In this document: piece after piece, positions 1 to 44,889 of the stretch
Layout: each line of letters starts with the position of its first letter
Position numbering within the stretch: the first letter of the stretch is position 1
Virus record (IMG/VR): IMGVR_UViG_3300045996_000698
Location: 1 to 44,889 of that record
Source: a virus
DNA length: 44,889 bases
Direction: 5' to 3' (one strand)
The notes under the pieces: generated by a model
What the model saw: the letters and a program-made list of their open reading frames with translations, nothing else
What the model was told of the DNA's origin: nothing
Databases searched by the model: none
Position numbers and translations under genes: made by a program

Positions 1-395
1 TCGATGAAATCCGGCGGCGACTGCAACGGGATGACGCCGAACTCGGCGGCCTTCGCCTGCTTCTCCTCCTCGGTGATCACGTTGCGGTCGAAGCGCCCGC
101 GCACAAGCTCGGCGAAGCTATCGGCCTCGGCCTTCGAGTAGAAGGGGCCGACGTTGATCGCATCGTAGCTGCCGACGATCTCGACGTAGTAGGGCCGGTC
201 GACCGGGCCAAGGTGGACGCCGAGAAGCATCGCGACGATGCCGGCGTAGTAGCCGCGCTGATGCGGCAGGTCGAGCGCGAGCGCGCCCCGGGCAACGCTG
301 TCGATGGCGGCCGGCACGCCGCAGGTCTCGCCGAGCGACGTGGTGATCCCTTCGAGGTAGCCCTTCGCGAGGGCGGCATCGTAGATGGTGGTCAT
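1..395 (-). CDS. Hypothetical protein, 3' end outside window
   Basis: This leftward open frame begins at ATG 395 and is still open at position 1, giving 131 residues and no stop. The protein begins MTTIYDAALAKGYLEGITTS and is compositionally balanced, unlike the Arg/Ser/Pro-rich product of the neighbouring frame. The start lies 2 nt after the stop of the preceding gene, so the two are probably translated together. I recognise no domain. The segment PYYVEIVGSYDAINVGPFYS looks like a small alpha/beta fold. Function unknown. Confidence 0.75.
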   Translation of the reverse strand, partial: MTTIYDAALAKGYLEGITTSLGETCGVPAAIDSVARGALALDLPHQRGYYAGIVAMLLGVHLGPVDRPYYVEIVGSYDAINVGPFYSKAEADSFAELVRGRFDRNVITEEEKQAKAAEFGVIPLQSPPDFI

Positions 396-397
396 GG

Positions 398-583
398 TCA
401 CTTCCCCTTCTTCGCGAGATGCGCCTTGTAGGCGGCCATCACGTCGGCCGGATGCGGCACCGCGCCTTGGCCGGTCTCGTCGGCCGCGATCATGCGGAGC
501 TTCTGGAGGCGGCCATTGCGCATCGACTGGCGCGAGCGAAGGACGGTGGTCTTCTTGCGCTTCTTGATCACGAAAAACATCAT
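398..583 (-). CDS. Small basic hypothetical protein
   Basis: A 61-residue protein that begins MMFFVIKKRKKTTVLRSRQS and has a strongly basic N-terminal third. The start at 583 is supported by an AGGAGGA Shine-Dalgarno sequence 7 nt upstream. It sits between the protein of 656-946 and the partial gene 1-395, in the last leftward unit of the window. The basic N-terminus could bind nucleic acid, but no named family is recognisable. Confidence 0.65.
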   Translation of the reverse strand: MMFFVIKKRKKTTVLRSRQSMRNGRLQKLRMIAADETGQGAVPHPADVMAAYKAHLAKKGK

Positions 584-602
584 GGCGATCTCCTCCTGTA
601 CT

Positions 603-639
603 GCCCCGGCCCCGCTCGGCTTCTCAGGGCCGGCGGGGC
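603..639 (-). other. GC-rich hairpin between genes, no T-run
   Basis: GCCCC-GGCCC pairs with GGGCC-GGC-GGGGC, leaving a 3-nt bulge and a loop of about 14 nt. It fills the gap between 656-946 and 398-583. No U tract follows on the leftward transcript, so it is not a normal intrinsic terminator. It could be an mRNA-stability or processing element. Confidence 0.4.
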
Positions 640-655
640 TTGTGGGGAGGGGAGA

Positions 656-946
656 TCAGGCGACCATCGCGGGGACGCTCGGGAGGAGCTTGGCGAGGGC
701 CTTGGGGTGCATCGCCCGCTGGCGGAAGACGCCACCGCGCTCCTTGCGGGTCAGCTTGGCGGCCCGCTTGGCGGCCTCGTAGGCCTTGCGATGCTTCGAG
801 GCCGTGTCGGACAGGCCGATCTCATGGACCTTCGCCTTGAGCCAAGGCTGCATCGCGTCAACGATCTTCATGTTGCGCACGGCGATGGGGCAGGGCTTGC
901 TGGGCTCGTAGGGCGCGGGGGACGGGGTAAACTGGAGCTTGATCAC
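656..946 (-). CDS. Small hypothetical protein, first gene after operator-promoter 1
   Basis: GTG at 946 is chosen as start because it is preceded by the leader AAGGTTGCCA, which also precedes three other starts in the window. A longer reading up to 1057 would run back over the promoter. The 96-residue product begins MIKLQFTPSPAPYEPSKPC and ends in a Lys/Arg/Ala-rich helical half (KAYEAAKRAAKLTRKERGG). No family is recognised; nucleic-acid binding is possible from the charge only. Confidence 0.65.
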   Translation of the reverse strand: MIKLQFTPSPAPYEPSKPCPIAVRNMKIVDAMQPWLKAKVHEIGLSDTASKHRKAYEAAKRAAKLTRKERGGVFRQRAMHPKALAKLLPSVPAMVA

Positions 947-948
947 GG

Positions 949-958
949 TGGCAACCTT
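949..958 (-). promoter_or_regulatory. Leader motif AAGGTTGCCA, copy 1
   Basis: A 10-nt element overlapping the Shine-Dalgarno sequence (AAGG) of the GTG start at 946, which lies 2 nt downstream. Identical copies precede starts at 6291, 9446 and 41560. Confidence 0.6.
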
Positions 959-1028
959 TGTCTGTCTGTCTTCGATCCTGCCGTCGTGCCCGGCTTCCGG
1001 GTCGCTTCTCGGCTTCGTCGATGGGAAA

Positions 1029-1057
1029 TATGTAGCGGATCGCGATAAGATTAGCAA
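1029..1057 (-). promoter_or_regulatory. Leftward promoter 1 with 17-bp operator
   Basis: Read leftward: -35 TTGCTA (1057-1052), a 17-nt spacer, -10 TACATA (1034-1029). The 17-bp inverted repeat TATCGCG-ATC-CGCTACA (1047-1031) lies across the spacer and the -10. The same repeat type occurs in promoters at 3885, 6334 and 9480. It would drive the unit beginning at 946. Confidence 0.65.
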
Positions 1058-1082
1058 GGGCTATCTCACGATTATTTTCCGG

Positions 1083-1114
1083 AAAGTAAAAAGGCCCGGA
1101 TTTACCGGGCCTTT
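1083..1114 (-). terminator. Intrinsic terminator after 1138-1590
   Basis: A perfect 10-bp stem, AAAGGCCCGG / CCGGGCCTTT, with a 5-nt loop (1090-1114). On the leftward strand it is followed by TTTACTTT. It separates the clamp operon from the next promoter. A weak operator-like sequence, TGTCGCA-AGT-TGCGAGC, lies beside it at 1116-1132. Confidence 0.8.
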
Positions 1115-1137
1115 CTGTCGCAAGTTGCGAGCGGTTA

Positions 1138-1590
1138 TCAGTCTTGGCTGCCCGCCATGTCCCGGCGCGTGTCGACCGGCGGGGCTGGCGGCACCTTGTC
1201 CCGGCCCGACTTCTTGAGCAGGGCCGACCACAGGGCTTCGACCACCGTGTAGGGGCTCGTGTCGGGCGCGGCGTTCATGAGCACGTCGACTGCCGCCTCG
1301 ATCTGCTCCGTCTTCAACGTGACGGGCATGCGCAGCGAGTCATCGCTCGGCTCGCAGCGCCCCATCAGACTGAAGTGCGTCGAGATCGTCACGCCGCCCG
1401 CGTTCAAGAGCGGCGTGTAGCTCGCGGCCGGCAGACGGAGCCGGTCATAGACAAGCTGGCGGAAGCTCCCGCCATCCTGCGCATGCTCGACGAGATGCTT
1501 GAACGCCCACACGAGCACGGCGATCTTCGTCGCGTCGTCGAGGTTGTTCACGAGGTTGGTCAACGCCTCCGGATGCAGCGGCGCTCTCAT
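1138..1590 (-). CDS. Hypothetical protein of the clamp operon
   Basis: A 150-residue protein starting MRAPLHPEALTNLVNNLDD. The start at 1590 overlaps the stop of 1587-1811 by ATGA, which supports coupling. The first half looks helical (DDATKIAVLVWAFKHLVEH); the C-terminus is charged and Pro-rich (SGRDKVPPAPPVDTRRD). It is the last gene before a strong terminator. No domain is recognised and no function is proposed. Confidence 0.65.
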   Translation of the reverse strand: MRAPLHPEALTNLVNNLDDATKIAVLVWAFKHLVEHAQDGGSFRQLVYDRLRLPAASYTPLLNAGGVTISTHFSLMGRCEPSDDSLRMPVTLKTEQIEAAVDVLMNAAPDTSPYTVVEALWSALLKKSGRDKVPPAPPVDTRRDMAGSQD

Positions 1591-1811
1591 TGCGTTGCTC
1601 TCTTTCTGGCGCACGTCGCGCCTACCTTGCAGTCCCATGGATGATCGACGAAGCAGCCCATGTTCGAGCACTCGCGATCCTGCGGTCGTCTTCCGTCGTC
1701 ACGTGGGCCGCCACATGGGCGGCCCATCGAGTCATCGTGCGTCGGCATTCGCCCATCGCTCGACCAGCCACGTGAGTCGCACGTCGAGCAGTGCCATCGT
1801 CTCTGCCTCAC
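1587..1811 (-). CDS. Small Cys/His-rich protein
   Basis: A 74-residue frame from GTG 1811, overlapping the previous stop as GTGA and the next start as ATGA. It contains CSTC, HDD, CGG, CSNMGC, DHPWDC and TC, that is seven cysteines plus several His/Asp, suggesting one or two small metal sites. The unusual composition leaves some doubt, but the double coupling to both neighbours argues that it is translated. Function unknown. Confidence 0.5.
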   Translation of the reverse strand: MRQRRWHCSTCDSRGWSSDGRMPTHDDSMGRPCGGPRDDGRRPQDRECSNMGCFVDHPWDCKVGATCARKRATQ

Positions 1812-2545
1812 GTCGGCAGCCCCAGCTTCGTCTTCAGTTCGACCAGCCGCGTGATCTGCGAGCGCAGTTGCTCTTGAAGCGCCTCGACCGTGATCCTCGA
1901 TTCGGTCGCGAGCTTGACGGCCTGATCGGCGGATCGCTTCGCCGCCATCGCCACGTTCTCGGCCTCGTCGGCCGCGCGCTTTGCTGCATGCGTCTTCTGC
2001 ATCAGCGCTTCGAGTTCAGCCTGCGCGTCGTCGAGCGCCGGAATGGCCTTGAGCGGACCATAGGCGGTGTCGCGCAGCTTCGTGACGGCTTGCGCCGGCA
2101 CCTTGCATTCGGCCGCGACCTTGTGATCGGTGTAGCCGTCCGTGTAGATGCCCTTCATGACATCGAAGTAGGTGTCGAGATGTTCGCGGACCTTGCCGCG
2201 TTCATCGACGGTGAGGTCTCTCACCGTGCCGTTGTCTGCGCCCTTCAAAGTCACCACCGTTGCCATGTTGCTGTCCTTCTTGCCGCTCTCTCCTCGACGC
2301 GATGCCTTGCGCTTCTCGATGCAGGCCGGGCATCGCGTCTTCCCCGGCCTCCATTCGTCGAACTCCCACCCCTCGCTGCGGATGCGCTTGGCGACCATCT
2401 CGGGATTGTCCCGCGTGTCGTTGGCGCGCCGCGTATATTCGGCGGGGCACGTCGCGCACTTCGCCACGATGTGAGGATAGAGCACTTCGCCGATCAGCCG
2501 ATTGACCACGGCGTAGGCTTTCGTCGCTCCAGCTTGGTCGCCCAT
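1808..2545 (-). CDS. Two-part protein: zinc-ribbon-like N-terminus and helical C-terminus
   Basis: A 245-residue protein starting 4 nt after the clamp gene. The N-terminal 80 residues hold two cysteine pairs, CATC (about residues 30-33) and CPAC (about 72-75), consistent with a zinc ribbon. A middle segment (TVDERGKVREHLDTYFDVM) is followed by an HTH-like stretch (DGYTDHKVAAECKVPAQAVT). The last 80 residues are a predicted coiled coil (AELEALMQKTHAAKRAADEA). This resembles a DNA- or RNA-binding accessory protein. An internal ATG near 2266 could give a separate shorter product. Confidence 0.6.
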   Translation of the reverse strand: MGDQAGATKAYAVVNRLIGEVLYPHIVAKCATCPAEYTRRANDTRDNPEMVAKRIRSEGWEFDEWRPGKTRCPACIEKRKASRRGESGKKDSNMATVVTLKGADNGTVRDLTVDERGKVREHLDTYFDVMKGIYTDGYTDHKVAAECKVPAQAVTKLRDTAYGPLKAIPALDDAQAELEALMQKTHAAKRAADEAENVAMAAKRSADQAVKLATESRITVEALQEQLRSQITRLVELKTKLGLPT

Positions 2546-2549
2546 TGGC

Positions 2550-3839
2550 CTACCTCCGCATCGGCATGACGATAGCGAGGCCGTCGTCGCCTTGCTTGCG
2601 CAGGGTGATGGGCGAGGCCGCGTCGATGGTCCTGATCTCGATCTGCCCCGGCCCGGCGAACCGGAGAGCGTCGAGCAGGTAGTCGAGGCGAACGCCGAAG
2701 CCCGCCATCTTCCCCCGCACCTTCGCCACCTTCGTCTTGACCGTGGACTCGCCGACCTTCACGACCATCACGATCTCGGTCTTCACGAGGTCGAGGGACA
2801 GAGAGGGATTCGTCGATGGCCCTGTGCGCGAAGGCTTGGGCGGCGGCGGGAGCTTGGCGAGCGCGGCCACCATATCGGCCTGCTCGATGACAAGGCATTC
2901 CTGCTGATCCTCTTTCGGGATGACCCTGTCAGCCTCGGGGAACGTGCCGTCGATCACCTTCGTCGACATGACGATGTCGTCGGCGCTGAAGATCATCCGG
3001 GCCGAGATATGGCGCGGCCTCGGCCGCTTGGCAGGCTGGCCATTCTCGTCGAGTGCAGGGCCGTACTCGGCTTCCTCGCGCTTGAACGCCTCAAGCGCGA
3101 CCGTGTCCTCGACCTTCACGCCGGAGAATGCAATGCGCAGCGGGCCATTGATCTTGCCAAAGAGGGACGGCAGGAGATTGACCGCTTGGCGCGGCACGAT
3201 CACGCCGCCAGCTTCAGCGCTGATGGCGTTCTCGATATTGGCGTCGGTCTCGCTCGCCTCGACGAAGTGACGGGCCATGCGATGGCCGTCTGTCGCGGTG
3301 AGGAGGAACTTGCCGTCGCGCGGCAGCATATGGACGCCGTTGAGGTAGTAGCGCGTCTCCTCGTCGGAGATCGCGTGCTTCACGCGGGCGAAGCCGGCGA
3401 GGAGCGGCGCGGCATCGAAGTCGAGATAGCCGATGACCGTCTCGTCGAGCCCGTTGGTCGGATAGTCGGCCGCATCCATGATCGACCGCATCTCGACTTC
3501 GACATCGTCGAGCGTGATGGCGAGAACGCGCGCGGATGGCGTCTTGACCTTCGCGTCCTTCTTCTCCAGCGAGCCCTTGATCTTGATCTTCTCGGCCTTG
3601 CTGACCTTCAGGATCGACGAGAGTTCGTAAGGATCGACGAGCACGTCGTCGCCGGCCCACTTTCCCTTGAGCGGAAGCTCGATGATCACGTCGAGATCGT
3701 TGGCGACCAACACCGGGCCGCGTCGGATCATGACGTACGACATGACAGGGATGGTGGTTTTCTTTGAGACGATCTGCTTCGCCTGATTCAGCGCGGCGAG
3801 CAGTGAGACGCGGTCTAGCGTCCCTGATGGTAGCGGCAT
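2550..3839 (-). CDS. dnaN: DNA polymerase III beta sliding clamp (phage DnaN)
   Basis: Ring-shaped processivity clamp that tethers a DNA polymerase to its template. The 429-residue product has clamp features: an N-terminus like MPLPSGTLDRVSLLAALNQA with the conserved TTIPVMSYV, the segment LTATDGHRMARH typical of the middle domain, and a C-terminus closing in MPMR. It is longer than the 366-residue E. coli clamp, with a Lys-rich insertion (SKAEKIKIKGSLEKKDAKVK) and a loop around ALDENGQPAKRPRPRH. ATG 3839 is preceded by CTGACCGAGGAAACC. It is first in the unit driven by promoter 2. No polymerase or clamp loader gene is in the window, so it may recruit the host polymerase. Confidence 0.9.
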   Translation of the reverse strand: MPLPSGTLDRVSLLAALNQAKQIVSKKTTIPVMSYVMIRRGPVLVANDLDVIIELPLKGKWAGDDVLVDPYELSSILKVSKAEKIKIKGSLEKKDAKVKTPSARVLAITLDDVEVEMRSIMDAADYPTNGLDETVIGYLDFDAAPLLAGFARVKHAISDEETRYYLNGVHMLPRDGKFLLTATDGHRMARHFVEASETDANIENAISAEAGGVIVPRQAVNLLPSLFGKINGPLRIAFSGVKVEDTVALEAFKREEAEYGPALDENGQPAKRPRPRHISARMIFSADDIVMSTKVIDGTFPEADRVIPKEDQQECLVIEQADMVAALAKLPPPPKPSRTGPSTNPSLSLDLVKTEIVMVVKVGESTVKTKVAKVRGKMAGFGVRLDYLLDALRFAGPGQIEIRTIDAASPITLRKQGDDGLAIVMPMRR

Positions 3840-3884
3840 GGTTTCCTCGGTCAGTAGGAGGGACGGGCAAAAGTACCCGTCGCC

Positions 3885-3913
3885 TATCTATCGCGATACG
3901 CGACAGATGTAAA
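3885..3913 (-). promoter_or_regulatory. Leftward promoter 2 with 17-bp operator
   Basis: Read leftward: -35 TTTACA (3913-3908), 17-nt spacer, -10 TAGATA (3890-3885). The operator TGTCGCG-TAT-CGCGATA (3905-3889) is the best palindrome of the four: both arms match except G/A at the second base. It drives the sliding clamp gene. Confidence 0.75.
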
Positions 3914-3915
3914 CC

Positions 3916-4179
3916 CTACGCTGCTTCAACCGATGGAATTTTTCTCACAAGCCAGCATCGAACGCCGTCGCGCACGACGGGCTTGTAGCTCCATCGCGTC
4001 ATCACCTTCGGTTTCATCGGATCGGCCTTCGGCCATTCTCTCGACGACAACTTCAAATGAAAGCCGTGGCCATGCACAGTGAACTCGGTCCCTTCTTCCA
4101 TGTCGGCATAGTAGGGGTCGAGCACCTGATCCCACACGGTGACGACGCCGCCCTGATCGAGCTTGAACTCGTAGATCAT
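3916..4179 (-). CDS. Small hypothetical protein
   Basis: An 87-residue protein, MIYEFKLDQGGVVTVWDQVL at the N-terminus, probably all-beta. The start at 4179 overlaps the preceding stop as ATGA. Its stop (3918-3916) directly abuts the -35 of promoter 2, so it ends the 6291-3916 unit. No family recognised. Confidence 0.7.
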   Translation of the reverse strand: MIYEFKLDQGGVVTVWDQVLDPYYADMEEGTEFTVHGHGFHLKLSSREWPKADPMKPKVMTRWSYKPVVRDGVRCWLVRKIPSVEAA

Positions 4180-4379
4180 CGGCGGACCTTGATGAAGCGG
4201 ATGCCCTCGCGGCGCAGGATGCCGCGCCGCACGAGCGCTTGGGCCGCGCGGTCGACTTGCTGCCAGTCCAGCCCGCGCAGTTCCTCGGCCTTGCACGTTG
4301 AGCCGAGGAAGACGCCGATCTCCGGATCACTGCGCTCGACGAGCCGCATGATGTCGCGCTGAATAGAGCCGAGCCTCAC
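4176..4379 (-). CDS. Small winged-helix-like protein
   Basis: A 67-residue product from GTG 4379, coupled to the preceding stop by GTGA and to the next gene by ATGA. The pattern RDIMRLVERSDPEIGVFLG, then LRGLDWQQVDRAAQALVRRG, then ILRREGIRFIKV resembles the helix-turn-helix and beta-wing of a small transcription regulator that senses no obvious ligand. This is pattern-level evidence only. It could be a host-directed DNA-binding protein. Confidence 0.6.
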   Translation of the reverse strand: MRLGSIQRDIMRLVERSDPEIGVFLGSTCKAEELRGLDWQQVDRAAQALVRRGILRREGIRFIKVRR

Positions 4380-4825
4380 GAGCGCCGCTCCTCGCACTCG
4401 GCGATGACCTTGGCGGCCTCGGCGTTGTCGCCGTAGTCGCAGGCCTTGCATCGAGAGCATTCATGGACGGGAACGGAGCAGACGCAATCGTCGGCGCACC
4501 CGGCATTGCGTCCGCCCTTATGCTGCATGTCGTGGCCGAGCGCCGCGCACAGGGCGCGTTGCATCTCCTGCTCCAGCCAAGCGACTTCATCTCGCGCGTC
4601 CTGAAGCCGCTCGGGCAGCGGCTTCGGCGGCGGCTCCGGCATGTGCATCATGCCGATCTGCATCTTCGCCTCGCACCGCACGCACGTCGTGTAGATGCGA
4701 ACGTGCCGGCGGCCGATGCCGTCCTTCGCGTCAAGCTCGGCGCGAAAGTAGCGGCGGTACTTAGACCGCGCGTAGCCGTAGAAGTCGGGCTTGTGGCCGA
4801 TCAGGCGACAGAGCAGAGTCATCAT
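4376..4825 (-). CDS. Cys-rich protein with probable zinc sites
   Basis: A 149-residue protein starting at ATG 4825, overlapping the previous gene as ATGATGA. The N-terminus MMTLLCRLIGHKPDFYGYAR is followed by TTCVRC (about residue 47). A helical linker leads to a C-terminal cysteine cluster, CADDCVC...HECSRCKAC, with nearby GHDMQHK. Nine or more cysteines with adjacent histidines suggest two metal-binding modules. No enzyme motif is visible. Function unknown. Confidence 0.65.
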   Translation of the reverse strand: MMTLLCRLIGHKPDFYGYARSKYRRYFRAELDAKDGIGRRHVRIYTTCVRCEAKMQIGMMHMPEPPPKPLPERLQDARDEVAWLEQEMQRALCAALGHDMQHKGGRNAGCADDCVCSVPVHECSRCKACDYGDNAEAAKVIAECEERRS

Positions 4826-5085
4826 GACGGGCGAACTCCCTGCGGCTCGACGCCGCCAGCATAGCCCACGAACACGCCTTGCACGTGGACAAGCTCGCCC
4901 CACCGTCCCGTTGTGTCGAGGTAGTAAATCTTGCAGCCGGGATATTGCTCGTGGAGCGCGCGGCACACGGCCTCGGCGTCGTTCGTCACGGACTTGCCGC
5001 CCTGATCGAGGTCTTCGATCCACACGGCCTTGGAGACGACGCGCCAGTCGCTTGCTGTCTTGTGCGAGCCCGTCACTAACCTCAC
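4822..5085 (-). CDS. Small hypothetical protein
   Basis: An 87-residue protein from GTG 5085, one nucleotide after the preceding stop. Sequence such as VSKAVWIEDLDQGGKSVTND and CKIYYLDTTGRWGELVHVQG suggests a compact alpha/beta fold with a helix (AEAVCRALHEQYPG). No recognised domain. It belongs to the tightly overlapping gene chain 6291-3916. Confidence 0.65.
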   Translation of the reverse strand: MRLVTGSHKTASDWRVVSKAVWIEDLDQGGKSVTNDAEAVCRALHEQYPGCKIYYLDTTGRWGELVHVQGVFVGYAGGVEPQGVRPS

Positions 5086-5086
5086 G

Positions 5087-5374
5087 TCATCCCTCCCACT
5101 CGTCGATTCCCGGCCCTACGCCGCGCGCCGCTGCCAGTTCTTCCTTGGCATCGGCCTCGGCCTTCATGAGCGCGTCGGCCGCGCCGTAGCCTGCGGCCTT
5201 GGCTTTTGCGATGGCGATCTGCGCCTTGTCGATCTCCTCGCGACAGAAGCCCCGGTGATATTGACCGAGGATGCTCAGAAGCGATTCTAAAAGGGCCTCG
5301 CCCGCTTCGAGCTTGGCGTCTGTGCTCTTGGCCTCGGCCGCAAGCTCGGGAGGCATCGGCATCGTCTTCTTCAT
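5087..5374 (-). CDS. Small Ala/Glu-rich helical protein
   Basis: A 95-residue product starting at ATG 5374, coupled by ATGA to the preceding gene. It is Ala/Lys/Glu-rich and probably helical almost throughout (AEAKSTDAKLEAGEALLESL, then DALMKAEADAKEELAAARG). It has a single cysteine. No family recognised. Confidence 0.65.
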   Translation of the reverse strand: MKKTMPMPPELAAEAKSTDAKLEAGEALLESLLSILGQYHRGFCREEIDKAQIAIAKAKAAGYGAADALMKAEADAKEELAAARGVGPGIDEWEG

Positions 5375-5583
5375 TTCGTCACCCTTGCCCAATGAGTCGG
5401 CGGCGAGAACTCGTCGCTCCACCATCCAAGATAGGTGCCCAGCACGCCAAAGATATAGCATTCCCATCGGCGGTGATCTGCGCACCACCACATGAGCACG
5501 TGTCCATATTCCGGATGATCGGAGCACTTCAGCCAAATGACCGCGCCATCCTTCGGCGCGGTCTTGATCGGCTGCCAGTTCAT
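5371..5583 (-). CDS. DUF551-like protein
   Basis: A 70-residue protein beginning MNWQPIKTAPKDGAVIWLKC and ending THWARV. The W-x-PI-x-TAPKDG start, central W residues and terminal THW are hallmarks of the DUF551 family, common in phages and of unknown role. ATG 5583 is preferred because it overlaps the upstream stop by ATGA. A GTG at 5592 would add three residues. Confidence 0.75.
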   Translation of the reverse strand: MNWQPIKTAPKDGAVIWLKCSDHPEYGHVLMWWCADHRRWECYIFGVLGTYLGWWSDEFSPPTHWARVTK

Positions 5584-5789
5584 GGCAGCCACGGCATCGC
5601 CCCGAGTCGAGCGTATCGGGCGAGCACTTCCTCGCGGGTCTCGAAGCCCTTGCCGTTGCAGCTTGCGCTACTGCAACAGCCGGCCTCGATCTCGGCCTTG
5701 CTGCGACCGCAGGGCTTGCAGGCGTAGCCGTGCGGGTTGTTGTTGTCCTTCACGCGCGCCAGCGCTTCGGGACTCAGGCTGCTCCTCAT
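5580..5789 (-). CDS. Small Cys-rich protein
   Basis: A 69-residue protein starting MRSSLSPEALARVKDNNNPH. It has CKPC followed about a dozen residues later by CC and C (EAGCCSSASC), which would support one zinc site. It is coupled on both sides by ATGA overlaps. No family assignment. Confidence 0.65.
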   Translation of the reverse strand: MRSSLSPEALARVKDNNNPHGYACKPCGRSKAEIEAGCCSSASCNGKGFETREEVLARYARLGAMPWLP

Positions 5790-5980
5790 GACAACGGCCC
5801 TCCTCGCCGCGCGATCTCCCACCACCATATGAAGGCCATGCCCATGGGGTCGCCCATGTCCATGCAAAGCTCGTGGCGCTCGACGATCTGCGCGTCGGTG
5901 TAGCTGGCGAGCAGCTTCGACAGCCGGCGAGCAACTAGAGCCTTCTCGTTGGCGGTAGGCCCCTCCCAAACGTCGCCCAT
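5786..5980 (-). CDS. Small Trp-rich helical protein
   Basis: A 64-residue protein, MGDVWEGPTANEKALVARRL at the N-terminus, then helical segments ending in FIWWWEIARRGG. The start ATG 5980 shares a base with the preceding stop (TGATG). Function unknown. Confidence 0.65.
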   Translation of the reverse strand: MGDVWEGPTANEKALVARRLSKLLASYTDAQIVERHELCMDMGDPMGMAFIWWWEIARRGGPLS

Positions 5981-6291
5981 CACTTCACGCCCGGCCGGTC
6001 GACGAGGATGTCGCCCGGATGCGGCTCGCGGAACTTCGGCCCGGTCTCGACGTAGCAGAAGCAGCGCGGCTTGCCGTCGCTGTAGTAGAGCCACAGGCCA
6101 ACGATGCCGGCCTGCATCGTGGCGCGGCTCGTGCGGCCCTTCTTCGACGACTGCCACTTGACCGCCATGTTGATCAGCGCGGCGTGCATGTCGTTCAGCG
6201 TGTCGCCGTCAGCGCGCACGCTCTCTTTCCACGTCGGCCCTTCGGCGACGAGCAGGAAGTAGGGACCTTTGGTCGTGATGTCGATGTCCAT
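5980..6291 (-). CDS. Hypothetical protein, first gene after operator-promoter 3
   Basis: A 103-residue product beginning MDIDITTKGPYFLLVAEGPT. ATG 6291 is chosen because it follows the AAGGTTGCCA leader and lies downstream of promoter 3. An upstream reading to 6381 would cross the promoter. It looks alpha/beta (AGIVGLWLYYSDGKPRCFCYV). It heads a run of nine overlapping small genes. No named family. Confidence 0.7.
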   Translation of the reverse strand: MDIDITTKGPYFLLVAEGPTWKESVRADGDTLNDMHAALINMAVKWQSSKKGRTSRATMQAGIVGLWLYYSDGKPRCFCYVETGPKFREPHPGDILVDRPGVK

Positions 6292-6295
6292 GGGT

Positions 6296-6305
6296 TGGCA
6301 ACCTT
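6296..6305 (-). promoter_or_regulatory. Leader motif AAGGTTGCCA, copy 2
   Basis: The 10-nt motif lies 4 nt upstream of ATG 6291 and supplies the AAGG ribosome-binding core. Confidence 0.6.
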
Positions 6306-6333
6306 TTCGTGTGGACGGTTTGAGGAGCCCGGA

Positions 6334-6362
6334 TATTACTATCGCAAAGCGCGACACGTCAA
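6334..6362 (-). promoter_or_regulatory. Leftward promoter 3 with 17-bp operator
   Basis: Read leftward: -35 TTGACG (6362-6357), 17-nt spacer, -10 GTAATA (6339-6334), or TAATAT with an 18-nt spacer. The spacer is exactly the operator TGTCGCG-CTT-TGCGATA (6356-6340). It drives the nine-gene chain starting at 6291. Confidence 0.7.
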
Positions 6363-6394
6363 GGCAAAGAAAAGGCCGCACGCGGCGGCCCTTT
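6362..6394 (-). terminator. Intrinsic terminator after the beta-helix gene
   Basis: Leftward strand: AAAGG(G)CCGC, loop CGCGT, GCGGCCTTT, then TTTCTTT. One bulged G interrupts a 9-bp stem. It lies between the stop at 6413 and the -35 of promoter 3, so it ends the 9446-6413 unit. Confidence 0.75.
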
Positions 6395-6412
6395 CCCCCT
6401 CTGCCCTCGCGA

Positions 6413-7687
6413 TCAGGCCTTGGGCTTGTAGACCACGATGGCGAAGCGATCCTTGGCGAAGTTGCCCTCGATGTCGTCGGCGTTCGGATGGCTGCTGGTC
6501 GGATTGACGACGATCTTCCCGGCGCCCTGCAAGTCCATCACCTTGGCGAGCTTCATGCCGCTGCCCGATCCATAGTTCTCGACCGAGCAGCCGTCGAGCG
6601 TGAGCGTCCCCGTGAGTTCGCAGAACACGAGATGCGCCATGCCGGGGTTGCTCGCGACGTTGGTGTTGGGCGAGGGATTGGAGCCCTGACACCTGATCAC
6701 GTCGCCGCCGCGATAGCCGAGATACATCGCGGCCTTGCCCTTGATGTTCTCGAAGCCGAAGCCCTCGATTGAGGTCAGCCCCGAAGGTGCATGCAGCCCC
6801 ATGCCGCTTCCGAGTCCTGTCACGACGTAGCCTTCTGTCAGGCGCAAGTCGAACGGCTCGGCGTAGGGCGTAGGCGAGTCCATCTGGATCGCGTGGCCCT
6901 CGAAGTCGCGCGGTCGCCAGTCTTCTCCGACCATGGCGCTCGGCAGAGCGTGACCTTGGCTCGTCACGTAGGTCGTCGCCCGGAACAGGCCTTTGCCGTT
7001 GGTCGACTTCAAGCGCGGGAAGTTCGCCTCGAAGACCGAGCCGTCGAGATGCAGGGCGTGTTCGGTGTGCCCGCCACACGAGATGTCGCCAGCGGTGAAG
7101 CTGTAAATCCAACTCGTGTTGATCGGGCACCGGAATCGCAGCGCACCCGCGAACGGCGTGACGCGGCGAAACTTGATCTCCTTAACCGCGAACTCGCGGA
7201 TGTTGATGTTGGGCTCGGCGATGGCGAAGGTGATCGCGTGCTTCGTCGGATCGTTGTAGTCGCAGAAGACGCTGGCCTCGTTCATGTTGAGGTTGAAGCC
7301 GGTCTTGTTGGAACTGGCCCCGAGCGCGACCGGCGATTTCAGCGTGACGTTGCCGTCCTGCCAGTCGAGCGCTTCGTCGTCGTTGAAGTGCGCGATCAGA
7401 TGATCGACGAAGTTGCTGGTATGAACGGGAGGCGCGGGGATGTCCTCCTCCTCCTCGTCAACCGGCGGGATCGGCGGCGGTATGGGCACGGGCTCCTCCG
7501 GCGGCGGCACCGGCTCACTGTCCGCCGGCACCGTGAAGCAGCCGGGGGAGATGCGAGCGCCCCTGCTCATGTCGAAGATTTCAGCCCTCGTGCCCGCCGG
7601 CCACGTGATGCTGTCCCATTTGACGCCGCCGTCATCGACAACGGGCAGCCCTGTTGCCACGTCGATCAACGCATACTTTCGTGCCAT
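6413..7687 (-). CDS. Beta-helix protein with Pro-rich linker, outside the tail module
   Basis: A 424-residue protein from ATG 7687 (AAGGA about 10 nt upstream). Residues 1-65 form a small domain (MARKYALIDVATGLPVVDDG). A linker of Pro/Glu repeats, EPVPPPEEPVPIPPP, then acidic EEEED, follows. From about 110 onward repeated short strands with N, G and V spacing (LDGCSVENYGSGSG) suggest a right-handed beta-helix of the pectate-lyase or tailspike type. It has no signal peptide. It is encoded on the strand opposite the tail genes, in a unit of small non-structural genes, so it may be an alternative adhesin, a depolymerase or a host-surface modifier. Fold assignment is by pattern only. Confidence 0.65.
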   Translation of the reverse strand: MARKYALIDVATGLPVVDDGGVKWDSITWPAGTRAEIFDMSRGARISPGCFTVPADSEPVPPPEEPVPIPPPIPPVDEEEEDIPAPPVHTSNFVDHLIAHFNDDEALDWQDGNVTLKSPVALGASSNKTGFNLNMNEASVFCDYNDPTKHAITFAIAEPNINIREFAVKEIKFRRVTPFAGALRFRCPINTSWIYSFTAGDISCGGHTEHALHLDGSVFEANFPRLKSTNGKGLFRATTYVTSQGHALPSAMVGEDWRPRDFEGHAIQMDSPTPYAEPFDLRLTEGYVVTGLGSGMGLHAPSGLTSIEGFGFENIKGKAAMYLGYRGGDVIRCQGSNPSPNTNVASNPGMAHLVFCELTGTLTLDGCSVENYGSGSGMKLAKVMDLQGAGKIVVNPTSSHPNADDIEGNFAKDRFAIVVYKPKA

Positions 7688-7727
7688 GCCTTTTATCCTT
7701 GAGGAGTCGCGAGAGCCCATTCCCCCG

Positions 7728-7757
7728 CGCGGCTGCACGTTCGCCTGTGCAGCCGCG
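7728..7757 (-). other. Perfect 11-bp hairpin between genes, no T-run
   Basis: CGCGGCTGCAC and GTGCAGCCGCG are exact inverted repeats separated by 8 nt. It lies in the 95-nt gap between 7783-8262 and 6413-7687. No U tract follows leftward, so it may act as a processing or stability element or a partial attenuator rather than a terminator. Confidence 0.5.
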
Positions 7758-7782
7758 ATACCTCAAGGCCTCGGAGACGTGA

Positions 7783-8262
7783 TCACTTCGAGATCACACG
7801 CTCCTCGACGAAGTCCATCGACTTCAGCTTGCGATCAAAGAGCGGCCGATTCCAATGGCCGATCAGGCCCCACACTCCGGTTCGCATGATCGTCTTGCGG
7901 AGATAGGCCGTCTTGAAGGGCACGCCGAAGTAGTTGGCCGCGCGCGTAACTTCGCCCGTGAGCGTCACGTCGACCATGTCGCCCGTCACCCGGTGGACAT
8001 TCCACGCATGATCAATCGGCACGCCGAAGACGGTGATCTTGCCCTCGACGTAGACCATGTTCCAGTCGTCGAGGGCGAGCCGGCCGGCGTTCATGTAGCA
8101 GAGCTTCGGCTCACCCCGCTTGCCCGTGTAGGTGTGCGGTCCGATCTCGAAGGCCTTGCCGTGCTCGATCAAGAGATCGTAGGGCGTGCGAATGTGCTCC
8201 GGCACGGGAGTCGACGTGTTGATGAAGTCCCGCGTGACCTTCAGGTAGGTCAGCATTTCCAC
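7783..8262 (-). CDS. Hypothetical protein with ordered Cys, His and Asp
   Basis: A 159-residue protein from GTG 8262 (GGGAAC 7 nt upstream); ATG 8256 is an alternative. The sequence contains LCYMNAGRLAL (Cys about residue 56), VPIDHAWNVH (His about 84) and DMVDVTLTG (Asp about 95), followed by NYFGVPF. The Cys...HAW...VD.T order is what one expects of a papain- or transglutaminase-like fold, but the family is not one I can name and catalysis is unproven. It overlaps no neighbour; upstream is the DUF7694-like gene. Confidence 0.65.
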   Translation of the reverse strand: MEMLTYLKVTRDFINTSTPVPEHIRTPYDLLIEHGKAFEIGPHTYTGKRGEPKLCYMNAGRLALDDWNMVYVEGKITVFGVPIDHAWNVHRVTGDMVDVTLTGEVTRAANYFGVPFKTAYLRKTIMRTGVWGLIGHWNRPLFDRKLKSMDFVEERVISK

Positions 8263-8264
8263 GG

Positions 8265-8765
8265 TCAGAGTTCCCTTTGCTTTGCGCCGCTCACCCGGTT
8301 CGGATCGAGCGCGTCGTTGTTGGCCCGCATGCCGGATGTCCAGCCGACAGGGATCATGGGCTTGAGCGTGGAGCCCGAGCGCATGAAGGCATACAGGTGA
8401 TATTGGTTTGCCGTGTCGACCACGCGCGACTCGGCGGGGAATATCTGAAGCGCCTCGACCTCTGCGCCGCAGATGGCGGTCTTGATCGCCTGCAAGTCGC
8501 GCCAGTCCATGATTGGCTCGCGGTCGTTGCGCTTGATCGACAGGTGCCAGAGCACGACGCCTTCGCCGAAGCCGTGCTCGACGTTCTTGTCGACGGCCAC
8601 CTGATAGTGCTCCGACCGATACCACTCATCGGCGCGGGCCTTCTCGTAGAGCGGGCGCAGCATCTCCTCATTGAAGGCTGGCCCTTGATAGCGGGCGGCA
8701 AACTGCTCGAAGGATTCCTCCGGCAGATAGGCCCGATTGAATGTGCCGACTTTACCGTTGGGCAT
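8265..8765 (-). CDS. DUF7694-like protein
   Basis: A 166-residue protein. The block WHLSIKRNDREPIMDWRDLQ, followed by AICGAEVEALQIFPAESRVV and NQYHLY, matches a widely distributed phage family (DUF7694-type), unknown in function and often found near replication or small early genes. ATG 8765 follows the previous stop by 2 nt. The tail beyond residue 145 (ANNDALDPNRVSGAKQREL) is charged and probably disordered. Confidence 0.7.
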   Translation of the reverse strand: MPNGKVGTFNRAYLPEESFEQFAARYQGPAFNEEMLRPLYEKARADEWYRSEHYQVAVDKNVEHGFGEGVVLWHLSIKRNDREPIMDWRDLQAIKTAICGAEVEALQIFPAESRVVDTANQYHLYAFMRSGSTLKPMIPVGWTSGMRANNDALDPNRVSGAKQREL

Positions 8766-8767
8766 GA

Positions 8768-9025
8768 TCAGCGCTCCGAGAGCTTGTCGACGGCGATGCG
8801 CATGACGCGAGCGCCGGGACGATGGAGATTGCGCACTGCCGTGGCGGCGGTGGCGCGCGTCGGGAATTGAGCAGCGGTCTCTCGATCACTGGCCCATACC
8901 AGCGCGCCGAGGATCGTGCGGTTCTGGAGGAAGTAGAGACACGTCACGGGCGGGTATTCTTTACCGCCCTTCACGAGGGGGGCTTCCCTCGTGTCTGGAT
9001 TGCAGATGGCAAAGGTCGTGTGCAT
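8768..9025 (-). CDS. Small hypothetical protein
   Basis: An 85-residue protein, MHTTFAICNPDTREAPLVKG at the N-terminus. The middle (YFLQNRTILGALVWASDRET) and the end (RNLHRPGARVMRIAVDKL) suggest an alpha/beta fold. The start shares bases with the preceding stop (TGATG). No domain recognised. Confidence 0.65.
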   Translation of the reverse strand: MHTTFAICNPDTREAPLVKGGKEYPPVTCLYFLQNRTILGALVWASDRETAAQFPTRATAATAVRNLHRPGARVMRIAVDKLSER

Positions 9026-9192
9026 CAGTCGACCGCCTGCATGACCGCGAGCCTCGCGCGGATCGCCTCGACCTCGGCGAGCCGGGCCTGTTGCTCACTG
9101 CGGTCGATGCAGTGAGGATCGGCGACGCGGCGGTGAAGCGTCTTCGCGCGCTCGTCGAGATATGCAGCGAGCTTGTTGATGATGTCCGACAT
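9025..9192 (-). CDS. Very small helical protein
   Basis: A 55-residue protein starting at ATG 9192: MSDIINKLAAYLDERAKTLH, then RRVADPHCIDRSEQQARLAE, then a short helical end. It is short and easily missed, but it fits exactly between 9195-9446 and 8768-9025, with a 2-nt gap upstream and a TGATG overlap downstream. It is probably two helices. Function unknown. Confidence 0.6.
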   Translation of the reverse strand: MSDIINKLAAYLDERAKTLHRRVADPHCIDRSEQQARLAEVEAIRARLAVMQAVD

Positions 9193-9194
9193 GA

Positions 9195-9446
9195 TCAGCG
9201 ATCCTTGTGTTCGAGGATTGTGCCGGCGAGATCGTCCTCAAAGCTATCGCTGGCATCGGCCACATGGTCGATCTGCTTGCGGGCTTCGAGCATGGCCGCC
9301 GCCGTCCACTCGTGGACGATCCGGCCGCCGTTGTGCGTGTGGCCCGGCTTGAGCGTGAGCCAGTGCCCATCGCTGTCGACGTAGTAGTCGCCGACGCTCA
9401 CTTCCGCGAAGGCGTCGCGGACTCGCTTGCTGTATCTTGCTGACAT
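9195..9446 (-). CDS. Small hypothetical protein, first gene after operator-promoter 4
   Basis: An 83-residue protein, MSARYSKRVRDAFAEVSVGD at the N-terminus, followed by YYVDSDGHWLTLKPGHTHNG. ATG 9446 follows the AAGGTTGCCA leader and promoter 4. Two histidine-rich turns (GHW, GHTH) could bind metal. It heads the unit that ends with the beta-helix gene. Confidence 0.7.
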   Translation of the reverse strand: MSARYSKRVRDAFAEVSVGDYYVDSDGHWLTLKPGHTHNGGRIVHEWTAAAMLEARKQIDHVADASDSFEDDLAGTILEHKDR

Positions 9447-9449
9447 TTG

Positions 9450-9459
9450 TGGCAACCTT
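9450..9459 (-). promoter_or_regulatory. Leader motif AAGGTTGCCA, copy 3
   Basis: The 10-nt motif lies 3 nt upstream of ATG 9446 and contains its ribosome-binding core. Confidence 0.6.
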
Positions 9460-9479
9460 CTCTTGACATTGACGCGCGT

Positions 9480-9508
9480 ATTATAGCGCATCCCGCGACA
9501 AATATCAA
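9480..9508 (-). promoter_or_regulatory. Leftward promoter 4 with 17-bp operator
   Basis: The strongest promoter of the window: -35 TTGATA (9508-9503), 17-nt spacer, -10 TATAAT (9485-9480, exact consensus). The operator TGTCGCG-GGA-TGCGCTA (9500-9484) overlaps the spacer and -10. It lies in the divergent gap next to the MuF gene start at 9523. Confidence 0.8.
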
Positions 9509-9522
9509 CCCGGCCAAAATCC

Positions 9523-10671
9523 ATGCCCCTCGACATCGACCCTTGGAAGACGGCCGAGACGCTGCTCGCGAAGGCCGCGACGCCCGGCGATCTCGCGCTG
9601 ATCGAAGCCCTCGCCAAGAAGCTGGAGCCGCGTCTCGCCAAGGCGCTGCTCGAAGCCTTCAGCAAGGTCGCCGACTCGATCAACGTCGAGGCGCTGGCGA
9701 ACGCGCTGGCCAGCGGCAACGTCGAGCGCGCGATGTCAGCCCTCGGCCTCGACCAGCAAGGCGCGGCCTTCTCTGCCGTGCGCAGCGCGCTTGAGAGCGG
9801 CGTGTGGGATGCCGCGATGGCGACAGGCCCGCGCATCGAGCGCATCACGAAAGCCGAGTTCGAGTTCCGGCGGCTCAACCCCGTGCTCGTCGACTGGCTG
9901 GAGAACTACAACTTCAATCTGATCAAGGAGACGACGAAGAAGACGAAGGAAGCCGTGCAGGACGTGATGATCGAAGGCATGAAGGCCGGCGAGAACCCGC
10001 GCACGACGGCGCGCGAGGTCAAGAGCATCATCGGCCTCACGATGCGCCAGCGTCGAGCGGTGCGCGCGTTCCGGAAGGAGCTTGAAAACTTCCACAACAA
10101 GCGCAACGCCAACGACTGGAACCTCGGCGGCAAGATCAGCCGTGCGCCCGGTGGCGCGCAGACGTATGCCATCGACGAGAAGGGCGATCCGAAGGACGGC
10201 ATCAACGCGCGCCGGCTGCGAGACTTCCGCTTCGATGGCACGCTCGCCAAGGCCATCAAGACGAAGAAGCCGCTCACGAAGGCGCAAATCGACAAGATGG
10301 TGAAGGCCTACACGCGCAAGTATCTCAAGTTCCGGGCCGAGACCATCGCCCGCACCGAAGCGCAGCGCGCCAACATGGTCGGCGTGCAAGAGGCATGGCG
10401 GCAGATGATCGCGGACGGCAAGATCGCGGAGTCGCTCGTGCGCCGGCAGTGGATCGTGACGAAGGACGAACGGTCGTGCTTGATCTGCAAGCCGATCCCC
10501 AGCATGAACCCGCCGCTCGGCGTGCCCTTCGCGACGCCGTTCGCAACGCCCGTAGGCCCGATCATGCTCCCGCCCGGCCCGCACCCCCAATGCCGCTGCG
10601 CCGTCTTCATCCGCTTCTACGAGCCGCAGCAGCTTTCGCAGTTCGTCCCGGTCAAGAGCGTGCTGACATGA
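9523..10671 (+). CDS. MuF-type minor head protein
   Basis: Minor capsid protein of the Mu gpF / SPP1 gp7 type, expected inside or at the portal of the procapsid and sometimes ejected with DNA. The 382-residue product is helical for about 170 residues. It then shows the family signature near the C-terminus: ARTEAQRANMVGVQEAW, followed by WIVTKDERSCLICKPI and the closing PPGPHPQCRCAVFIRF with conserved Cys and His. It is first of the rightward virion operon. Portal and terminase, normally just upstream, are not here; leftward genes lie there instead. Confidence 0.88.
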   Translation: MPLDIDPWKTAETLLAKAATPGDLALIEALAKKLEPRLAKALLEAFSKVADSINVEALANALASGNVERAMSALGLDQQGAAFSAVRSALESGVWDAAMATGPRIERITKAEFEFRRLNPVLVDWLENYNFNLIKETTKKTKEAVQDVMIEGMKAGENPRTTAREVKSIIGLTMRQRRAVRAFRKELENFHNKRNANDWNLGGKISRAPGGAQTYAIDEKGDPKDGINARRLRDFRFDGTLAKAIKTKKPLTKAQIDKMVKAYTRKYLKFRAETIARTEAQRANMVGVQEAWRQMIADGKIAESLVRRQWIVTKDERSCLICKPIPSMNPPLGVPFATPFATPVGPIMLPPGPHPQCRCAVFIRFYEPQQLSQFVPVKSVLT

Positions 10672-10979
10672 CCGACAGGCCTATGCGCGGTAGCAACAGC
10701 GGCCCCGGTGGAAAGTTCGTCTTCGGCATCAGCGACGACATGGAGGCGTTCGACAATCTCACGCCTCACGAGCGCTTCGTGATCGCAACGTGCTGCCTGA
10801 AAATCTCTGCCATCGACTACAAGCAGGAGATGGCGAGCGATCCCTCGACGCTCTCGATGCTGGAGCGCTTCAGCTTCTATCCGATGGCTGATACTACTCG
10901 CGCGGCGCGACAGCAGCGTCAACTCGACCGGACTGCCATAGTGCTGATGCGACGGATCGGACGTTCTCGCCGAGCATAG
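10668..10979 (+). CDS. Small hypothetical protein after MuF
   Basis: A 103-residue frame whose ATG overlaps the MuF stop (ATGA). It begins MTDRPMRGSNSGPGGKFVFG and has a helical middle (TPHERFVIATCCLKISAIDY). The last 25 residues are Arg-rich and lower in quality (QRQLDRTAIVLMRRIGRSRR), so the gene may be frameshifted or truncated near 10890. No family recognised. Confidence 0.6.
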   Translation: MTDRPMRGSNSGPGGKFVFGISDDMEAFDNLTPHERFVIATCCLKISAIDYKQEMASDPSTLSMLERFSFYPMADTTRAARQQRQLDRTAIVLMRRIGRSRRA

Positions 10980-11097
10980 CAACGCACGTTTCGGTAGAAG
11001 GCGAATGACAGCGGTTCGATAATTCGGCAAGATCGGCTGCAATCGAAACAAGCCGCTTGTAAACGCCGAGGTCTGATTCCCGCTCCACGCGGGGAGA
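10980..11097 (+). other. Non-coding gap before the large head-operon gene
   Basis: 118 nt with no convincing gene and less GC than the surroundings. Just before the next start, CCCGC and GCGGG can pair so that the GGGGAGA ribosome-binding site of ATG 11098 sits at the hairpin edge. This could tune translation. I see no clear promoter. Confidence 0.4.
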
Positions 11098-14000
11098 ATG
11101 AACACGGCGCATTCGGCAGTACAAGAGTCGTCGCCGATGTCGTTTGTGGAAAACCTCGCAGCGTTGCGCGCCTCGACCTCGCTCACTCCCTTCGACAAGG
11201 CCAAGTGGGACAAGCGGCATCCGAAGGGCACGGCAGACGGCGGCAAGTTCGCTCCCGGCGATGGATCGTCGAGCGAGCCCTCGAAGAAGAAGCTCACCCA
11301 CAAGGAATGGCTCGCGAGCGTGCTCGGCCCGAAGTATGGCTACAGCGGCCAGCACGAGGAGCCCGACGACGACGGCGATCCGTTCGGCGCTTTCGGCGAC
11401 GAGTATGGCGGCCATCAGGGCAGCTTGCCTTACAGCGCACCGCTGCCGCCGCCCGGCTGGAAGCCGCATCCGAAGGTCGACGACAAGGGCAAGGAAGTCG
11501 TCATCCGCTATCCGAGCAAGCCCACCGACGAGAAGTCGTGGACCGATGCGACGCGCACTGCCACGTGGACGCCGGGCAGCAAGACGCCGCCCTCGCTCAA
11601 CGGCGTCGAGATGAAGCCGTGGGTTGCGCCGACGACGCCCGAAGGCTGGGCGAACGTGAGCGGGCAGAACCCTGACCTCCTCGATCCGCCGCTCGTGTCG
11701 AAGGTGCATTACACGTGGAAGGACAAGGACGGTCGCGAGCACTCGAAGCAGAAGCATCTCTCGACCGGCGTGCTGATCGTCGAGCCCGATGGCCGCGTGT
11801 GGATCACGAAGCCGACGAACGAATACGGCGGCTACCAGCACACTTTCCCGAAGGGCACCGTCGAGCCCGGCATCCCGTTGCAGGCGAACGCGATCAAGGA
11901 GGCATGGGAGGAGACCGGCCTCAAGGTGAAGATCGTCGGCGTGCTCGGCGACCACGAGCGCGACACGAGCGTCGCCCGCCTCTACGTCGCGCAGCGTGAA
12001 GGCGGCACCCCGTCCGACATGGGATGGGAGTCTCAGGCCATCAAGCTCGCGCCGATCTCGACGGTGAAGGGCGTGCTGCTCAACCGCACGCACGACAAGA
12101 AGATCGCCGACGATCTCCACGTGATCCTGAAGCGCACCGGCATCGCCAAGGCGTTCATCCCGTCGTCGAGCAAGGGCTACAAGCTGCCGGGAACCAACGT
12201 CAACGCGCCGTCGCACAACAAGAAGATCGACGCGATCCGCGCACTCGCGCGACAGGGCGATTGGAAGGGCATTCTGTCCCTGCCGTTCGGCACAAACAAC
12301 TATGCGAAGAAGCAGCAAGTCGGCTTCGCCAACAAGATGCTCGAAGAACTCGGCGTGCCCTACAAGGTGACGGCCGGGCAGAAGGCCAATTCCTTCATCA
12401 ATCTGCCGACTGGCAAGGTGCCCAACAGCGTTCGACAGGGCCTCGACGCGCTCGCACCGCCGGGCGCTGAGAAGTTCGCCGATCAGGGCGACAAGGTTTC
12501 CGAGTTCCAAGCGGCTGCACAGAAGGACATCGACGCGCTCACGCCGAAGCCGGCGCGCGCGAAGGCCGACGCGCCCGGCGGCGGTGGCGGCTTCGACGAG
12601 TCCAAGCATCCGCGTTGGCCGGCTGGAACGCCGATGGGCGGCAAGTTCAAGAAGAAGGATGACCTCGGCATCACCGAGCCCGCCGTCGACCCGAAGACCG
12701 GCAAGCCCTACTGGCACTTCCTCGACGCCTACAAGAAGGCGCAGGCCGGCAACGTGGCCGCGATCATCGCGAAAGACCCCGACTACTCGTCGCCGAAGAT
12801 GCAGGCGATGTGGAAGGACTACAAGGAGACGCTGCTCTCCGATCTCGAAGACAAGGCCAAGAAGACCGGGCAGGAACTCGGCGCGACCATCGACGTGAAG
12901 CCGGCGCTCGCCGACAGTCTCAAGGGCTCCGTGACCAGCGATGCCGGCAAGGCGTGGGTGAACGGCGTGGAGATTCCCCACACGAAGCACGAGGGCGCAT
13001 CGACGGCCATCGGCGTGATGGGCGCGGCGGCGGTCAAGGGCGACAAGGCGCTGCTCAACAAGACCATCGACGCCACCGAGCAGATGATGATGCAGGCGTC
13101 CGATCCTGAATCGTCGAAGGCGTGGCAGCAGGCCGGCAGCTTCGGCAACAAGCTCCTCGCCAAGATGGACGGGGACATCAAGACCGAGGCGACCGCGACG
13201 CGCGTCGGCGGCGTGCAGTCCATCAGCGAGTGGAAGAAGGTCGGCAACAAGCCCGGCGGCAGCAACCCCGGCGCGGTGTTCGAAGACAAGCACGGCACGA
13301 AGTGGCTCGTGAAGGGCAACGCCAAGCAACTGAGCGGCGAAGTCGACGACGTGACCAGCGACAACCGCGCCAAGAACGAAGTACTCGCCTCGAAGCTCAT
13401 GCAGGCGGCCGGCATCCCGGCGGTCGAGATGAAGCTCGTCGACCTCAACGGCCAGTTCGGCGGACAGAAGACCGGCCAGCACGGCAAGCTCGGCGTCGCG
13501 GTGAAGATGGTCCCCTTGAATGGCTGGACAGGAAGCGGCGCAGAGAAGATGCACACGCAGGAGCAGTTCGCGACGCATGCTTGGCTCGCCAACTACGACG
13601 TGATGGGCATGGGCAACGACAACATGGGCCTCAACACGAAGACCGGGCAGATGGTCAACATCGACCCCGGCGGCGCGCTGCTATTCCGCGCGCAAGGCCT
13701 GCCGAAGAAGGGCTTTGGCAACGTGGTCGACGAGTGGGACTCGATGCGCGATGCGTCGAAGAACCAATGGACCGCTGCCGTCTTCAAGCCGATGACCAGC
13801 GACCAACTGATCGAGAGCGTCAACGCGGTGAAGAAGGTCTCGCCCGCGATGATCCACGATCTCGTGAACACCTACGGTCCGGGCGATGCCTTGGCGAAGA
13901 TTGATCTCGCCGAAAAGCTCAAGGCCCGGCGGGTTGATCTCATCGCGAAGGCCGACAAGCTCAAGAACCCGGCCGGCACGGCGAGCGCAGCCGAGAAGGT

Positions 14001-16167
14001 CGGCGCGGTCGCCAACGCCGAGTTCGAGGCGAAGCACGCGCGCGGCGCGGACGGCAAGTTCATCTCCAAGCCCAACTATGAGGGCGTGACAGAGCATCAA
14101 AAGGTCGACCTCGACGGCGTTTATGCCGCCGCACTCGCCGGCAACCTCGGAGACCTCAAGGCGTATGCGCAGCACAGCAGCCCGCCGGCAAAGGCCTATG
14201 CACACTTCCTGCTTGCGGAAATGACGCCGAGCAGTGCTCCGAAGTCGCTCGACCTCCCGCTCGCCTCGAAGCCCACGCCCTACGCCGACATCATCCACGC
14301 GAACGCGTCGCTCTTTGCGAAGGACCCCACCGACAGCGAAGCGCTATTTCAGGTCAAAGACTTCATGAGCAGCCCCAACCCCGATACGGCTGCCTATGCA
14401 ACGAAGCTCTACGGGATGATCAACTCCCCGAAGCCGCCGAGCTACAGCGTCATGCCGCCGCCGCTGGAAGCAGAGAAGGAGCACAGCAAGATCGCGGCGA
14501 ACCTCTACGCCAAGGCGCAGGCCGGGAAGTGGTCGACGGGCGATCAGCTTGGCGAGAATGCCGGCGTCGTCGAGATCATGCAGAACATGCACGCGAGCGG
14601 GCTCAAGAGCGCCAACTACACGACGGAGATGGGCCACACCATCGCCTACGGCAACAACCTCCTCGCCGTGCAGGATTCGACCGAGGGCACGAACTATAAG
14701 TCGCTGCTCTATGGGGCGAAGGCTTCGGTGCTCGATGAACCGAAGGTCGCGCGCCCGGCCGGCGTGATGAAGCCGTCCGGCGAGAGCGACTCGTCACCCT
14801 CACCCGCGACGCCGAAGGCGATCCCGCCGGGCATGCCGGACTTCGACAGCAAGAAGCTCGCACTGACCAACGTGAACGCGGCCAGCGTCAACGCCAAGAT
14901 CGACAAGATCAAGTCGTTCGCCATGTCCGGCAACGAGCAAGGCCTGCTCGCGCTGGGCTACGGCACGAACAACTACGCCAAGTGGCACGTGAAGCACGCC
15001 AACGAAGCGCTCGCGGCCCTCGGCTCGAAGTATCAGGTGCAGCCGGGGCAGAAGCCCAACACTCACCCGGCGCTCGGCGTGAAGGACATGCCGGCTCCTG
15101 CTCCGACGAAGGTCGGTGAGAAGCCCGCGCCCGCGCAGCATGCGCCCTCGGCCGGCACGAAGACGTTGATCAAGGTGCCTGAGTCGGTGCTCCCGACCGC
15201 GCCTGACTTCGCCAACTGGCAGGGACAGGGCAAGGGCCTGTCGTCTATCGCCGAGATCAACGAGTCGAACAACGCGGCGGTGAGCTACGTCAAGCAGCTT
15301 GCCCTCAACGGCGACCTCGAAGCGCTGAAGAACGCGACATTCAAGGAGTTCAACAAGGACACGAAGGCCTTTACCGGCGCGACAAAGAGCTTCGCCGATC
15401 ATCCGTCGAAGTACGTGCAGTCGTATTGGTCCGGTACCATCGACGCGGTCAACGACATCGTCAACCCGCCGAAGCCGCTCGTGCTCGGCAGCAAGTTCTC
15501 GGCGACGACGTTGCAGGCGCTCGCGCGCGAGGCGACGCCCGTGCCGCTGATGACGAAGTTCGCGAAGGTCAAAGACGACCACAAGTTCGGCTTCTGGATC
15601 GCGCTTGGGCAGAGCAGCTTCGCCCCGCCGGCTCCGACTGCGACGCCGTTGTCGCCGGCTGAAATCTCGGCCGGCGCGAAGGCGTGGCAAAGCTATTCAT
15701 CGACGACGAAGACGCTCACGAATTACGTGCAGGGTAGCAGCGCGATCATGCACTCGTACCAGAACGGCGCGACCGAGCATGGCGGCAATAGCCTGATGGA
15801 ACTGTCGAAGGCAGCCGTGAAGGACGCTACGCCGCTGCCGGTCGGCAAGACGCTTTACCGCTGGCAGAACATGCCGAAGGGCATGATCGAGCAGTTGAAG
15901 CTACTGCAACCCGGCGCGATGATTCAGACCACGAGCCCGATGCCGTCGTCGCATCACCCGACCGCCACGCAGGGATTCGGAACGCATCTATTCCGGCTCC
16001 ACGCGGCCAAGGGGGCAGCGGCCCTGCACAGCCACGGCTCGGGCAGTCATCCGGTCGAGAAAGAGGTCACGATCCTCCCCTACCAGCGCTTCATGCTGCT
16101 CAAGAAGCAGTTCACCGGATCGAAGTGGGAAGTGGACTTGCTCATGCTGCCCCCGACGAAGGAGTAA
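11098..16167 (+). CDS. Large polyvalent head-operon protein: Nudix, kinase-like and ADP-ribosyltransferase signatures
   Basis: A 1689-residue protein. Residues 215-350 are Nudix-like: G253...E268-A-W-E271-E272-T-G274, with the three metal-binding Glu kept but Glu259 replaced by Ile and Arg267 by Lys. Residues 700-950 look like a HipA/PI-kinase type fold: K739 in WLVKG, N832-Y-D834...N842, then N-I-D856-P-G-G. The C-terminus has the R-S-E pattern of arginine-type ADP-ribosyltransferases: R1588 (LYRW), T1611-T-S1613, E1654-K-E1656. A GTNNYAK module is duplicated (about 370-455 and 1260-1330) and a GGKF-type motif occurs three times (about 46, 514, 983). No signal peptide. Its position between MuF and the protease suggests packaging in the head and delivery with DNA, like T4 Alt, but this is inference. 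Confidence 0.8.
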   Translation: MNTAHSAVQESSPMSFVENLAALRASTSLTPFDKAKWDKRHPKGTADGGKFAPGDGSSSEPSKKKLTHKEWLASVLGPKYGYSGQHEEPDDDGDPFGAFGDEYGGHQGSLPYSAPLPPPGWKPHPKVDDKGKEVVIRYPSKPTDEKSWTDATRTATWTPGSKTPPSLNGVEMKPWVAPTTPEGWANVSGQNPDLLDPPLVSKVHYTWKDKDGREHSKQKHLSTGVLIVEPDGRVWITKPTNEYGGYQHTFPKGTVEPGIPLQANAIKEAWEETGLKVKIVGVLGDHERDTSVARLYVAQREGGTPSDMGWESQAIKLAPISTVKGVLLNRTHDKKIADDLHVILKRTGIAKAFIPSSSKGYKLPGTNVNAPSHNKKIDAIRALARQGDWKGILSLPFGTNNYAKKQQVGFANKMLEELGVPYKVTAGQKANSFINLPTGKVPNSVRQGLDALAPPGAEKFADQGDKVSEFQAAAQKDIDALTPKPARAKADAPGGGGGFDESKHPRWPAGTPMGGKFKKKDDLGITEPAVDPKTGKPYWHFLDAYKKAQAGNVAAIIAKDPDYSSPKMQAMWKDYKETLLSDLEDKAKKTGQELGATIDVKPALADSLKGSVTSDAGKAWVNGVEIPHTKHEGASTAIGVMGAAAVKGDKALLNKTIDATEQMMMQASDPESSKAWQQAGSFGNKLLAKMDGDIKTEATATRVGGVQSISEWKKVGNKPGGSNPGAVFEDKHGTKWLVKGNAKQLSGEVDDVTSDNRAKNEVLASKLMQAAGIPAVEMKLVDLNGQFGGQKTGQHGKLGVAVKMVPLNGWTGSGAEKMHTQEQFATHAWLANYDVMGMGNDNMGLNTKTGQMVNIDPGGALLFRAQGLPKKGFGNVVDEWDSMRDASKNQWTAAVFKPMTSDQLIESVNAVKKVSPAMIHDLVNTYGPGDALAKIDLAEKLKARRVDLIAKADKLKNPAGTASAAEKVGAVANAEFEAKHARGADGKFISKPNYEGVTEHQKVDLDGVYAAALAGNLGDLKAYAQHSSPPAKAYAHFLLAEMTPSSAPKSLDLPLASKPTPYADIIHANASLFAKDPTDSEALFQVKDFMSSPNPDTAAYATKLYGMINSPKPPSYSVMPPPLEAEKEHSKIAANLYAKAQAGKWSTGDQLGENAGVVEIMQNMHASGLKSANYTTEMGHTIAYGNNLLAVQDSTEGTNYKSLLYGAKASVLDEPKVARPAGVMKPSGESDSSPSPATPKAIPPGMPDFDSKKLALTNVNAASVNAKIDKIKSFAMSGNEQGLLALGYGTNNYAKWHVKHANEALAALGSKYQVQPGQKPNTHPALGVKDMPAPAPTKVGEKPAPAQHAPSAGTKTLIKVPESVLPTAPDFANWQGQGKGLSSIAEINESNNAAVSYVKQLALNGDLEALKNATFKEFNKDTKAFTGATKSFADHPSKYVQSYWSGTIDAVNDIVNPPKPLVLGSKFSATTLQALAREATPVPLMTKFAKVKDDHKFGFWIALGQSSFAPPAPTATPLSPAEISAGAKAWQSYSSTTKTLTNYVQGSSAIMHSYQNGATEHGGNSLMELSKAAVKDATPLPVGKTLYRWQNMPKGMIEQLKLLQPGAMIQTTSPMPSSHHPTATQGFGTHLFRLHAAKGAAALHSHGSGSHPVEKEVTILPYQRFMLLKKQFTGSKWEVDLLMLPPTKE
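12208..12460 (+). repeat. GTNNYAK module, first copy
   Basis: Protein-level repeat in the large protein, residues about 371-455. Shared pattern with the second copy: N-x-KID-x-I, then G-x-L-x-L-x2-GTNNYAK, AN-x2-L-x2-LG, Y-x-V-x2-GQK-x-N. Function unknown. Confidence 0.7.
14863..15080 (+). repeat. GTNNYAK module, second copy
   Basis: Residues about 1256-1330 of the large protein. It repeats the first copy at about half the positions, including the exact GTNNYAK and GQK. This indicates an internal duplication older than the present sequence. Confidence 0.7.
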
Positions 16168-16174
16168 CGCCACC

Positions 16175-16660
16175 ATGCCTATCGACGTTCGGCCAATCGC
16201 CGATCCTGTCGCACTTGAGGGCGTCTTCCCCTCCGGCGGCAAGCCCTACCTCGGCAGCCCCGAAGTAGTCGACGATCTCGTGAAGGGCCTGATGGGCACC
16301 GCGCGAGACTACGTCCGGAACGCGATGAAGCGCGTGGACCCGGAAGACAACCGCCGCGCCATGATGGGCAAGATCGCCGAGACGAAGTCGATCCTGCTAG
16401 GGCAGACGGACCGCTACTCGCCGACTCCGTTCAACACAACCGGCGAGATCGCGCGCTACCTCGCGGGCCGCTACGGCATGCAGGACGATCCCGATCCGCT
16501 CGGGGGTATCCTCGCCAAGATCGCGCTGGACACGGTAAAGCTGTACAAATCGTGGCAGTTGGATCAGATTAGCGACGCCGAGTGTGAGACTCAGCTTGAG
16601 GCCATCAGGACGGAAGCGACACGCGACCTCTTGGGGCTGCCCAACGACAAGGCCGACTGA
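16175..16660 (+). CDS. Hypothetical head-operon protein
   Basis: A 161-residue protein between the large polyvalent protein and the protease. It begins MPIDVRPIADPVALEGVFPS and is mostly helical after residue 35 (EVVDDLVKGLMGTARDYVRN). Its stop overlaps the protease start by TGATG. Possibly a head assembly or internal protein. No domain recognised. Confidence 0.7.
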   Translation: MPIDVRPIADPVALEGVFPSGGKPYLGSPEVVDDLVKGLMGTARDYVRNAMKRVDPEDNRRAMMGKIAETKSILLGQTDRYSPTPFNTTGEIARYLAGRYGMQDDPDPLGGILAKIALDTVKLYKSWQLDQISDAECETQLEAIRTEATRDLLGLPNDKAD

Positions 16661-17091
16661 TGTCCGACGAGAAGAAGCCCGCGACCTTCAGCGCGTTCGT
16701 AGCCTTCGACAAAGCATCGTCTTCCCCCACCGGCGAGTATGTGCGCGGTTGGCTCTCGGTCTCGACCGATGCGAAGGGCAATCCGGTTGTCGACGATCAG
16801 GACGATCAGGTTGTGATCAGCGAGATCACGAAGGCGGCCCACGTCTTCATCAGCAAGAGCCGCGACGGCAAGGTGATGCACAAGGGCCAGCCGGTCGGCG
16901 AGTTCGTCGAGTCGGTCATCATCGACGACGAGTTCGCCGCTGCGCATGGAATTGTCCACAAGCAGCGCGGATGGTGGGGCACCTTCCACGTGCTCGACGC
17001 CGATGTCCGCAAGGATGTCGTCGCCGGCAAGTTCAAGGGCTTTTCCATCGGCGGGGATGGCACCCGCGTCACGCGTCGGAGGAAGAAGTAA
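16660..17091 (+). CDS. XkdF-type prohead protease domain
   Basis: Serine protease that would mature the procapsid by cutting scaffold and capsid proteins. The 143-residue product matches the XkdF (peptidase S78-like) core: GWLSVSTD, DDQVVISEITKAAHVFI, a candidate catalytic His in VMHKGQPVGEFVES, a WWGTFHV strand, and the serine motif GKFKGFSIGG. It ends soon after this motif in a basic tail (RVTRRRKK). The stop overlaps the next start (TAATG), and the following gene begins with what normally follows in XkdF proteins. Confidence 0.82.
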   Translation: MSDEKKPATFSAFVAFDKASSSPTGEYVRGWLSVSTDAKGNPVVDDQDDQVVISEITKAAHVFISKSRDGKVMHKGQPVGEFVESVIIDDEFAAAHGIVHKQRGWWGTFHVLDADVRKDVVAGKFKGFSIGGDGTRVTRRRKK

Positions 17092-18251
17092 TGGAGACCG
17101 AGAACTTCCTGATCGACATGAACATCACCGAGGTCTCTCTCGTGACCGAGCCGTCGAATGACGAGGCGCGCGTCATGTTCGTGAAGATGTCGAAGGGTAG
17201 CGACTCGCCGGGCTTCGAGACGTGCAAGGGCTGCAAGAGCGCCGACGCCTGCTCGAAGGCGCGCATGTGCGCGACGAAGTCGCCGGCCGCCGAGCGCTTC
17301 GCCAAGCTGTCGGCCGTGCTGCACGAATCGGGCGCGCGAAAAAATGGCGCTATCACAGTTGCGACGATCATCGAGAAGATCGCGACCCTGCGCGACGAGA
17401 TCGAAGTCGCTAACAGCGACGAGGCATTGACGAGCGTACAGCGCTCGAACACAATCAATGAGAGTTTCGAGAAGTTTTCCGGTGCGCTCGACGAGCTTGT
17501 GCCGGAGGCGGCCATCAGCAAGGCAGTAGCCGATACGATGGCCTCGTTCACCAAGGGCGACAATCCAGACGCCATCGTGCAGGAGCTACATATGGACCAG
17601 AAGGAACTCGCCGAGGCGTTGGAGAAGGCCGAAGCCACCATCGAGAAGCTGAAGGCCGACCTCGTCACTTCGACCGCGACCATCTCCAAGCTGGAGAAGG
17701 CCGCGAAGCAGAGCGCGCCCGACGCCGCCGACGAAGTCATCTTCGAGGGCATGAGCCCGGTGGCCATCGCGAAGTTCAAGGAGCAGCGCGACGAGGTCGC
17801 CCTCATGAAGGCCGCCATCGCCAAGCAGGAGACCGACAAGCTCGTCGGCGAACTGACGACCGTCTTCAAGGCGGCCGGCATCCCCGACTTCGAGAAGGTC
17901 GCCGCTGCGTTCCAGCGCGTGAGCATCGGCAAGGCCAAGGGCTCCGAGAAGTCCGTGGTCGATGGCAAGGAAGTGATGTCCGTCGCCGATGTCGACGTGC
18001 TCAAGCAGGCCTTGCTCGCCAAGGCCGCCACCGCCTCCGCGCCGCTGGGCGCGCTGGGCAAGGTGGTCATCGCCAAGAGCGAAGACGACGGCTCCGATCC
18101 GGAGGCTGAACTCAAGGAGAAGGCCGCCGGCATCGCCAAGGCCAAGAAGATCACCGTCGAGGCGGCCTTCGCCGAGGCGATGGACGAGAACCCGGAACTC
18201 TACCAGCGCTATCGCGTGCGCAAGGCCGCTCGCACCGTCGTCCACAACTAA
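17091..18251 (+). CDS. Capsid scaffold protein with XkdF C-terminal-like start
   Basis: A 386-residue protein from ATG 17091. Residues 1-35 (MNITEVSLVTEPSNDEARVM) resemble the EVS-V-x-PAN segment that follows the protease core in single-chain XkdF proteins. A cysteine cluster, CKGCKSADACSKARMC (C-x2-C-x5-C-x5-C, about residues 44-59), could bind metal. From about 165 to 270 it is a long coiled coil (LAEALEKAEATIEKLKADLV), as expected for a scaffold. It is coupled to the protease by TAATG. A -1 shift on the purine run before 17091 could also give a fused product. Confidence 0.75.
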   Translation: METENFLIDMNITEVSLVTEPSNDEARVMFVKMSKGSDSPGFETCKGCKSADACSKARMCATKSPAAERFAKLSAVLHESGARKNGAITVATIIEKIATLRDEIEVANSDEALTSVQRSNTINESFEKFSGALDELVPEAAISKAVADTMASFTKGDNPDAIVQELHMDQKELAEALEKAEATIEKLKADLVTSTATISKLEKAAKQSAPDAADEVIFEGMSPVAIAKFKEQRDEVALMKAAIAKQETDKLVGELTTVFKAAGIPDFEKVAAAFQRVSIGKAKGSEKSVVDGKEVMSVADVDVLKQALLAKAATASAPLGALGKVVIAKSEDDGSDPEAELKEKAAGIAKAKKITVEAAFAEAMDENPELYQRYRVRKAARTVVHN

Positions 18252-18291
18252 CGGTCCCTGATCGACCGCCAACTCTGAATCCGAGGACATC

Positions 18292-18723
18292 ATGGGCCAC
18301 ACGATCACTCTTTCGCTCTCCAAGCTGGCCGCTGCCGATCTGCGCACGCACCAGTTCAAGTTCGTCAACCTCGACTCGACCGGCAAGGTCGTCCTGGCCG
18401 ATGCGGCTGGCGAGCAGTGCCTCGGCGTTCTGCTCAACAAGCCCAACACGGGCGAGATCGCCACGGTCGCGGTCGCTGGCGTCGTCCCGGTGAAGGCCGG
18501 CGGCGTCATCGCGGTCGGCGGCGCGATCAAGTCCGGCGCGGCCGGCACCGCTCTCGCGGCCTCGGCCGGCGTGACCAACACGTCCGACGCGGGCGCGGCT
18601 TCCGATCCCCTCGTCGGCAGCTACGTGATGGGCATGCACGTCGGCGCGGCGGCTTCCGCTGCGAACGACGTGATCGACATGCTGATCACCCGCGAGGGCG
18701 TGATCCCGACCACTGCGGCCTAA
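18292..18723 (+). CDS. Capsid decoration protein (DUF2190-like)
   Basis: A 143-residue, Ala/Gly/Val-rich all-beta protein placed between scaffold and major capsid genes. Features such as FKFVNLDSTGKVVLADAAGE and GVVPVKAGGVIAVGGAIKSG match DUF2190-type capsid cement proteins, which bind the outside of the expanded shell. GAGGACATC gives a good ribosome-binding site for ATG 18292. Confidence 0.78.
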   Translation: MGHTITLSLSKLAAADLRTHQFKFVNLDSTGKVVLADAAGEQCLGVLLNKPNTGEIATVAVAGVVPVKAGGVIAVGGAIKSGAAGTALAASAGVTNTSDAGAASDPLVGSYVMGMHVGAAASAANDVIDMLITREGVIPTTAA

Positions 18724-18797
18724 TCGGCCCAATCAAGAAACCCCTCTTTCATCGACCACCGGAAGTCTGACCGCGACCGGCATCAGGAGCAGAGAAA

Positions 18798-19781
18798 ATG
18801 GAGCCGACGACTTCCGACGTTCATGTCAATGGCCCGCTGACCAACATCAGCATCGCCTTCATGCAGGGCGAGGATGCCTTCATCGCCAACAAGGTGTTCC
18901 CCAACATCCCGGTCACGAAGCAGAGCGACCTCTACTTCACCTACGACCGCGGCGAGTTCAACCGCGACGACATGAAGGAACGCGCGCCGGGCACCGAAGC
19001 GGAGGGCGGCGGCTACACGATGAATGCTGACGCGAGCTACTACGCTCGCCAGTATTCGTTCAAGCACGACATCCCCGATCCGGTGCGCGCCAACGCCGAC
19101 GTGCCCCACAACCCGGACCGCGCCGCGACGATGTTCGTGTCGCGCAAGGGCCTGATCCGCCGCGAGCGCATCTTCGCGACGAACTACTTCTCCACGGGCC
19201 TGTGGACCTACGGCAAGGTCGGCGCCTCCTCGGCGTCGGGCACCGATGTCAAGTATTGGAGCGACACCACGTCGACTCCGATCACCGACGTTCGCCTCGG
19301 CAAGCAGCGCGTGCTGGAGAGCACGGGCTTCGAGCCCAACACGCTGATCTTGGGCCGCAAGGTCTATGACGTGCTGTGCGATCACCCGTCGTTCCTCGAC
19401 CGCATCAAGTATGGGCAGGACAACGCCGTCCCGGCCCGCGTGACGCGCGCTGCCATGGCGCAGCTTTTCGAGGTCGACAACGTCTACGTGATGAACGCGA
19501 TCTACAACACGGCCGCCAAGGGTCAGACCGCGTCGCACTCCTTCATCGGCGGCAATCACGCGCTGCTCATGTATGTCACCCCGACGCCCGACATCATGAC
19601 GCCGACTGCCGGCTACACCTTCTCGTGGACCGGCATGTTCGGCAACAGCCAGCTTGGCACCCGCATCCGCCAGTACCGCATGGAGTCGATCCAGTCGGAC
19701 CGCGTCGAGATCGATATGTGCTTCGACCTGAAGCTCGTGTCGGCGGACCTCGGCTACTTCTTCACCAGCGTCATCCAGTAA
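18798..19781 (+). CDS. Major capsid protein (HK97 fold)
   Basis: A 327-residue main shell protein. It shows the pattern of phage major capsid proteins with FIANKVFPNIPVTKQSDLYF, then YDRGEFNRDD, a GGGYTMNADASYYARQY strand region and IPDPVRANADVPHNPDRAAT. The C-terminal third is beta-rich (YTFSWTGMFGNSQLGTRIRQ). It follows the decoration protein and is followed directly by a strong terminator. No long N-terminal delta domain is present, which fits with a separate scaffold. Confidence 0.88.
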   Translation: MEPTTSDVHVNGPLTNISIAFMQGEDAFIANKVFPNIPVTKQSDLYFTYDRGEFNRDDMKERAPGTEAEGGGYTMNADASYYARQYSFKHDIPDPVRANADVPHNPDRAATMFVSRKGLIRRERIFATNYFSTGLWTYGKVGASSASGTDVKYWSDTTSTPITDVRLGKQRVLESTGFEPNTLILGRKVYDVLCDHPSFLDRIKYGQDNAVPARVTRAAMAQLFEVDNVYVMNAIYNTAAKGQTASHSFIGGNHALLMYVTPTPDIMTPTAGYTFSWTGMFGNSQLGTRIRQYRMESIQSDRVEIDMCFDLKLVSADLGYFFTSVIQ

Positions 19782-19810
19782 TCGGCCCTCTAAGGCCGCA
19801 GCCGACAACG

Positions 19811-19843
19811 GGGCCGCCGGCACAAACCGGCGGCCCTTTTTTT
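19811..19843 (+). terminator. Intrinsic terminator after the major capsid gene
   Basis: GGGCCGCCGG, loop CACAAA, CCGGCGGCCC, then eight T. It is the strongest terminator of the window. It would reduce read-through from capsid to tail genes, and so set the high capsid to tail protein ratio. Confidence 0.9.
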
Positions 19844-19862
19844 CAAATGGGAGAACCTGACC

Positions 19863-20513
19863 GTGACCGCCCGAAAGAAGAAGACCACCGCGAAGAAGAA
19901 GGCCGCAGCCAAGGCCGCGACGCCGCAGACTGGCCCGCATGTGCAGGCACAGGTGACGACCACCATGCCGCTGATGCGCAAGGGCATGGACTATCAAGTG
20001 ACCAATCTGCGCCTGATCAATGGCCGCTGGTATGAGAGCGGTGAACTCCTCGATCAGGAGCAGGCCTTCAAGGGCATGAACGAGACCGAGCGCAAGCTCG
20101 CGCTCGAATCGTGGCGGCGTCACAAGATCATCGTCGACTACGATCCGGAGAACCCGGCGATGCCGATCCCCGAGTCGAAGATCGTCTCGAAGCCGATCAC
20201 GGCCGAGGAGCGCAAGGCCATGCGCAAGGCCGATCCCAACATCGCCGGCCGCGTGTCGCCGAAGTACGGCGGCTTCGAACGCTGGTATGTCACCGACAAC
20301 AACGGCACGGGCAAGCGCGTGCCCGACGAGGCCTACTTCGACGGCATCACCGCCCGCGTGAAGTGCCAATTGCGGTGCAACGAGATCAACAAGGAGCGCG
20401 GCTTCGAGCCGACGCAGGCGGAACTCGACGCCGTCATGATGGCCCCCGGCGGGCCGGGAGATCGCGACGACTCCCCGCACGCGCGCGTCTACAACGCCTC
20501 GATGCCCTCGTAG
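19863..20513 (+). CDS. Hypothetical head or neck protein with basic N-terminus
   Basis: A 216-residue protein from GTG 19863. The first 20 residues are Lys/Ala-rich (TARKKKTTAKKKAAAKAATP) and probably disordered, followed by an alpha/beta region (MPLMRKGMDYQVTNLRLING). It is the first gene after the capsid terminator and before the neck genes. Position suggests a neck or capsid-linked role; no family is recognised. Confidence 0.7.
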   Translation: MTARKKKTTAKKKAAAKAATPQTGPHVQAQVTTTMPLMRKGMDYQVTNLRLINGRWYESGELLDQEQAFKGMNETERKLALESWRRHKIIVDYDPENPAMPIPESKIVSKPITAEERKAMRKADPNIAGRVSPKYGGFERWYVTDNNGTGKRVPDEAYFDGITARVKCQLRCNEINKERGFEPTQAELDAVMMAPGGPGDRDDSPHARVYNASMPS

Positions 20514-20520
20514 GTGAAGC

Positions 20521-21126
20521 ATGGCGCTGATCGTCGAAGACGGCACGGGCAAGGTTGACGCGGAGTCCTACGAGTCCGTCGCCAACTACACGACGTATTG
20601 CGCCGCGCGCGGCCTCGACCTCGGCGCGGCGACCGATGCCGACAAGGAAGCCGACTTGCGCAAGGGCACGGCCTTCCTCGACGGCTACTTCCGCCTCCGG
20701 GGCATTCGCGGCAGCGCCACGCAGGCGCTCGAATTTCCGCGCGCTGCCGGCACGCTCGACCGAGACGGCTACGAGATCACCGGAGTCCCGCTGGCCATCA
20801 AGCATGCTGCTTGCGAGATGGGCTTCGCGGCGCGCAGCGCGCCCGACAACGACGTGCTGCCCAACACGACTGTCGGCATCAAGAGCGAGACGGTCGGGCC
20901 GATCAGCACGACCTACATGGACGGCATGGCTGCCACGCCGAGCTATCCCAAGGTGGTCGGCATGCTGCGCCGTTACACGCGGCTCGACGAGCCCGTTCCT
21001 GTGCCGCTGTCGATGGCCCCCACGAGCGAGCCGTTCTTCGGCGTCGATCTGCACGAGTCGGTCGGCGGTCCGATCCCCGGCGCGGACGAGCAGACGGACG
21101 ATCTCACGCTCGAAGACAATGCGTAG
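20521..21126 (+). CDS. Head-tail adaptor (DnaT-like domain family)
   Basis: A 201-residue protein. The start MALIVEDGTGKVDAESYESV, the DLRKGTAFLDGYF helix, the LEFPRAAG motif and VPLAIKHAACEMGFA match the family annotated as 'DnaT-like ssDNA binding'. In phage operons at this position it behaves as the first head-tail connector (gp6/gp15 type). The C-terminal 50 residues are acidic. It binds below the portal ring by analogy. Confidence 0.75.
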   Translation: MALIVEDGTGKVDAESYESVANYTTYCAARGLDLGAATDADKEADLRKGTAFLDGYFRLRGIRGSATQALEFPRAAGTLDRDGYEITGVPLAIKHAACEMGFAARSAPDNDVLPNTTVGIKSETVGPISTTYMDGMAATPSYPKVVGMLRRYTRLDEPVPVPLSMAPTSEPFFGVDLHESVGGPIPGADEQTDDLTLEDNA

Positions 21127-21132
21127 GCCGCC

Positions 21133-21501
21133 ATGGGCACCTATTCGGCCCTGTCGCAACGCGCCTACAATCTGATCAAGCGCAAGGGCCGCGCGGTCAC
21201 GATCTCGCGCGACGCCGAGACCTCCGATCCGATCACGCAGACGAAGTCGATCACGGCGAGCACCGCCAGCACCTTCGCCGTGAGCGTCAACGTCGATGTC
21301 GGCCGGGCAACGACGCTGTTCGGCTCGATTGTCCATCGCAACATCAACCGGCTCTACGTCGCCTGCAAAGACCTCGCGCTCGTGCCGAAGGTCGGCGACC
21401 GCATCACGTGGGGCGGCTACGACTGGAACGTGCTGCGCGGCGGCAACATCGACCCGGACGGCACCGAGGTCATCGTCTCCGATGTCTACATGGAGCGCTG
21501 A
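21133..21501 (+). CDS. Head closure / stopper protein
   Basis: A 122-residue protein of mostly beta structure (VPKVGDRITWGGYDWNVLRG, SDVYMER at the end). Size, fold pattern and location between the adaptor and the HK97 gp10-like gene fit a head-tail stopper, which closes the DNA channel. Direct sequence similarity to a named family is weak. Confidence 0.65.
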   Translation: MGTYSALSQRAYNLIKRKGRAVTISRDAETSDPITQTKSITASTASTFAVSVNVDVGRATTLFGSIVHRNINRLYVACKDLALVPKVGDRITWGGYDWNVLRGGNIDPDGTEVIVSDVYMER

Positions 21502-21503
21502 CC

Positions 21504-22127
21504 GTGCCTACCGTCAACTTCCGGCTGCGCATCAAGGAGTGGAAGCATCTCTCCGAGAACTCGCTCGAAGCGCTCATGCGACAGTCGATCCAGCAGATGG
21601 CGTTCCGCGTCGTCGAGGCGACGCCCGTCGACACCGGATTCCTGCGCGGCTCGTGGCAGCCCAACATCAACGCGATGGCGAAGGCGCAGCCCGGCGGCAA
21701 GGGCAAGAAGGCCGCCAACGACAAGAGCGGCGCGGCGGCGTTCGCCAAGATCGCGGCGACCGTCGTCGGGATGAAGCCCGGCGACACCTTCTACATGAGC
21801 AACAACGCCGTCTATGCGCTGCGGATGGAGTTCGGGTTCAACGGAACCGACGCGCTGGGCCGGCGCTATCGCCAGCCCGGCCGCTACTTCGTGACAGGCA
21901 CGGCAGCGCAGTGGCCGAGCATCGTGGCGGGCGTGGCGCAATCGCTGGGCCTCAACGGCGGCCCCGGCGGTGGTGCGCCCTATGCGCCACCGGCCTCGCC
22001 GGGCGGCGGCGGCAGCAGTGGCGGTGGTGGTGCGGCGATGCCAGCGGCCAAGCCCTACGTGCCGCGCAAGCTCGGCCCTGTCGAACTCCCGAAGGCTTCC
22101 CGGCCTAGAAACCAATACGACAAATGA
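21504..22127 (+). CDS. HK97 gp10-like tail completion protein
   Basis: A 207-residue protein from GTG 21504, 2 nt after the previous stop. The motif VEATPVDTGFLRGSWQPNIN is diagnostic of HK97 gp10-like neck/tail completion proteins. Residues 150-190 are a Gly/Pro/Ala-rich disordered stretch (GGPGGGAPYAPPASPGGGG) before a basic tail. It connects the tail terminator with the stopper by analogy. The C-terminal linker is longer than usual for the family. Confidence 0.8.
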   Translation: MPTVNFRLRIKEWKHLSENSLEALMRQSIQQMAFRVVEATPVDTGFLRGSWQPNINAMAKAQPGGKGKKAANDKSGAAAFAKIAATVVGMKPGDTFYMSNNAVYALRMEFGFNGTDALGRRYRQPGRYFVTGTAAQWPSIVAGVAQSLGLNGGPGGGAPYAPPASPGGGGSSGGGGAAMPAAKPYVPRKLGPVELPKASRPRNQYDK

Positions 22128-22783
22128 CCAGCGCCACCGTCCACACGAACCTCGTCTCGGCGCTGCGCGCCAAGCTGATCAACGACTTCGTGCGCGTGAC
22201 CACGGGCTCGATCTCGATGTCGGTTGCCGCCGGCAAATACGTTCGCGCCAGCGGCTCTTTCGTCACCGATGGCTTCAAGGTCGGCGAGGAGATCACGGCG
22301 GCCGGCTTCTCGGCAGCCAACAACGGCACGTCGATCATCACCGCCGTCACGGCGACCGAGATCACCGTTCGCGACAAGACGCTCGTGGATGAAGGCGCTT
22401 CAGCGTCGCGATCTATCAAGGTTGTGATACCAGCGGGGCGCGCGTGGGAGGTCGACGAGTACACCCCGACCATCGGACGGCCCTTTATCGCCGATGCCTA
22501 CGAGCATTTGCCTTCCGTTCAAGTCGGCGTCGGCACCGGAGCGCTTGAGTCCCACGACTTTCAGGCGATCATTTCGGTCTCGATGCCGAAGACGAGTGGC
22601 CGCGCGCCGCTCACCCTCATGTGTGGAGCGATCCGCGCCTTCCTTCGTCCCGGTGTTCCCCTGTACTACGACGGGGACTCGGGTATAGTAATGCAGGCGT
22701 CGGTTGGTGGCCGCATCATCGCAGAGCCGGACTGGATCACGCTGATCGTCACGGTGAACGTCACCTCTAGAACTATCGGATAG
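22124..22783 (+). CDS. Tail terminator protein with inserted beta domain
   Basis: A 219-residue protein overlapping the previous stop (ATGA). N- and C-terminal parts (HTNLVSALRAKLINDF; RPFIADAYEHLPSVQVGVGT) fit the ring-forming tail terminator that caps the tail tube. Residues about 43-100 form an inserted beta domain (GSFVTDGFKVGEEITAAGFS) that also occurs in the following tail tube protein. The insert could decorate the tail surface. Confidence 0.75.
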   Translation: MTSATVHTNLVSALRAKLINDFVRVTTGSISMSVAAGKYVRASGSFVTDGFKVGEEITAAGFSAANNGTSIITAVTATEITVRDKTLVDEGASASRSIKVVIPAGRAWEVDEYTPTIGRPFIADAYEHLPSVQVGVGTGALESHDFQAIISVSMPKTSGRAPLTLMCGAIRAFLRPGVPLYYDGDSGIVMQASVGGRIIAEPDWITLIVTVNVTSRTIG

Positions 22784-22794
22784 GAGCGAGAGAC

Positions 22795-23997
22795 ATGCCC
22801 ACGTTGCAGCCCGGCGTCGAAGTCGACATCGTCTATGCCGCCGAATCCACCATCGGCACCGCTGCCGCTGCCGGTGGCACTTCGCAGAAAGTCCGGCGCG
22901 TCCAGTCGACGCTCGCCCCGGCCGCGCAGCCCTACCAGTCCGAGGAGAACGCCTCGCACCAGCAGATTGCCGATCTGCGCTTGGGCAACCGCATGGCCGG
23001 CGGCAACATCGACGGCGAACTCTCGACGCAGACCTACGACGACTTCATCGAAGCCGCGATGCGCGGAACGTGGACCTCCGGCTCGACCACGGGCTCGATC
23101 TCGTTGAGCGCGAACTCGGGCACGTCGAGTATCGACCGCGCGGCCGGCTCTTTCCTCACGGACGGCTTCAAGGTCGGCGACATCGTGCGCGCGACCGGCT
23201 TTGCCGGCGGCGGTGCGGTCAACAACAACGTCAACTATCGCATCACCGCGCTCACCGCGACCGTGATGACGGTATCGCCTGCCCCGACCACCATCGCGGC
23301 GGCGGCCGGCGTCACTGTCGCCGTGCAGGGCCGCAAGCTGCTCGTGGGCACGACGAAGCGCTCCTTCACCATCGAGCACTCGTACCCCAGCATCGACGCG
23401 ACCGAGCGCTTCGACGGCTGCCGCATCGGCGGCTTCTCGCTGCGCATCCCGCCCAACGGCATGGTCGGCATCAGCTTCCCCGTCATGGGGCTGTCCACGA
23501 CGCTCTTGGCCGGCGCGTCGGCTCCCTACTTCACGACTCCGACCGCCGAGACCTCGACGCAAATCCTGTCGGGCGCGACGGCTGCCGTGCGCGTGCAGGG
23601 CGCGGACACCCTCGTCGCGACCGCGCTGGAGTTCAATCTCAGCAACAACTTGTCGAACGCTCCGGTCATCGGTAGCTCGTCGATGCCCGACATCTTCTAC
23701 GGGCGGACCGTGATCACCGGCTCCTTCTCGGCCTACTTCGAGAGCAACGCCTACTACACCGCGTTCCTCGCCGAGACCGAGGTCGACATCGCCACTGCCC
23801 TGTGGACGGTCGACGCGACCCCGGCGTCGTTCATGAACCTCGTCGCGACCCGCGTGAAGCTCATGAGCCCGCAGAAGACCGTGACGCCCAACGGCGGCAT
23901 CGTCGCCACCTTCCCCTTCCAGTCGTTGCGCAAGGTCGGCGGGGCCGGCACCACGTCGGACACGACCAGCCTCATGATCCAGCGCAGCAACGCCTAA
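22795..23997 (+). CDS. Tail tube protein with inserted beta domain
   Basis: Main subunit of the tail tube, 400 residues. The start TLQPGVEVDIVYAAESTIGT, then RRVQSTLAPAAQPYQSEENA and MAGGNIDGELSTQTYDDFIE, is typical of phage tail tube proteins. Residues about 100-180 are an inserted beta domain (GSFLTDGFKVGDIVRATGFA) related to that of the tail terminator. Only one tube gene and no sheath gene are present, so the tail is non-contractile. The start has GGAGCGAGAG upstream. Confidence 0.85.
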   Translation: MPTLQPGVEVDIVYAAESTIGTAAAAGGTSQKVRRVQSTLAPAAQPYQSEENASHQQIADLRLGNRMAGGNIDGELSTQTYDDFIEAAMRGTWTSGSTTGSISLSANSGTSSIDRAAGSFLTDGFKVGDIVRATGFAGGGAVNNNVNYRITALTATVMTVSPAPTTIAAAAGVTVAVQGRKLLVGTTKRSFTIEHSYPSIDATERFDGCRIGGFSLRIPPNGMVGISFPVMGLSTTLLAGASAPYFTTPTAETSTQILSGATAAVRVQGADTLVATALEFNLSNNLSNAPVIGSSSMPDIFYGRTVITGSFSAYFESNAYYTAFLAETEVDIATALWTVDATPASFMNLVATRVKLMSPQKTVTPNGGIVATFPFQSLRKVGGAGTTSDTTSLMIQRSNA

Positions 23998-24115
23998 TCC
24001 GCCTGACTGACCGAGAGACAAAGAGAAGCGGCGCGCCGTGGCTCGGCGTCGGGGACGTGTGGACGGTCAGCCACGCCAACCGACGCCGAGCATCCTTCCA
24101 CTGACCGAGGAAAAG
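23998..24115 (+). other. Gap between tail tube and chaperone genes
   Basis: 118 nt without a convincing gene. It carries the ribosome-binding leader CTGACCGAGG (24101-24110), also found before the clamp and endolysin genes. No hairpin with T-run is seen. Confidence 0.4.
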
Positions 24116-24601
24116 ATGACCGACAAGACTGAAGCCCCGGCGTTCGCGCTGGGCATGCTCGACACCGTCACGCTCGCCGAGCAGGGCGTGTGGATGCAAG
24201 TTCGCCTCCCCAACGGCAACCCGGCTATCTCGCCGTCCGGTGCGAATGTCCGGATGAAGTTGATGGGCAACGACTCGCAGGCTTGGAAGGAAGCGCTCGC
24301 CGAGCGCGCCCGGCTGCGGGCGGCCGAGCAGCGCGCCCTGCCGTCGCATCAGCGCAACAATCAGGACATGCAGGCCATCGCCAAGATGGCGAGGGAGGAC
24401 GGCGACTACGTGCTCGCGCGCATGTGCGTCGAGTGGGAAGGCTTCGAGGAGGCGGGCTCGACGAAGGAGACGCCGAAGCTCATCTCGCTTGTCCACGCGA
24501 ACGTGCTGCGCGTCGTCGAGCGCTACCCGCTGATCCGCGATCAGATGGACCGCTTCTGCGCCGATCAGGGAAATTTTATCTTGGAGCCGTCCAAGACCTA
24601 A
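24116..24601 (+). CDS. Tail assembly chaperone (lambda gpG-like)
   Basis: A 161-residue protein from ATG 24116 (GAGGAAAAG upstream). It begins MTDKTEAPAFALGMLDTVTL. It would coat the tape measure protein during tail assembly and is not part of the virion. The reading frame ends 24 nt after the slippery site GGGAAATTTT, so most ribosomes make this short form and a minority make the longer fusion, as in lambda G and GT. Confidence 0.8.
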   Translation: MTDKTEAPAFALGMLDTVTLAEQGVWMQVRLPNGNPAISPSGANVRMKLMGNDSQAWKEALAERARLRAAEQRALPSHQRNNQDMQAIAKMAREDGDYVLARMCVEWEGFEEAGSTKETPKLISLVHANVLRVVERYPLIRDQMDRFCADQGNFILEPSKT

Positions 24602-24960
24602 TCGCCTACGCTCGCCATCAGTTCGAGTTGGCGAGCATGGCGACGAGCGCGGCCGGCTCCAAGAGCACAATCGCGGACCATATCGCGGCTTACGAGCGGC
24701 AGACGGGCAAGGCGGCCATCAAGGCCGCTGCGCCTGAGCTTCCGACAGCCATGGTTCACGTGTGGAAAGTTTGGCTCGATCTACACGCAACCCGGCAATC
24801 CGGCATGGGAATCGAGCCTATCACCTATCTCGAAATCGAGGCCCGTGCTAGGCTGCTACATTCGCCGCTTCTGCCGTGTGAGGTTGTCGCCATCCGCAAG
24901 GTTGATGACGCCTACAGGATGCACGCAAACGAAGCGGCGAAGACCGTACCGGGGGCCTAG
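24116..24960 (+). CDS. Tail assembly chaperone, -1 frameshift fusion (gpGT-like)
   Basis: A -1 slip at 24568-24577 joins the first 153 codons to a downstream frame ending at 24960. This gives about 281 residues. The extension continues YLGAVQDLIAYARHQFELAS and ends KVDDAYRMHANEAAKT. The downstream frame has no start codon with a ribosome-binding site near its beginning, lies directly before the tape measure, and has the expected size of a T domain. Frameshifting is thus well supported, though not proven. Confidence 0.8.
24568..24577 (+). promoter_or_regulatory. -1 ribosomal slippery site
   Basis: In frame, codons read CAG GGA AAT TTT ATC. G-GGA-AAT is a perfect X-XXY-YYZ heptamer, one base different from lambda's G-GGA-AAG, and the overlapping A-AAT-TTT also fits. 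It lies 24 nt before the zero-frame stop. Confidence 0.85.
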
Positions 24961-24963
24961 AAC

Positions 24964-27900
24964 GTGGCTGATGCTCCTCTCTCCTTCAGCGTAAACACCG
25001 ACGAGATCGTTAAGTCGAAAGAGGCGGTCGACGCCCTGACCGACTCGACGTTGAAGCTCGCCGATGCGGTGGACAAGCAGGATCAGTCGCAGTCCAAGGT
25101 CTCGCAGAAGCGGCGCTCGCAATACGACGACACCTTCGCCCAAGGGTCTCGCGCCAAGGTCTTGATCGAGTCGCAGTCCAAGGGCGAGGAAGTTCTCGCC
25201 AAGGCGGTCGAGCAAACGACCATCCGCTTGCGCGAGCAGACGAACGTGGCCGGGGCAGTGCGCGCTGCCCATCAGCAACTCGCGCAGGCCACTCGGCAGA
25301 ACGTGACCGAGCTTGTCGAGCAGGAGCGCGTGAAGCTCCGCATCAGCAACGTCGACCGCGCCATCGTGAACTCGCTGATCGGCGGCGGCGGCATGGATAC
25401 GGCGCTGCGCAGGGTCGCGACCTCGATGGCTCTCAACACGGCGGCGAGCGCGGCCATGATCGGCGGATGGGCTGCGGTCGCCGTCGCGGGCACCGCTGCC
25501 GTCGCGGGATACCTCTACCTCGGCAAGGCCATCGCCGAGTTGACCGAAGCGCAGCAGTTGCAGGAGCGGCGCATCCAGTCGTTCGTTGGCAGCGGGCAGC
25601 AGGCCGTCGTCGTCTACAAGGACATCGCGCGCTACGCCTACGAGACCGGCCAGTCCATCGACGCCGCCAGCGCCAAGTTCGTCAACTTCTACAAGGCGAC
25701 CGCCGGCATGGGGGTCATGGCGAGCGGTGCGCTCGGCGTCTCCTCGACCACGGACAAGATCGCGTCTCTCTCCGGCGCGACCGACGCGGAACGCGGCGCT
25801 GCCAGCGGCGCGCTCGCCAAGATGCTCGCGCAGTCGACCGTGTCGGCCGCCGATCTAAAGTCGGTCCTCGATTCCGTGCCGGCCATCGCCGACAACATCG
25901 CGCGCGGCATGGGGCTCACGGTCCAGCAGCTTCGCCTGATGGCAGTCGAGGGTCGGCTCACGAACGAGCAGGTCTTCGCTGCCATGCTCAAGCAGCAGAA
26001 GGAGATCAACGACGAAGCCGCGAAGATGCCGCGCACGATCTCCGGCAGCTTTCAGCAGATCGGCAACGATCTTCAGCAGATCATCGTGCGCTACTCGCAG
26101 CTTTTGCCGATGGCCGCTCAGTTCAAGCTGCTCCTCGAAGGCACGCGCATCGCGGCGGCGGAACTCAACAAGGCGACCACGCCCGCCACGCCGGAGCAGA
26201 AGAACGACAGCCTCCTGCGTGACATCGGCGCATCGTCTCGTCTCGGCGCGCTCAACCCGCTCTACAACAACAACCGCTACAGCCGGGAATACTTCAGCAA
26301 TCAGTTCGACGCTGGCGTGCAGGCGAACGGCCAGATCACCGAGCAAATCCGCCGGCAGACCGAAGCGCTGCAACAGCAAGTAGTCGCGGCCATCGAGGTC
26401 GCGCGGACCTACGACAAGCTCGCCGGATCGTCGCAGAAGTACACGACCGAGATCGCCATGATGGAGAAGGCCATCGAAGGTCTCGCGAGCGGCTTCAGCG
26501 GCCTGCCTGTCGACGAAGCCACGTCCAAGATCGAGCAGCTTACCGAAGCGATCCGCCTTGCCCGGCAGGAAGCGAGCCAGCTTGCGACGCCCTACGGCAA
26601 GGCGCTCGAATCCATGGGCACGCTCTACGATCAGAACCGGCGCGGCCTCACGCCGGCACAGGCGGCCTACGAAGGGCGCGTTGCGGAGCACATGAAGGGC
26701 GGTGCGCCCAACGAAGACGCTGCCAAGCGGCTCGCCGACGCCGAGAGCATCGAGCAGTTGAAGCAGTTGCTCGACAAGAAGGCGATGCAGGTCGACATGG
26801 AGGAGCGCGTCACCGCTTCCATGAAGAAGGGCGCGGCGGCCACGCGCGCGGCGCAGGTCGAACTCGCGGTGATGAACCTCGTGCTCAGTCAGGTCGGCGT
26901 GAGCAGCGAAGCGGCACAGGTGCAGTTCGATGCGCTGATGGAGAAGTTTCGCTCGCTTGAGACGCGCTCCGTCGAGACCACGAGCGCGCGCGGCGGCATC
27001 AACGCCAGCAAGCAATACCTCGACGAGCTTGCGGGCATCGCCGCGCAGATGAAGGTCGTCGAGCAGGGCGCATACGCCATGCGTCGGGCCGAAGCCGAGG
27101 CGCGCGCCTCGCGTTCGGATGACGGCACCGGCAAGCTCCAGCTTGAGGCCTTCGATGCCAAGCAGGGCCTCACCGACGCCAACACCATCGCCAACCTCAA
27201 GCAGGAGATCGAGCTAACGAACAAGCTCGCTGCGGCGGCCGGCGACGTGGCCAAGCAGAAGAAGCTCCAACTCGAATACGACATCACCCGCGCGCAGAAG
27301 GATGCTGCCCCGGCGTCCCGCCCGGCTATCGCAGCCGAGATGACCGCTCGCGCCACCGCCGAGACCAATCGGCAGTTGGCCGAGGGCGTCGCGCAGATGG
27401 AGAAGCAGCTTGAGCTTGGGCAGCAGGAGCTTGGCGTCATCACCGAGGGCGCGGCTGGCTATGCGGCGCAGATCGCCATGCTTCAGAAGAAGCGCGATCT
27501 CCAGCAGCAGGGCATTGATGTCGAAAACGACGCGAACGCGAGGCGGCAGGTCGAGCTTGCCGGCCAGCTTGCCGCGCTCGAACAGCAGAAGGGACTCGCC
27601 CGGCAGGCGGCTGACGAGCAGAAGCGCATTTGGCAGGGCGTGGCCGACAATATCCAGAAGGCCGGCTCCGACGCCTTCTTCGAGCTTTTCCAAGGGCAAG
27701 TGCCCAACGCGCAGCAGTTCGCCAACACGCTGAAAAACATCTTCCTGCGCGCCTTCGCCGACATCGCCGCTGCGGCGATCATCCGGCCGATCATCGCTCC
27801 GATCTTTCAGGGCGCGGCCGGCATGGGGCTTATCTCGCCGCAGGCGGCCATCTCGGCCAACGGTGGCTATGGCGGCGGGACTGGCGGGACCGGAGGGGCC

Positions 27901-29616
27901 AGCGGCCTCGGCGGCTTCCAGATGCCAAATATGGGCATCGGCAGCGGCATGTTCGGCTTCCTCAACCGGCCGATCATGCCGCAAACCATCGACGCGCAGA
28001 TCGCCAACTGGTCGACCTATGGCACGTCGGCGCAGAACAGCCTCAACGGCGGCTTCCTCTCGAACACGACGTGGGGGCAGGGGCTCGGCGCGCTCGCTGG
28101 CGCTGGCATGGGCGTCTACAATCTCGCCACGGCCAACGGCAACACCGGCAAGACCATCGGCGGCATCGCCTCGCTGGTCGGCGCGGGCGTGAGCCTGATC
28201 CCCGGCATCGGACAGGTTGCCGGCCCGCTCATCGGCATGCTCGGCGGCCTGCTCCCCGGCCTGTTCGGCGAGGAGCAGCCGAAGCTGCCGCCGATCTCCG
28301 GAGCCAACGCGAGCTTCAACTGGAATCCGCAGACCGGGAAGTACTCGACCTCGACCTCGACCATGAATGGCGGGCAGGACATCTCCGGCCAGTACAAGGG
28401 CGCGGTCAACAGCATCCAAGAGCTTTACAAGCTGGTCGGCGGCATCACCGACCCGAGCAAGGTCTACGGCTTCTCTGTCTGGAACAACGAACGCGACAAG
28501 ACCGGCTCGACCTACCTCACCGGCCCGGACGGCTTCTCGCAGAAGTGGGGACAGGGCTCGACGCCGAAGGACATCGGCGCGGAGACCGTCGCGGCACAGG
28601 CCGCGTATCTCACGATCCTCGAAGCGACGAAGATCAGCGACAACATGCGCACGGCGCTGGATCGGCTGGGCAAGGAAGCGCGCGACAGCAACACGCCCAT
28701 CGAGAGCGTCGGCGCGGTCGCCGAAGTGGTGCAGTCGGTCAAGGCGTTCGACGATGCCATCAAGGGAATCGGCAAGAGCAGCAACATCGCCGAAGAAGCG
28801 CTCAAGGCTATCGACGACAAGTTCGTCGCTCTCTACGACACCGCGAAGAAGTATGGCTTCGACGCGACCGGCCTCGACGCTGAGAAGGCGAGGCAGCGGT
28901 TCGGCGTCGCCGAAGACTTCACGAAGGGCCTCGACCGGCAACTGATGACGGCGGCCGACGCCGCGCTATTCGACATCGCAGAGGAGCGCAAGCAGGCCAA
29001 CGAGATCAACGACGTGCTGAAGAACGCCGACATCTCCGGCTTCGTCGATCAGGCTCTAAAGATCGAGCAAATCTATCAGCGCAAGCGGCTGGCGATCTTG
29101 GAGGAGGGCAACCGGGCCACTGCCGATGCGCAGAAGGCTGCCGTCGATGCCGCTACCCGTGCGGCTGAAGTGGCGGCCAACCGCGTGCGCGGCATCGAGC
29201 AACTGATCAAGGAACTCACCTACTCGCAGCAGAGCCCTGCTACCAGCATCGAGATCGCGCAAGGCGAATACAACGCCATGCTGGCGCGCGCGCAGAAGGG
29301 CGACGAACGCGCTATCGCCGACATCTCCTCGGTGGGCTCGGAATACAACAACATGCTGCGCGCCGGCCTCGGATCAACGCCCGGATACTTCCGCGAGATC
29401 GAGCGGATGCGGACCGAATTGCGCGATCTCGTCGTGCGCTTCGGCGCGCCGGCCGGCTCGACCTCTGTGATCACCGAAGCGTCCGACTCCAACCTCCGGC
29501 GCATGCTTGAGGCCTCGCTCGCGTCGCAGGACGCGCTGGCGCGCAAGCTCGACAAGGTGATGTCGACGCTGGTCGGGGTTGTCGGCGAATCCGCGCGGGC
29601 GGCGCTCTACTCGTGA
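24964..29616 (+). CDS. Tape measure protein
   Basis: Sets tail length and is ejected through the tail. 1550 residues from GTG 24964. Residues 155-188 are hydrophobic (AAMIGGWAAVAVAGTAAVAG). Residues about 280-380 carry the tape measure core (STVSAADLKSVLDSVPAIAD, then GRLTNEQVFAAMLKQ, then TISGSFQQIGNDLQQ). The middle is coiled coil with many Gln/Lys/Glu. Residues about 1064-1102 are again hydrophobic (ASLVGAGVSLIPGIGQVAGP). The last 300 residues are helical. At about 0.15 nm per residue the tail would be about 230 nm, a long siphovirus tail (inference). Confidence 0.92.
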   Translation: MADAPLSFSVNTDEIVKSKEAVDALTDSTLKLADAVDKQDQSQSKVSQKRRSQYDDTFAQGSRAKVLIESQSKGEEVLAKAVEQTTIRLREQTNVAGAVRAAHQQLAQATRQNVTELVEQERVKLRISNVDRAIVNSLIGGGGMDTALRRVATSMALNTAASAAMIGGWAAVAVAGTAAVAGYLYLGKAIAELTEAQQLQERRIQSFVGSGQQAVVVYKDIARYAYETGQSIDAASAKFVNFYKATAGMGVMASGALGVSSTTDKIASLSGATDAERGAASGALAKMLAQSTVSAADLKSVLDSVPAIADNIARGMGLTVQQLRLMAVEGRLTNEQVFAAMLKQQKEINDEAAKMPRTISGSFQQIGNDLQQIIVRYSQLLPMAAQFKLLLEGTRIAAAELNKATTPATPEQKNDSLLRDIGASSRLGALNPLYNNNRYSREYFSNQFDAGVQANGQITEQIRRQTEALQQQVVAAIEVARTYDKLAGSSQKYTTEIAMMEKAIEGLASGFSGLPVDEATSKIEQLTEAIRLARQEASQLATPYGKALESMGTLYDQNRRGLTPAQAAYEGRVAEHMKGGAPNEDAAKRLADAESIEQLKQLLDKKAMQVDMEERVTASMKKGAAATRAAQVELAVMNLVLSQVGVSSEAAQVQFDALMEKFRSLETRSVETTSARGGINASKQYLDELAGIAAQMKVVEQGAYAMRRAEAEARASRSDDGTGKLQLEAFDAKQGLTDANTIANLKQEIELTNKLAAAAGDVAKQKKLQLEYDITRAQKDAAPASRPAIAAEMTARATAETNRQLAEGVAQMEKQLELGQQELGVITEGAAGYAAQIAMLQKKRDLQQQGIDVENDANARRQVELAGQLAALEQQKGLARQAADEQKRIWQGVADNIQKAGSDAFFELFQGQVPNAQQFANTLKNIFLRAFADIAAAAIIRPIIAPIFQGAAGMGLISPQAAISANGGYGGGTGGTGGASGLGGFQMPNMGIGSGMFGFLNRPIMPQTIDAQIANWSTYGTSAQNSLNGGFLSNTTWGQGLGALAGAGMGVYNLATANGNTGKTIGGIASLVGAGVSLIPGIGQVAGPLIGMLGGLLPGLFGEEQPKLPPISGANASFNWNPQTGKYSTSTSTMNGGQDISGQYKGAVNSIQELYKLVGGITDPSKVYGFSVWNNERDKTGSTYLTGPDGFSQKWGQGSTPKDIGAETVAAQAAYLTILEATKISDNMRTALDRLGKEARDSNTPIESVGAVAEVVQSVKAFDDAIKGIGKSSNIAEEALKAIDDKFVALYDTAKKYGFDATGLDAEKARQRFGVAEDFTKGLDRQLMTAADAALFDIAEERKQANEINDVLKNADISGFVDQALKIEQIYQRKRLAILEEGNRATADAQKAAVDAATRAAEVAANRVRGIEQLIKELTYSQQSPATSIEIAQGEYNAMLARAQKGDERAIADISSVGSEYNNMLRAGLGSTPGYFREIERMRTELRDLVVRFGAPAGSTSVITEASDSNLRRMLEASLASQDALARKLDKVMSTLVGVVGESARAALYS

Positions 29617-31370
29617 CCACGACCTACGAATACGCGAAGGGCGGCGGCCCGTACCCCGGCGGTGAACTCGACGAGCTTATCGCCGACCAATTCACGCTGT
29701 CGGTCATCGAGACGGCGGACCCGCAGGTCGACAACGACCTCTCGCTTTTGGTCAAGGCGACGCTGCTCGATCCCGAGGGCGGCACCATCGTCGAAGACGG
29801 CATGCCGTTCCCCGGCGGCGAGATCGACGATCCCGTTCCGGGCGAGTGGATGATCGTCGGCTCCGAAGAAGAATACTGGCTTGCCGGCAATCGCGGCATC
29901 ACGACGAAGCCCGAAGACGTGCCGGCGAACTTGCCGATCCCCGGCGGCCTTGTCGGCAAGCTCAACTATCAGATGACGCTTTTCCGTGACACTGATCCCA
30001 TGCAGGGCAATCAGGTGCAGGCATCGGAGTCGGGCTTCGGCGAACTGCGGATCAACGATGCCGATGGTCGAGTACTCGATCACCTGATGCCGCTGTCGTG
30101 GGACGGTGGCCACATCGAGATTTATCGCGGGAGGCATGAAGACCTCCGGTCAAGCTGGACAAGGATCGCGTCGATGACCACGCAGGGCATCTTCTACGAT
30201 GCCCTCATGAAGCGCATTCGCCTGCGCGACGCCGCGTGGCGACTTGAGCAGGGTGAAATCCAGCCGCTCCGCTACCTCGGCACGGGCGGCCTCGAAGGCG
30301 ACGCTTCGATCAAGGGCCAGCCGAAGCCCTACGGCATGGGCTACTGCTACCGCACGCCGCTGCAAATGCTGTCGGCGACGAAGCTGATCGGCCAGTTGAG
30401 CAACAGCAGCATCTTCCTCGTCCACGAGGTTGAGGATGGCGGTATCGCCCTCGCCTACTCGGGCAACGACTACGCGACCTATGAAGCCCTCGACGCCGCG
30501 ACCGTGGCAGCCGGGCAGTATTCGACGTGTCTCGCGTTCGGCCTGATCCGGCTCGGAGCCTTGCCGACGAAACAGATCACCGTGACCTTCTCCGGCGACA
30601 ACGACACGGTGCAGGGGCACGCGCGGCCGATCACTCGCGCCAACATGATCCGCCGCATCGTCTGCGGTCTCGGGCAGTATCGCTTGAACACGAGCACGGA
30701 CCTCGATCAGGAGTCCTTCGGCCTGCTCGACAACAGCTTCACCGACGAGCTTGGCTACTTCTGGAATCAGCCCATCTCGAAAATGACCGCGATCCGCGAG
30801 ATCATGAGCGGCCTGTCGGGCTCGGCCTGCGTTCGGTTCGACGGCAAGTTGGCGGTCTTCCCCGCCATGTTGCCCACAGGCTCGCCCCACCTCACGTTGA
30901 GGTATCAGCGCGACTTCAAGACCGCCCCGAAGATGATGGCCTATAGCCCGCCACGGCTGGGCACCTATGTCGGCTGGTCGCGCAACTACACCCCGCAGAC
31001 CCGCGATCAGTTGCAAACGACTGTTCCTGAAGCGAGCGCGCTTGTATATTCGCAGGAGATGCGCGTCGAGCCGGCCCTTACGCCGGCCAATTCGTCCATT
31101 TGGCCGACCTCGCAGAACGTCACCGTCAACGGTGGCTTCCGCTATCAGGACGCGGCCAATCGTGAAGCGAACCGCCAACAGGTGATCTTCCGGACGCGAC
31201 GCGAGCGGTGGGGAGTTGAAGTTCCGATGGATCAATACAGCAACGTGCTGGGCCGGCAGGTCGATGTCACGAACTGGACCCGCTACAACTTCACGGGCGG
31301 GCGGTCCTTCCGGGCGGCGGCCATCGCCATCAACGATCCGCTCAATCTGATGATCGAGCTTTGGGGGTAA
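29613..31370 (+). CDS. Tail-tip / baseplate protein
   Basis: A 585-residue protein from GTG 29613, overlapping the tape measure stop (GTGA). The first 130 residues have Gly/Pro-rich loops with repeated motifs YPGGELDE, FPGGEIDD and IPGGLVG. Later parts are beta-rich (LYSQEMRVEP, RQVIFRTRRERWGVEVPMDQ). As the first gene after the tape measure, it likely forms the distal tail ring or hub. No catalytic motif is seen. Family name uncertain. Confidence 0.7.
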   Translation: MTTTYEYAKGGGPYPGGELDELIADQFTLSVIETADPQVDNDLSLLVKATLLDPEGGTIVEDGMPFPGGEIDDPVPGEWMIVGSEEEYWLAGNRGITTKPEDVPANLPIPGGLVGKLNYQMTLFRDTDPMQGNQVQASESGFGELRINDADGRVLDHLMPLSWDGGHIEIYRGRHEDLRSSWTRIASMTTQGIFYDALMKRIRLRDAAWRLEQGEIQPLRYLGTGGLEGDASIKGQPKPYGMGYCYRTPLQMLSATKLIGQLSNSSIFLVHEVEDGGIALAYSGNDYATYEALDAATVAAGQYSTCLAFGLIRLGALPTKQITVTFSGDNDTVQGHARPITRANMIRRIVCGLGQYRLNTSTDLDQESFGLLDNSFTDELGYFWNQPISKMTAIREIMSGLSGSACVRFDGKLAVFPAMLPTGSPHLTLRYQRDFKTAPKMMAYSPPRLGTYVGWSRNYTPQTRDQLQTTVPEASALVYSQEMRVEPALTPANSSIWPTSQNVTVNGGFRYQDAANREANRQQVIFRTRRERWGVEVPMDQYSNVLGRQVDVTNWTRYNFTGGRSFRAAAIAINDPLNLMIELWG

Positions 31371-31373
31371 GCC

Positions 31374-32003
31374 ATGGCGTTCAAAGTCACCGAGCGGACC
31401 CAAGAGATCACGACGAGCACAGGCGCGGCCGGGCTCACGCTGGGCGGTGCGCCCGACACGATGTTCACCTTCGCACAGGCGGGCTTCGTCAACGGCGACA
31501 CCTTCCTCGGCTGCATCGAGCACACGACGCCCGGCATCAACGAGGTCGAGATCGCCATCTGCACCTACAACTCCGGGGCTATCACGCGGGCGACGCCGAA
31601 GAAGTCCTCGGCCGCGCTGAACGCGACGGTCAACTTCTCGGCCGGCACGAAGCTGATCACGCTCATCCCCGGCCTCGTGCCGCTCCAGCCCATCGGCGCG
31701 CCCGCGATCTCGGCCGGCGCTCTTTCGCTCGACGTGTCGAGCTACGCCCTGTTCAACGTGGCCAACAACGCCAACTGCACCGTGACCTTCGACAACGCGC
31801 AGCCGGGCTATGCCACGAGCTTCACGCTGCAACTGACGGCGGATGGAACGCTGCGCACGTGGACGTGGCCGGGCTCGGTCACGTGGCTCGGCGGCTCGGC
31901 CCCGGTCCTGTCGTCTGTGAACGGCAAGCGCGATCTCATGACCTTCCTGAGCCACGACGCCGGCACGACTTGGCTCGGCCAAGTCATCGCGCAGAACTAC
32001 TAG
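31374..32003 (+). CDS. Tail-tip beta protein
   Basis: A 209-residue beta-rich protein (AFKVTERTQEITTSTGAAGL at the start; ATSFTLQLTADGTLRTWTWP later) lacking charged helices. Its Ala/Gly/Thr-rich composition and location in the tail-tip cluster suggest a fibre-linked or baseplate decoration protein. It begins 4 nt after the preceding stop. Confidence 0.65.
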   Translation: MAFKVTERTQEITTSTGAAGLTLGGAPDTMFTFAQAGFVNGDTFLGCIEHTTPGINEVEIAICTYNSGAITRATPKKSSAALNATVNFSAGTKLITLIPGLVPLQPIGAPAISAGALSLDVSSYALFNVANNANCTVTFDNAQPGYATSFTLQLTADGTLRTWTWPGSVTWLGGSAPVLSSVNGKRDLMTFLSHDAGTTWLGQVIAQNY

Positions 32004-32005
32004 CC

Positions 32006-32902
32006 ATGACCGCCACGACGCCCGCCGCCTATTCGACGCTCGCCATCTCGGACGTTGCGCCGTATGTCGCGCCGGAGAACGGCGACTTCGAGCCGCTGAT
32101 CCTGCTCGACCCCGAGGATTCGGACGACGCCACGATCACGGCTGACAGCGAGGCGAGCGACGACACGCCCATCGAGCTTGTGCAGATCAAAGACCCCTCG
32201 CAGAAGTATCGGTCGGCGAGCACCGCCGTCGTCATCGACCTCACCTTCTTGAGCCCGGTGGCCGCGAACTATCTCGCCCTCGTCGCGACCAACATCGTCC
32301 GTGGCGACACGATCCGCGTGCAGGCCTTCACCGACTCCGGCCGGACTGTGGTGGCGCTCGATACGGGCGCGCGGAACGCGCGGCCCCACTCGGCGACCGC
32401 CAAGCAGGTTGTCCGCACGCACAGCAACCGCGTTCGCTTCGATAACGACTCGGCCTACCTCTACTGGCGCATCACCATCCACGTGATCAGCGGACAGACC
32501 TACGTCGAGATCGGCCGCCTGATGCTCGCTCGCGGCTACCAGCCCCGGATCAATCCCGACTTCGGCGGCGGCTTCGCCTTCGTGCCATACGACGCGCAGC
32601 AATTCAGCGACTACGGCTACGAGAGCAGCGAAGATCACGGCCTCGGCCTGCGCGAGGGCAACTTCAAGTTCTCCTACATGGATCAGTCCGAAGCCTACGA
32701 GCAGATGATCGGATTGCGCCAGCGGCGCGGGCTGCACGGCGACTTCTTCATCGACCTTCAGCCCTACGCGCAAGCTGGATGGGAGTTGGTCGCGATGCAG
32801 GCGACCTTCAAAGGCCGCGCCGAATTTGCGTGGCAGGCAATGTTCAACGGCGGCGAGCAGATGATGGCGCACGGCCTCGTCGTGCAGGAAGTCGCCGAAT
32901 AG
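32006..32902 (+). CDS. Tail-tip protein
   Basis: A 298-residue protein from ATG 32006. N-terminal half shows a galactose-binding-like beta pattern (SASTAVVIDLTFLSPVAANY, RVRFDNDSAYLYWRITIHVI). The C-terminal part, YGYESSEDHGLGLREGNFKF, then GDFFIDLQPYAQAGWELVAM, resembles tail proteins of phages with host-surface recognition tips. It likely lies between the hub and the receptor-binding proteins. Confidence 0.65.
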   Translation: MTATTPAAYSTLAISDVAPYVAPENGDFEPLILLDPEDSDDATITADSEASDDTPIELVQIKDPSQKYRSASTAVVIDLTFLSPVAANYLALVATNIVRGDTIRVQAFTDSGRTVVALDTGARNARPHSATAKQVVRTHSNRVRFDNDSAYLYWRITIHVISGQTYVEIGRLMLARGYQPRINPDFGGGFAFVPYDAQQFSDYGYESSEDHGLGLREGNFKFSYMDQSEAYEQMIGLRQRRGLHGDFFIDLQPYAQAGWELVAMQATFKGRAEFAWQAMFNGGEQMMAHGLVVQEVAE

Positions 32903-32917
32903 CAGGGGATCGAGATC

Positions 32918-34249
32918 ATGGCTGAGATGCTGGCTAACCGCGTCATCGAATACTGCTCGACGCTGGGACAGGCGACCTTCGAACTTAGCGGGGCCGTGCC
33001 CAACGCGCGCACGTTCAGCAGCAAGATCGCGACCGGCAAGACCGTCACCTATTGGGCGCGCCGGCGCACCGACCACTCGAAATGGGAACACGGCCGGGGT
33101 GTGCTCAATACCAGCGTGAGCCCGCACACGCTCACGCGCGTCGAGGTCTTCGACTCCAGCGATGGCACCACGAAGATCAGTTGGGAAGCGGCCGACGCGC
33201 CCTACATCATCTACCTGTTCCCCGACCTCCTGCTCATGGACGGCCTGCTTACCGAAAACCTCGCCGACGCTGCGCCGACGTGGCTGCCGGCCGGCGGCAA
33301 GTGGACGGACAAGTCGGCGGGCATCGCGGTCCGCTGGATCAGGAAGCTGCGCAAGACCTTCGACACGCCGGCAAGCGACGTTGAACTCGGACGCTTCGAG
33401 GTAGCCGACAATATCTACGTGCCGAGCCCGCGCCGTCCGTTCACCGCCGTTGGCGCGGCCAACAAGATCATCGCTACGACGGACATCGGTCGCCGCTTCA
33501 CGCTCGACAATAGCGCAGCCGCGCGCTCGGTGACGCTGCCCGCCGGCTCCTCTGTCGAGGTCGGCTTCACGTTCGACTTCTACGGCACGAGCAATGCCAC
33601 CCTGCTTTCGCTCATTCCCAACGGCAGCAATCAGATCGACCATCTCGGCAACGTCACCGTCAAGCTGCCGGGCATGACGTGGATCACGGTCTTTTGGGAC
33701 GGCACGGTGTGGCGAACCACCTATCACTACACCGGCCTCAACAAGCTGCTTGATTTCGCGCCGAGCGCGGTTGCCACCCTGGCCGATGCGCAAGGCCTGC
33801 CGACGTGGGTGAACAAGCTCCGCATCGAGTGGGAGATCACCGTCACCACGGACAACACCTTCCCGAGAATGCAGACCTACGACTCGGGCGGCAGCTTGAG
33901 CGTCGGCGGCTCGGATTACGAGTCGCACAATCTGGCCGCCGACAGCGTCGGCACGGTCGCAGCGTCGTATGGATCGGGGACCTCAATCGCGCTGGCCGGC
34001 AGCGGCATCGACCAGAACACGAACGGCGCTTTCGGCTCTAACGGAATCCTTGAGCTTATCGGGATGCAGAACACCACGCGGTGGAAGCACTTTCACGGGC
34101 ATTACCAGTGGCTCGATCAGGCCGGGGCTCTCGTCTATCAGACGACAATTGCGGCGCGCCGCCGCGCGACTGGCGCGATCAGCGGATTCCAGATCGCGAT
34201 GAGTTCAAGCACCGGCAGCGGTGCGATCCGAGTCTACGGGAGCACCTAG
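32918..34249 (+). CDS. Probable tail fibre protein
   Basis: A 443-residue protein (ATG 32918). N-terminal 110 residues (MLANRVIEYCSTLGQATFEL, then HTLTRVEVFDSSDGTTKISW) resemble a virion attachment domain. Residues 170-270 form a beta region (RFTLDNSAAARSVTLPAGSS, TVKLPGMTWITVFWDGTVWR) seen in phage fibre proteins. The C-terminal 150 residues form a jelly-roll-like tip (LRIEWEITVTTDNTFPRMQT ... IRVYGST). Likely receptor binding. Confidence 0.65.
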   Translation: MAEMLANRVIEYCSTLGQATFELSGAVPNARTFSSKIATGKTVTYWARRRTDHSKWEHGRGVLNTSVSPHTLTRVEVFDSSDGTTKISWEAADAPYIIYLFPDLLLMDGLLTENLADAAPTWLPAGGKWTDKSAGIAVRWIRKLRKTFDTPASDVELGRFEVADNIYVPSPRRPFTAVGAANKIIATTDIGRRFTLDNSAAARSVTLPAGSSVEVGFTFDFYGTSNATLLSLIPNGSNQIDHLGNVTVKLPGMTWITVFWDGTVWRTTYHYTGLNKLLDFAPSAVATLADAQGLPTWVNKLRIEWEITVTTDNTFPRMQTYDSGGSLSVGGSDYESHNLAADSVGTVAASYGSGTSIALAGSGIDQNTNGAFGSNGILELIGMQNTTRWKHFHGHYQWLDQAGALVYQTTIAARRRATGAISGFQIAMSSSTGSGAIRVYGST

Positions 34250-34251
34250 CC

Positions 34252-35118
34252 ATGATCTCTTTCGGGCGAAACGTCACAAGCAACGACGACGGCTGCATCG
34301 CCGCCGTTCCCGGCACCGACTGTTCTGCGGCGTTCCAGTCGCACGCCGACTGGCTCTACAACAACGGCGGCGGTGGCGTGCTCCTGATCCCGAGGGGCAA
34401 CTACAAGTTCAGCGCAGCGATCAATTTGCGCGGCAGCGTGAGCCTGCAAGGCGAGTTCGCCTCGACGATTCTGGAAGCCATCGGCGACGTGACGGTGATC
34501 GAGTGCAACGGATCGCGTCACGCCCTGCGCGATCTTTGGGTCATCGGCGCTCTATCGTGGTACGCGGTCAATCCGGCGGTGAAGATCGCGCAGAACCGAT
34601 GCGTCCACATGAGCGACTGCATCTTGTGGCACGGTGGGGCTGCCTTGGAGAACCACGGCAACGACGGGCGCTTCCGCGACAGCTTCCTGTGGGGCCACAA
34701 CTCCTGCATGCAGAACCACGGCAACAACTGGTACTTCGGCATGAAGTTCGACGATTGCGGCATGATCGGACCGAATGGCCAGCCGTGGCTGACGGCCTAC
34801 AGCATCATCAACGGCGCTGGCGTCACCGAGAACTACTACTTCGGCTGCGACATGAGCGGGAAGTTCATTTGGTCATTCATGGCCAACGGCTGCTTCGGTC
34901 ACTTCGTCAAGATGATCGGCTGCATCACGTCGAAGCCCATCGACGTGACGAACAACTCGTGGGCTCTCTTTACGGGCCACACCTTTGGCGACACCACGTT
35001 CAACGCCTACGGCGCGGCCATCACCATCGAGGAGAGCTACAAGATCGGCCAGCCGCCTCTTGTGCCGCTCGGGCCGGCGCTCGCGCGGCTGGGATGGAAC
35101 ACCAACTACAACATCTGA
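34252..35118 (+). CDS. Pectate-lyase-like tailspike protein
   Basis: A 288-residue protein from ATG 34252. The N-terminus FGRNVTSNDDGCIAAVPGTD, followed by FQSHADWLYNNGGGGVLLIP and RGNYKFSAAINLRGSVSLQG, is the canonical start of right-handed beta-helix tailspikes ('pectate lyase 3' type). Later turns repeat N and G (NHGNDGRFRDSFLWGHN). At 288 residues it is short for a tailspike and has no evident C-terminal trimerisation domain. May depolymerise or bind host polysaccharide. Confidence 0.8.
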   Translation: MISFGRNVTSNDDGCIAAVPGTDCSAAFQSHADWLYNNGGGGVLLIPRGNYKFSAAINLRGSVSLQGEFASTILEAIGDVTVIECNGSRHALRDLWVIGALSWYAVNPAVKIAQNRCVHMSDCILWHGGAALENHGNDGRFRDSFLWGHNSCMQNHGNNWYFGMKFDDCGMIGPNGQPWLTAYSIINGAGVTENYYFGCDMSGKFIWSFMANGCFGHFVKMIGCITSKPIDVTNNSWALFTGHTFGDTTFNAYGAAITIEESYKIGQPPLVPLGPALARLGWNTNYNI

Positions 35119-35217
35119 GGTGTGCAGAAGATTTCGTCGCCGCTGTAGTTATTCACGTGTACATTCGGGTTGCCTGACCGGCCGACTTTTCCCGTGACCA
35201 TTTTGAGGCCGCAAGTC

Positions 35218-35568
35218 GTGGCTGACAGTCCCCCGCCCAACGAGCTTCTGCGCATCTGGCACGAGCATCATCAGTCGGCGCTTACAGCGGCGGCCTTTTC
35301 CGTCATCGCGGCGATGATCTACTCGTGGTTTAGGAAGCTGCCCTATAATCAGTTCGCCCAAGCTGTCGCAGTCTGCGTTTTCCTCGCCATTGTTGCAGAC
35401 GTGATCTTGCTTGAATGGGTGAAACTCCCCAAAGTGGCATGCGTTCTTATCGGTGCGGTGGCCGGCTTCTCCGGCCGTCCGCTGATCATGGCTTACATCA
35501 AGCGTGACGAGAAGATCGCCGACAGCGTGCTCGACCGTCTGCCGCTTGGAAAGAAGCCCGACGCTTAA
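35218..35568 (+). CDS. Holin (probable)
   Basis: A 116-residue membrane protein from GTG 35218, chosen because TGAGG lies 9 nt upstream. In-frame TTG 35170 and GTG 35194 lack one. Three membrane segments: ALTAAAFSVIAAMIYS, FAQAVAVCVFLAIVADVILL and VACVLIGAVAGFSG. The KLPYNQFAQAV turn and charged C-terminus (DRLPLGKKPDA) match lambda-family holins, which form holes in the inner membrane so the endolysin can act. It opens the lysis block. Confidence 0.72.
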   Translation: MADSPPPNELLRIWHEHHQSALTAAAFSVIAAMIYSWFRKLPYNQFAQAVAVCVFLAIVADVILLEWVKLPKVACVLIGAVAGFSGRPLIMAYIKRDEKIADSVLDRLPLGKKPDA

Positions 35569-35584
35569 AAAGGGACGAGAGATC

Positions 35585-36070
35585 ATGAGCGACGTTGCAG
35601 CCTTCTTCCACAGGATCGCGGTGTGGTTCGACAACTGCTTCGCGTGGCTCGCTATGATTTGCGACAACGATGCCTTCGTGTCGTTGCAGTCGCTTCTGTG
35701 GGAGCCGGTCGTCAACAACGACAGGCTCGCGTGGGGCACGGTCGCCATCTTGTGCGGCATCGCCGCGATCCTGCGCGTTCGCCTCCTGCTCGCTGCGAGC
35801 GTGAGCCTGCGCGGCTTCTCGATGGTGGTGATCTTCATCGGGCAGGTCTTCGGCATCCTGCAATACTGGAACAGCGCATTTCAGTTCTACGCGCTGCTTT
35901 TCTACGCGCTCGGCAGCGCCATGGCCTCGATGCTCGACCGCACCGATTGGGAGCACCTGACCGGACCGCTCCACACGCGGCTCTCTGCGGCTTGGCGTGT
36001 CCTGCTCTACTTTGACAGGATGCACCCGGCCGCCAACGAAGCGACGGTCTCGCGCCCCATACGCTCGTAG
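35585..36070 (+). CDS. Membrane protein of the lysis block
   Basis: A 161-residue protein from ATG 35585, preceded by AGGGACGAGAGATC. It has about four hydrophobic segments: WGTVAILCGIAAILRVRLLL, VVIFIGQVFGILQYW, FQFYALLFYALGSAMAS and the N-terminal FDNCFAWLAMICD. Placed just after the holin, it could be a second holin, an antiholin or a superinfection-exclusion membrane protein. No family assignment. Confidence 0.65.
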   Translation: MSDVAAFFHRIAVWFDNCFAWLAMICDNDAFVSLQSLLWEPVVNNDRLAWGTVAILCGIAAILRVRLLLAASVSLRGFSMVVIFIGQVFGILQYWNSAFQFYALLFYALGSAMASMLDRTDWEHLTGPLHTRLSAAWRVLLYFDRMHPAANEATVSRPIRS

Positions 36071-36079
36071 ATAACCCCA

Positions 36080-36146
36080 GCGAGAAGGGCCGCCGGTTGT
36101 CCCCCGTCACCTAATTTGGGATGGGAGTTTACGGCGGCCCACTCGC
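36080..36146 (+). other. Long stem-loop before the tRNA gene
   Basis: GCGAG-AA-GGGCCGCCG (36080-36095) pairs with CGGCGGCCC-A-CTCGC (36132-36146): 14 bp with a small internal bulge. The inner loop contains a further TCCC / GGGA pairing and the unpaired segment CACCTAATTT. It is in the 141-nt gap between 35585-36070 and the tRNA, which otherwise has no gene. No T-run follows directly. Possibly a processing or regulatory structure. Confidence 0.55.
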
Positions 36147-36211
36147 TCCGGTGGAAAACTTAGAGCGGACCTTCCTTCCTTTTTCACGCGCCTCGCAATA
36201 CCTTCACCCCC

Positions 36212-36288
36212 GGCAGGGTGGAGCAGTCTGGTAGCTCGCGTGGCTCATAACCACGAGGTCGCGGGTTCAAATCCCGCCCCTGCTCCCA
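36212..36288 (+). tRNA. tRNA-Met (CAT), initiator-like
   Basis: 77 nt forming a full cloverleaf with encoded CCA. Acceptor GGCAGGG / CCCTGCT, D stem GAGC/GCTC, anticodon stem CGTGG/CCACG with loop CTCATAA, T stem GCGGG/CCCGC with loop TTCAAAT. The order and spacing match bacterial initiator tRNA (GTGGAGCAG-CTGGTAGCTC). Only a weak G-U forms at position 1:72, in line with initiator tRNAs, but only two of the three consecutive G-C pairs at 29-31:39-41 are present. It lies within the lysis region, away from other tRNAs. Confidence 0.9.
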
Positions 36289-36313
36289 ACACTGACCGAG
36301 GCTTCAGCCCCCC

Positions 36314-36970
36314 ATGCCGCACACGCTCGACGAAGCAAAAATCCGGGCTATGCTGCCCAACGCCGGAGCCCGGCTCACTCCGCATCTGCCCTACATCGTC
36401 CCGGCTCTCGAATGGGGCCGCATCGTCACCCCTCCGGACATCACCGCGTTCTTCGGACAGATCGCGGTCGAGAGCATGGAGTATCAGTTCATGGAGGAGA
36501 TCGCGGACGGCAGCGCCTACGACCAGCGCACCGACCTCGGCAACACCCCGGAACTCGACGGCGACGGCCAGTGGTTCAAGGGCCATGGCCCGATGCAGAT
36601 CACCGGCTACGACGCGCACCTTGCCTGCGGCGTCGCGCTCGGCATCGACCTCGTCAAGAATCCGCGCCTGATCACGCTGCCAGAGTACGCGACGAAGTCG
36701 GCCGTGTGGTTCTGGACGAAGTTCAAGCCGTGGCTGCAACCCGCCGCGCTCTATGGCTGGTATCGCGTCTGCACGCGCCTGATCAACGGCGGCTACACGC
36801 ACCTCGACCGGCGCGTAGCCTACTTCCAGCGCAACCTCTCCCTGTTCGGCATGGCTCCCTACTCGGCTGAAGGCGAGGTCGCCTCGATCATGGCCTTTCA
36901 GACGAAGCACGGGCTCGTTGTCGACGGGCAAGTCGGCCCGAAGACGCTGGCGAAGCTGATCTCGAAATGA
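36314..36970 (+). CDS. Endolysin: GH19 muramidase/chitinase-like with peptidoglycan-binding domain
   Basis: Cell-wall hydrolase released by the holin. 218 residues. The N-terminal 150 residues fit glycoside hydrolase 19: FFGQIAVESMEYQFMEEIAD with the catalytic-type Glu in AVES, GHGPMQITGYDAHLACG (substrate-site motif) and KPWLQPAALYGWYRVCTRLI. The C-terminal 50 residues (VASIMAFQTKHGLVVDGQVG, then KTLAKL) form a PG_binding_1 domain. No signal sequence, so export needs the holin. The ribosome-binding GAGG is 12 nt upstream. Confidence 0.85.
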   Translation: MPHTLDEAKIRAMLPNAGARLTPHLPYIVPALEWGRIVTPPDITAFFGQIAVESMEYQFMEEIADGSAYDQRTDLGNTPELDGDGQWFKGHGPMQITGYDAHLACGVALGIDLVKNPRLITLPEYATKSAVWFWTKFKPWLQPAALYGWYRVCTRLINGGYTHLDRRVAYFQRNLSLFGMAPYSAEGEVASIMAFQTKHGLVVDGQVGPKTLAKLISK

Positions 36971-37371
36971 GCCCGGCCGTCATCATCGGCATCGTCGGCG
37001 TCGTCGTGATCGGCCTGCTCGGCGTCGGCCTCAAGATCGTCGGCGAACGCTACGTGGCGAAGGTCGAGGAGGTCGGCGATCTCAAGGTGAAGGTCGCCGA
37101 GCGTGACGGCGTCATCAAGCAGAAGGAGGGCGACGCCGCGCTCTCCGACAAGCTCGTGACCTTCGAGCGCATGCTCAACGAACGCTTCGCCTTGGCCACC
37201 GCGCCGGCACGGGAGATCATCGTCAATGTGTCCGATGACAAGACTTGCAAGAACGATCCTGCCCTCGAAGCTGCTTCTAGTGGCGTTGTCAGCGTGCGGA
37301 ACGCTTCCGCAGCCGCCCGCCGTGATGCACAACAGAACGCCGGACGCCGGACTGCTCCAGCCGTGCGATGA
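36967..37371 (+). CDS. i-spanin (Rz-like)
   Basis: A 134-residue inner-membrane spanin. ATG overlaps the endolysin stop (ATGA). Residues 3-24 are a membrane anchor (AVIIGIVGVVVIGLLGVGLK), then a coiled coil (DLKVKVAERDGVIKQKEGDA) and a Cys/charged end. Together with an outer-membrane partner it would fuse inner and outer membranes in the last lysis step, which implies a Gram-negative host. Confidence 0.8.
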   Translation: MSPAVIIGIVGVVVIGLLGVGLKIVGERYVAKVEEVGDLKVKVAERDGVIKQKEGDAALSDKLVTFERMLNERFALATAPAREIIVNVSDDKTCKNDPALEAASSGVVSVRNASAAARRDAQQNAGRRTAPAVR

Positions 37372-37594
37372 GCCCATCGGCGAAGTCCCTGCGAAGCCGA
37401 GCGGTAAGCAGGCGGCGTTGCTATGGATGGCTGCGGAGGAGCTTCTTGCTCGCTGCGCTAATCGTCATCAGCGGCTTGTCGATTTTTATCGCCAGAATGC
37501 GCCTCAGTCTCCGAAGCCGGATGCGCCGGGAGAGCCACCGACTCAGATCGGGCCGCCCGCACGGCGAGTAGACGATAGTGCTCCCTCGTCTTGA
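37226..37594 (+). CDS. o-spanin lipoprotein (Rz1-like), overlapping Rz
   Basis: A 122-residue protein in another frame, starting within the Rz gene at ATG 37226 (GGAG 10 nt upstream; ATG 37235 is an alternative). The signal peptide PSKLLLVALSAC ends in a lipobox, LSAC, followed by GTLPQPPAV. Pro-rich C-terminus (PKPDAPGEPPTQIGPPARRV). Size exceeds that of lambda Rz1 (60 residues). The last 137 nt run opposite the 3' end of the HNH gene. Confidence 0.8.
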   Translation: MCPMTRLARTILPSKLLLVALSACGTLPQPPAVMHNRTPDAGLLQPCDEPIGEVPAKPSGKQAALLWMAAEELLARCANRHQRLVDFYRQNAPQSPKPDAPGEPPTQIGPPARRVDDSAPSS

Positions 37595-37988
37595 ACAGGC
37601 GAGCCGCGCCGCGCCGCACGTTGACGACATCAGGCACCGGATCGAGATGATCCGGATTGCAGCACAGGCGAACGCGGCAGAGATGGTCGAGCTTGAAGCC
37701 GGGGCACACCGGCCCGCGTAGTATCCACCACACGACCTTATGGAAGACGCGATGCGCGCCCTTCCAGTATGTCTTGCCGTAGCCGTTGCCCGTCTGCCAC
37801 TTGCCGGCGAACAGCCAGCAATCGCTGAAGGGGTCGATCCAGATCAGCTTGCGGATGCGCTCGGGCAAGCCCTCAAGGCGTGAGCGGTCCGGCTCGTGGA
37901 CGAACGGATTGGCGTAGCCCCACTCACACGCGCCCTCGGGCATGCGGTCGAGCACGGCGGCGATCCTGTCGGTGAGATCGTCGAACAT
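37458..37988 (-). CDS. HNH endonuclease
   Basis: A 176-residue protein (ATG 37988). The segment GYGKTYWKGAHRVFHKVVWW, with GPVCPGFKLDHLCRVRLCCN and PDHLDPVPDVVNVRRG, is the HNH_3 motif: a DH pair, zinc-binding Cys, Asn and His. It nicks or cuts DNA; in phages it may be a homing enzyme or a packaging cofactor. The last 45 codons overlap the Rz1 gene on the other strand. It is the last gene of the right leftward block. Confidence 0.85.
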   Translation of the reverse strand: MFDDLTDRIAAVLDRMPEGACEWGYANPFVHEPDRSRLEGLPERIRKLIWIDPFSDCWLFAGKWQTGNGYGKTYWKGAHRVFHKVVWWILRGPVCPGFKLDHLCRVRLCCNPDHLDPVPDVVNVRRGAARLFKTREHYRLLAVRAARSESVALPAHPASETEAHSGDKNRQAADDD

Positions 37989-37993
37989 GGCGA

Positions 37994-38197
37994 TCAGGCA
38001 AACAGGCCACGGACGGCGAGCCCCAGCACGCCGAGCACGATAAAGATCAGGCCAAAGCCAAAGAGCGTCGACTCGATGGCTCTAGCTTCGACCGCTTTCG
38101 GATGGCCATCGGGCGTGGGATCGACATACGTCGAGATGCCCCACAGGCCGAATTGCACGACGCCGCAGAAGATCAAGCCGATGAAAAATCCCAGCAT
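37994..38197 (-). CDS. Small membrane protein
   Basis: A 67-residue protein from ATG 38197, overlapping the previous stop (TGATG). Two predicted membrane segments: MLGFFIGLIFCGVVQFGLWG and STLFGFGLIFIVLGVLGLAV, joined by a polar loop (TYVDPTPDGHPKAVEARAIE). It is encoded among recombination and nucleotide genes rather than in the lysis block. Could act in the host membrane, for instance in exclusion. Function unknown. Confidence 0.7.
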   Translation of the reverse strand: MLGFFIGLIFCGVVQFGLWGISTYVDPTPDGHPKAVEARAIESTLFGFGLIFIVLGVLGLAVRGLFA

Positions 38198-38787
38198 CAG
38201 AGTCTCCCCGGATAAGGCTTGAGCGTCGTGCCGTGCGGCAGATAGAGCGGATGGCGCGGCATGCCCGACATGGTGATCGCGAAGCACATGGGCGTCACGT
38301 CGTGCTTGCGGAGCATCCGCATGATCGCGAGATCGCGGTCGAGATGTTTCCCGTGCAGGCCCCACGCCGCGATAAAGAGCTTGGGCTTCGCCGCGAGAGC
38401 CCGCTCGAAGACCTCGTCGTTCAAGACGCCTACCGGATCGCGCTCGGCCTTCATGTCGCGCGGATCGGTGGCGCGGAAGGCGAAGATGTTGAGCATCAGA
38501 TAGGAGCCGTAGCCGAGCAGATCGAGTTGAGCGCTCAACGTCATCATCGTCGGATCGTCTTGGAACGCGTCGGCCGTGCTCGGGTTGAGACCGGAGACGA
38601 CCGCGACAGGCCCCGGCTTCCACCATCGCGTGAACGTCCAACGATAGAGAAAATCGTCAGACAGCCACGCCGATCTAACGACGTGGTCCCCTTTGTATTC
38701 TTTCGAGAGCTTCGGCGTTGTATCGCTCGATGTTGGCGCGGGCTTCTTGCCGTTCGCGCCGAGTCCGAGCAGATCGAGTTGCTGCAT
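38197..38787 (-). CDS. DUF1643 protein
   Basis: A 196-residue protein. YRWTFTRWW, then VVSGLNPSTADAFQDDPTMM, GSYLMLNIFAFRATDPRDMK and FIAAWG, PRHPLYL define DUF1643, a family common in phages and bacteria, of unknown activity. GGGGGAAG precedes ATG 38787. The first 113 nt lie inside the preceding gene 38675-39076 in another frame; the N-terminal 37 residues before YRW are thus dual-coded. Confidence 0.8.
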   Translation of the reverse strand: MQQLDLLGLGANGKKPAPTSSDTTPKLSKEYKGDHVVRSAWLSDDFLYRWTFTRWWKPGPVAVVSGLNPSTADAFQDDPTMMTLSAQLDLLGYGSYLMLNIFAFRATDPRDMKAERDPVGVLNDEVFERALAAKPKLFIAAWGLHGKHLDRDLAIMRMLRKHDVTPMCFAITMSGMPRHPLYLPHGTTLKPYPGRL

Positions 38788-39076
38788 CTTCCCCCTTCTC
38801 CCACTTCGAGCAGGCCGGCGTTCCCGCCTTGATGTCGGTGCCCGGCCCGCCTGTCCAGAATTGCCGCGTCAGAGCACACTTACGATAGCCGCGACTCATC
38901 TGCTTCTGCACCATGTGCTTGCACGTGCCGCACTTCTCGCCCTCCGGGCCAGTGCCCGGCATCGCGGCGTAGAGGCCCTTGCGGACCTTCTGCGCCTTCG
39001 CGAGTTCCATCGCCTTCGCCGACTGTGCCGGCAGCACCATCAGCGCGAAGCGATCATCGGGCGGTGGCTTGGCCAT
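38675..39076 (-). CDS. Zinc-ribbon-like small protein
   Basis: A 133-residue protein from ATG 39076. Residues 48-90 have CGTCKHMVQKQMSRGYRKCA and the downstream GPGTDIKAGTPACSKWEK. Four cysteines, C-x2-C...C...C, together with the GTDI...ACSKWE ending, form a small module I have seen in other phage proteins of this type. The C-terminal 35 residues are Arg-rich and helical, and overlap the DUF1643 start. Function unknown; nucleic-acid binding plausible. Confidence 0.7.
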   Translation of the reverse strand: MAKPPPDDRFALMVLPAQSAKAMELAKAQKVRKGLYAAMPGTGPEGEKCGTCKHMVQKQMSRGYRKCALTRQFWTGGPGTDIKAGTPACSKWEKGEDAATRSARTRRERQEARANIERYNAEALERIQRGPRR

Positions 39077-39081
39077 TCAGA

Positions 39082-39516
39082 TCAGTCGTCCCATGCCGCG
39101 CCGAGGCTACGCTCCTCGACAGCCTGCCCCCGGTTGCGAGCGCGCGTCATGCCGCCCTTCATGCCGCTCGTGATGCCGAGATCGGTGTAGACGACGATGG
39201 CGTCGGCGATCTCGCCCCACGCGAAGCCCGCGCGCATGCCTACCTGCCGCTCCTCCTGCGAGGTATCGTCGAGGATGCCGGGCAGGGTGTAGAGCGCGTG
39301 GCTGGCGAACGGGGCCTCGCCGCGCTTGAGGCAGTCACGGACGGCGGCCCGCACGTAGCGCACGTTGCGCACCGCCTCGTCGGGGTCTTTCGTGGCAAAG
39401 GGCGACTCGATCACCACCTTGCGCATCTTCGGCTTGGGCGGATCGGCCGCGAGTAATTCGGCGGACCGCTTATCTTGGTCGGCCATCGTGGGCCGATAGT
39501 CTTTCGGATGCGTCAT
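39082..39516 (-). CDS. DUF7768 / deoxyribosyltransferase-like protein
   Basis: A 144-residue protein from ATG 39516 (AGGAGC upstream; ATGA overlap with the preceding stop). The pattern KVVIESPFATKDPDEAVRNV, then PFASHALYTLPGILDD, ADAIVVYTDLGITSGMKGGM resembles the nucleoside 2-deoxyribosyltransferase-like fold of DUF4406/DUF7768: ESPFA, H/SH, and GMKGG at the substrate site. A role in nucleotide metabolism is possible; catalysis is not shown. Confidence 0.65.
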   Translation of the reverse strand: MTHPKDYRPTMADQDKRSAELLAADPPKPKMRKVVIESPFATKDPDEAVRNVRYVRAAVRDCLKRGEAPFASHALYTLPGILDDTSQEERQVGMRAGFAWGEIADAIVVYTDLGITSGMKGGMTRARNRGQAVEERSLGAAWDD

Positions 39517-39887
39517 CTCCAAAGCTCCTTCGATAAAACAATGTATTCCGGCGAGCGCCGCGCGTGGCTGCCCTCGCTCCTCATCGCCAGCCACCGGCCG
39601 GTCTCGGCGATCACGTTGCGCCGCTTGAGCAAGGTGACGGCAGAGCCCCATGCGTTCGGCGAGTGCGGCGGCCGAAGCCCGGCGTCGACCACGAGCTTGC
39701 GGATGTCTTCGCCAAGCATGTTGACTCCGACCTTCTCCGAAAGCTGCGAGCGTGCGGCCTGTGCAAAGTCCGACATCCATTTGCCGGAGTTGCTGGCCAC
39801 CTGATCGAGCGCGGCGGCCTTCTCTATCTGCTCGCGGTTCTTTGCTTGCACCCTCTCGATGGTAGCAGCGTCCAAGAGATCAGCCAT
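39513..39887 (-). CDS. Small helical protein with wing-like end
   Basis: A 124-residue protein: N-terminal helices (TIERVQAKNREQIEKAAALD), then GEDIRKLVVDAGLRPPHSPN and AWGSAVTLLKRRNVIAETGR, SPEYIVLSK. The second half, with PPHSPNAWG and a following strand pair, resembles a winged-helix unit seen in other phage early proteins. No confident family. Confidence 0.65.
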   Translation of the reverse strand: MADLLDAATIERVQAKNREQIEKAAALDQVASNSGKWMSDFAQAARSQLSEKVGVNMLGEDIRKLVVDAGLRPPHSPNAWGSAVTLLKRRNVIAETGRWLAMRSEGSHARRSPEYIVLSKELWR

Positions 39888-39890
39888 GGG

Positions 39891-40778
39891 TCAGCCCCTA
39901 TCCGTAAAACGATCCTTGCCCGACAGCGGATTAAAATATGCGTGTTGGACGCCGAGCCCGAGCAGGAAGCCAAGCTCGTCGGGGCCTTCCGGCGAGACGA
40001 CCTTGTGCCACTGCTTCACGTCTGGATTCCAACGGTAGCCGGCGGCCTTCAGCTTCTCGTTGCGCGCTTCGTCGAAGCTGACAGGCCCGCTCCACACGCG
40101 ATAGACCGGCTTGCGCGCTTCTTCGAGCAACAACTGCATCGCGGTCTTGCCGAGATCGAGGAGCATCGTGTCGAGGAAATGGATCGCGGCCATGCAGTCG
40201 TCGACCGCGCGATGCTTGTCGTAGAAGAAGCCGAGTGACATCCCGATATATTCGAGCTTGCGGCCGGCGATGCCGGCTTCGCCCCACGGCACTTGCTCCA
40301 TCGAGCACGCCCAATGGACATCGGCGAACAGCGGGCACACCGCTTCGACGAAGCGGCGGTCGAACTCGGCGTGGTGCGCGATGCAGAGATTGACCGCGCC
40401 GATGGCCGCCTCGATGTCGTCGGGGTTGATCGACTTGCCCTTCACCATCTCGTCGGTGATGCCTGTGATCTTCGTGATCTCCGGCGAGATCGGCTCACCC
40501 GGATCGTTGAAGGACTGGTAGCCCGTGAAGACGTTGGAGATGCGCCCGGTCTCGACGCCGTAGGTGAACGGGATGATCGCGACCTCGATCACCTTGTGCT
40601 TCTTCGGATCGAGGCCCGTCGTCTCGACATCGACGAACGCCGCGATCTTCATCTTCTCGCCTTGCAGGCTGCGCGGATCGGTCCACTTCGGGATGCGGCG
40701 CAACACTCTGTAGTCGGGATGGCGCGACAGGGCCATGTGAGCGGCCCGGATGTCGACGCCTGCCAGCGTCTCGCCCAT
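39891..40778 (-). CDS. DnaQ-like 3'-5' exonuclease (DEDDh)
   Basis: A 295-residue protein. Exo I: FVDVETTGLDP (Asp, Glu). Exo II: CIAHHAEFDRRF (Asp). Exo III: DKHRAVDDCMA (His, Asp). All DEDDh catalytic residues are present, so active 3'-5' exonuclease is expected. Residues 1-43 form an N-terminal extension, and the last 80 (VSFDEARNEKLKAAGYRWNP) form an additional domain. In the recombination/replication block it could proofread or trim DNA ends. Confidence 0.88.
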   Translation of the reverse strand: MGETLAGVDIRAAHMALSRHPDYRVLRRIPKWTDPRSLQGEKMKIAAFVDVETTGLDPKKHKVIEVAIIPFTYGVETGRISNVFTGYQSFNDPGEPISPEITKITGITDEMVKGKSINPDDIEAAIGAVNLCIAHHAEFDRRFVEAVCPLFADVHWACSMEQVPWGEAGIAGRKLEYIGMSLGFFYDKHRAVDDCMAAIHFLDTMLLDLGKTAMQLLLEEARKPVYRVWSGPVSFDEARNEKLKAAGYRWNPDVKQWHKVVSPEGPDELGFLLGLGVQHAYFNPLSGKDRFTDRG

Positions 40779-40780
40779 GG

Positions 40781-41560
40781 CTACACCGCTTTCGTTTCGG
40801 TGTAGAACTCCATGCCCGGCGCGGCCATGTCCTTATCCTTGAAGGCGGTCGCCTCCTGACTGCCCAGCCGCACGAGCACGGGCTCCAGCGCCTTGCGGAC
40901 CTCGGCGTTCTTCAGGAAGTGAGCGGCGGCCTTCTCGTAGTCTGTGATGCGAGCGTGCCACGTGGTGCGCTGTGTGAGCGCCCGCCCGCCGCCGCCCGTG
41001 ACCCTCGGTGCCTCGGTGGCCTTCTTCGCCTCGAAGCCGGCCAATGCCGCCGTGCTGGCAGCCGCCTCGGCCTGCTTCGTGGCCGCGCGCGACGCGGCGA
41101 AGTTCCCGGCGGCAAGCTCCTCGTCGGCGATCCTGCGCTTGCGCTCCTCCTCCTCGCGCGCCTTGCGGGCCTCCTCGTCGGCCTTGCGCTTCTTCTCGGC
41201 TTCGATGGCCGCAAGATGGGTGAGGTAGTCGCCGCCGATCTTCTTCAGAAATTCGCCGGCATCCTTGCCTTCCTTCAGCGGCGCGCGATAGGTCGACTGA
41301 TTCGCCTCGATGGCCGTCTCGTGCGGCGCGTTGTTGGCCTTGCGCTCCTCGTCGGCGGCCTTCCATGCGGCCCGCACCTTGTCGAGGAGAGCCTTCGCGG
41401 CGTTCGCCTGCTCCTCGGTCTCGATCTTCGGCGTGGCCTTCACGAAGGCCTTATGCTCGTTGAGGAGCAATTGCAGAGCTTGCAGCTTCGAGGGCTGCTC
41501 CTGCGGCGGTTGATTGTGCCCCACAGGCGTATGCGCCGGGCGGTCAGTCCCTTCAGTCAT
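40781..41560 (-). CDS. Coiled-coil protein of the recombination block
   Basis: A 259-residue protein from ATG 41560, behind the AAGGTTGCCA leader and overlapping the previous stop (ATGA). The N-terminus is Pro/Gln-rich (PVGHNQPPQEQPSKLQ); residues 110-190 form a long charged coiled coil (EAEKKRKADEEARKAREEEE). The C-terminus is alpha/beta (VRKALEPVLVRLGSQEATAF). Similar coiled-coil proteins lie near exo/RecT genes in other phages and are sometimes called nuclease inhibitors, but the evidence here is positional only. Confidence 0.7.
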   Translation of the reverse strand: MTEGTDRPAHTPVGHNQPPQEQPSKLQALQLLLNEHKAFVKATPKIETEEQANAAKALLDKVRAAWKAADEERKANNAPHETAIEANQSTYRAPLKEGKDAGEFLKKIGGDYLTHLAAIEAEKKRKADEEARKAREEEERKRRIADEELAAGNFAASRAATKQAEAAASTAALAGFEAKKATEAPRVTGGGGRALTQRTTWHARITDYEKAAAHFLKNAEVRKALEPVLVRLGSQEATAFKDKDMAAPGMEFYTETKAV

Positions 41561-41790
41561 TTGGCAACCTTTCCATGTTCGAGCCCCAGCATATACGCCA
41601 CGGCCCACTCTCCACTCACGACGCCGCCGCACAGGGTGCATCTCCATTGGCTGATGCCAGCGTCGGGATCGACCCTTAGCAAATCATGTCGCGAACAGCT
41701 ATCTAATTTTTCCCGGTTCTCCCGAGCCCAAGCGACGAGCTTCTGCGTGTCGTCTTTGCTCAAGCCCCGACTGTTGATCTTTTCAGCCAT
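41557..41790 (-). CDS. Small protein with CxxC motif
   Basis: A 77-residue protein, MAEKINSRGLSKDDTQKLVA at the start. DSCSRHDLL, then WRCTLCGG, offers Cys/His ligands for a small metal site; a helix follows (GEWAVAYMLGLEHGK). It overlaps the upstream HTH stop by 8 nt and the next start by ATGA. AT-richer than its neighbours. Function unknown. Confidence 0.65.
   Translation of the reverse strand: MAEKINSRGLSKDDTQKLVAWARENREKLDSCSRHDLLRVDPDAGISQWRCTLCGGVVSGEWAVAYMLGLEHGKVAK
41562..41571 (-). promoter_or_regulatory. Leader motif AAGGTTGCCA, copy 4
   Basis: Same 10-nt motif, one base before ATG 41560; it lies in the coding end of the preceding gene. No clear operator-promoter precedes it on this strand. 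Confidence 0.6.
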
Positions 41791-42247
41791 CGCCGATCAT
41801 CAACGCGGCGGCGTCGACCTTCAGCTTCAGCGCGACAACCGCCAACTGGTCAGCGCGCAGTGAGCGCGCGCCGGCTTCGTGGGCAACGATCTCGTGCAGG
41901 GCGATAGCGGTGCCCTCCACGAGATGCCGTTGCAGCATGCCGGCCTGCGTGCGCAGCGATGCCATGCGCCTGCCGAGCGCCTTGCGCAGCGCCTCCGAGT
42001 CTCGCTCCGAGTAGAACGGGACCATGAGGTCTCCGGCGTCGAGCCGCAGCACCTTGGCGGCCATGGCGACTTCATCGCTCCGCATCATCCGCGCGCCGCT
42101 CTCGTGCCATCGGATCGTGTTGATCGACACGCCGAGCGCCAACGCAAGATCGGACAACGTGATGCCGTGAGCCTCACGCTCGATCCGCAGCCGAGCGCCA
42201 AGCGCGGCTGCGTCAATGTTCTTTGCGACAGGCTTTGTTCTGCCCAT
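41783..42247 (-). CDS. Tandem helix-turn-helix (XRE-type) regulator
   Basis: A 154-residue protein from ATG 42247, 2 nt after the RecT stop. Residues 18-70 form an XRE HTH (LGARLRIEREAHGITLSDLA, LALGVSINTIRWHESGAR). Residues 85-150 repeat the plan (LGRRMASLRTQAGMLQRHLV, EGTAIALHEIVAHEAGARSL), with both halves ending in an L-x-VDA-like tail. The second HTH is more divergent. A covalent dimer of HTH domains could bind a near-palindromic operator, such as the 17-bp sites of the left block. No protease or dimerisation domain is seen. Confidence 0.8.
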   Translation of the reverse strand: MGRTKPVAKNIDAAALGARLRIEREAHGITLSDLALALGVSINTIRWHESGARMMRSDEVAMAAKVLRLDAGDLMVPFYSERDSEALRKALGRRMASLRTQAGMLQRHLVEGTAIALHEIVAHEAGARSLRADQLAVVALKLKVDAAALMIGDG

Positions 42248-42249
42248 GA

Positions 42250-43731
42250 TCACTCCTCTTGCTTCACGGGCATCTTGCAGCCCCACGTCTCAGTGACGGT
42301 CTTGCGCACCGCTTCCTTGTAGGCCGGGCTGCGAGCCTCGACGGTCCAGAGGAGCATCTTGTATTCCTCGACCGTCGCCTGCCGGACTTCCGCGTCGGTG
42401 ATGTTGATCATCTCCTCGTTGATCCACTTCCACGACGCCTTGAAGTCGCCGCTCGTGTTCCACAGACGGTCGATCTCCTCCGGCATCTTGGGCACGAGCG
42501 CGAGCAGCGGGTTCTCGGCGATGGCCTGCTCGCGCGTCTGCGCCGTCTGCTTGGGCGCGGTCGAAAGCAAGTCGCCTTGCTCCGGCTTCTGATCGGCCGA
42601 CTCGTCCATCTCGGCAGCTTCGCGGTCGGTGAAGATCATCTCGCCGCCGCTTTTCTTCAGGGTCTCTCGCACTTCAGCGTGCGCAGCGGCCGATGACTTG
42701 CCTTCGGCCGGCTGCTGCTCGGCCTGCTCGGGCTGCTCCTGCTCCTGCTGCTGCTGCTGCTCCTGCTGCTCTCCGTTCGACGCCGGATCGTCGGGATTGA
42801 TGTCGGTCACGTTGCCGTTGCCGCGACCGGCGAAGCGATCCAGCGAGCCATTGCCGCCGGCCTTCGCGCCGCTGCTCGACGGCAACTGCGGCGGCGACTG
42901 CGGAACAACGCCTTCCGCCGAATCCTCGATGTCGAGTGCCGCCGTCATCTTCGGTCCCTTGGGCAGCCGCTTGCACAGGCGGCGGATCACGGTCTTCTTG
43001 CCCATCTCGACCGGATCAGTCTGCCACGGTCCGGCGCTCGTGATCTTGCCGGCCTTGTAGGCCTTCCACGATTCCGTGCGGTCACGGATCGCATCGACCT
43101 CGGCCTGCGACATCGGCTCGAAGTCGCTCTCGCCGTTGGGATACTTCACGACGGCGTAGAAGCCCACGACCGGACCGCGAACGCCGAAGACCTTGGGCTT
43201 GTGAACGAGCTTCTTGTCGACGCCAAGCTCGACGATGCACTCGTCGCTCTCGTGAACCTCGTGCGCGTAGATGCGCAGATTGTCCTCGTTGCGCGCGAGC
43301 TTCATCAAGCCCTGATAGCCGACACGCGCCTGCACGGCGTCGAGTTGCCGGCTCACGTTGTTCCACGCCGGAAAGAGGTAGGCCTCGCCGAGCGTCTTGT
43401 CGAAGCTCAAGCCCAGCCGCGCGATGGTGATGATCTCGCGGAACAGGAGCCCCGGCTTGCAGGCAAGCAACTTCGGGTTCGCCATGATGGCTGCCGACAC
43501 GCTGGCCTTGAAGGACTCGTAGGGCAGCGAGTTCGACAGCGCCGACGTAATCTGCCCGGCGTGCTGCTCGCTGAAAATCTCGTCGAGGAAGTTCTGCCCG
43601 GCCTTGCTGCCCTGCTCCTTCTGCTCCGGCGTCTGCCCGCGTGACGGCACGACGTTGCCTGTGCCCTCCTGCTTCGGCTGCGGATGATTGCCGGTGTTCT
43701 GCCGGCCCTTAGTTGCGGTTGCGCTTGCCAT
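42250..43731 (-). CDS. recT: RecT-family single-strand annealing protein
   Basis: Annealase of phage recombination, working with the upstream exonuclease. 493 residues. Residues 55-260 carry the RecT core: NPKLLACKPGLLFREIITIA, RLGLSFDKTLGEAYLFPAWN, QARVGYQGLMKLARN, then GPWQTDPVEMGKKTVIRRLC and KRLPKG. Residues about 305-345 are a Gln/Glu-rich linker. The C-terminal 110 residues (DRLWNTSGDFKASWKWINEE) form an extra domain not usual in RecT, possibly ssDNA-binding-protein interaction or regulation. The typical RecT is near 270 residues. Confidence 0.9.
   Translation of the reverse strand: MASATATKGRQNTGNHPQPKQEGTGNVVPSRGQTPEQKEQGSKAGQNFLDEIFSEQHAGQITSALSNSLPYESFKASVSAAIMANPKLLACKPGLLFREIITIARLGLSFDKTLGEAYLFPAWNNVSRQLDAVQARVGYQGLMKLARNEDNLRIYAHEVHESDECIVELGVDKKLVHKPKVFGVRGPVVGFYAVVKYPNGESDFEPMSQAEVDAIRDRTESWKAYKAGKITSAGPWQTDPVEMGKKTVIRRLCKRLPKGPKMTAALDIEDSAEGVVPQSPPQLPSSSGAKAGGNGSLDRFAGRGNGNVTDINPDDPASNGEQQEQQQQQEQEQPEQAEQQPAEGKSSAAAHAEVRETLKKSGGEMIFTDREAAEMDESADQKPEQGDLLSTAPKQTAQTREQAIAENPLLALVPKMPEEIDRLWNTSGDFKASWKWINEEMINITDAEVRQATVEEYKMLLWTVEARSPAYKEAVRKTVTETWGCKMPVKQEE
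42720..42776 (-). repeat. CTG/CAG-type short tandem repeat in recT
   Basis: Plus-strand run of CTGCTC and CTGCTG units encoding the Gln/Glu-rich linker (EQQEQQQQQEQEQPEQ). Repeat number could vary by slippage in steps of three bases, changing linker length but not the frame. Confidence 0.7.
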
Positions 43732-44758
43732 TGACGATCTCCTTGATCCTGAGCCCTTGCCTGTAAACCAAATCGGGAATCCACTTCGACACCATCATCC
43801 CCGGCCGCTCGACGACAGGCCACGAGATCGCGTACTCGCTGGTCAGAGCCTTCGTCGCGCGGCCGGAGCTTAGACCGCCCATGGCGGCCTCGATCCTTCC
43901 CGCGAGGATCGATTCGACATTCTCGATACGCTGGCGCTGCCGCCGCAGCGTGATCAGCTTGCGGCAGTAGCGGTTAAAGATCGGATCGGCCAACTCGACG
44001 CCGACATCCTTCTCGCCGAAGCGGTAGAGATCGGACGCGGTCGCAGCATCAGCGAACGCCACGGGCGCGCGGTCGAGCGCGATGTCGCGCCAGAACTCGG
44101 CGATGGCCTTGGCGATCTTCAGTTGCGTCGGCTCGTGCAGCTTGAAGGTGGTGCGCAGGAGCGTGTTGCCGCCGACACAGGCGATGATGTCGCCCTCGGT
44201 CCGGCCGCTCACGCCAAGCTGCGCCTGCAATTGGAGCATGATGTGGAGCGGCGGCGTCTCGATGCCGCCATCGGCCCTGTCGGTGCCCCACTGGTCGCGG
44301 AAGACGAGCGCGTCGACATTCTTGAACTCGACCGGGCGCAGCCCCTTCACCGTCTCGTAGTCGAGCGTCGCGCCCCATCCTTGGATGCGCGGATGCGTCA
44401 TGTAGCGGCGCACCTTGCGGATCGGCTTGTCCGGCCACTTCTTCATGGCCCACTGCGCGAGCCCGGCTTCGAGGAACGTGCCGGCGTCGGTGCGCTCGTT
44501 GTCGGCCGCGTCGGGCTCGATCTTGCCGGCCTTCTCCAGCCAAAGCCGATAGCCCGACTTGTAGGGCGACAGGCATTGCAGCGGCATCGCCCCCGGCGGC
44601 AGCGGATCGGTCATCGACTGGATCACGACTTGCGGCCCGCGCTCGCCATCGCCCGGTATCTCGACCTCGTAGAACAGGGCAGCGACATCACTGCCGCCGA
44701 TATGCTGCATGCGCAGGTCGCGCCAATGGTCTTCGCTCTCGATCTTGATGTAGGCCAT
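43709..44758 (-). CDS. YqaJ / lambda-exonuclease family nuclease
   Basis: A 349-residue protein, first gene of the right leftward block. Motifs: QHIGGSDVAAL at the N-terminus, ERTDAGTFLEAGLAQWAMKK, GWGATLDYE followed by RPVEFKNVDA (catalytic D...E-x-K), and HIMLQLQAQLGVSG. This is the PD-(D/E)XK fold of viral recombination exonucleases that resect dsDNA ends and load the annealase. The C-terminal helical part (LITLRRQRQRIENVESILAG) is typical. It overlaps recT by 23 nt. Confidence 0.88.
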   Translation of the reverse strand: MAYIKIESEDHWRDLRMQHIGGSDVAALFYEVEIPGDGERGPQVVIQSMTDPLPPGAMPLQCLSPYKSGYRLWLEKAGKIEPDAADNERTDAGTFLEAGLAQWAMKKWPDKPIRKVRRYMTHPRIQGWGATLDYETVKGLRPVEFKNVDALVFRDQWGTDRADGGIETPPLHIMLQLQAQLGVSGRTEGDIIACVGGNTLLRTTFKLHEPTQLKIAKAIAEFWRDIALDRAPVAFADAATASDLYRFGEKDVGVELADPIFNRYCRKLITLRRQRQRIENVESILAGRIEAAMGGLSSGRATKALTSEYAISWPVVERPGMMVSKWIPDLVYRQGLRIKEIVNGKRNRN

Positions 44759-44804
44759 GCGGGCGAACCTCTATTGATTCCGTGATACTCGCAAGAATTA
44801 AAAA

Positions 44805-44813
44805 TGTGGAAAA
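44805..44813 (-). other. Near-match DnaA box beside an AT-rich run
   Basis: Read leftward TTTTCCACA, one mismatch from the DnaA consensus TTATCCACA. Directly next to it is the AT-rich TTTTTAATT. A single box is weak evidence for an origin. Confidence 0.3.
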
Positions 44814-44861
44814 GTTGCAACGGTGATAGTCGAAGGCGCGCGCGCCGTGATATGGCGGTGA

Positions 44862-44877
44862 TGTTTCACGTGAAACA
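44862..44877. other. parS: parS centromere site
   Basis: TGTTTCACGTGAAACA is the exact 16-bp palindromic ParB-binding site known from bacterial chromosomes. It is in the leader of the recombination block. A ParB protein would load here and slide as a clamp. No parA or parB gene is visible in the window, so ParB would come from the host or from phage genes outside the window. Confidence 0.85.
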
Positions 44878-44889
44878 AGGAACCTCACC

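What the first reader, a model, noticed from the sequence alone, without database searches (positions are those of the whole stretch)
11098..16167. Multi-enzyme 1689-residue protein inside the head operon
One polypeptide has a Nudix box, a kinase-like region and an R-S-E ADP-ribosyltransferase end, joined by repeated modules. It lies between MuF and the prohead protease, where phages often encode internal head proteins. T4 ejects the ADP-ribosyltransferase Alt with its DNA, and MuF-toxin fusions are known; here the effectors are in a separate very large protein. A packaged NAD-handling and protein-modifying cocktail acting at the start of infection is a plausible new system.
Basis: partly seen in the sequence, partly recalled or inferred. 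Interest (0 to 1): 0.88.

Follow-up and report, generated by a model that had tools for sequence, protein, structure and literature searches.

The report
Swappable toxin on phage head cargo
The giant gene really encodes a three-enzyme protein (Nudix, kinase-like, ADP-ribosyltransferase) of a kind that phages probably pack in their heads and inject; unexpectedly, its ADP-ribosyltransferase end is exchanged between phages as a unit together with a small neighbouring gene, much as toxin-antidote pairs are.

Summary
Confirmed: one open frame of 1689 codons lies at 11098-16167, between a MuF-family gene and an XkdF-type prohead protease gene. All three enzyme claims hold. The Nudix domain is a Pfam match (8e-12). 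The middle domain folds as an atypical kinase (pLDDT 90; nearest CtkA, then HipT/HipA) with catalytic K-E-D-N-D invariant in 60 relatives. The C-terminus folds as a C3/VIP2-like ART (pLDDT 89; ExE invariant in 58). Relatives are common (over 550 kinase loci), and some fuse MuF or another minor capsid protein to the kinase and ART, which supports head packaging but does not prove it. "Polyvalent" packaged effectors are already described, so the class is known. ART and small gene vary together, independently of the Nudix-kinase core, and two pairs of near-identical phages differ in just this cassette, one junction lying 2-14 bases past the small gene's stop. The Nudix resembles Ap4A hydrolase/RppH, not an NAD enzyme. 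I read it as head cargo with a constant Nudix-kinase core and an exchangeable ART-plus-partner end. Ejection, catalysis and the partner's role are inferred.

The parts
11098..16167 (+). 1689-aa multi-enzyme protein (180 kDa, pI 9.1)
   Evidence: ORF and translation, frame and GC3, relatives
11215..11250 (+). tag copy 1, RHPKGTADGGKF, before the Nudix domain
11467..12120 (+). Nudix domain with its conserved N-terminal extension (residues 124-341); Nudix box around residues 253-276
   Evidence: PF00293 E 8.2e-12; 43-47% identical to stand-alone Nudix proteins of named phages; closest solved structure Ap4A hydrolase 3i7u
12193..12396 (+). ~70-residue helical module, copy 1 (residues 366-433)
12607..12648 (+). 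tag copy 2, HPRWPAGTPMGGKF, in the linker before the kinase block
13165..13962 (+). CtkA/HipA-like kinase domain (residues 690-955)
   Evidence: AlphaFold2 and Foldseek; invariant K739, E761, D834, N842, D856; HipA_C below cut-off in 21 of 60 members
14035..14061 (+). tag copy 3, HARGADGKF, after the kinase
14866..15075 (+). ~70-residue helical module, copy 2 (residues 1257-1326)
15190..15534 (+). conserved helical region just before the ART (residues 1365-1479)
   Evidence: alignment A2
15535..16164 (+). C3/VIP2-like ADP-ribosyltransferase domain (residues 1480-1689; R1588, P-S-S 1616-1618, E1654, E1656)
16175..16660 (+). 161-aa acidic (pI 4.8) partner gene, exchanged together with the ART in relatives
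9523..10671 (+). MuF-family minor head protein (382 aa), upstream context
   Evidence: PF04233 E 2.9e-8; PHROG head morphogenesis 2e-62
16660..17091 (+). XkdF-type prohead protease, downstream context
   Evidence: PF14550 E 4.2e-12
18798..19781 (+). major capsid protein, downstream context
   Evidence: PF03864; PHROG major head protein 3e-91

Best explanation
The gene encodes a head-cargo ('polyvalent') effector. It is made with the head proteins late in infection, packed inside the capsid next to MuF and the portal, and ejected with the DNA into the next host. Its constant part, short tags plus a Nudix hydrolase plus a CtkA/HipA-like kinase, serves as carrier and general-purpose early effector. 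Its variable end is an ADP-ribosyltransferase that modifies host proteins. The small acidic gene directly downstream encodes a partner specific to that ART, most likely an inhibitor or dedicated chaperone that keeps it harmless or packable in the producing cell. ART and partner are therefore exchanged between phages as one cassette. Shown here: domains, folds, conserved catalytic residues, head-operon position, MuF-kinase-ART fusions in relatives, and exchange of ART plus partner with its boundaries. Inferred: packaging, ejection, enzyme activity, targets, and the partner's biochemical role.
For: Folds and catalytic residues. Head-operon order MuF - Nudix-kinase-ART - partner - protease - capsid protein is kept in many independent contigs. 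Single-polypeptide fusions: MuF-Nudix-kinase-ART (L090, 2043 aa), MuF-kinase-ART (L197), minor capsid protein 2-kinase-ART (L202), MuF-kinase (L201, L204). Homologues of ART, partner and Nudix all labelled particle-associated in fHe-Yen8-01. Related head operons lacking both big gene and partner exist: Roseobacter phage RDJL Phi 2, Pseudomonas phage KPP23. Partner follows the ART in 73/79 proteins, versus 0/27 kinase proteins without a detected ART. In 50 loci where the partner lies between ART and Nudix genes, partner-ART partial correlation is 0.79 and partner-Nudix 0.17, while Nudix-kinase is 0.75 and ART-kinase 0.02. On the Nudix+kinase tree the ART type changes 17 times and the partner type goes with it in 10 of 12 independent pairs, never the other way (p about 0.002). 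L056/L052: 97% nucleotide identity on both sides, ART 21% and partner 23% identical between; breaks lie just after the kinase and 14 nt past the partner's stop. L182/L183: same pattern, resuming 2 nt past the stop.
Against: No proteomics exists for this phage, and the particle-associated label in fHe-Yen8-01 also covers primase and methyltransferases. A 180-kDa protein must unfold or be cut to pass a siphovirus tail. The window ART has P in place of the first Ser of STS. Partner homologues are too divergent (about 20% identity) to name a fold, and orphan or tandem partner genes, a usual sign of immunity genes, were not seen in the loci held, which were however sampled by their kinase, ART or Nudix. 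Part of the partner-ART covariation could be simple adjacency, although the partner is equally adjacent to the Nudix gene in the 50 loci tested.
Confidence: 0.66

Rival explanations
1. Polymorphic toxin with immunity: the ART is a weapon against cells or rival phages that lack the matching small protein, and the small gene protects the producing or lysogenised cell (MuF-toxin model).
For: ART and downstream small gene are exchanged together, with boundaries at the small gene's stop codon, the exchange pattern of toxin-immunity modules. MuF toxins are followed by small ORFs in 89% of cases (PMC5576092), and the prophage-encoded ART toxin Bxa has a binding immunity protein, Bsi (PMC11699363).
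Against: No integrase was found in the window record, so lysogeny is not evident (the record may be a fragment). No orphan partner genes were seen. The partner homologue of fHe-Yen8-01 is labelled particle-associated, which fits a virion chaperone better than a cytoplasmic antidote.
Confidence: 0.35
2. The small gene is an ART-specific packaging chaperone or adaptor, and the ART serves only to reprogram the phage's own host (T4 Alt-like).
For: Tight pairing with the ART; particle-associated label for the partner in fHe-Yen8-01; acidic partner with a basic ART.
Against: Chaperones usually need not be exchanged at every change of cargo; nothing shows binding.
Confidence: 0.3
3. The protein is an assembly factor or acts only in the producing cell late in infection, and is not ejected.
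For: Position among head genes; large size with repeated helical modules.
Against: Related head operons lack it altogether, so it is not needed for assembly; catalytic residues are invariant across dozens of relatives; the ~90-kb phages carry it as separate genes outside the core head operon.
Confidence: 0.12
4. The main role is counter-defence: Nudix and kinase destroy or block nucleotide signals or stress responses, and the ART is secondary.
For: Nudix and kinase form the co-varying constant core (partial correlation 0.75). The Nudix resembles Ap4A hydrolase/RppH. Counter-signal roles for packaged Nudix proteins were proposed in PMC9503650.
Against: No substrate evidence; the kinase is also found without Nudix and often with an ART in MuF fusions.
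Confidence: 0.2

Closest known systems
Polyvalent proteins of phages (Iyer et al. 2017, PMC5512222; 2022, PMC9503650)
   Same: Several enzymatic domains in one large polypeptide encoded among virion genes, including ARTs; predicted to be packaged and injected. The 2022 paper also proposes packaging of Nudix proteins and describes MuF-ART fusions.
   Different: The kinase described in 2017 lacks the whole C-terminal subdomain and occurs mainly in Verrucomicrobia-Chlamydia and Bacteroidetes (pro)phages; the kinase here is CtkA/HipA-like. Text searches of both papers showed no Nudix-kinase-ART order, no ART-specific partner gene and no exchange of the pair (figures not readable).
MuF polymorphic toxins of temperate phages (Jamet et al. 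2017, PMC5576092)
   Same: Head-protein-linked toxin domain at the C-terminus, often an ART, followed by a small ORF thought to be immunity.
   Different: In the window MuF is a separate gene and the carrier is a Nudix-kinase protein; the paper does not mention kinase or Nudix domains.
T4 Alt (head-packaged mono-ADP-ribosyltransferase)
   Same: R-S-E class ART fold, proposed to enter the host with the DNA.
   Different: Alt is one ART protein encoded elsewhere in the genome; no Nudix or kinase domain and no co-exchanged partner (my own knowledge plus PMC5512222).
Bxa / Bsi / BAH of Bacteroides prophages (PMC11699363)
   Same: Prophage-encoded ART toxin with a small protein, Bsi, that binds and blocks it.
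   Different: Homology of the small protein here to Bsi was not tested; different carrier.
CtkA (Helicobacter pylori) and HipA/HipT kinases
   Same: Best structural matches of the kinase domain (TM 0.59 for CtkA, 0.42 for HipT); K, E, D, N, D all conserved.
   Different: 11-13% identity; here it is a phage head-cargo domain with no PHROG family for the window copy and only sub-cut-off HipA_C matches.

Membership tests
Phage polyvalent (packaged multi-domain) proteins | two or more distinct enzymatic domains in one polypeptide | tested here: met
Phage polyvalent (packaged multi-domain) proteins | encoded among virion genes | tested here: met
   MuF, protease and capsid genes adjacent; conserved synteny
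Phage polyvalent (packaged multi-domain) proteins | present in the virion and injected | not testable with these tools
   indirect only: MuF fusions and label in fHe-Yen8-01
ADP-ribosyltransferase, C3/VIP2-like (R-S-E) | ART fold | tested here: met
   Foldseek C3/VIP2 E about 1e-8
ADP-ribosyltransferase, C3/VIP2-like (R-S-E) | Arg, STS motif and ExE | tested here: inconclusive
   R1588 and E1654/E1656 present; STS reads P-S-S in the window (30 of 58 sequences have S, 25 have C and 3 have P at the first position)
Nudix hydrolase | Nudix family profile and box with catalytic Glu | tested here: met
   PF00293 above cut-off; KExxEExGL in place of RExxEExGU
ADP-ribose/NAD-type Nudix | closest to ADP-ribose or NAD pyrophosphatases | tested here: not met
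   best named matches are Ap4A hydrolase, Ndx1 and RppH; by sequence only, substrate not tested
HipA/CtkA-like kinase | kinase fold with catalytic K, E, D, N, D | tested here: met
HipA_C (Pfam PF07804) | score above the curated cut-off | tested here: not met
   18.8 bits against 30.5
MuF polymorphic toxin | toxin fused to a MuF domain | tested here: not met
   MuF is a separate gene in the window; fused in some relatives
MuF polymorphic toxin | exchangeable toxin end with a downstream small gene | tested here: met
   (exchange seen in relatives)
MuF polymorphic toxin | small gene product neutralises the toxin | not testable with these tools
   needs co-expression

The most novel reading that the evidence does not exclude
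A head-packaged polymorphic toxin system of tailed phages, distinct from MuF toxins. A Nudix-kinase carrier protein with packaging tags delivers an exchangeable ART, and the neighbouring small gene is its matched antidote, so that phages with different cassettes exclude or poison each other's hosts; the CtkA/HipA-like kinase would be a virion-delivered kinase of a kind not described before.
Probability: 0.3. Interest if true: 0.88.

Novelty: new variant of a known kind. Interest (0 to 1): 0.72.

Why it matters
Packaged, injected phage enzymes are mostly predictions. This family is widespread, has relatives in cultured phages of laboratory-friendly hosts such as Pseudomonas putida, and comes with natural experiments: near-identical phages that differ in the ART-plus-partner cassette. 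That makes 'what do injected ARTs do, and how does the producing cell survive them' directly testable. It also brings to light a large unannotated family of CtkA/HipA-like kinase domains in phage head cargo.

Tried and rejected
A kinase profile search of PDB sequences found nothing meaningful; the relation appeared only by fold. Family and PDB searches with the small partner gave only scattered chance-like helical matches, and no contig scan was possible because its alignment is too variable. tblastn of the partner against named phages found nothing. Splitting the partner into two clusters gave an uninformative tree test; the four-cluster split used was chosen after seeing that, so its p-value should be read with that in mind, while the nucleotide-level swaps do not depend on clustering. 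No paper on fHe-Yen8-01 is in the library, so its particle-associated labels could not be checked at source. An assembly chimera was considered for L056 and rejected: L132, a separate assembly, carries the same arrangement at 99-100% identity. The long minus-strand ORF 10894-13578 is taken as a shadow of high-GC coding DNA.

Full report
Observation. The 1689-codon frame at 11098-16167 is real: ATG start with a purine-rich box, 88% GC at third positions, relatives in named phages and hundreds of viral contigs. The operon around it is a head operon: MuF-family minor head protein upstream (PF04233), then, downstream of the big gene, a 161-aa gene, an XkdF-type prohead protease (PF14550), a further head gene, a 143-aa gene and the major capsid protein.

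Domains. Residues 124-341 form a Nudix module, 43-47% identical to stand-alone Nudix proteins of phages ST4, Dolphis, Mecenats66, Touem01, phiT5282EW and fHe-Yen8-01. Its best named solved relatives are Ap4A hydrolase, Ndx1 and RppH, not ADP-ribose or NAD pyrophosphatases. Residues 690-955 fold with confidence (pLDDT 90) into an atypical kinase whose nearest solved structure is H. pylori CtkA, followed by HipT and HipA; Lys739, Glu761, Asp834, Asn842 and Asp856 are invariant in 60 diverse sequences. Pfam and PHROGs do not name this domain. Residues 1480-1689 fold as a C3/VIP2-like ADP-ribosyltransferase; the ExE pair is invariant in 58 sequences, and ART domains of most named-phage relatives tested reach Pfam ADPrib_exo_Tox above cut-off. 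The first Ser of STS is Pro in the window.

Linkers. A ~70-residue helical module occurs twice. A short tag, consensus about RWPxGSxxGGQF, stands before the Nudix and again between Nudix and kinase in many fused relatives, and three times in the window: at least one copy in 41 of 69 fused proteins (1.04 copies per protein against 0.003 in shuffled sequence), and in only 6 of 5727 other ORFs. Its role is unknown; a packaging tag or protease site are the obvious tests.

Architecture across relatives. Two arrangements recur: a fused Nudix-kinase-ART protein in the head operon, MuF upstream and the small gene plus protease downstream, as in the window; and split genes in order kinase-ART, small gene, Nudix, in ~90-kb phages. 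In bacterial genomes and viral contigs the kinase is fused to MuF or minor capsid protein 2, often with an ART: L090 (MuF-Nudix-kinase-ART), L197 (MuF-kinase-ART), L202 (minor capsid protein 2-kinase-ART), L201 and L204 (MuF-kinase). Such fusions are the best available evidence for head location. In fHe-Yen8-01 the ART, small and Nudix proteins are labelled particle-associated, but so are several replication proteins, so I weigh this lightly. The related head operons of RDJL Phi 2 and KPP23 lack both the big and the small gene, so these are accessory cargo.

The partner. The 161-aa gene has homologues directly after the ART in 73 of 79 ART proteins, and after none of 27 kinase proteins without a detected ART (some of those C-termini look like divergent ARTs by eye, so this contrast is softer than the numbers suggest). 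In 50 split loci, where the small gene touches both ART and Nudix genes, its divergence follows the ART (partial correlation 0.79) and not the Nudix (0.17; bootstrap difference 0.44-0.76), while Nudix and kinase follow each other (0.75) across the intervening genes. On a Nudix+kinase tree of 78 loci the ART type changes 17 times and the partner type changes with it (10 of 12 independent pairs, none opposite). Two pairs of near-identical phages show the exchange directly: L056/L052 (97% nucleotide identity on both sides) and L182/L183 (89-93%) differ in ART (about 21% identity) and partner (23-31%). The exchanged stretch begins shortly after the kinase and ends 14 and 2 nt after the partner's stop codon; a helical module inside it stays recognisable at 81-87%. 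A separate assembly, L132, confirms the L056 form. This is how toxin-immunity modules of polymorphic toxins are exchanged, and it also fits an effector with its own chaperone.

Mechanism. I take the protein to be packaged near the portal, ejected with the DNA, and active on host proteins, with the partner holding the ART in check or in packable form in the producing cell. Domain content, conservation, synteny, fusions and cassette exchange are shown; packaging, ejection, catalysis, targets and partner function are inferred.

Relation to the known. Polyvalent injected proteins (PMC5512222), virion-packaged ART and Nudix enzymes (PMC9503650), MuF toxins (PMC5576092) and a prophage ART with binding immunity (PMC11699363) are all described. 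New as far as I could find: the Nudix-kinase-ART order as a widespread family, the CtkA/HipA-like kinase as head cargo, and the demonstrated co-exchange of ART and partner.

Noticed in passing
L205, L206, L225, L231 (Pseudomonas syringae-group and P. tremae chromosomes): Kinase-Nudix two-domain proteins of 560-773 aa without a detected ART; whether they lie in prophages was not checked.
   Followed up: no
L207, L209, L235, L240, L243, L247, L250, L251, L253 and L011: The same kinase domain sits inside 2700-4500-aa proteins in actinobacterial, Gastranaerophilales and other bacterial contigs and in Actinomycetia phage DSL-LC01; other domains unidentified.
   Followed up: partly
window 11215-11250, 12607-12648, 14035-14061: Short RxP..GGKF/GGQF tag recurring at fixed places in fused relatives; a looser HPRxxDGKF form recurs in other head-linked proteins.
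   Followed up: partly
window 10683-10979: Possible ~98-aa ORF between MuF and the big gene, starting MRGSNSGPGGKFVF, itself reminiscent of the tag.
   Followed up: no
L163, L166, L180: Some split loci carry the kinase twice, once fused to ART and once fused to Nudix.
   Followed up: no
window 1-44889: Virus record without detectable integrase or tail sheath; tape measure protein at 24964-29616, DnaT-like protein at 20521-21126, one tRNA-Met at 36212-36288.
   Followed up: partly
L182, L183: The closest relatives in a bacterial genome bin are two contigs of one Hyphomicrobiales MAG, which hints at an alphaproteobacterial host.
   Followed up: no

Follow-up and report, generated by a model that had tools for sequence, protein, structure and literature searches.

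What is a canonical bacterial ParB-binding site doing in a phage genome in which no partition genes are seen? The window, by which we refer to the whole stretch of 44,889 nt that was analysed and which is an entire IMG/VR record, harbours the palindromic 16-mer TGTTTCACGTGAAACA at 44862-44877, matching the parS consensus in 16/16 positions and being identical to the consensus parS of ParB binding and crystal studies (PMC7383237). The earlier note had described an exact consensus site, expected far less than once by chance and adjoining recombination genes, a description that is borne out: no other match exists in the record even with three mismatches allowed, shuffled windows gave a mean of 0.02 matches at that tolerance, the base composition predicts 1.7e-6 exact occurrences in the window, and the neighbours encode RecE-like and RecT-like proteins (Table 1). 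A chance occurrence of parS at this position is very unlikely.

Setting of the site and identity of the phage

The site is intergenic and lies 104 bp upstream of the start codon (44758) of the RecE-like gene, the first gene downstream of it, with the RecT-like gene overlapping recE in the same direction. The GC content of the intergenic region is 50%, versus 64% for the phage. Only 12 bp separate parS from the right end of the record, and these last bases, belonging to a metagenomic contig, are supported by the assembly alone; neither other records with the 26-bp end sequence of the window nor contigs overlapping beyond the right end were found. A reading of parS as a terminator or hairpin was rejected, the fold z-score being only -1.3.

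The record is a linear fragment devoid of end repeats. Its head genes start with head morphogenesis at 9523, and the window has neither terminase nor portal genes, though these adjoin the head genes in relatives. The window is therefore incomplete: it represents about three quarters of the genome of a siphovirus whose family has genomes of roughly 60 kb. By its major capsid protein (18798-19781) the closest named phage is the Roseobacter phage Xiamenvirus RDJL Phi 1 (53% identical), and identity to Pseudomonas phage RSP is 50% (both about 63 kb). The capsid also retrieved 13 IMG/VR relatives, one of which is a 12.4-kb piece that is 99.99% identical and ends short of parS. Another relative, G011 (60,751 b), has nearly identical ends, which suggests a complete circular genome; its gene at 11999-13057 is 43% identical to the recE-like gene of the window, and a repressor-like helix-turn-helix gene is located behind its recE promoter region. 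No recE relatives were found in bacterial genomes. Elsewhere in the window we noted a phage sliding clamp (DNA polymerase processivity factor) gene at 2550-3839 (-; PHROG 947, E=8.5e-33), a 1689-codon open frame amid the head genes (11098-16167, +) with a Nudix-like box read by eye and similar long frames in G011 and another relative, G006, as well as a tRNA-Met gene (36212-36288, +) between tail and lysis genes, possibly an attachment site or a phage tRNA.

The promoter region of recE also holds three direct repeats, TATCAC(G/C), and a fourth, repeat-like CATCAC (44858-44863) shares two bases with parS. The clustering of TATCAC in the window (P about 9e-7) recurs in relatives: with respect to recE the repeats are positioned at -29, -70 and -94 in the window, at -53, -85, -117 and -127 in G011, and at -50, -82 and -114 in the recE-bearing locus L147. 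The spacing is 32 bp in two relatives (locus L139 upstream of 13018 and L147 upstream of 1186) and irregular in the window. These repeats may be binding sites (operators) of a phage regulator, with the helix-turn-helix protein encoded in the recE-recT block, a homologue of which occupies an equal relative position in G011, as the candidate reader.

Table 1. Features at the right end of the window.
Feature	Position	Strand	Remarks
parS TGTTTCACGTGAAACA	44862..44877	no strand	Palindromic, intergenic; sole match at <=3 mismatches; expected 1.7e-6
Intergenic region upstream of recE	44759..44889	no strand	Cut by record end
Three TATCAC(G/C) direct repeats	44782..44852	-	GTGATA on + at 44782, 44823, 44847; upstream of recE
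RecE-like/YqaJ exonuclease gene	43709..44758	-	PHROG 434 E=5e-35; Pfam YqaJ E=6e-10
RecT-like single-strand annealing protein gene	42250..43731	-	PHROG 148 E=3e-57; Pfam RecT E=7e-27
Helix-turn-helix regulator gene	41783..42286	-	HTH_31 E=1e-9; same gene block as recE-recT

Relatives of the phage and the search for Par genes

Conservation of the site in related phages, which the earlier note had named as a check, was not seen among the relatives available. With up to two mismatches allowed, parS was detected in 0/17 relatives (13 from IMG/VR recovered via the capsid and four named phages), the apparently complete G011 (60.7 kb) included, all of them distant, with capsids at most 62% identical. 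It is likewise absent from the recE-bearing loci L147 and L148 and from 12 capsid-relative loci in metagenome-assembled genomes (MAGs). RDJL Phi 1 and related roseophages share the head gene order of the window; the whole genome of RDJL Phi 1, in contrast, has no parS at <=2 mismatches. At the recE promoter, the palindrome is missing in G011 and L147, although both have TATCAC repeats.

The observation that the window lacks parA and parB was upheld: neither a ParB_N domain nor a ParA-type AAA_31 domain was found in its 44.9 kb, about three quarters of the genome. Could the partition genes reside elsewhere, as in a phage-plasmid? Phage-plasmids such as P1, N15 and similar elements encode their own ParA and ParB, and the likeness to the window is a centromere-like site in a phage genome; the difference is that no ParA or ParB was found in the window or in the apparently complete relative G011. 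No ParA was detected in G011, and the only ParB_N-like match, weak and below cut-off, is the N-terminal part of a DNA methyltransferase (L140 1791-3119, upstream of terL). Considering this, the suggestion of a phage-plasmid with its own Par genes outside the window becomes less likely.

parS in ParB-less viruses and in possible host chromosomes

Exact parS is present in at least 120 loci of IMG/VR, corresponding to at least 4e-5 of its records. As controls for the whole database, the reversed palindrome was found in 1 locus and a version with the two central bases exchanged in 33. ParB_N exceeded the cut-off in only one of the first 50 parS-bearing records, and the enrichment of exact parS among viruses without ParB is strong. 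For the main group, an origin of the sites from contaminating host DNA was rejected, because terminase (33 loci) and portal-like protein (30 loci) are the most shared families in the parS loci listed and because isolate and complete phages have the same site. Among the IMG/VR loci listed, parS is often placed 18-151 bp upstream of terL, and five-copy arrays near terL occur in L017 and L044. A separate case is IMGVR_UViG_3300037518_000322 (G078; loci L087/L295/L296), in which 24 parS-like sites, mostly TGTTTCACGTGGAACA, form two clusters (91.7-95.7 kb and 105.8-110.5 kb) next to a ParA gene; a search of this record for ParB_N gave no match. The clusters probably represent its own partition locus with an unrecognised ParB, and owing to the adjacent ParA gene we left this record out of the candidates for hijack of host ParB.

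Conservation among loci that were found by parS is circular, and we replaced these with loci drawn by terminase similarity alone, yielding 76 marine phage loci with enough upstream sequence. Exact parS is present 56-152 bp upstream of terL in 48/76, with one more locus at one mismatch, and a further 11/76 have it 279-1058 bp upstream (10 exact, 1 with one mismatch), numbers that stem from close relatives (terminase 85-100% identical) and are not independent. In total, 61 matches were obtained at up to two mismatches, all but two exact; of five control palindromes, four had no match, and the other, being two mismatches away from parS, only echoes it. Within this set parS stays exact while its distance to terL changes. 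Loci L195-L274 are IMG/VR marine phages akin to the Pelagibacter phages HTVC027P and HTVC023P, and most have exact parS at -56 to -152 or at about -1056 from terL. HTVC027P itself has a one-mismatch parS, away from terL.

Isolate and complete phage genomes were searched with an 18-bp parS, with one extra base on each side. The site was recovered in 213/50,697 records, about 0.4% of a redundant set, and the same search with a control palindrome gave 0. The carriers comprise Listeria and Lactobacillus herelleviruses, Microbacterium and Gordonia phages, Bacillus phi29-like phages (B103 and Goe1 with exact parS), Glutamicibacter phage Voltaire, Ruegeria and Butyrivibrio phages, microviruses, Spiroplasma phage 4 and inoviruses. 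Several have more than one copy (Voltaire two in tandem, Woes two, DSS3P8 three, Arian three). ParB_N and ParA were absent in 8/8 of the parS-bearing genomes tested, and in seven of these the sites are intergenic or multiple. The ten commonest organism names account for 201/213 records; enterobacterial phages are neither among these names nor among the matches listed. To our knowledge enterobacteria have no chromosomal ParB, and the lack of their phages among the matches listed is expected if the site is read by the ParB of the host.

Turning to bacterial chromosomes, two MAGs whose bins include capsid relatives of the window phage, G099 (Hyphomicrobiales) and G102 (Rhodobacteraceae), each contain two exact copies of TGTTTCACGTGAAACA in the gidA-gidB region, separated by about 1.9 kb; in G102 the parA and parB genes come immediately after these sites. 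Both organisms are candidate hosts of such phages. The 16 bp of the window are accordingly identical to the consensus and to alphaproteobacterial gidA-gidB sites of the chromosomal ParABS (Spo0J/ParB) system; the difference is that the window site is in phage DNA, beside recE-recT, with no parA or parB seen. Of the earlier proposal that the site is addressed to host ParB, the exact match, the identical MAG sites, and the enrichment and conserved position elsewhere speak indirectly in favour, and the absence from all distant relatives speaks against.

Probable borrowing of host ParB and rival explanations

Aggregated, the data point towards the 16-mer of the window probably being a genuine parS of a phage that borrows host ParB, its DNA being held or segregated by these means. 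The following argues for this: the site is exact, unique and hardly expected from base composition; the identical 16-mer is present in alphaproteobacterial MAGs with relatives of the phage in their bins; and the site recurs, with conserved position, in unrelated ParB-less viruses. Host ParB dimers would nucleate at the phage parS, form closed clamps in a CTP-dependent manner and slide along a few kilobases of phage DNA, the recE-recT block among them. To the cell, this DNA would look like origin DNA: it would be attached to the ParA/SMC machinery, and for as long as it persists it might stay on the nucleoid or be segregated together with it. As ParB spreads it may, plausibly as a side effect, also repress the recombination genes next to the site. 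For the window phage we infer ParB binding, clamp spreading and a benefit. In Caulobacter, nucleation of ParB at parS is accompanied by its association with several kilobases of the surrounding DNA, and the cells tolerate an additional parS cluster only in a region of about 500 kb around the native cluster (PMC5815017). A prophage integrated elsewhere would consequently pay for its parS, and unintegrated DNA fits better. The window phage perhaps persists in this form, since two relatives (G011 and G006) encode a tyrosine integrase and none was found in the 44.9 kb of its incomplete genome.

Exploitation of foreign ParB by DNA elements has precedents. Spore entrapment of phi29 DNA depends on Spo0J (Meijer 2005, as cited in PMC9437464), and phi29 is a ParB-less phage whose DNA is handled by a host ParB homologue, as would be the case for the window phage. 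The setting there is spore formation, the capsid family is unrelated to that of the window phage, and the relatives of the latter point to alphaproteobacteria, which lack such spores. SGI1, also an element without its own ParB, employs parS-like sites to capture the ParABS of the IncC plasmid and is segregated by this other replicon (PMC10954446); it mimics a plasmid parS at two sites, unlike the single chromosomal-type parS, of putative function, in the phage studied here.

Some observations weigh against borrowed host ParB, namely the lack of parS in distant relatives, the single site with no array and the position 12 bp from the contig end. In addition, parS abuts the TATCAC array, maybe a phage operator region, with its TTTCAC half about 23 bp from the next repeat. 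Accordingly, a regulator of the phage itself could use the site as a palindromic operator, parS-like by convergence, with the TATCAC repeats as other operators: these are common to the recE upstream regions of G011 and L147, and the TTTCAC within parS differs from the repeat in one base and sits at roughly the distance expected of a further repeat. Only about 6/16 bases are explained in this way, though, and the remaining ten would match by chance at about 1e-6 per repeat; moreover, none of the other repeats is palindromic, and the palindrome is missing from G011 and L147, so we regard such convergence as distinctly improbable. An operator function could instead be exerted by host ParB itself, repressing or timing the recE-recT promoter, so that the recombination genes would respond to the cell cycle of the host or to its amount of ParB. 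The placement 104 bp upstream of recE, beside conserved repeats, fits, as do the repression of genes adjoining parS3 and parS4 by ParB of P. aeruginosa (PMC5521831) and the host CtrA binding sites with a similar proposed purpose in alphaproteobacterial phages (PMC9437464). We nevertheless consider this unlikely as the main role: no consensus promoter was found near parS when looked for, and elsewhere the placement varies, from -56 to -152 or about -1056 of terL to intergenic positions after several inovirus genes. Sites that stay exact, yet can move and are sometimes multiplied, suggest loading sites rather than operators.

Multiplication would also serve titration, in which the growing number of phage copies during replication would sequester ParB and so interfere with segregation of the host chromosome. 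Phage replication multiplies sites, some viruses have arrays (six copies in a 5.9-kb inovirus, five near terL in L017 and L044), and a mobile element with parS mimics destabilises a rival replicon (PMC10954446). With a single site seen in the window phage, and no evident benefit for a phage that kills or lysogenises its host, titration appears very doubtful. Hardly credible, finally, is a chance match or an artefact of the metagenomic contig end. The site is 12 bp from this end, the 26-bp end sequence is in no other record, and all relatives found lack parS, but the expectation of 1.7e-6, set against a frequency of at least 4e-5 in IMG/VR and about 0.4% in the redundant isolate and complete records, favours a real site 20:1 or more, and the adjoining TATCAC repeats place the region inside a phage promoter.

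Returning to borrowed host ParB, there is about an even chance that viruses of many unrelated kinds carry an exact host parS, but no ParB, as a recurring strategy to enlist ParB and SMC, and that the window is one instance of it. The viruses concerned would be tailed phages of actinobacteria, firmicutes and alphaproteobacteria, inoviruses with up to six sites, and microviruses, their DNA putatively positioned or segregated via host ParB/SMC. No survey of host-type parS in phages was found in the literature searched, which covered few subscription journals, and phage exploitation of host ParB was documented there only for phi29. The principle is thus already known, and what is new here is the breadth and setting of parS in viruses; from their genomes, phages appear to borrow the DNA-sorting machinery of the host more widely than the few described cases suggest. 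If the sites work, viral hijack of the bacterial segregation machinery would be common across double- and single-stranded DNA viruses, parS could serve as an indicator, readable from sequence, of host range in uncultivated viruses (hosts with ParB), and the result would be relevant to the question of how stray parS sites are tolerated by chromosomes.

This reading is testable in cultivable phages, such as the Bacillus phi29-like phages, Ruegeria DSS3P8, Gordonia Woes and Microbacterium phages. For ParB hijack by a filamentous phage, a strong candidate model is bajarodino virus 6 (PQ006135, L287), an inovirus of 5,910 nt with six exact parS at 635, 662, 1414, 2857, 4096 and 5628. One of these sites comes 27 bp after another, and 4/6 lie 1 to 20 bases past annotated stop codons.
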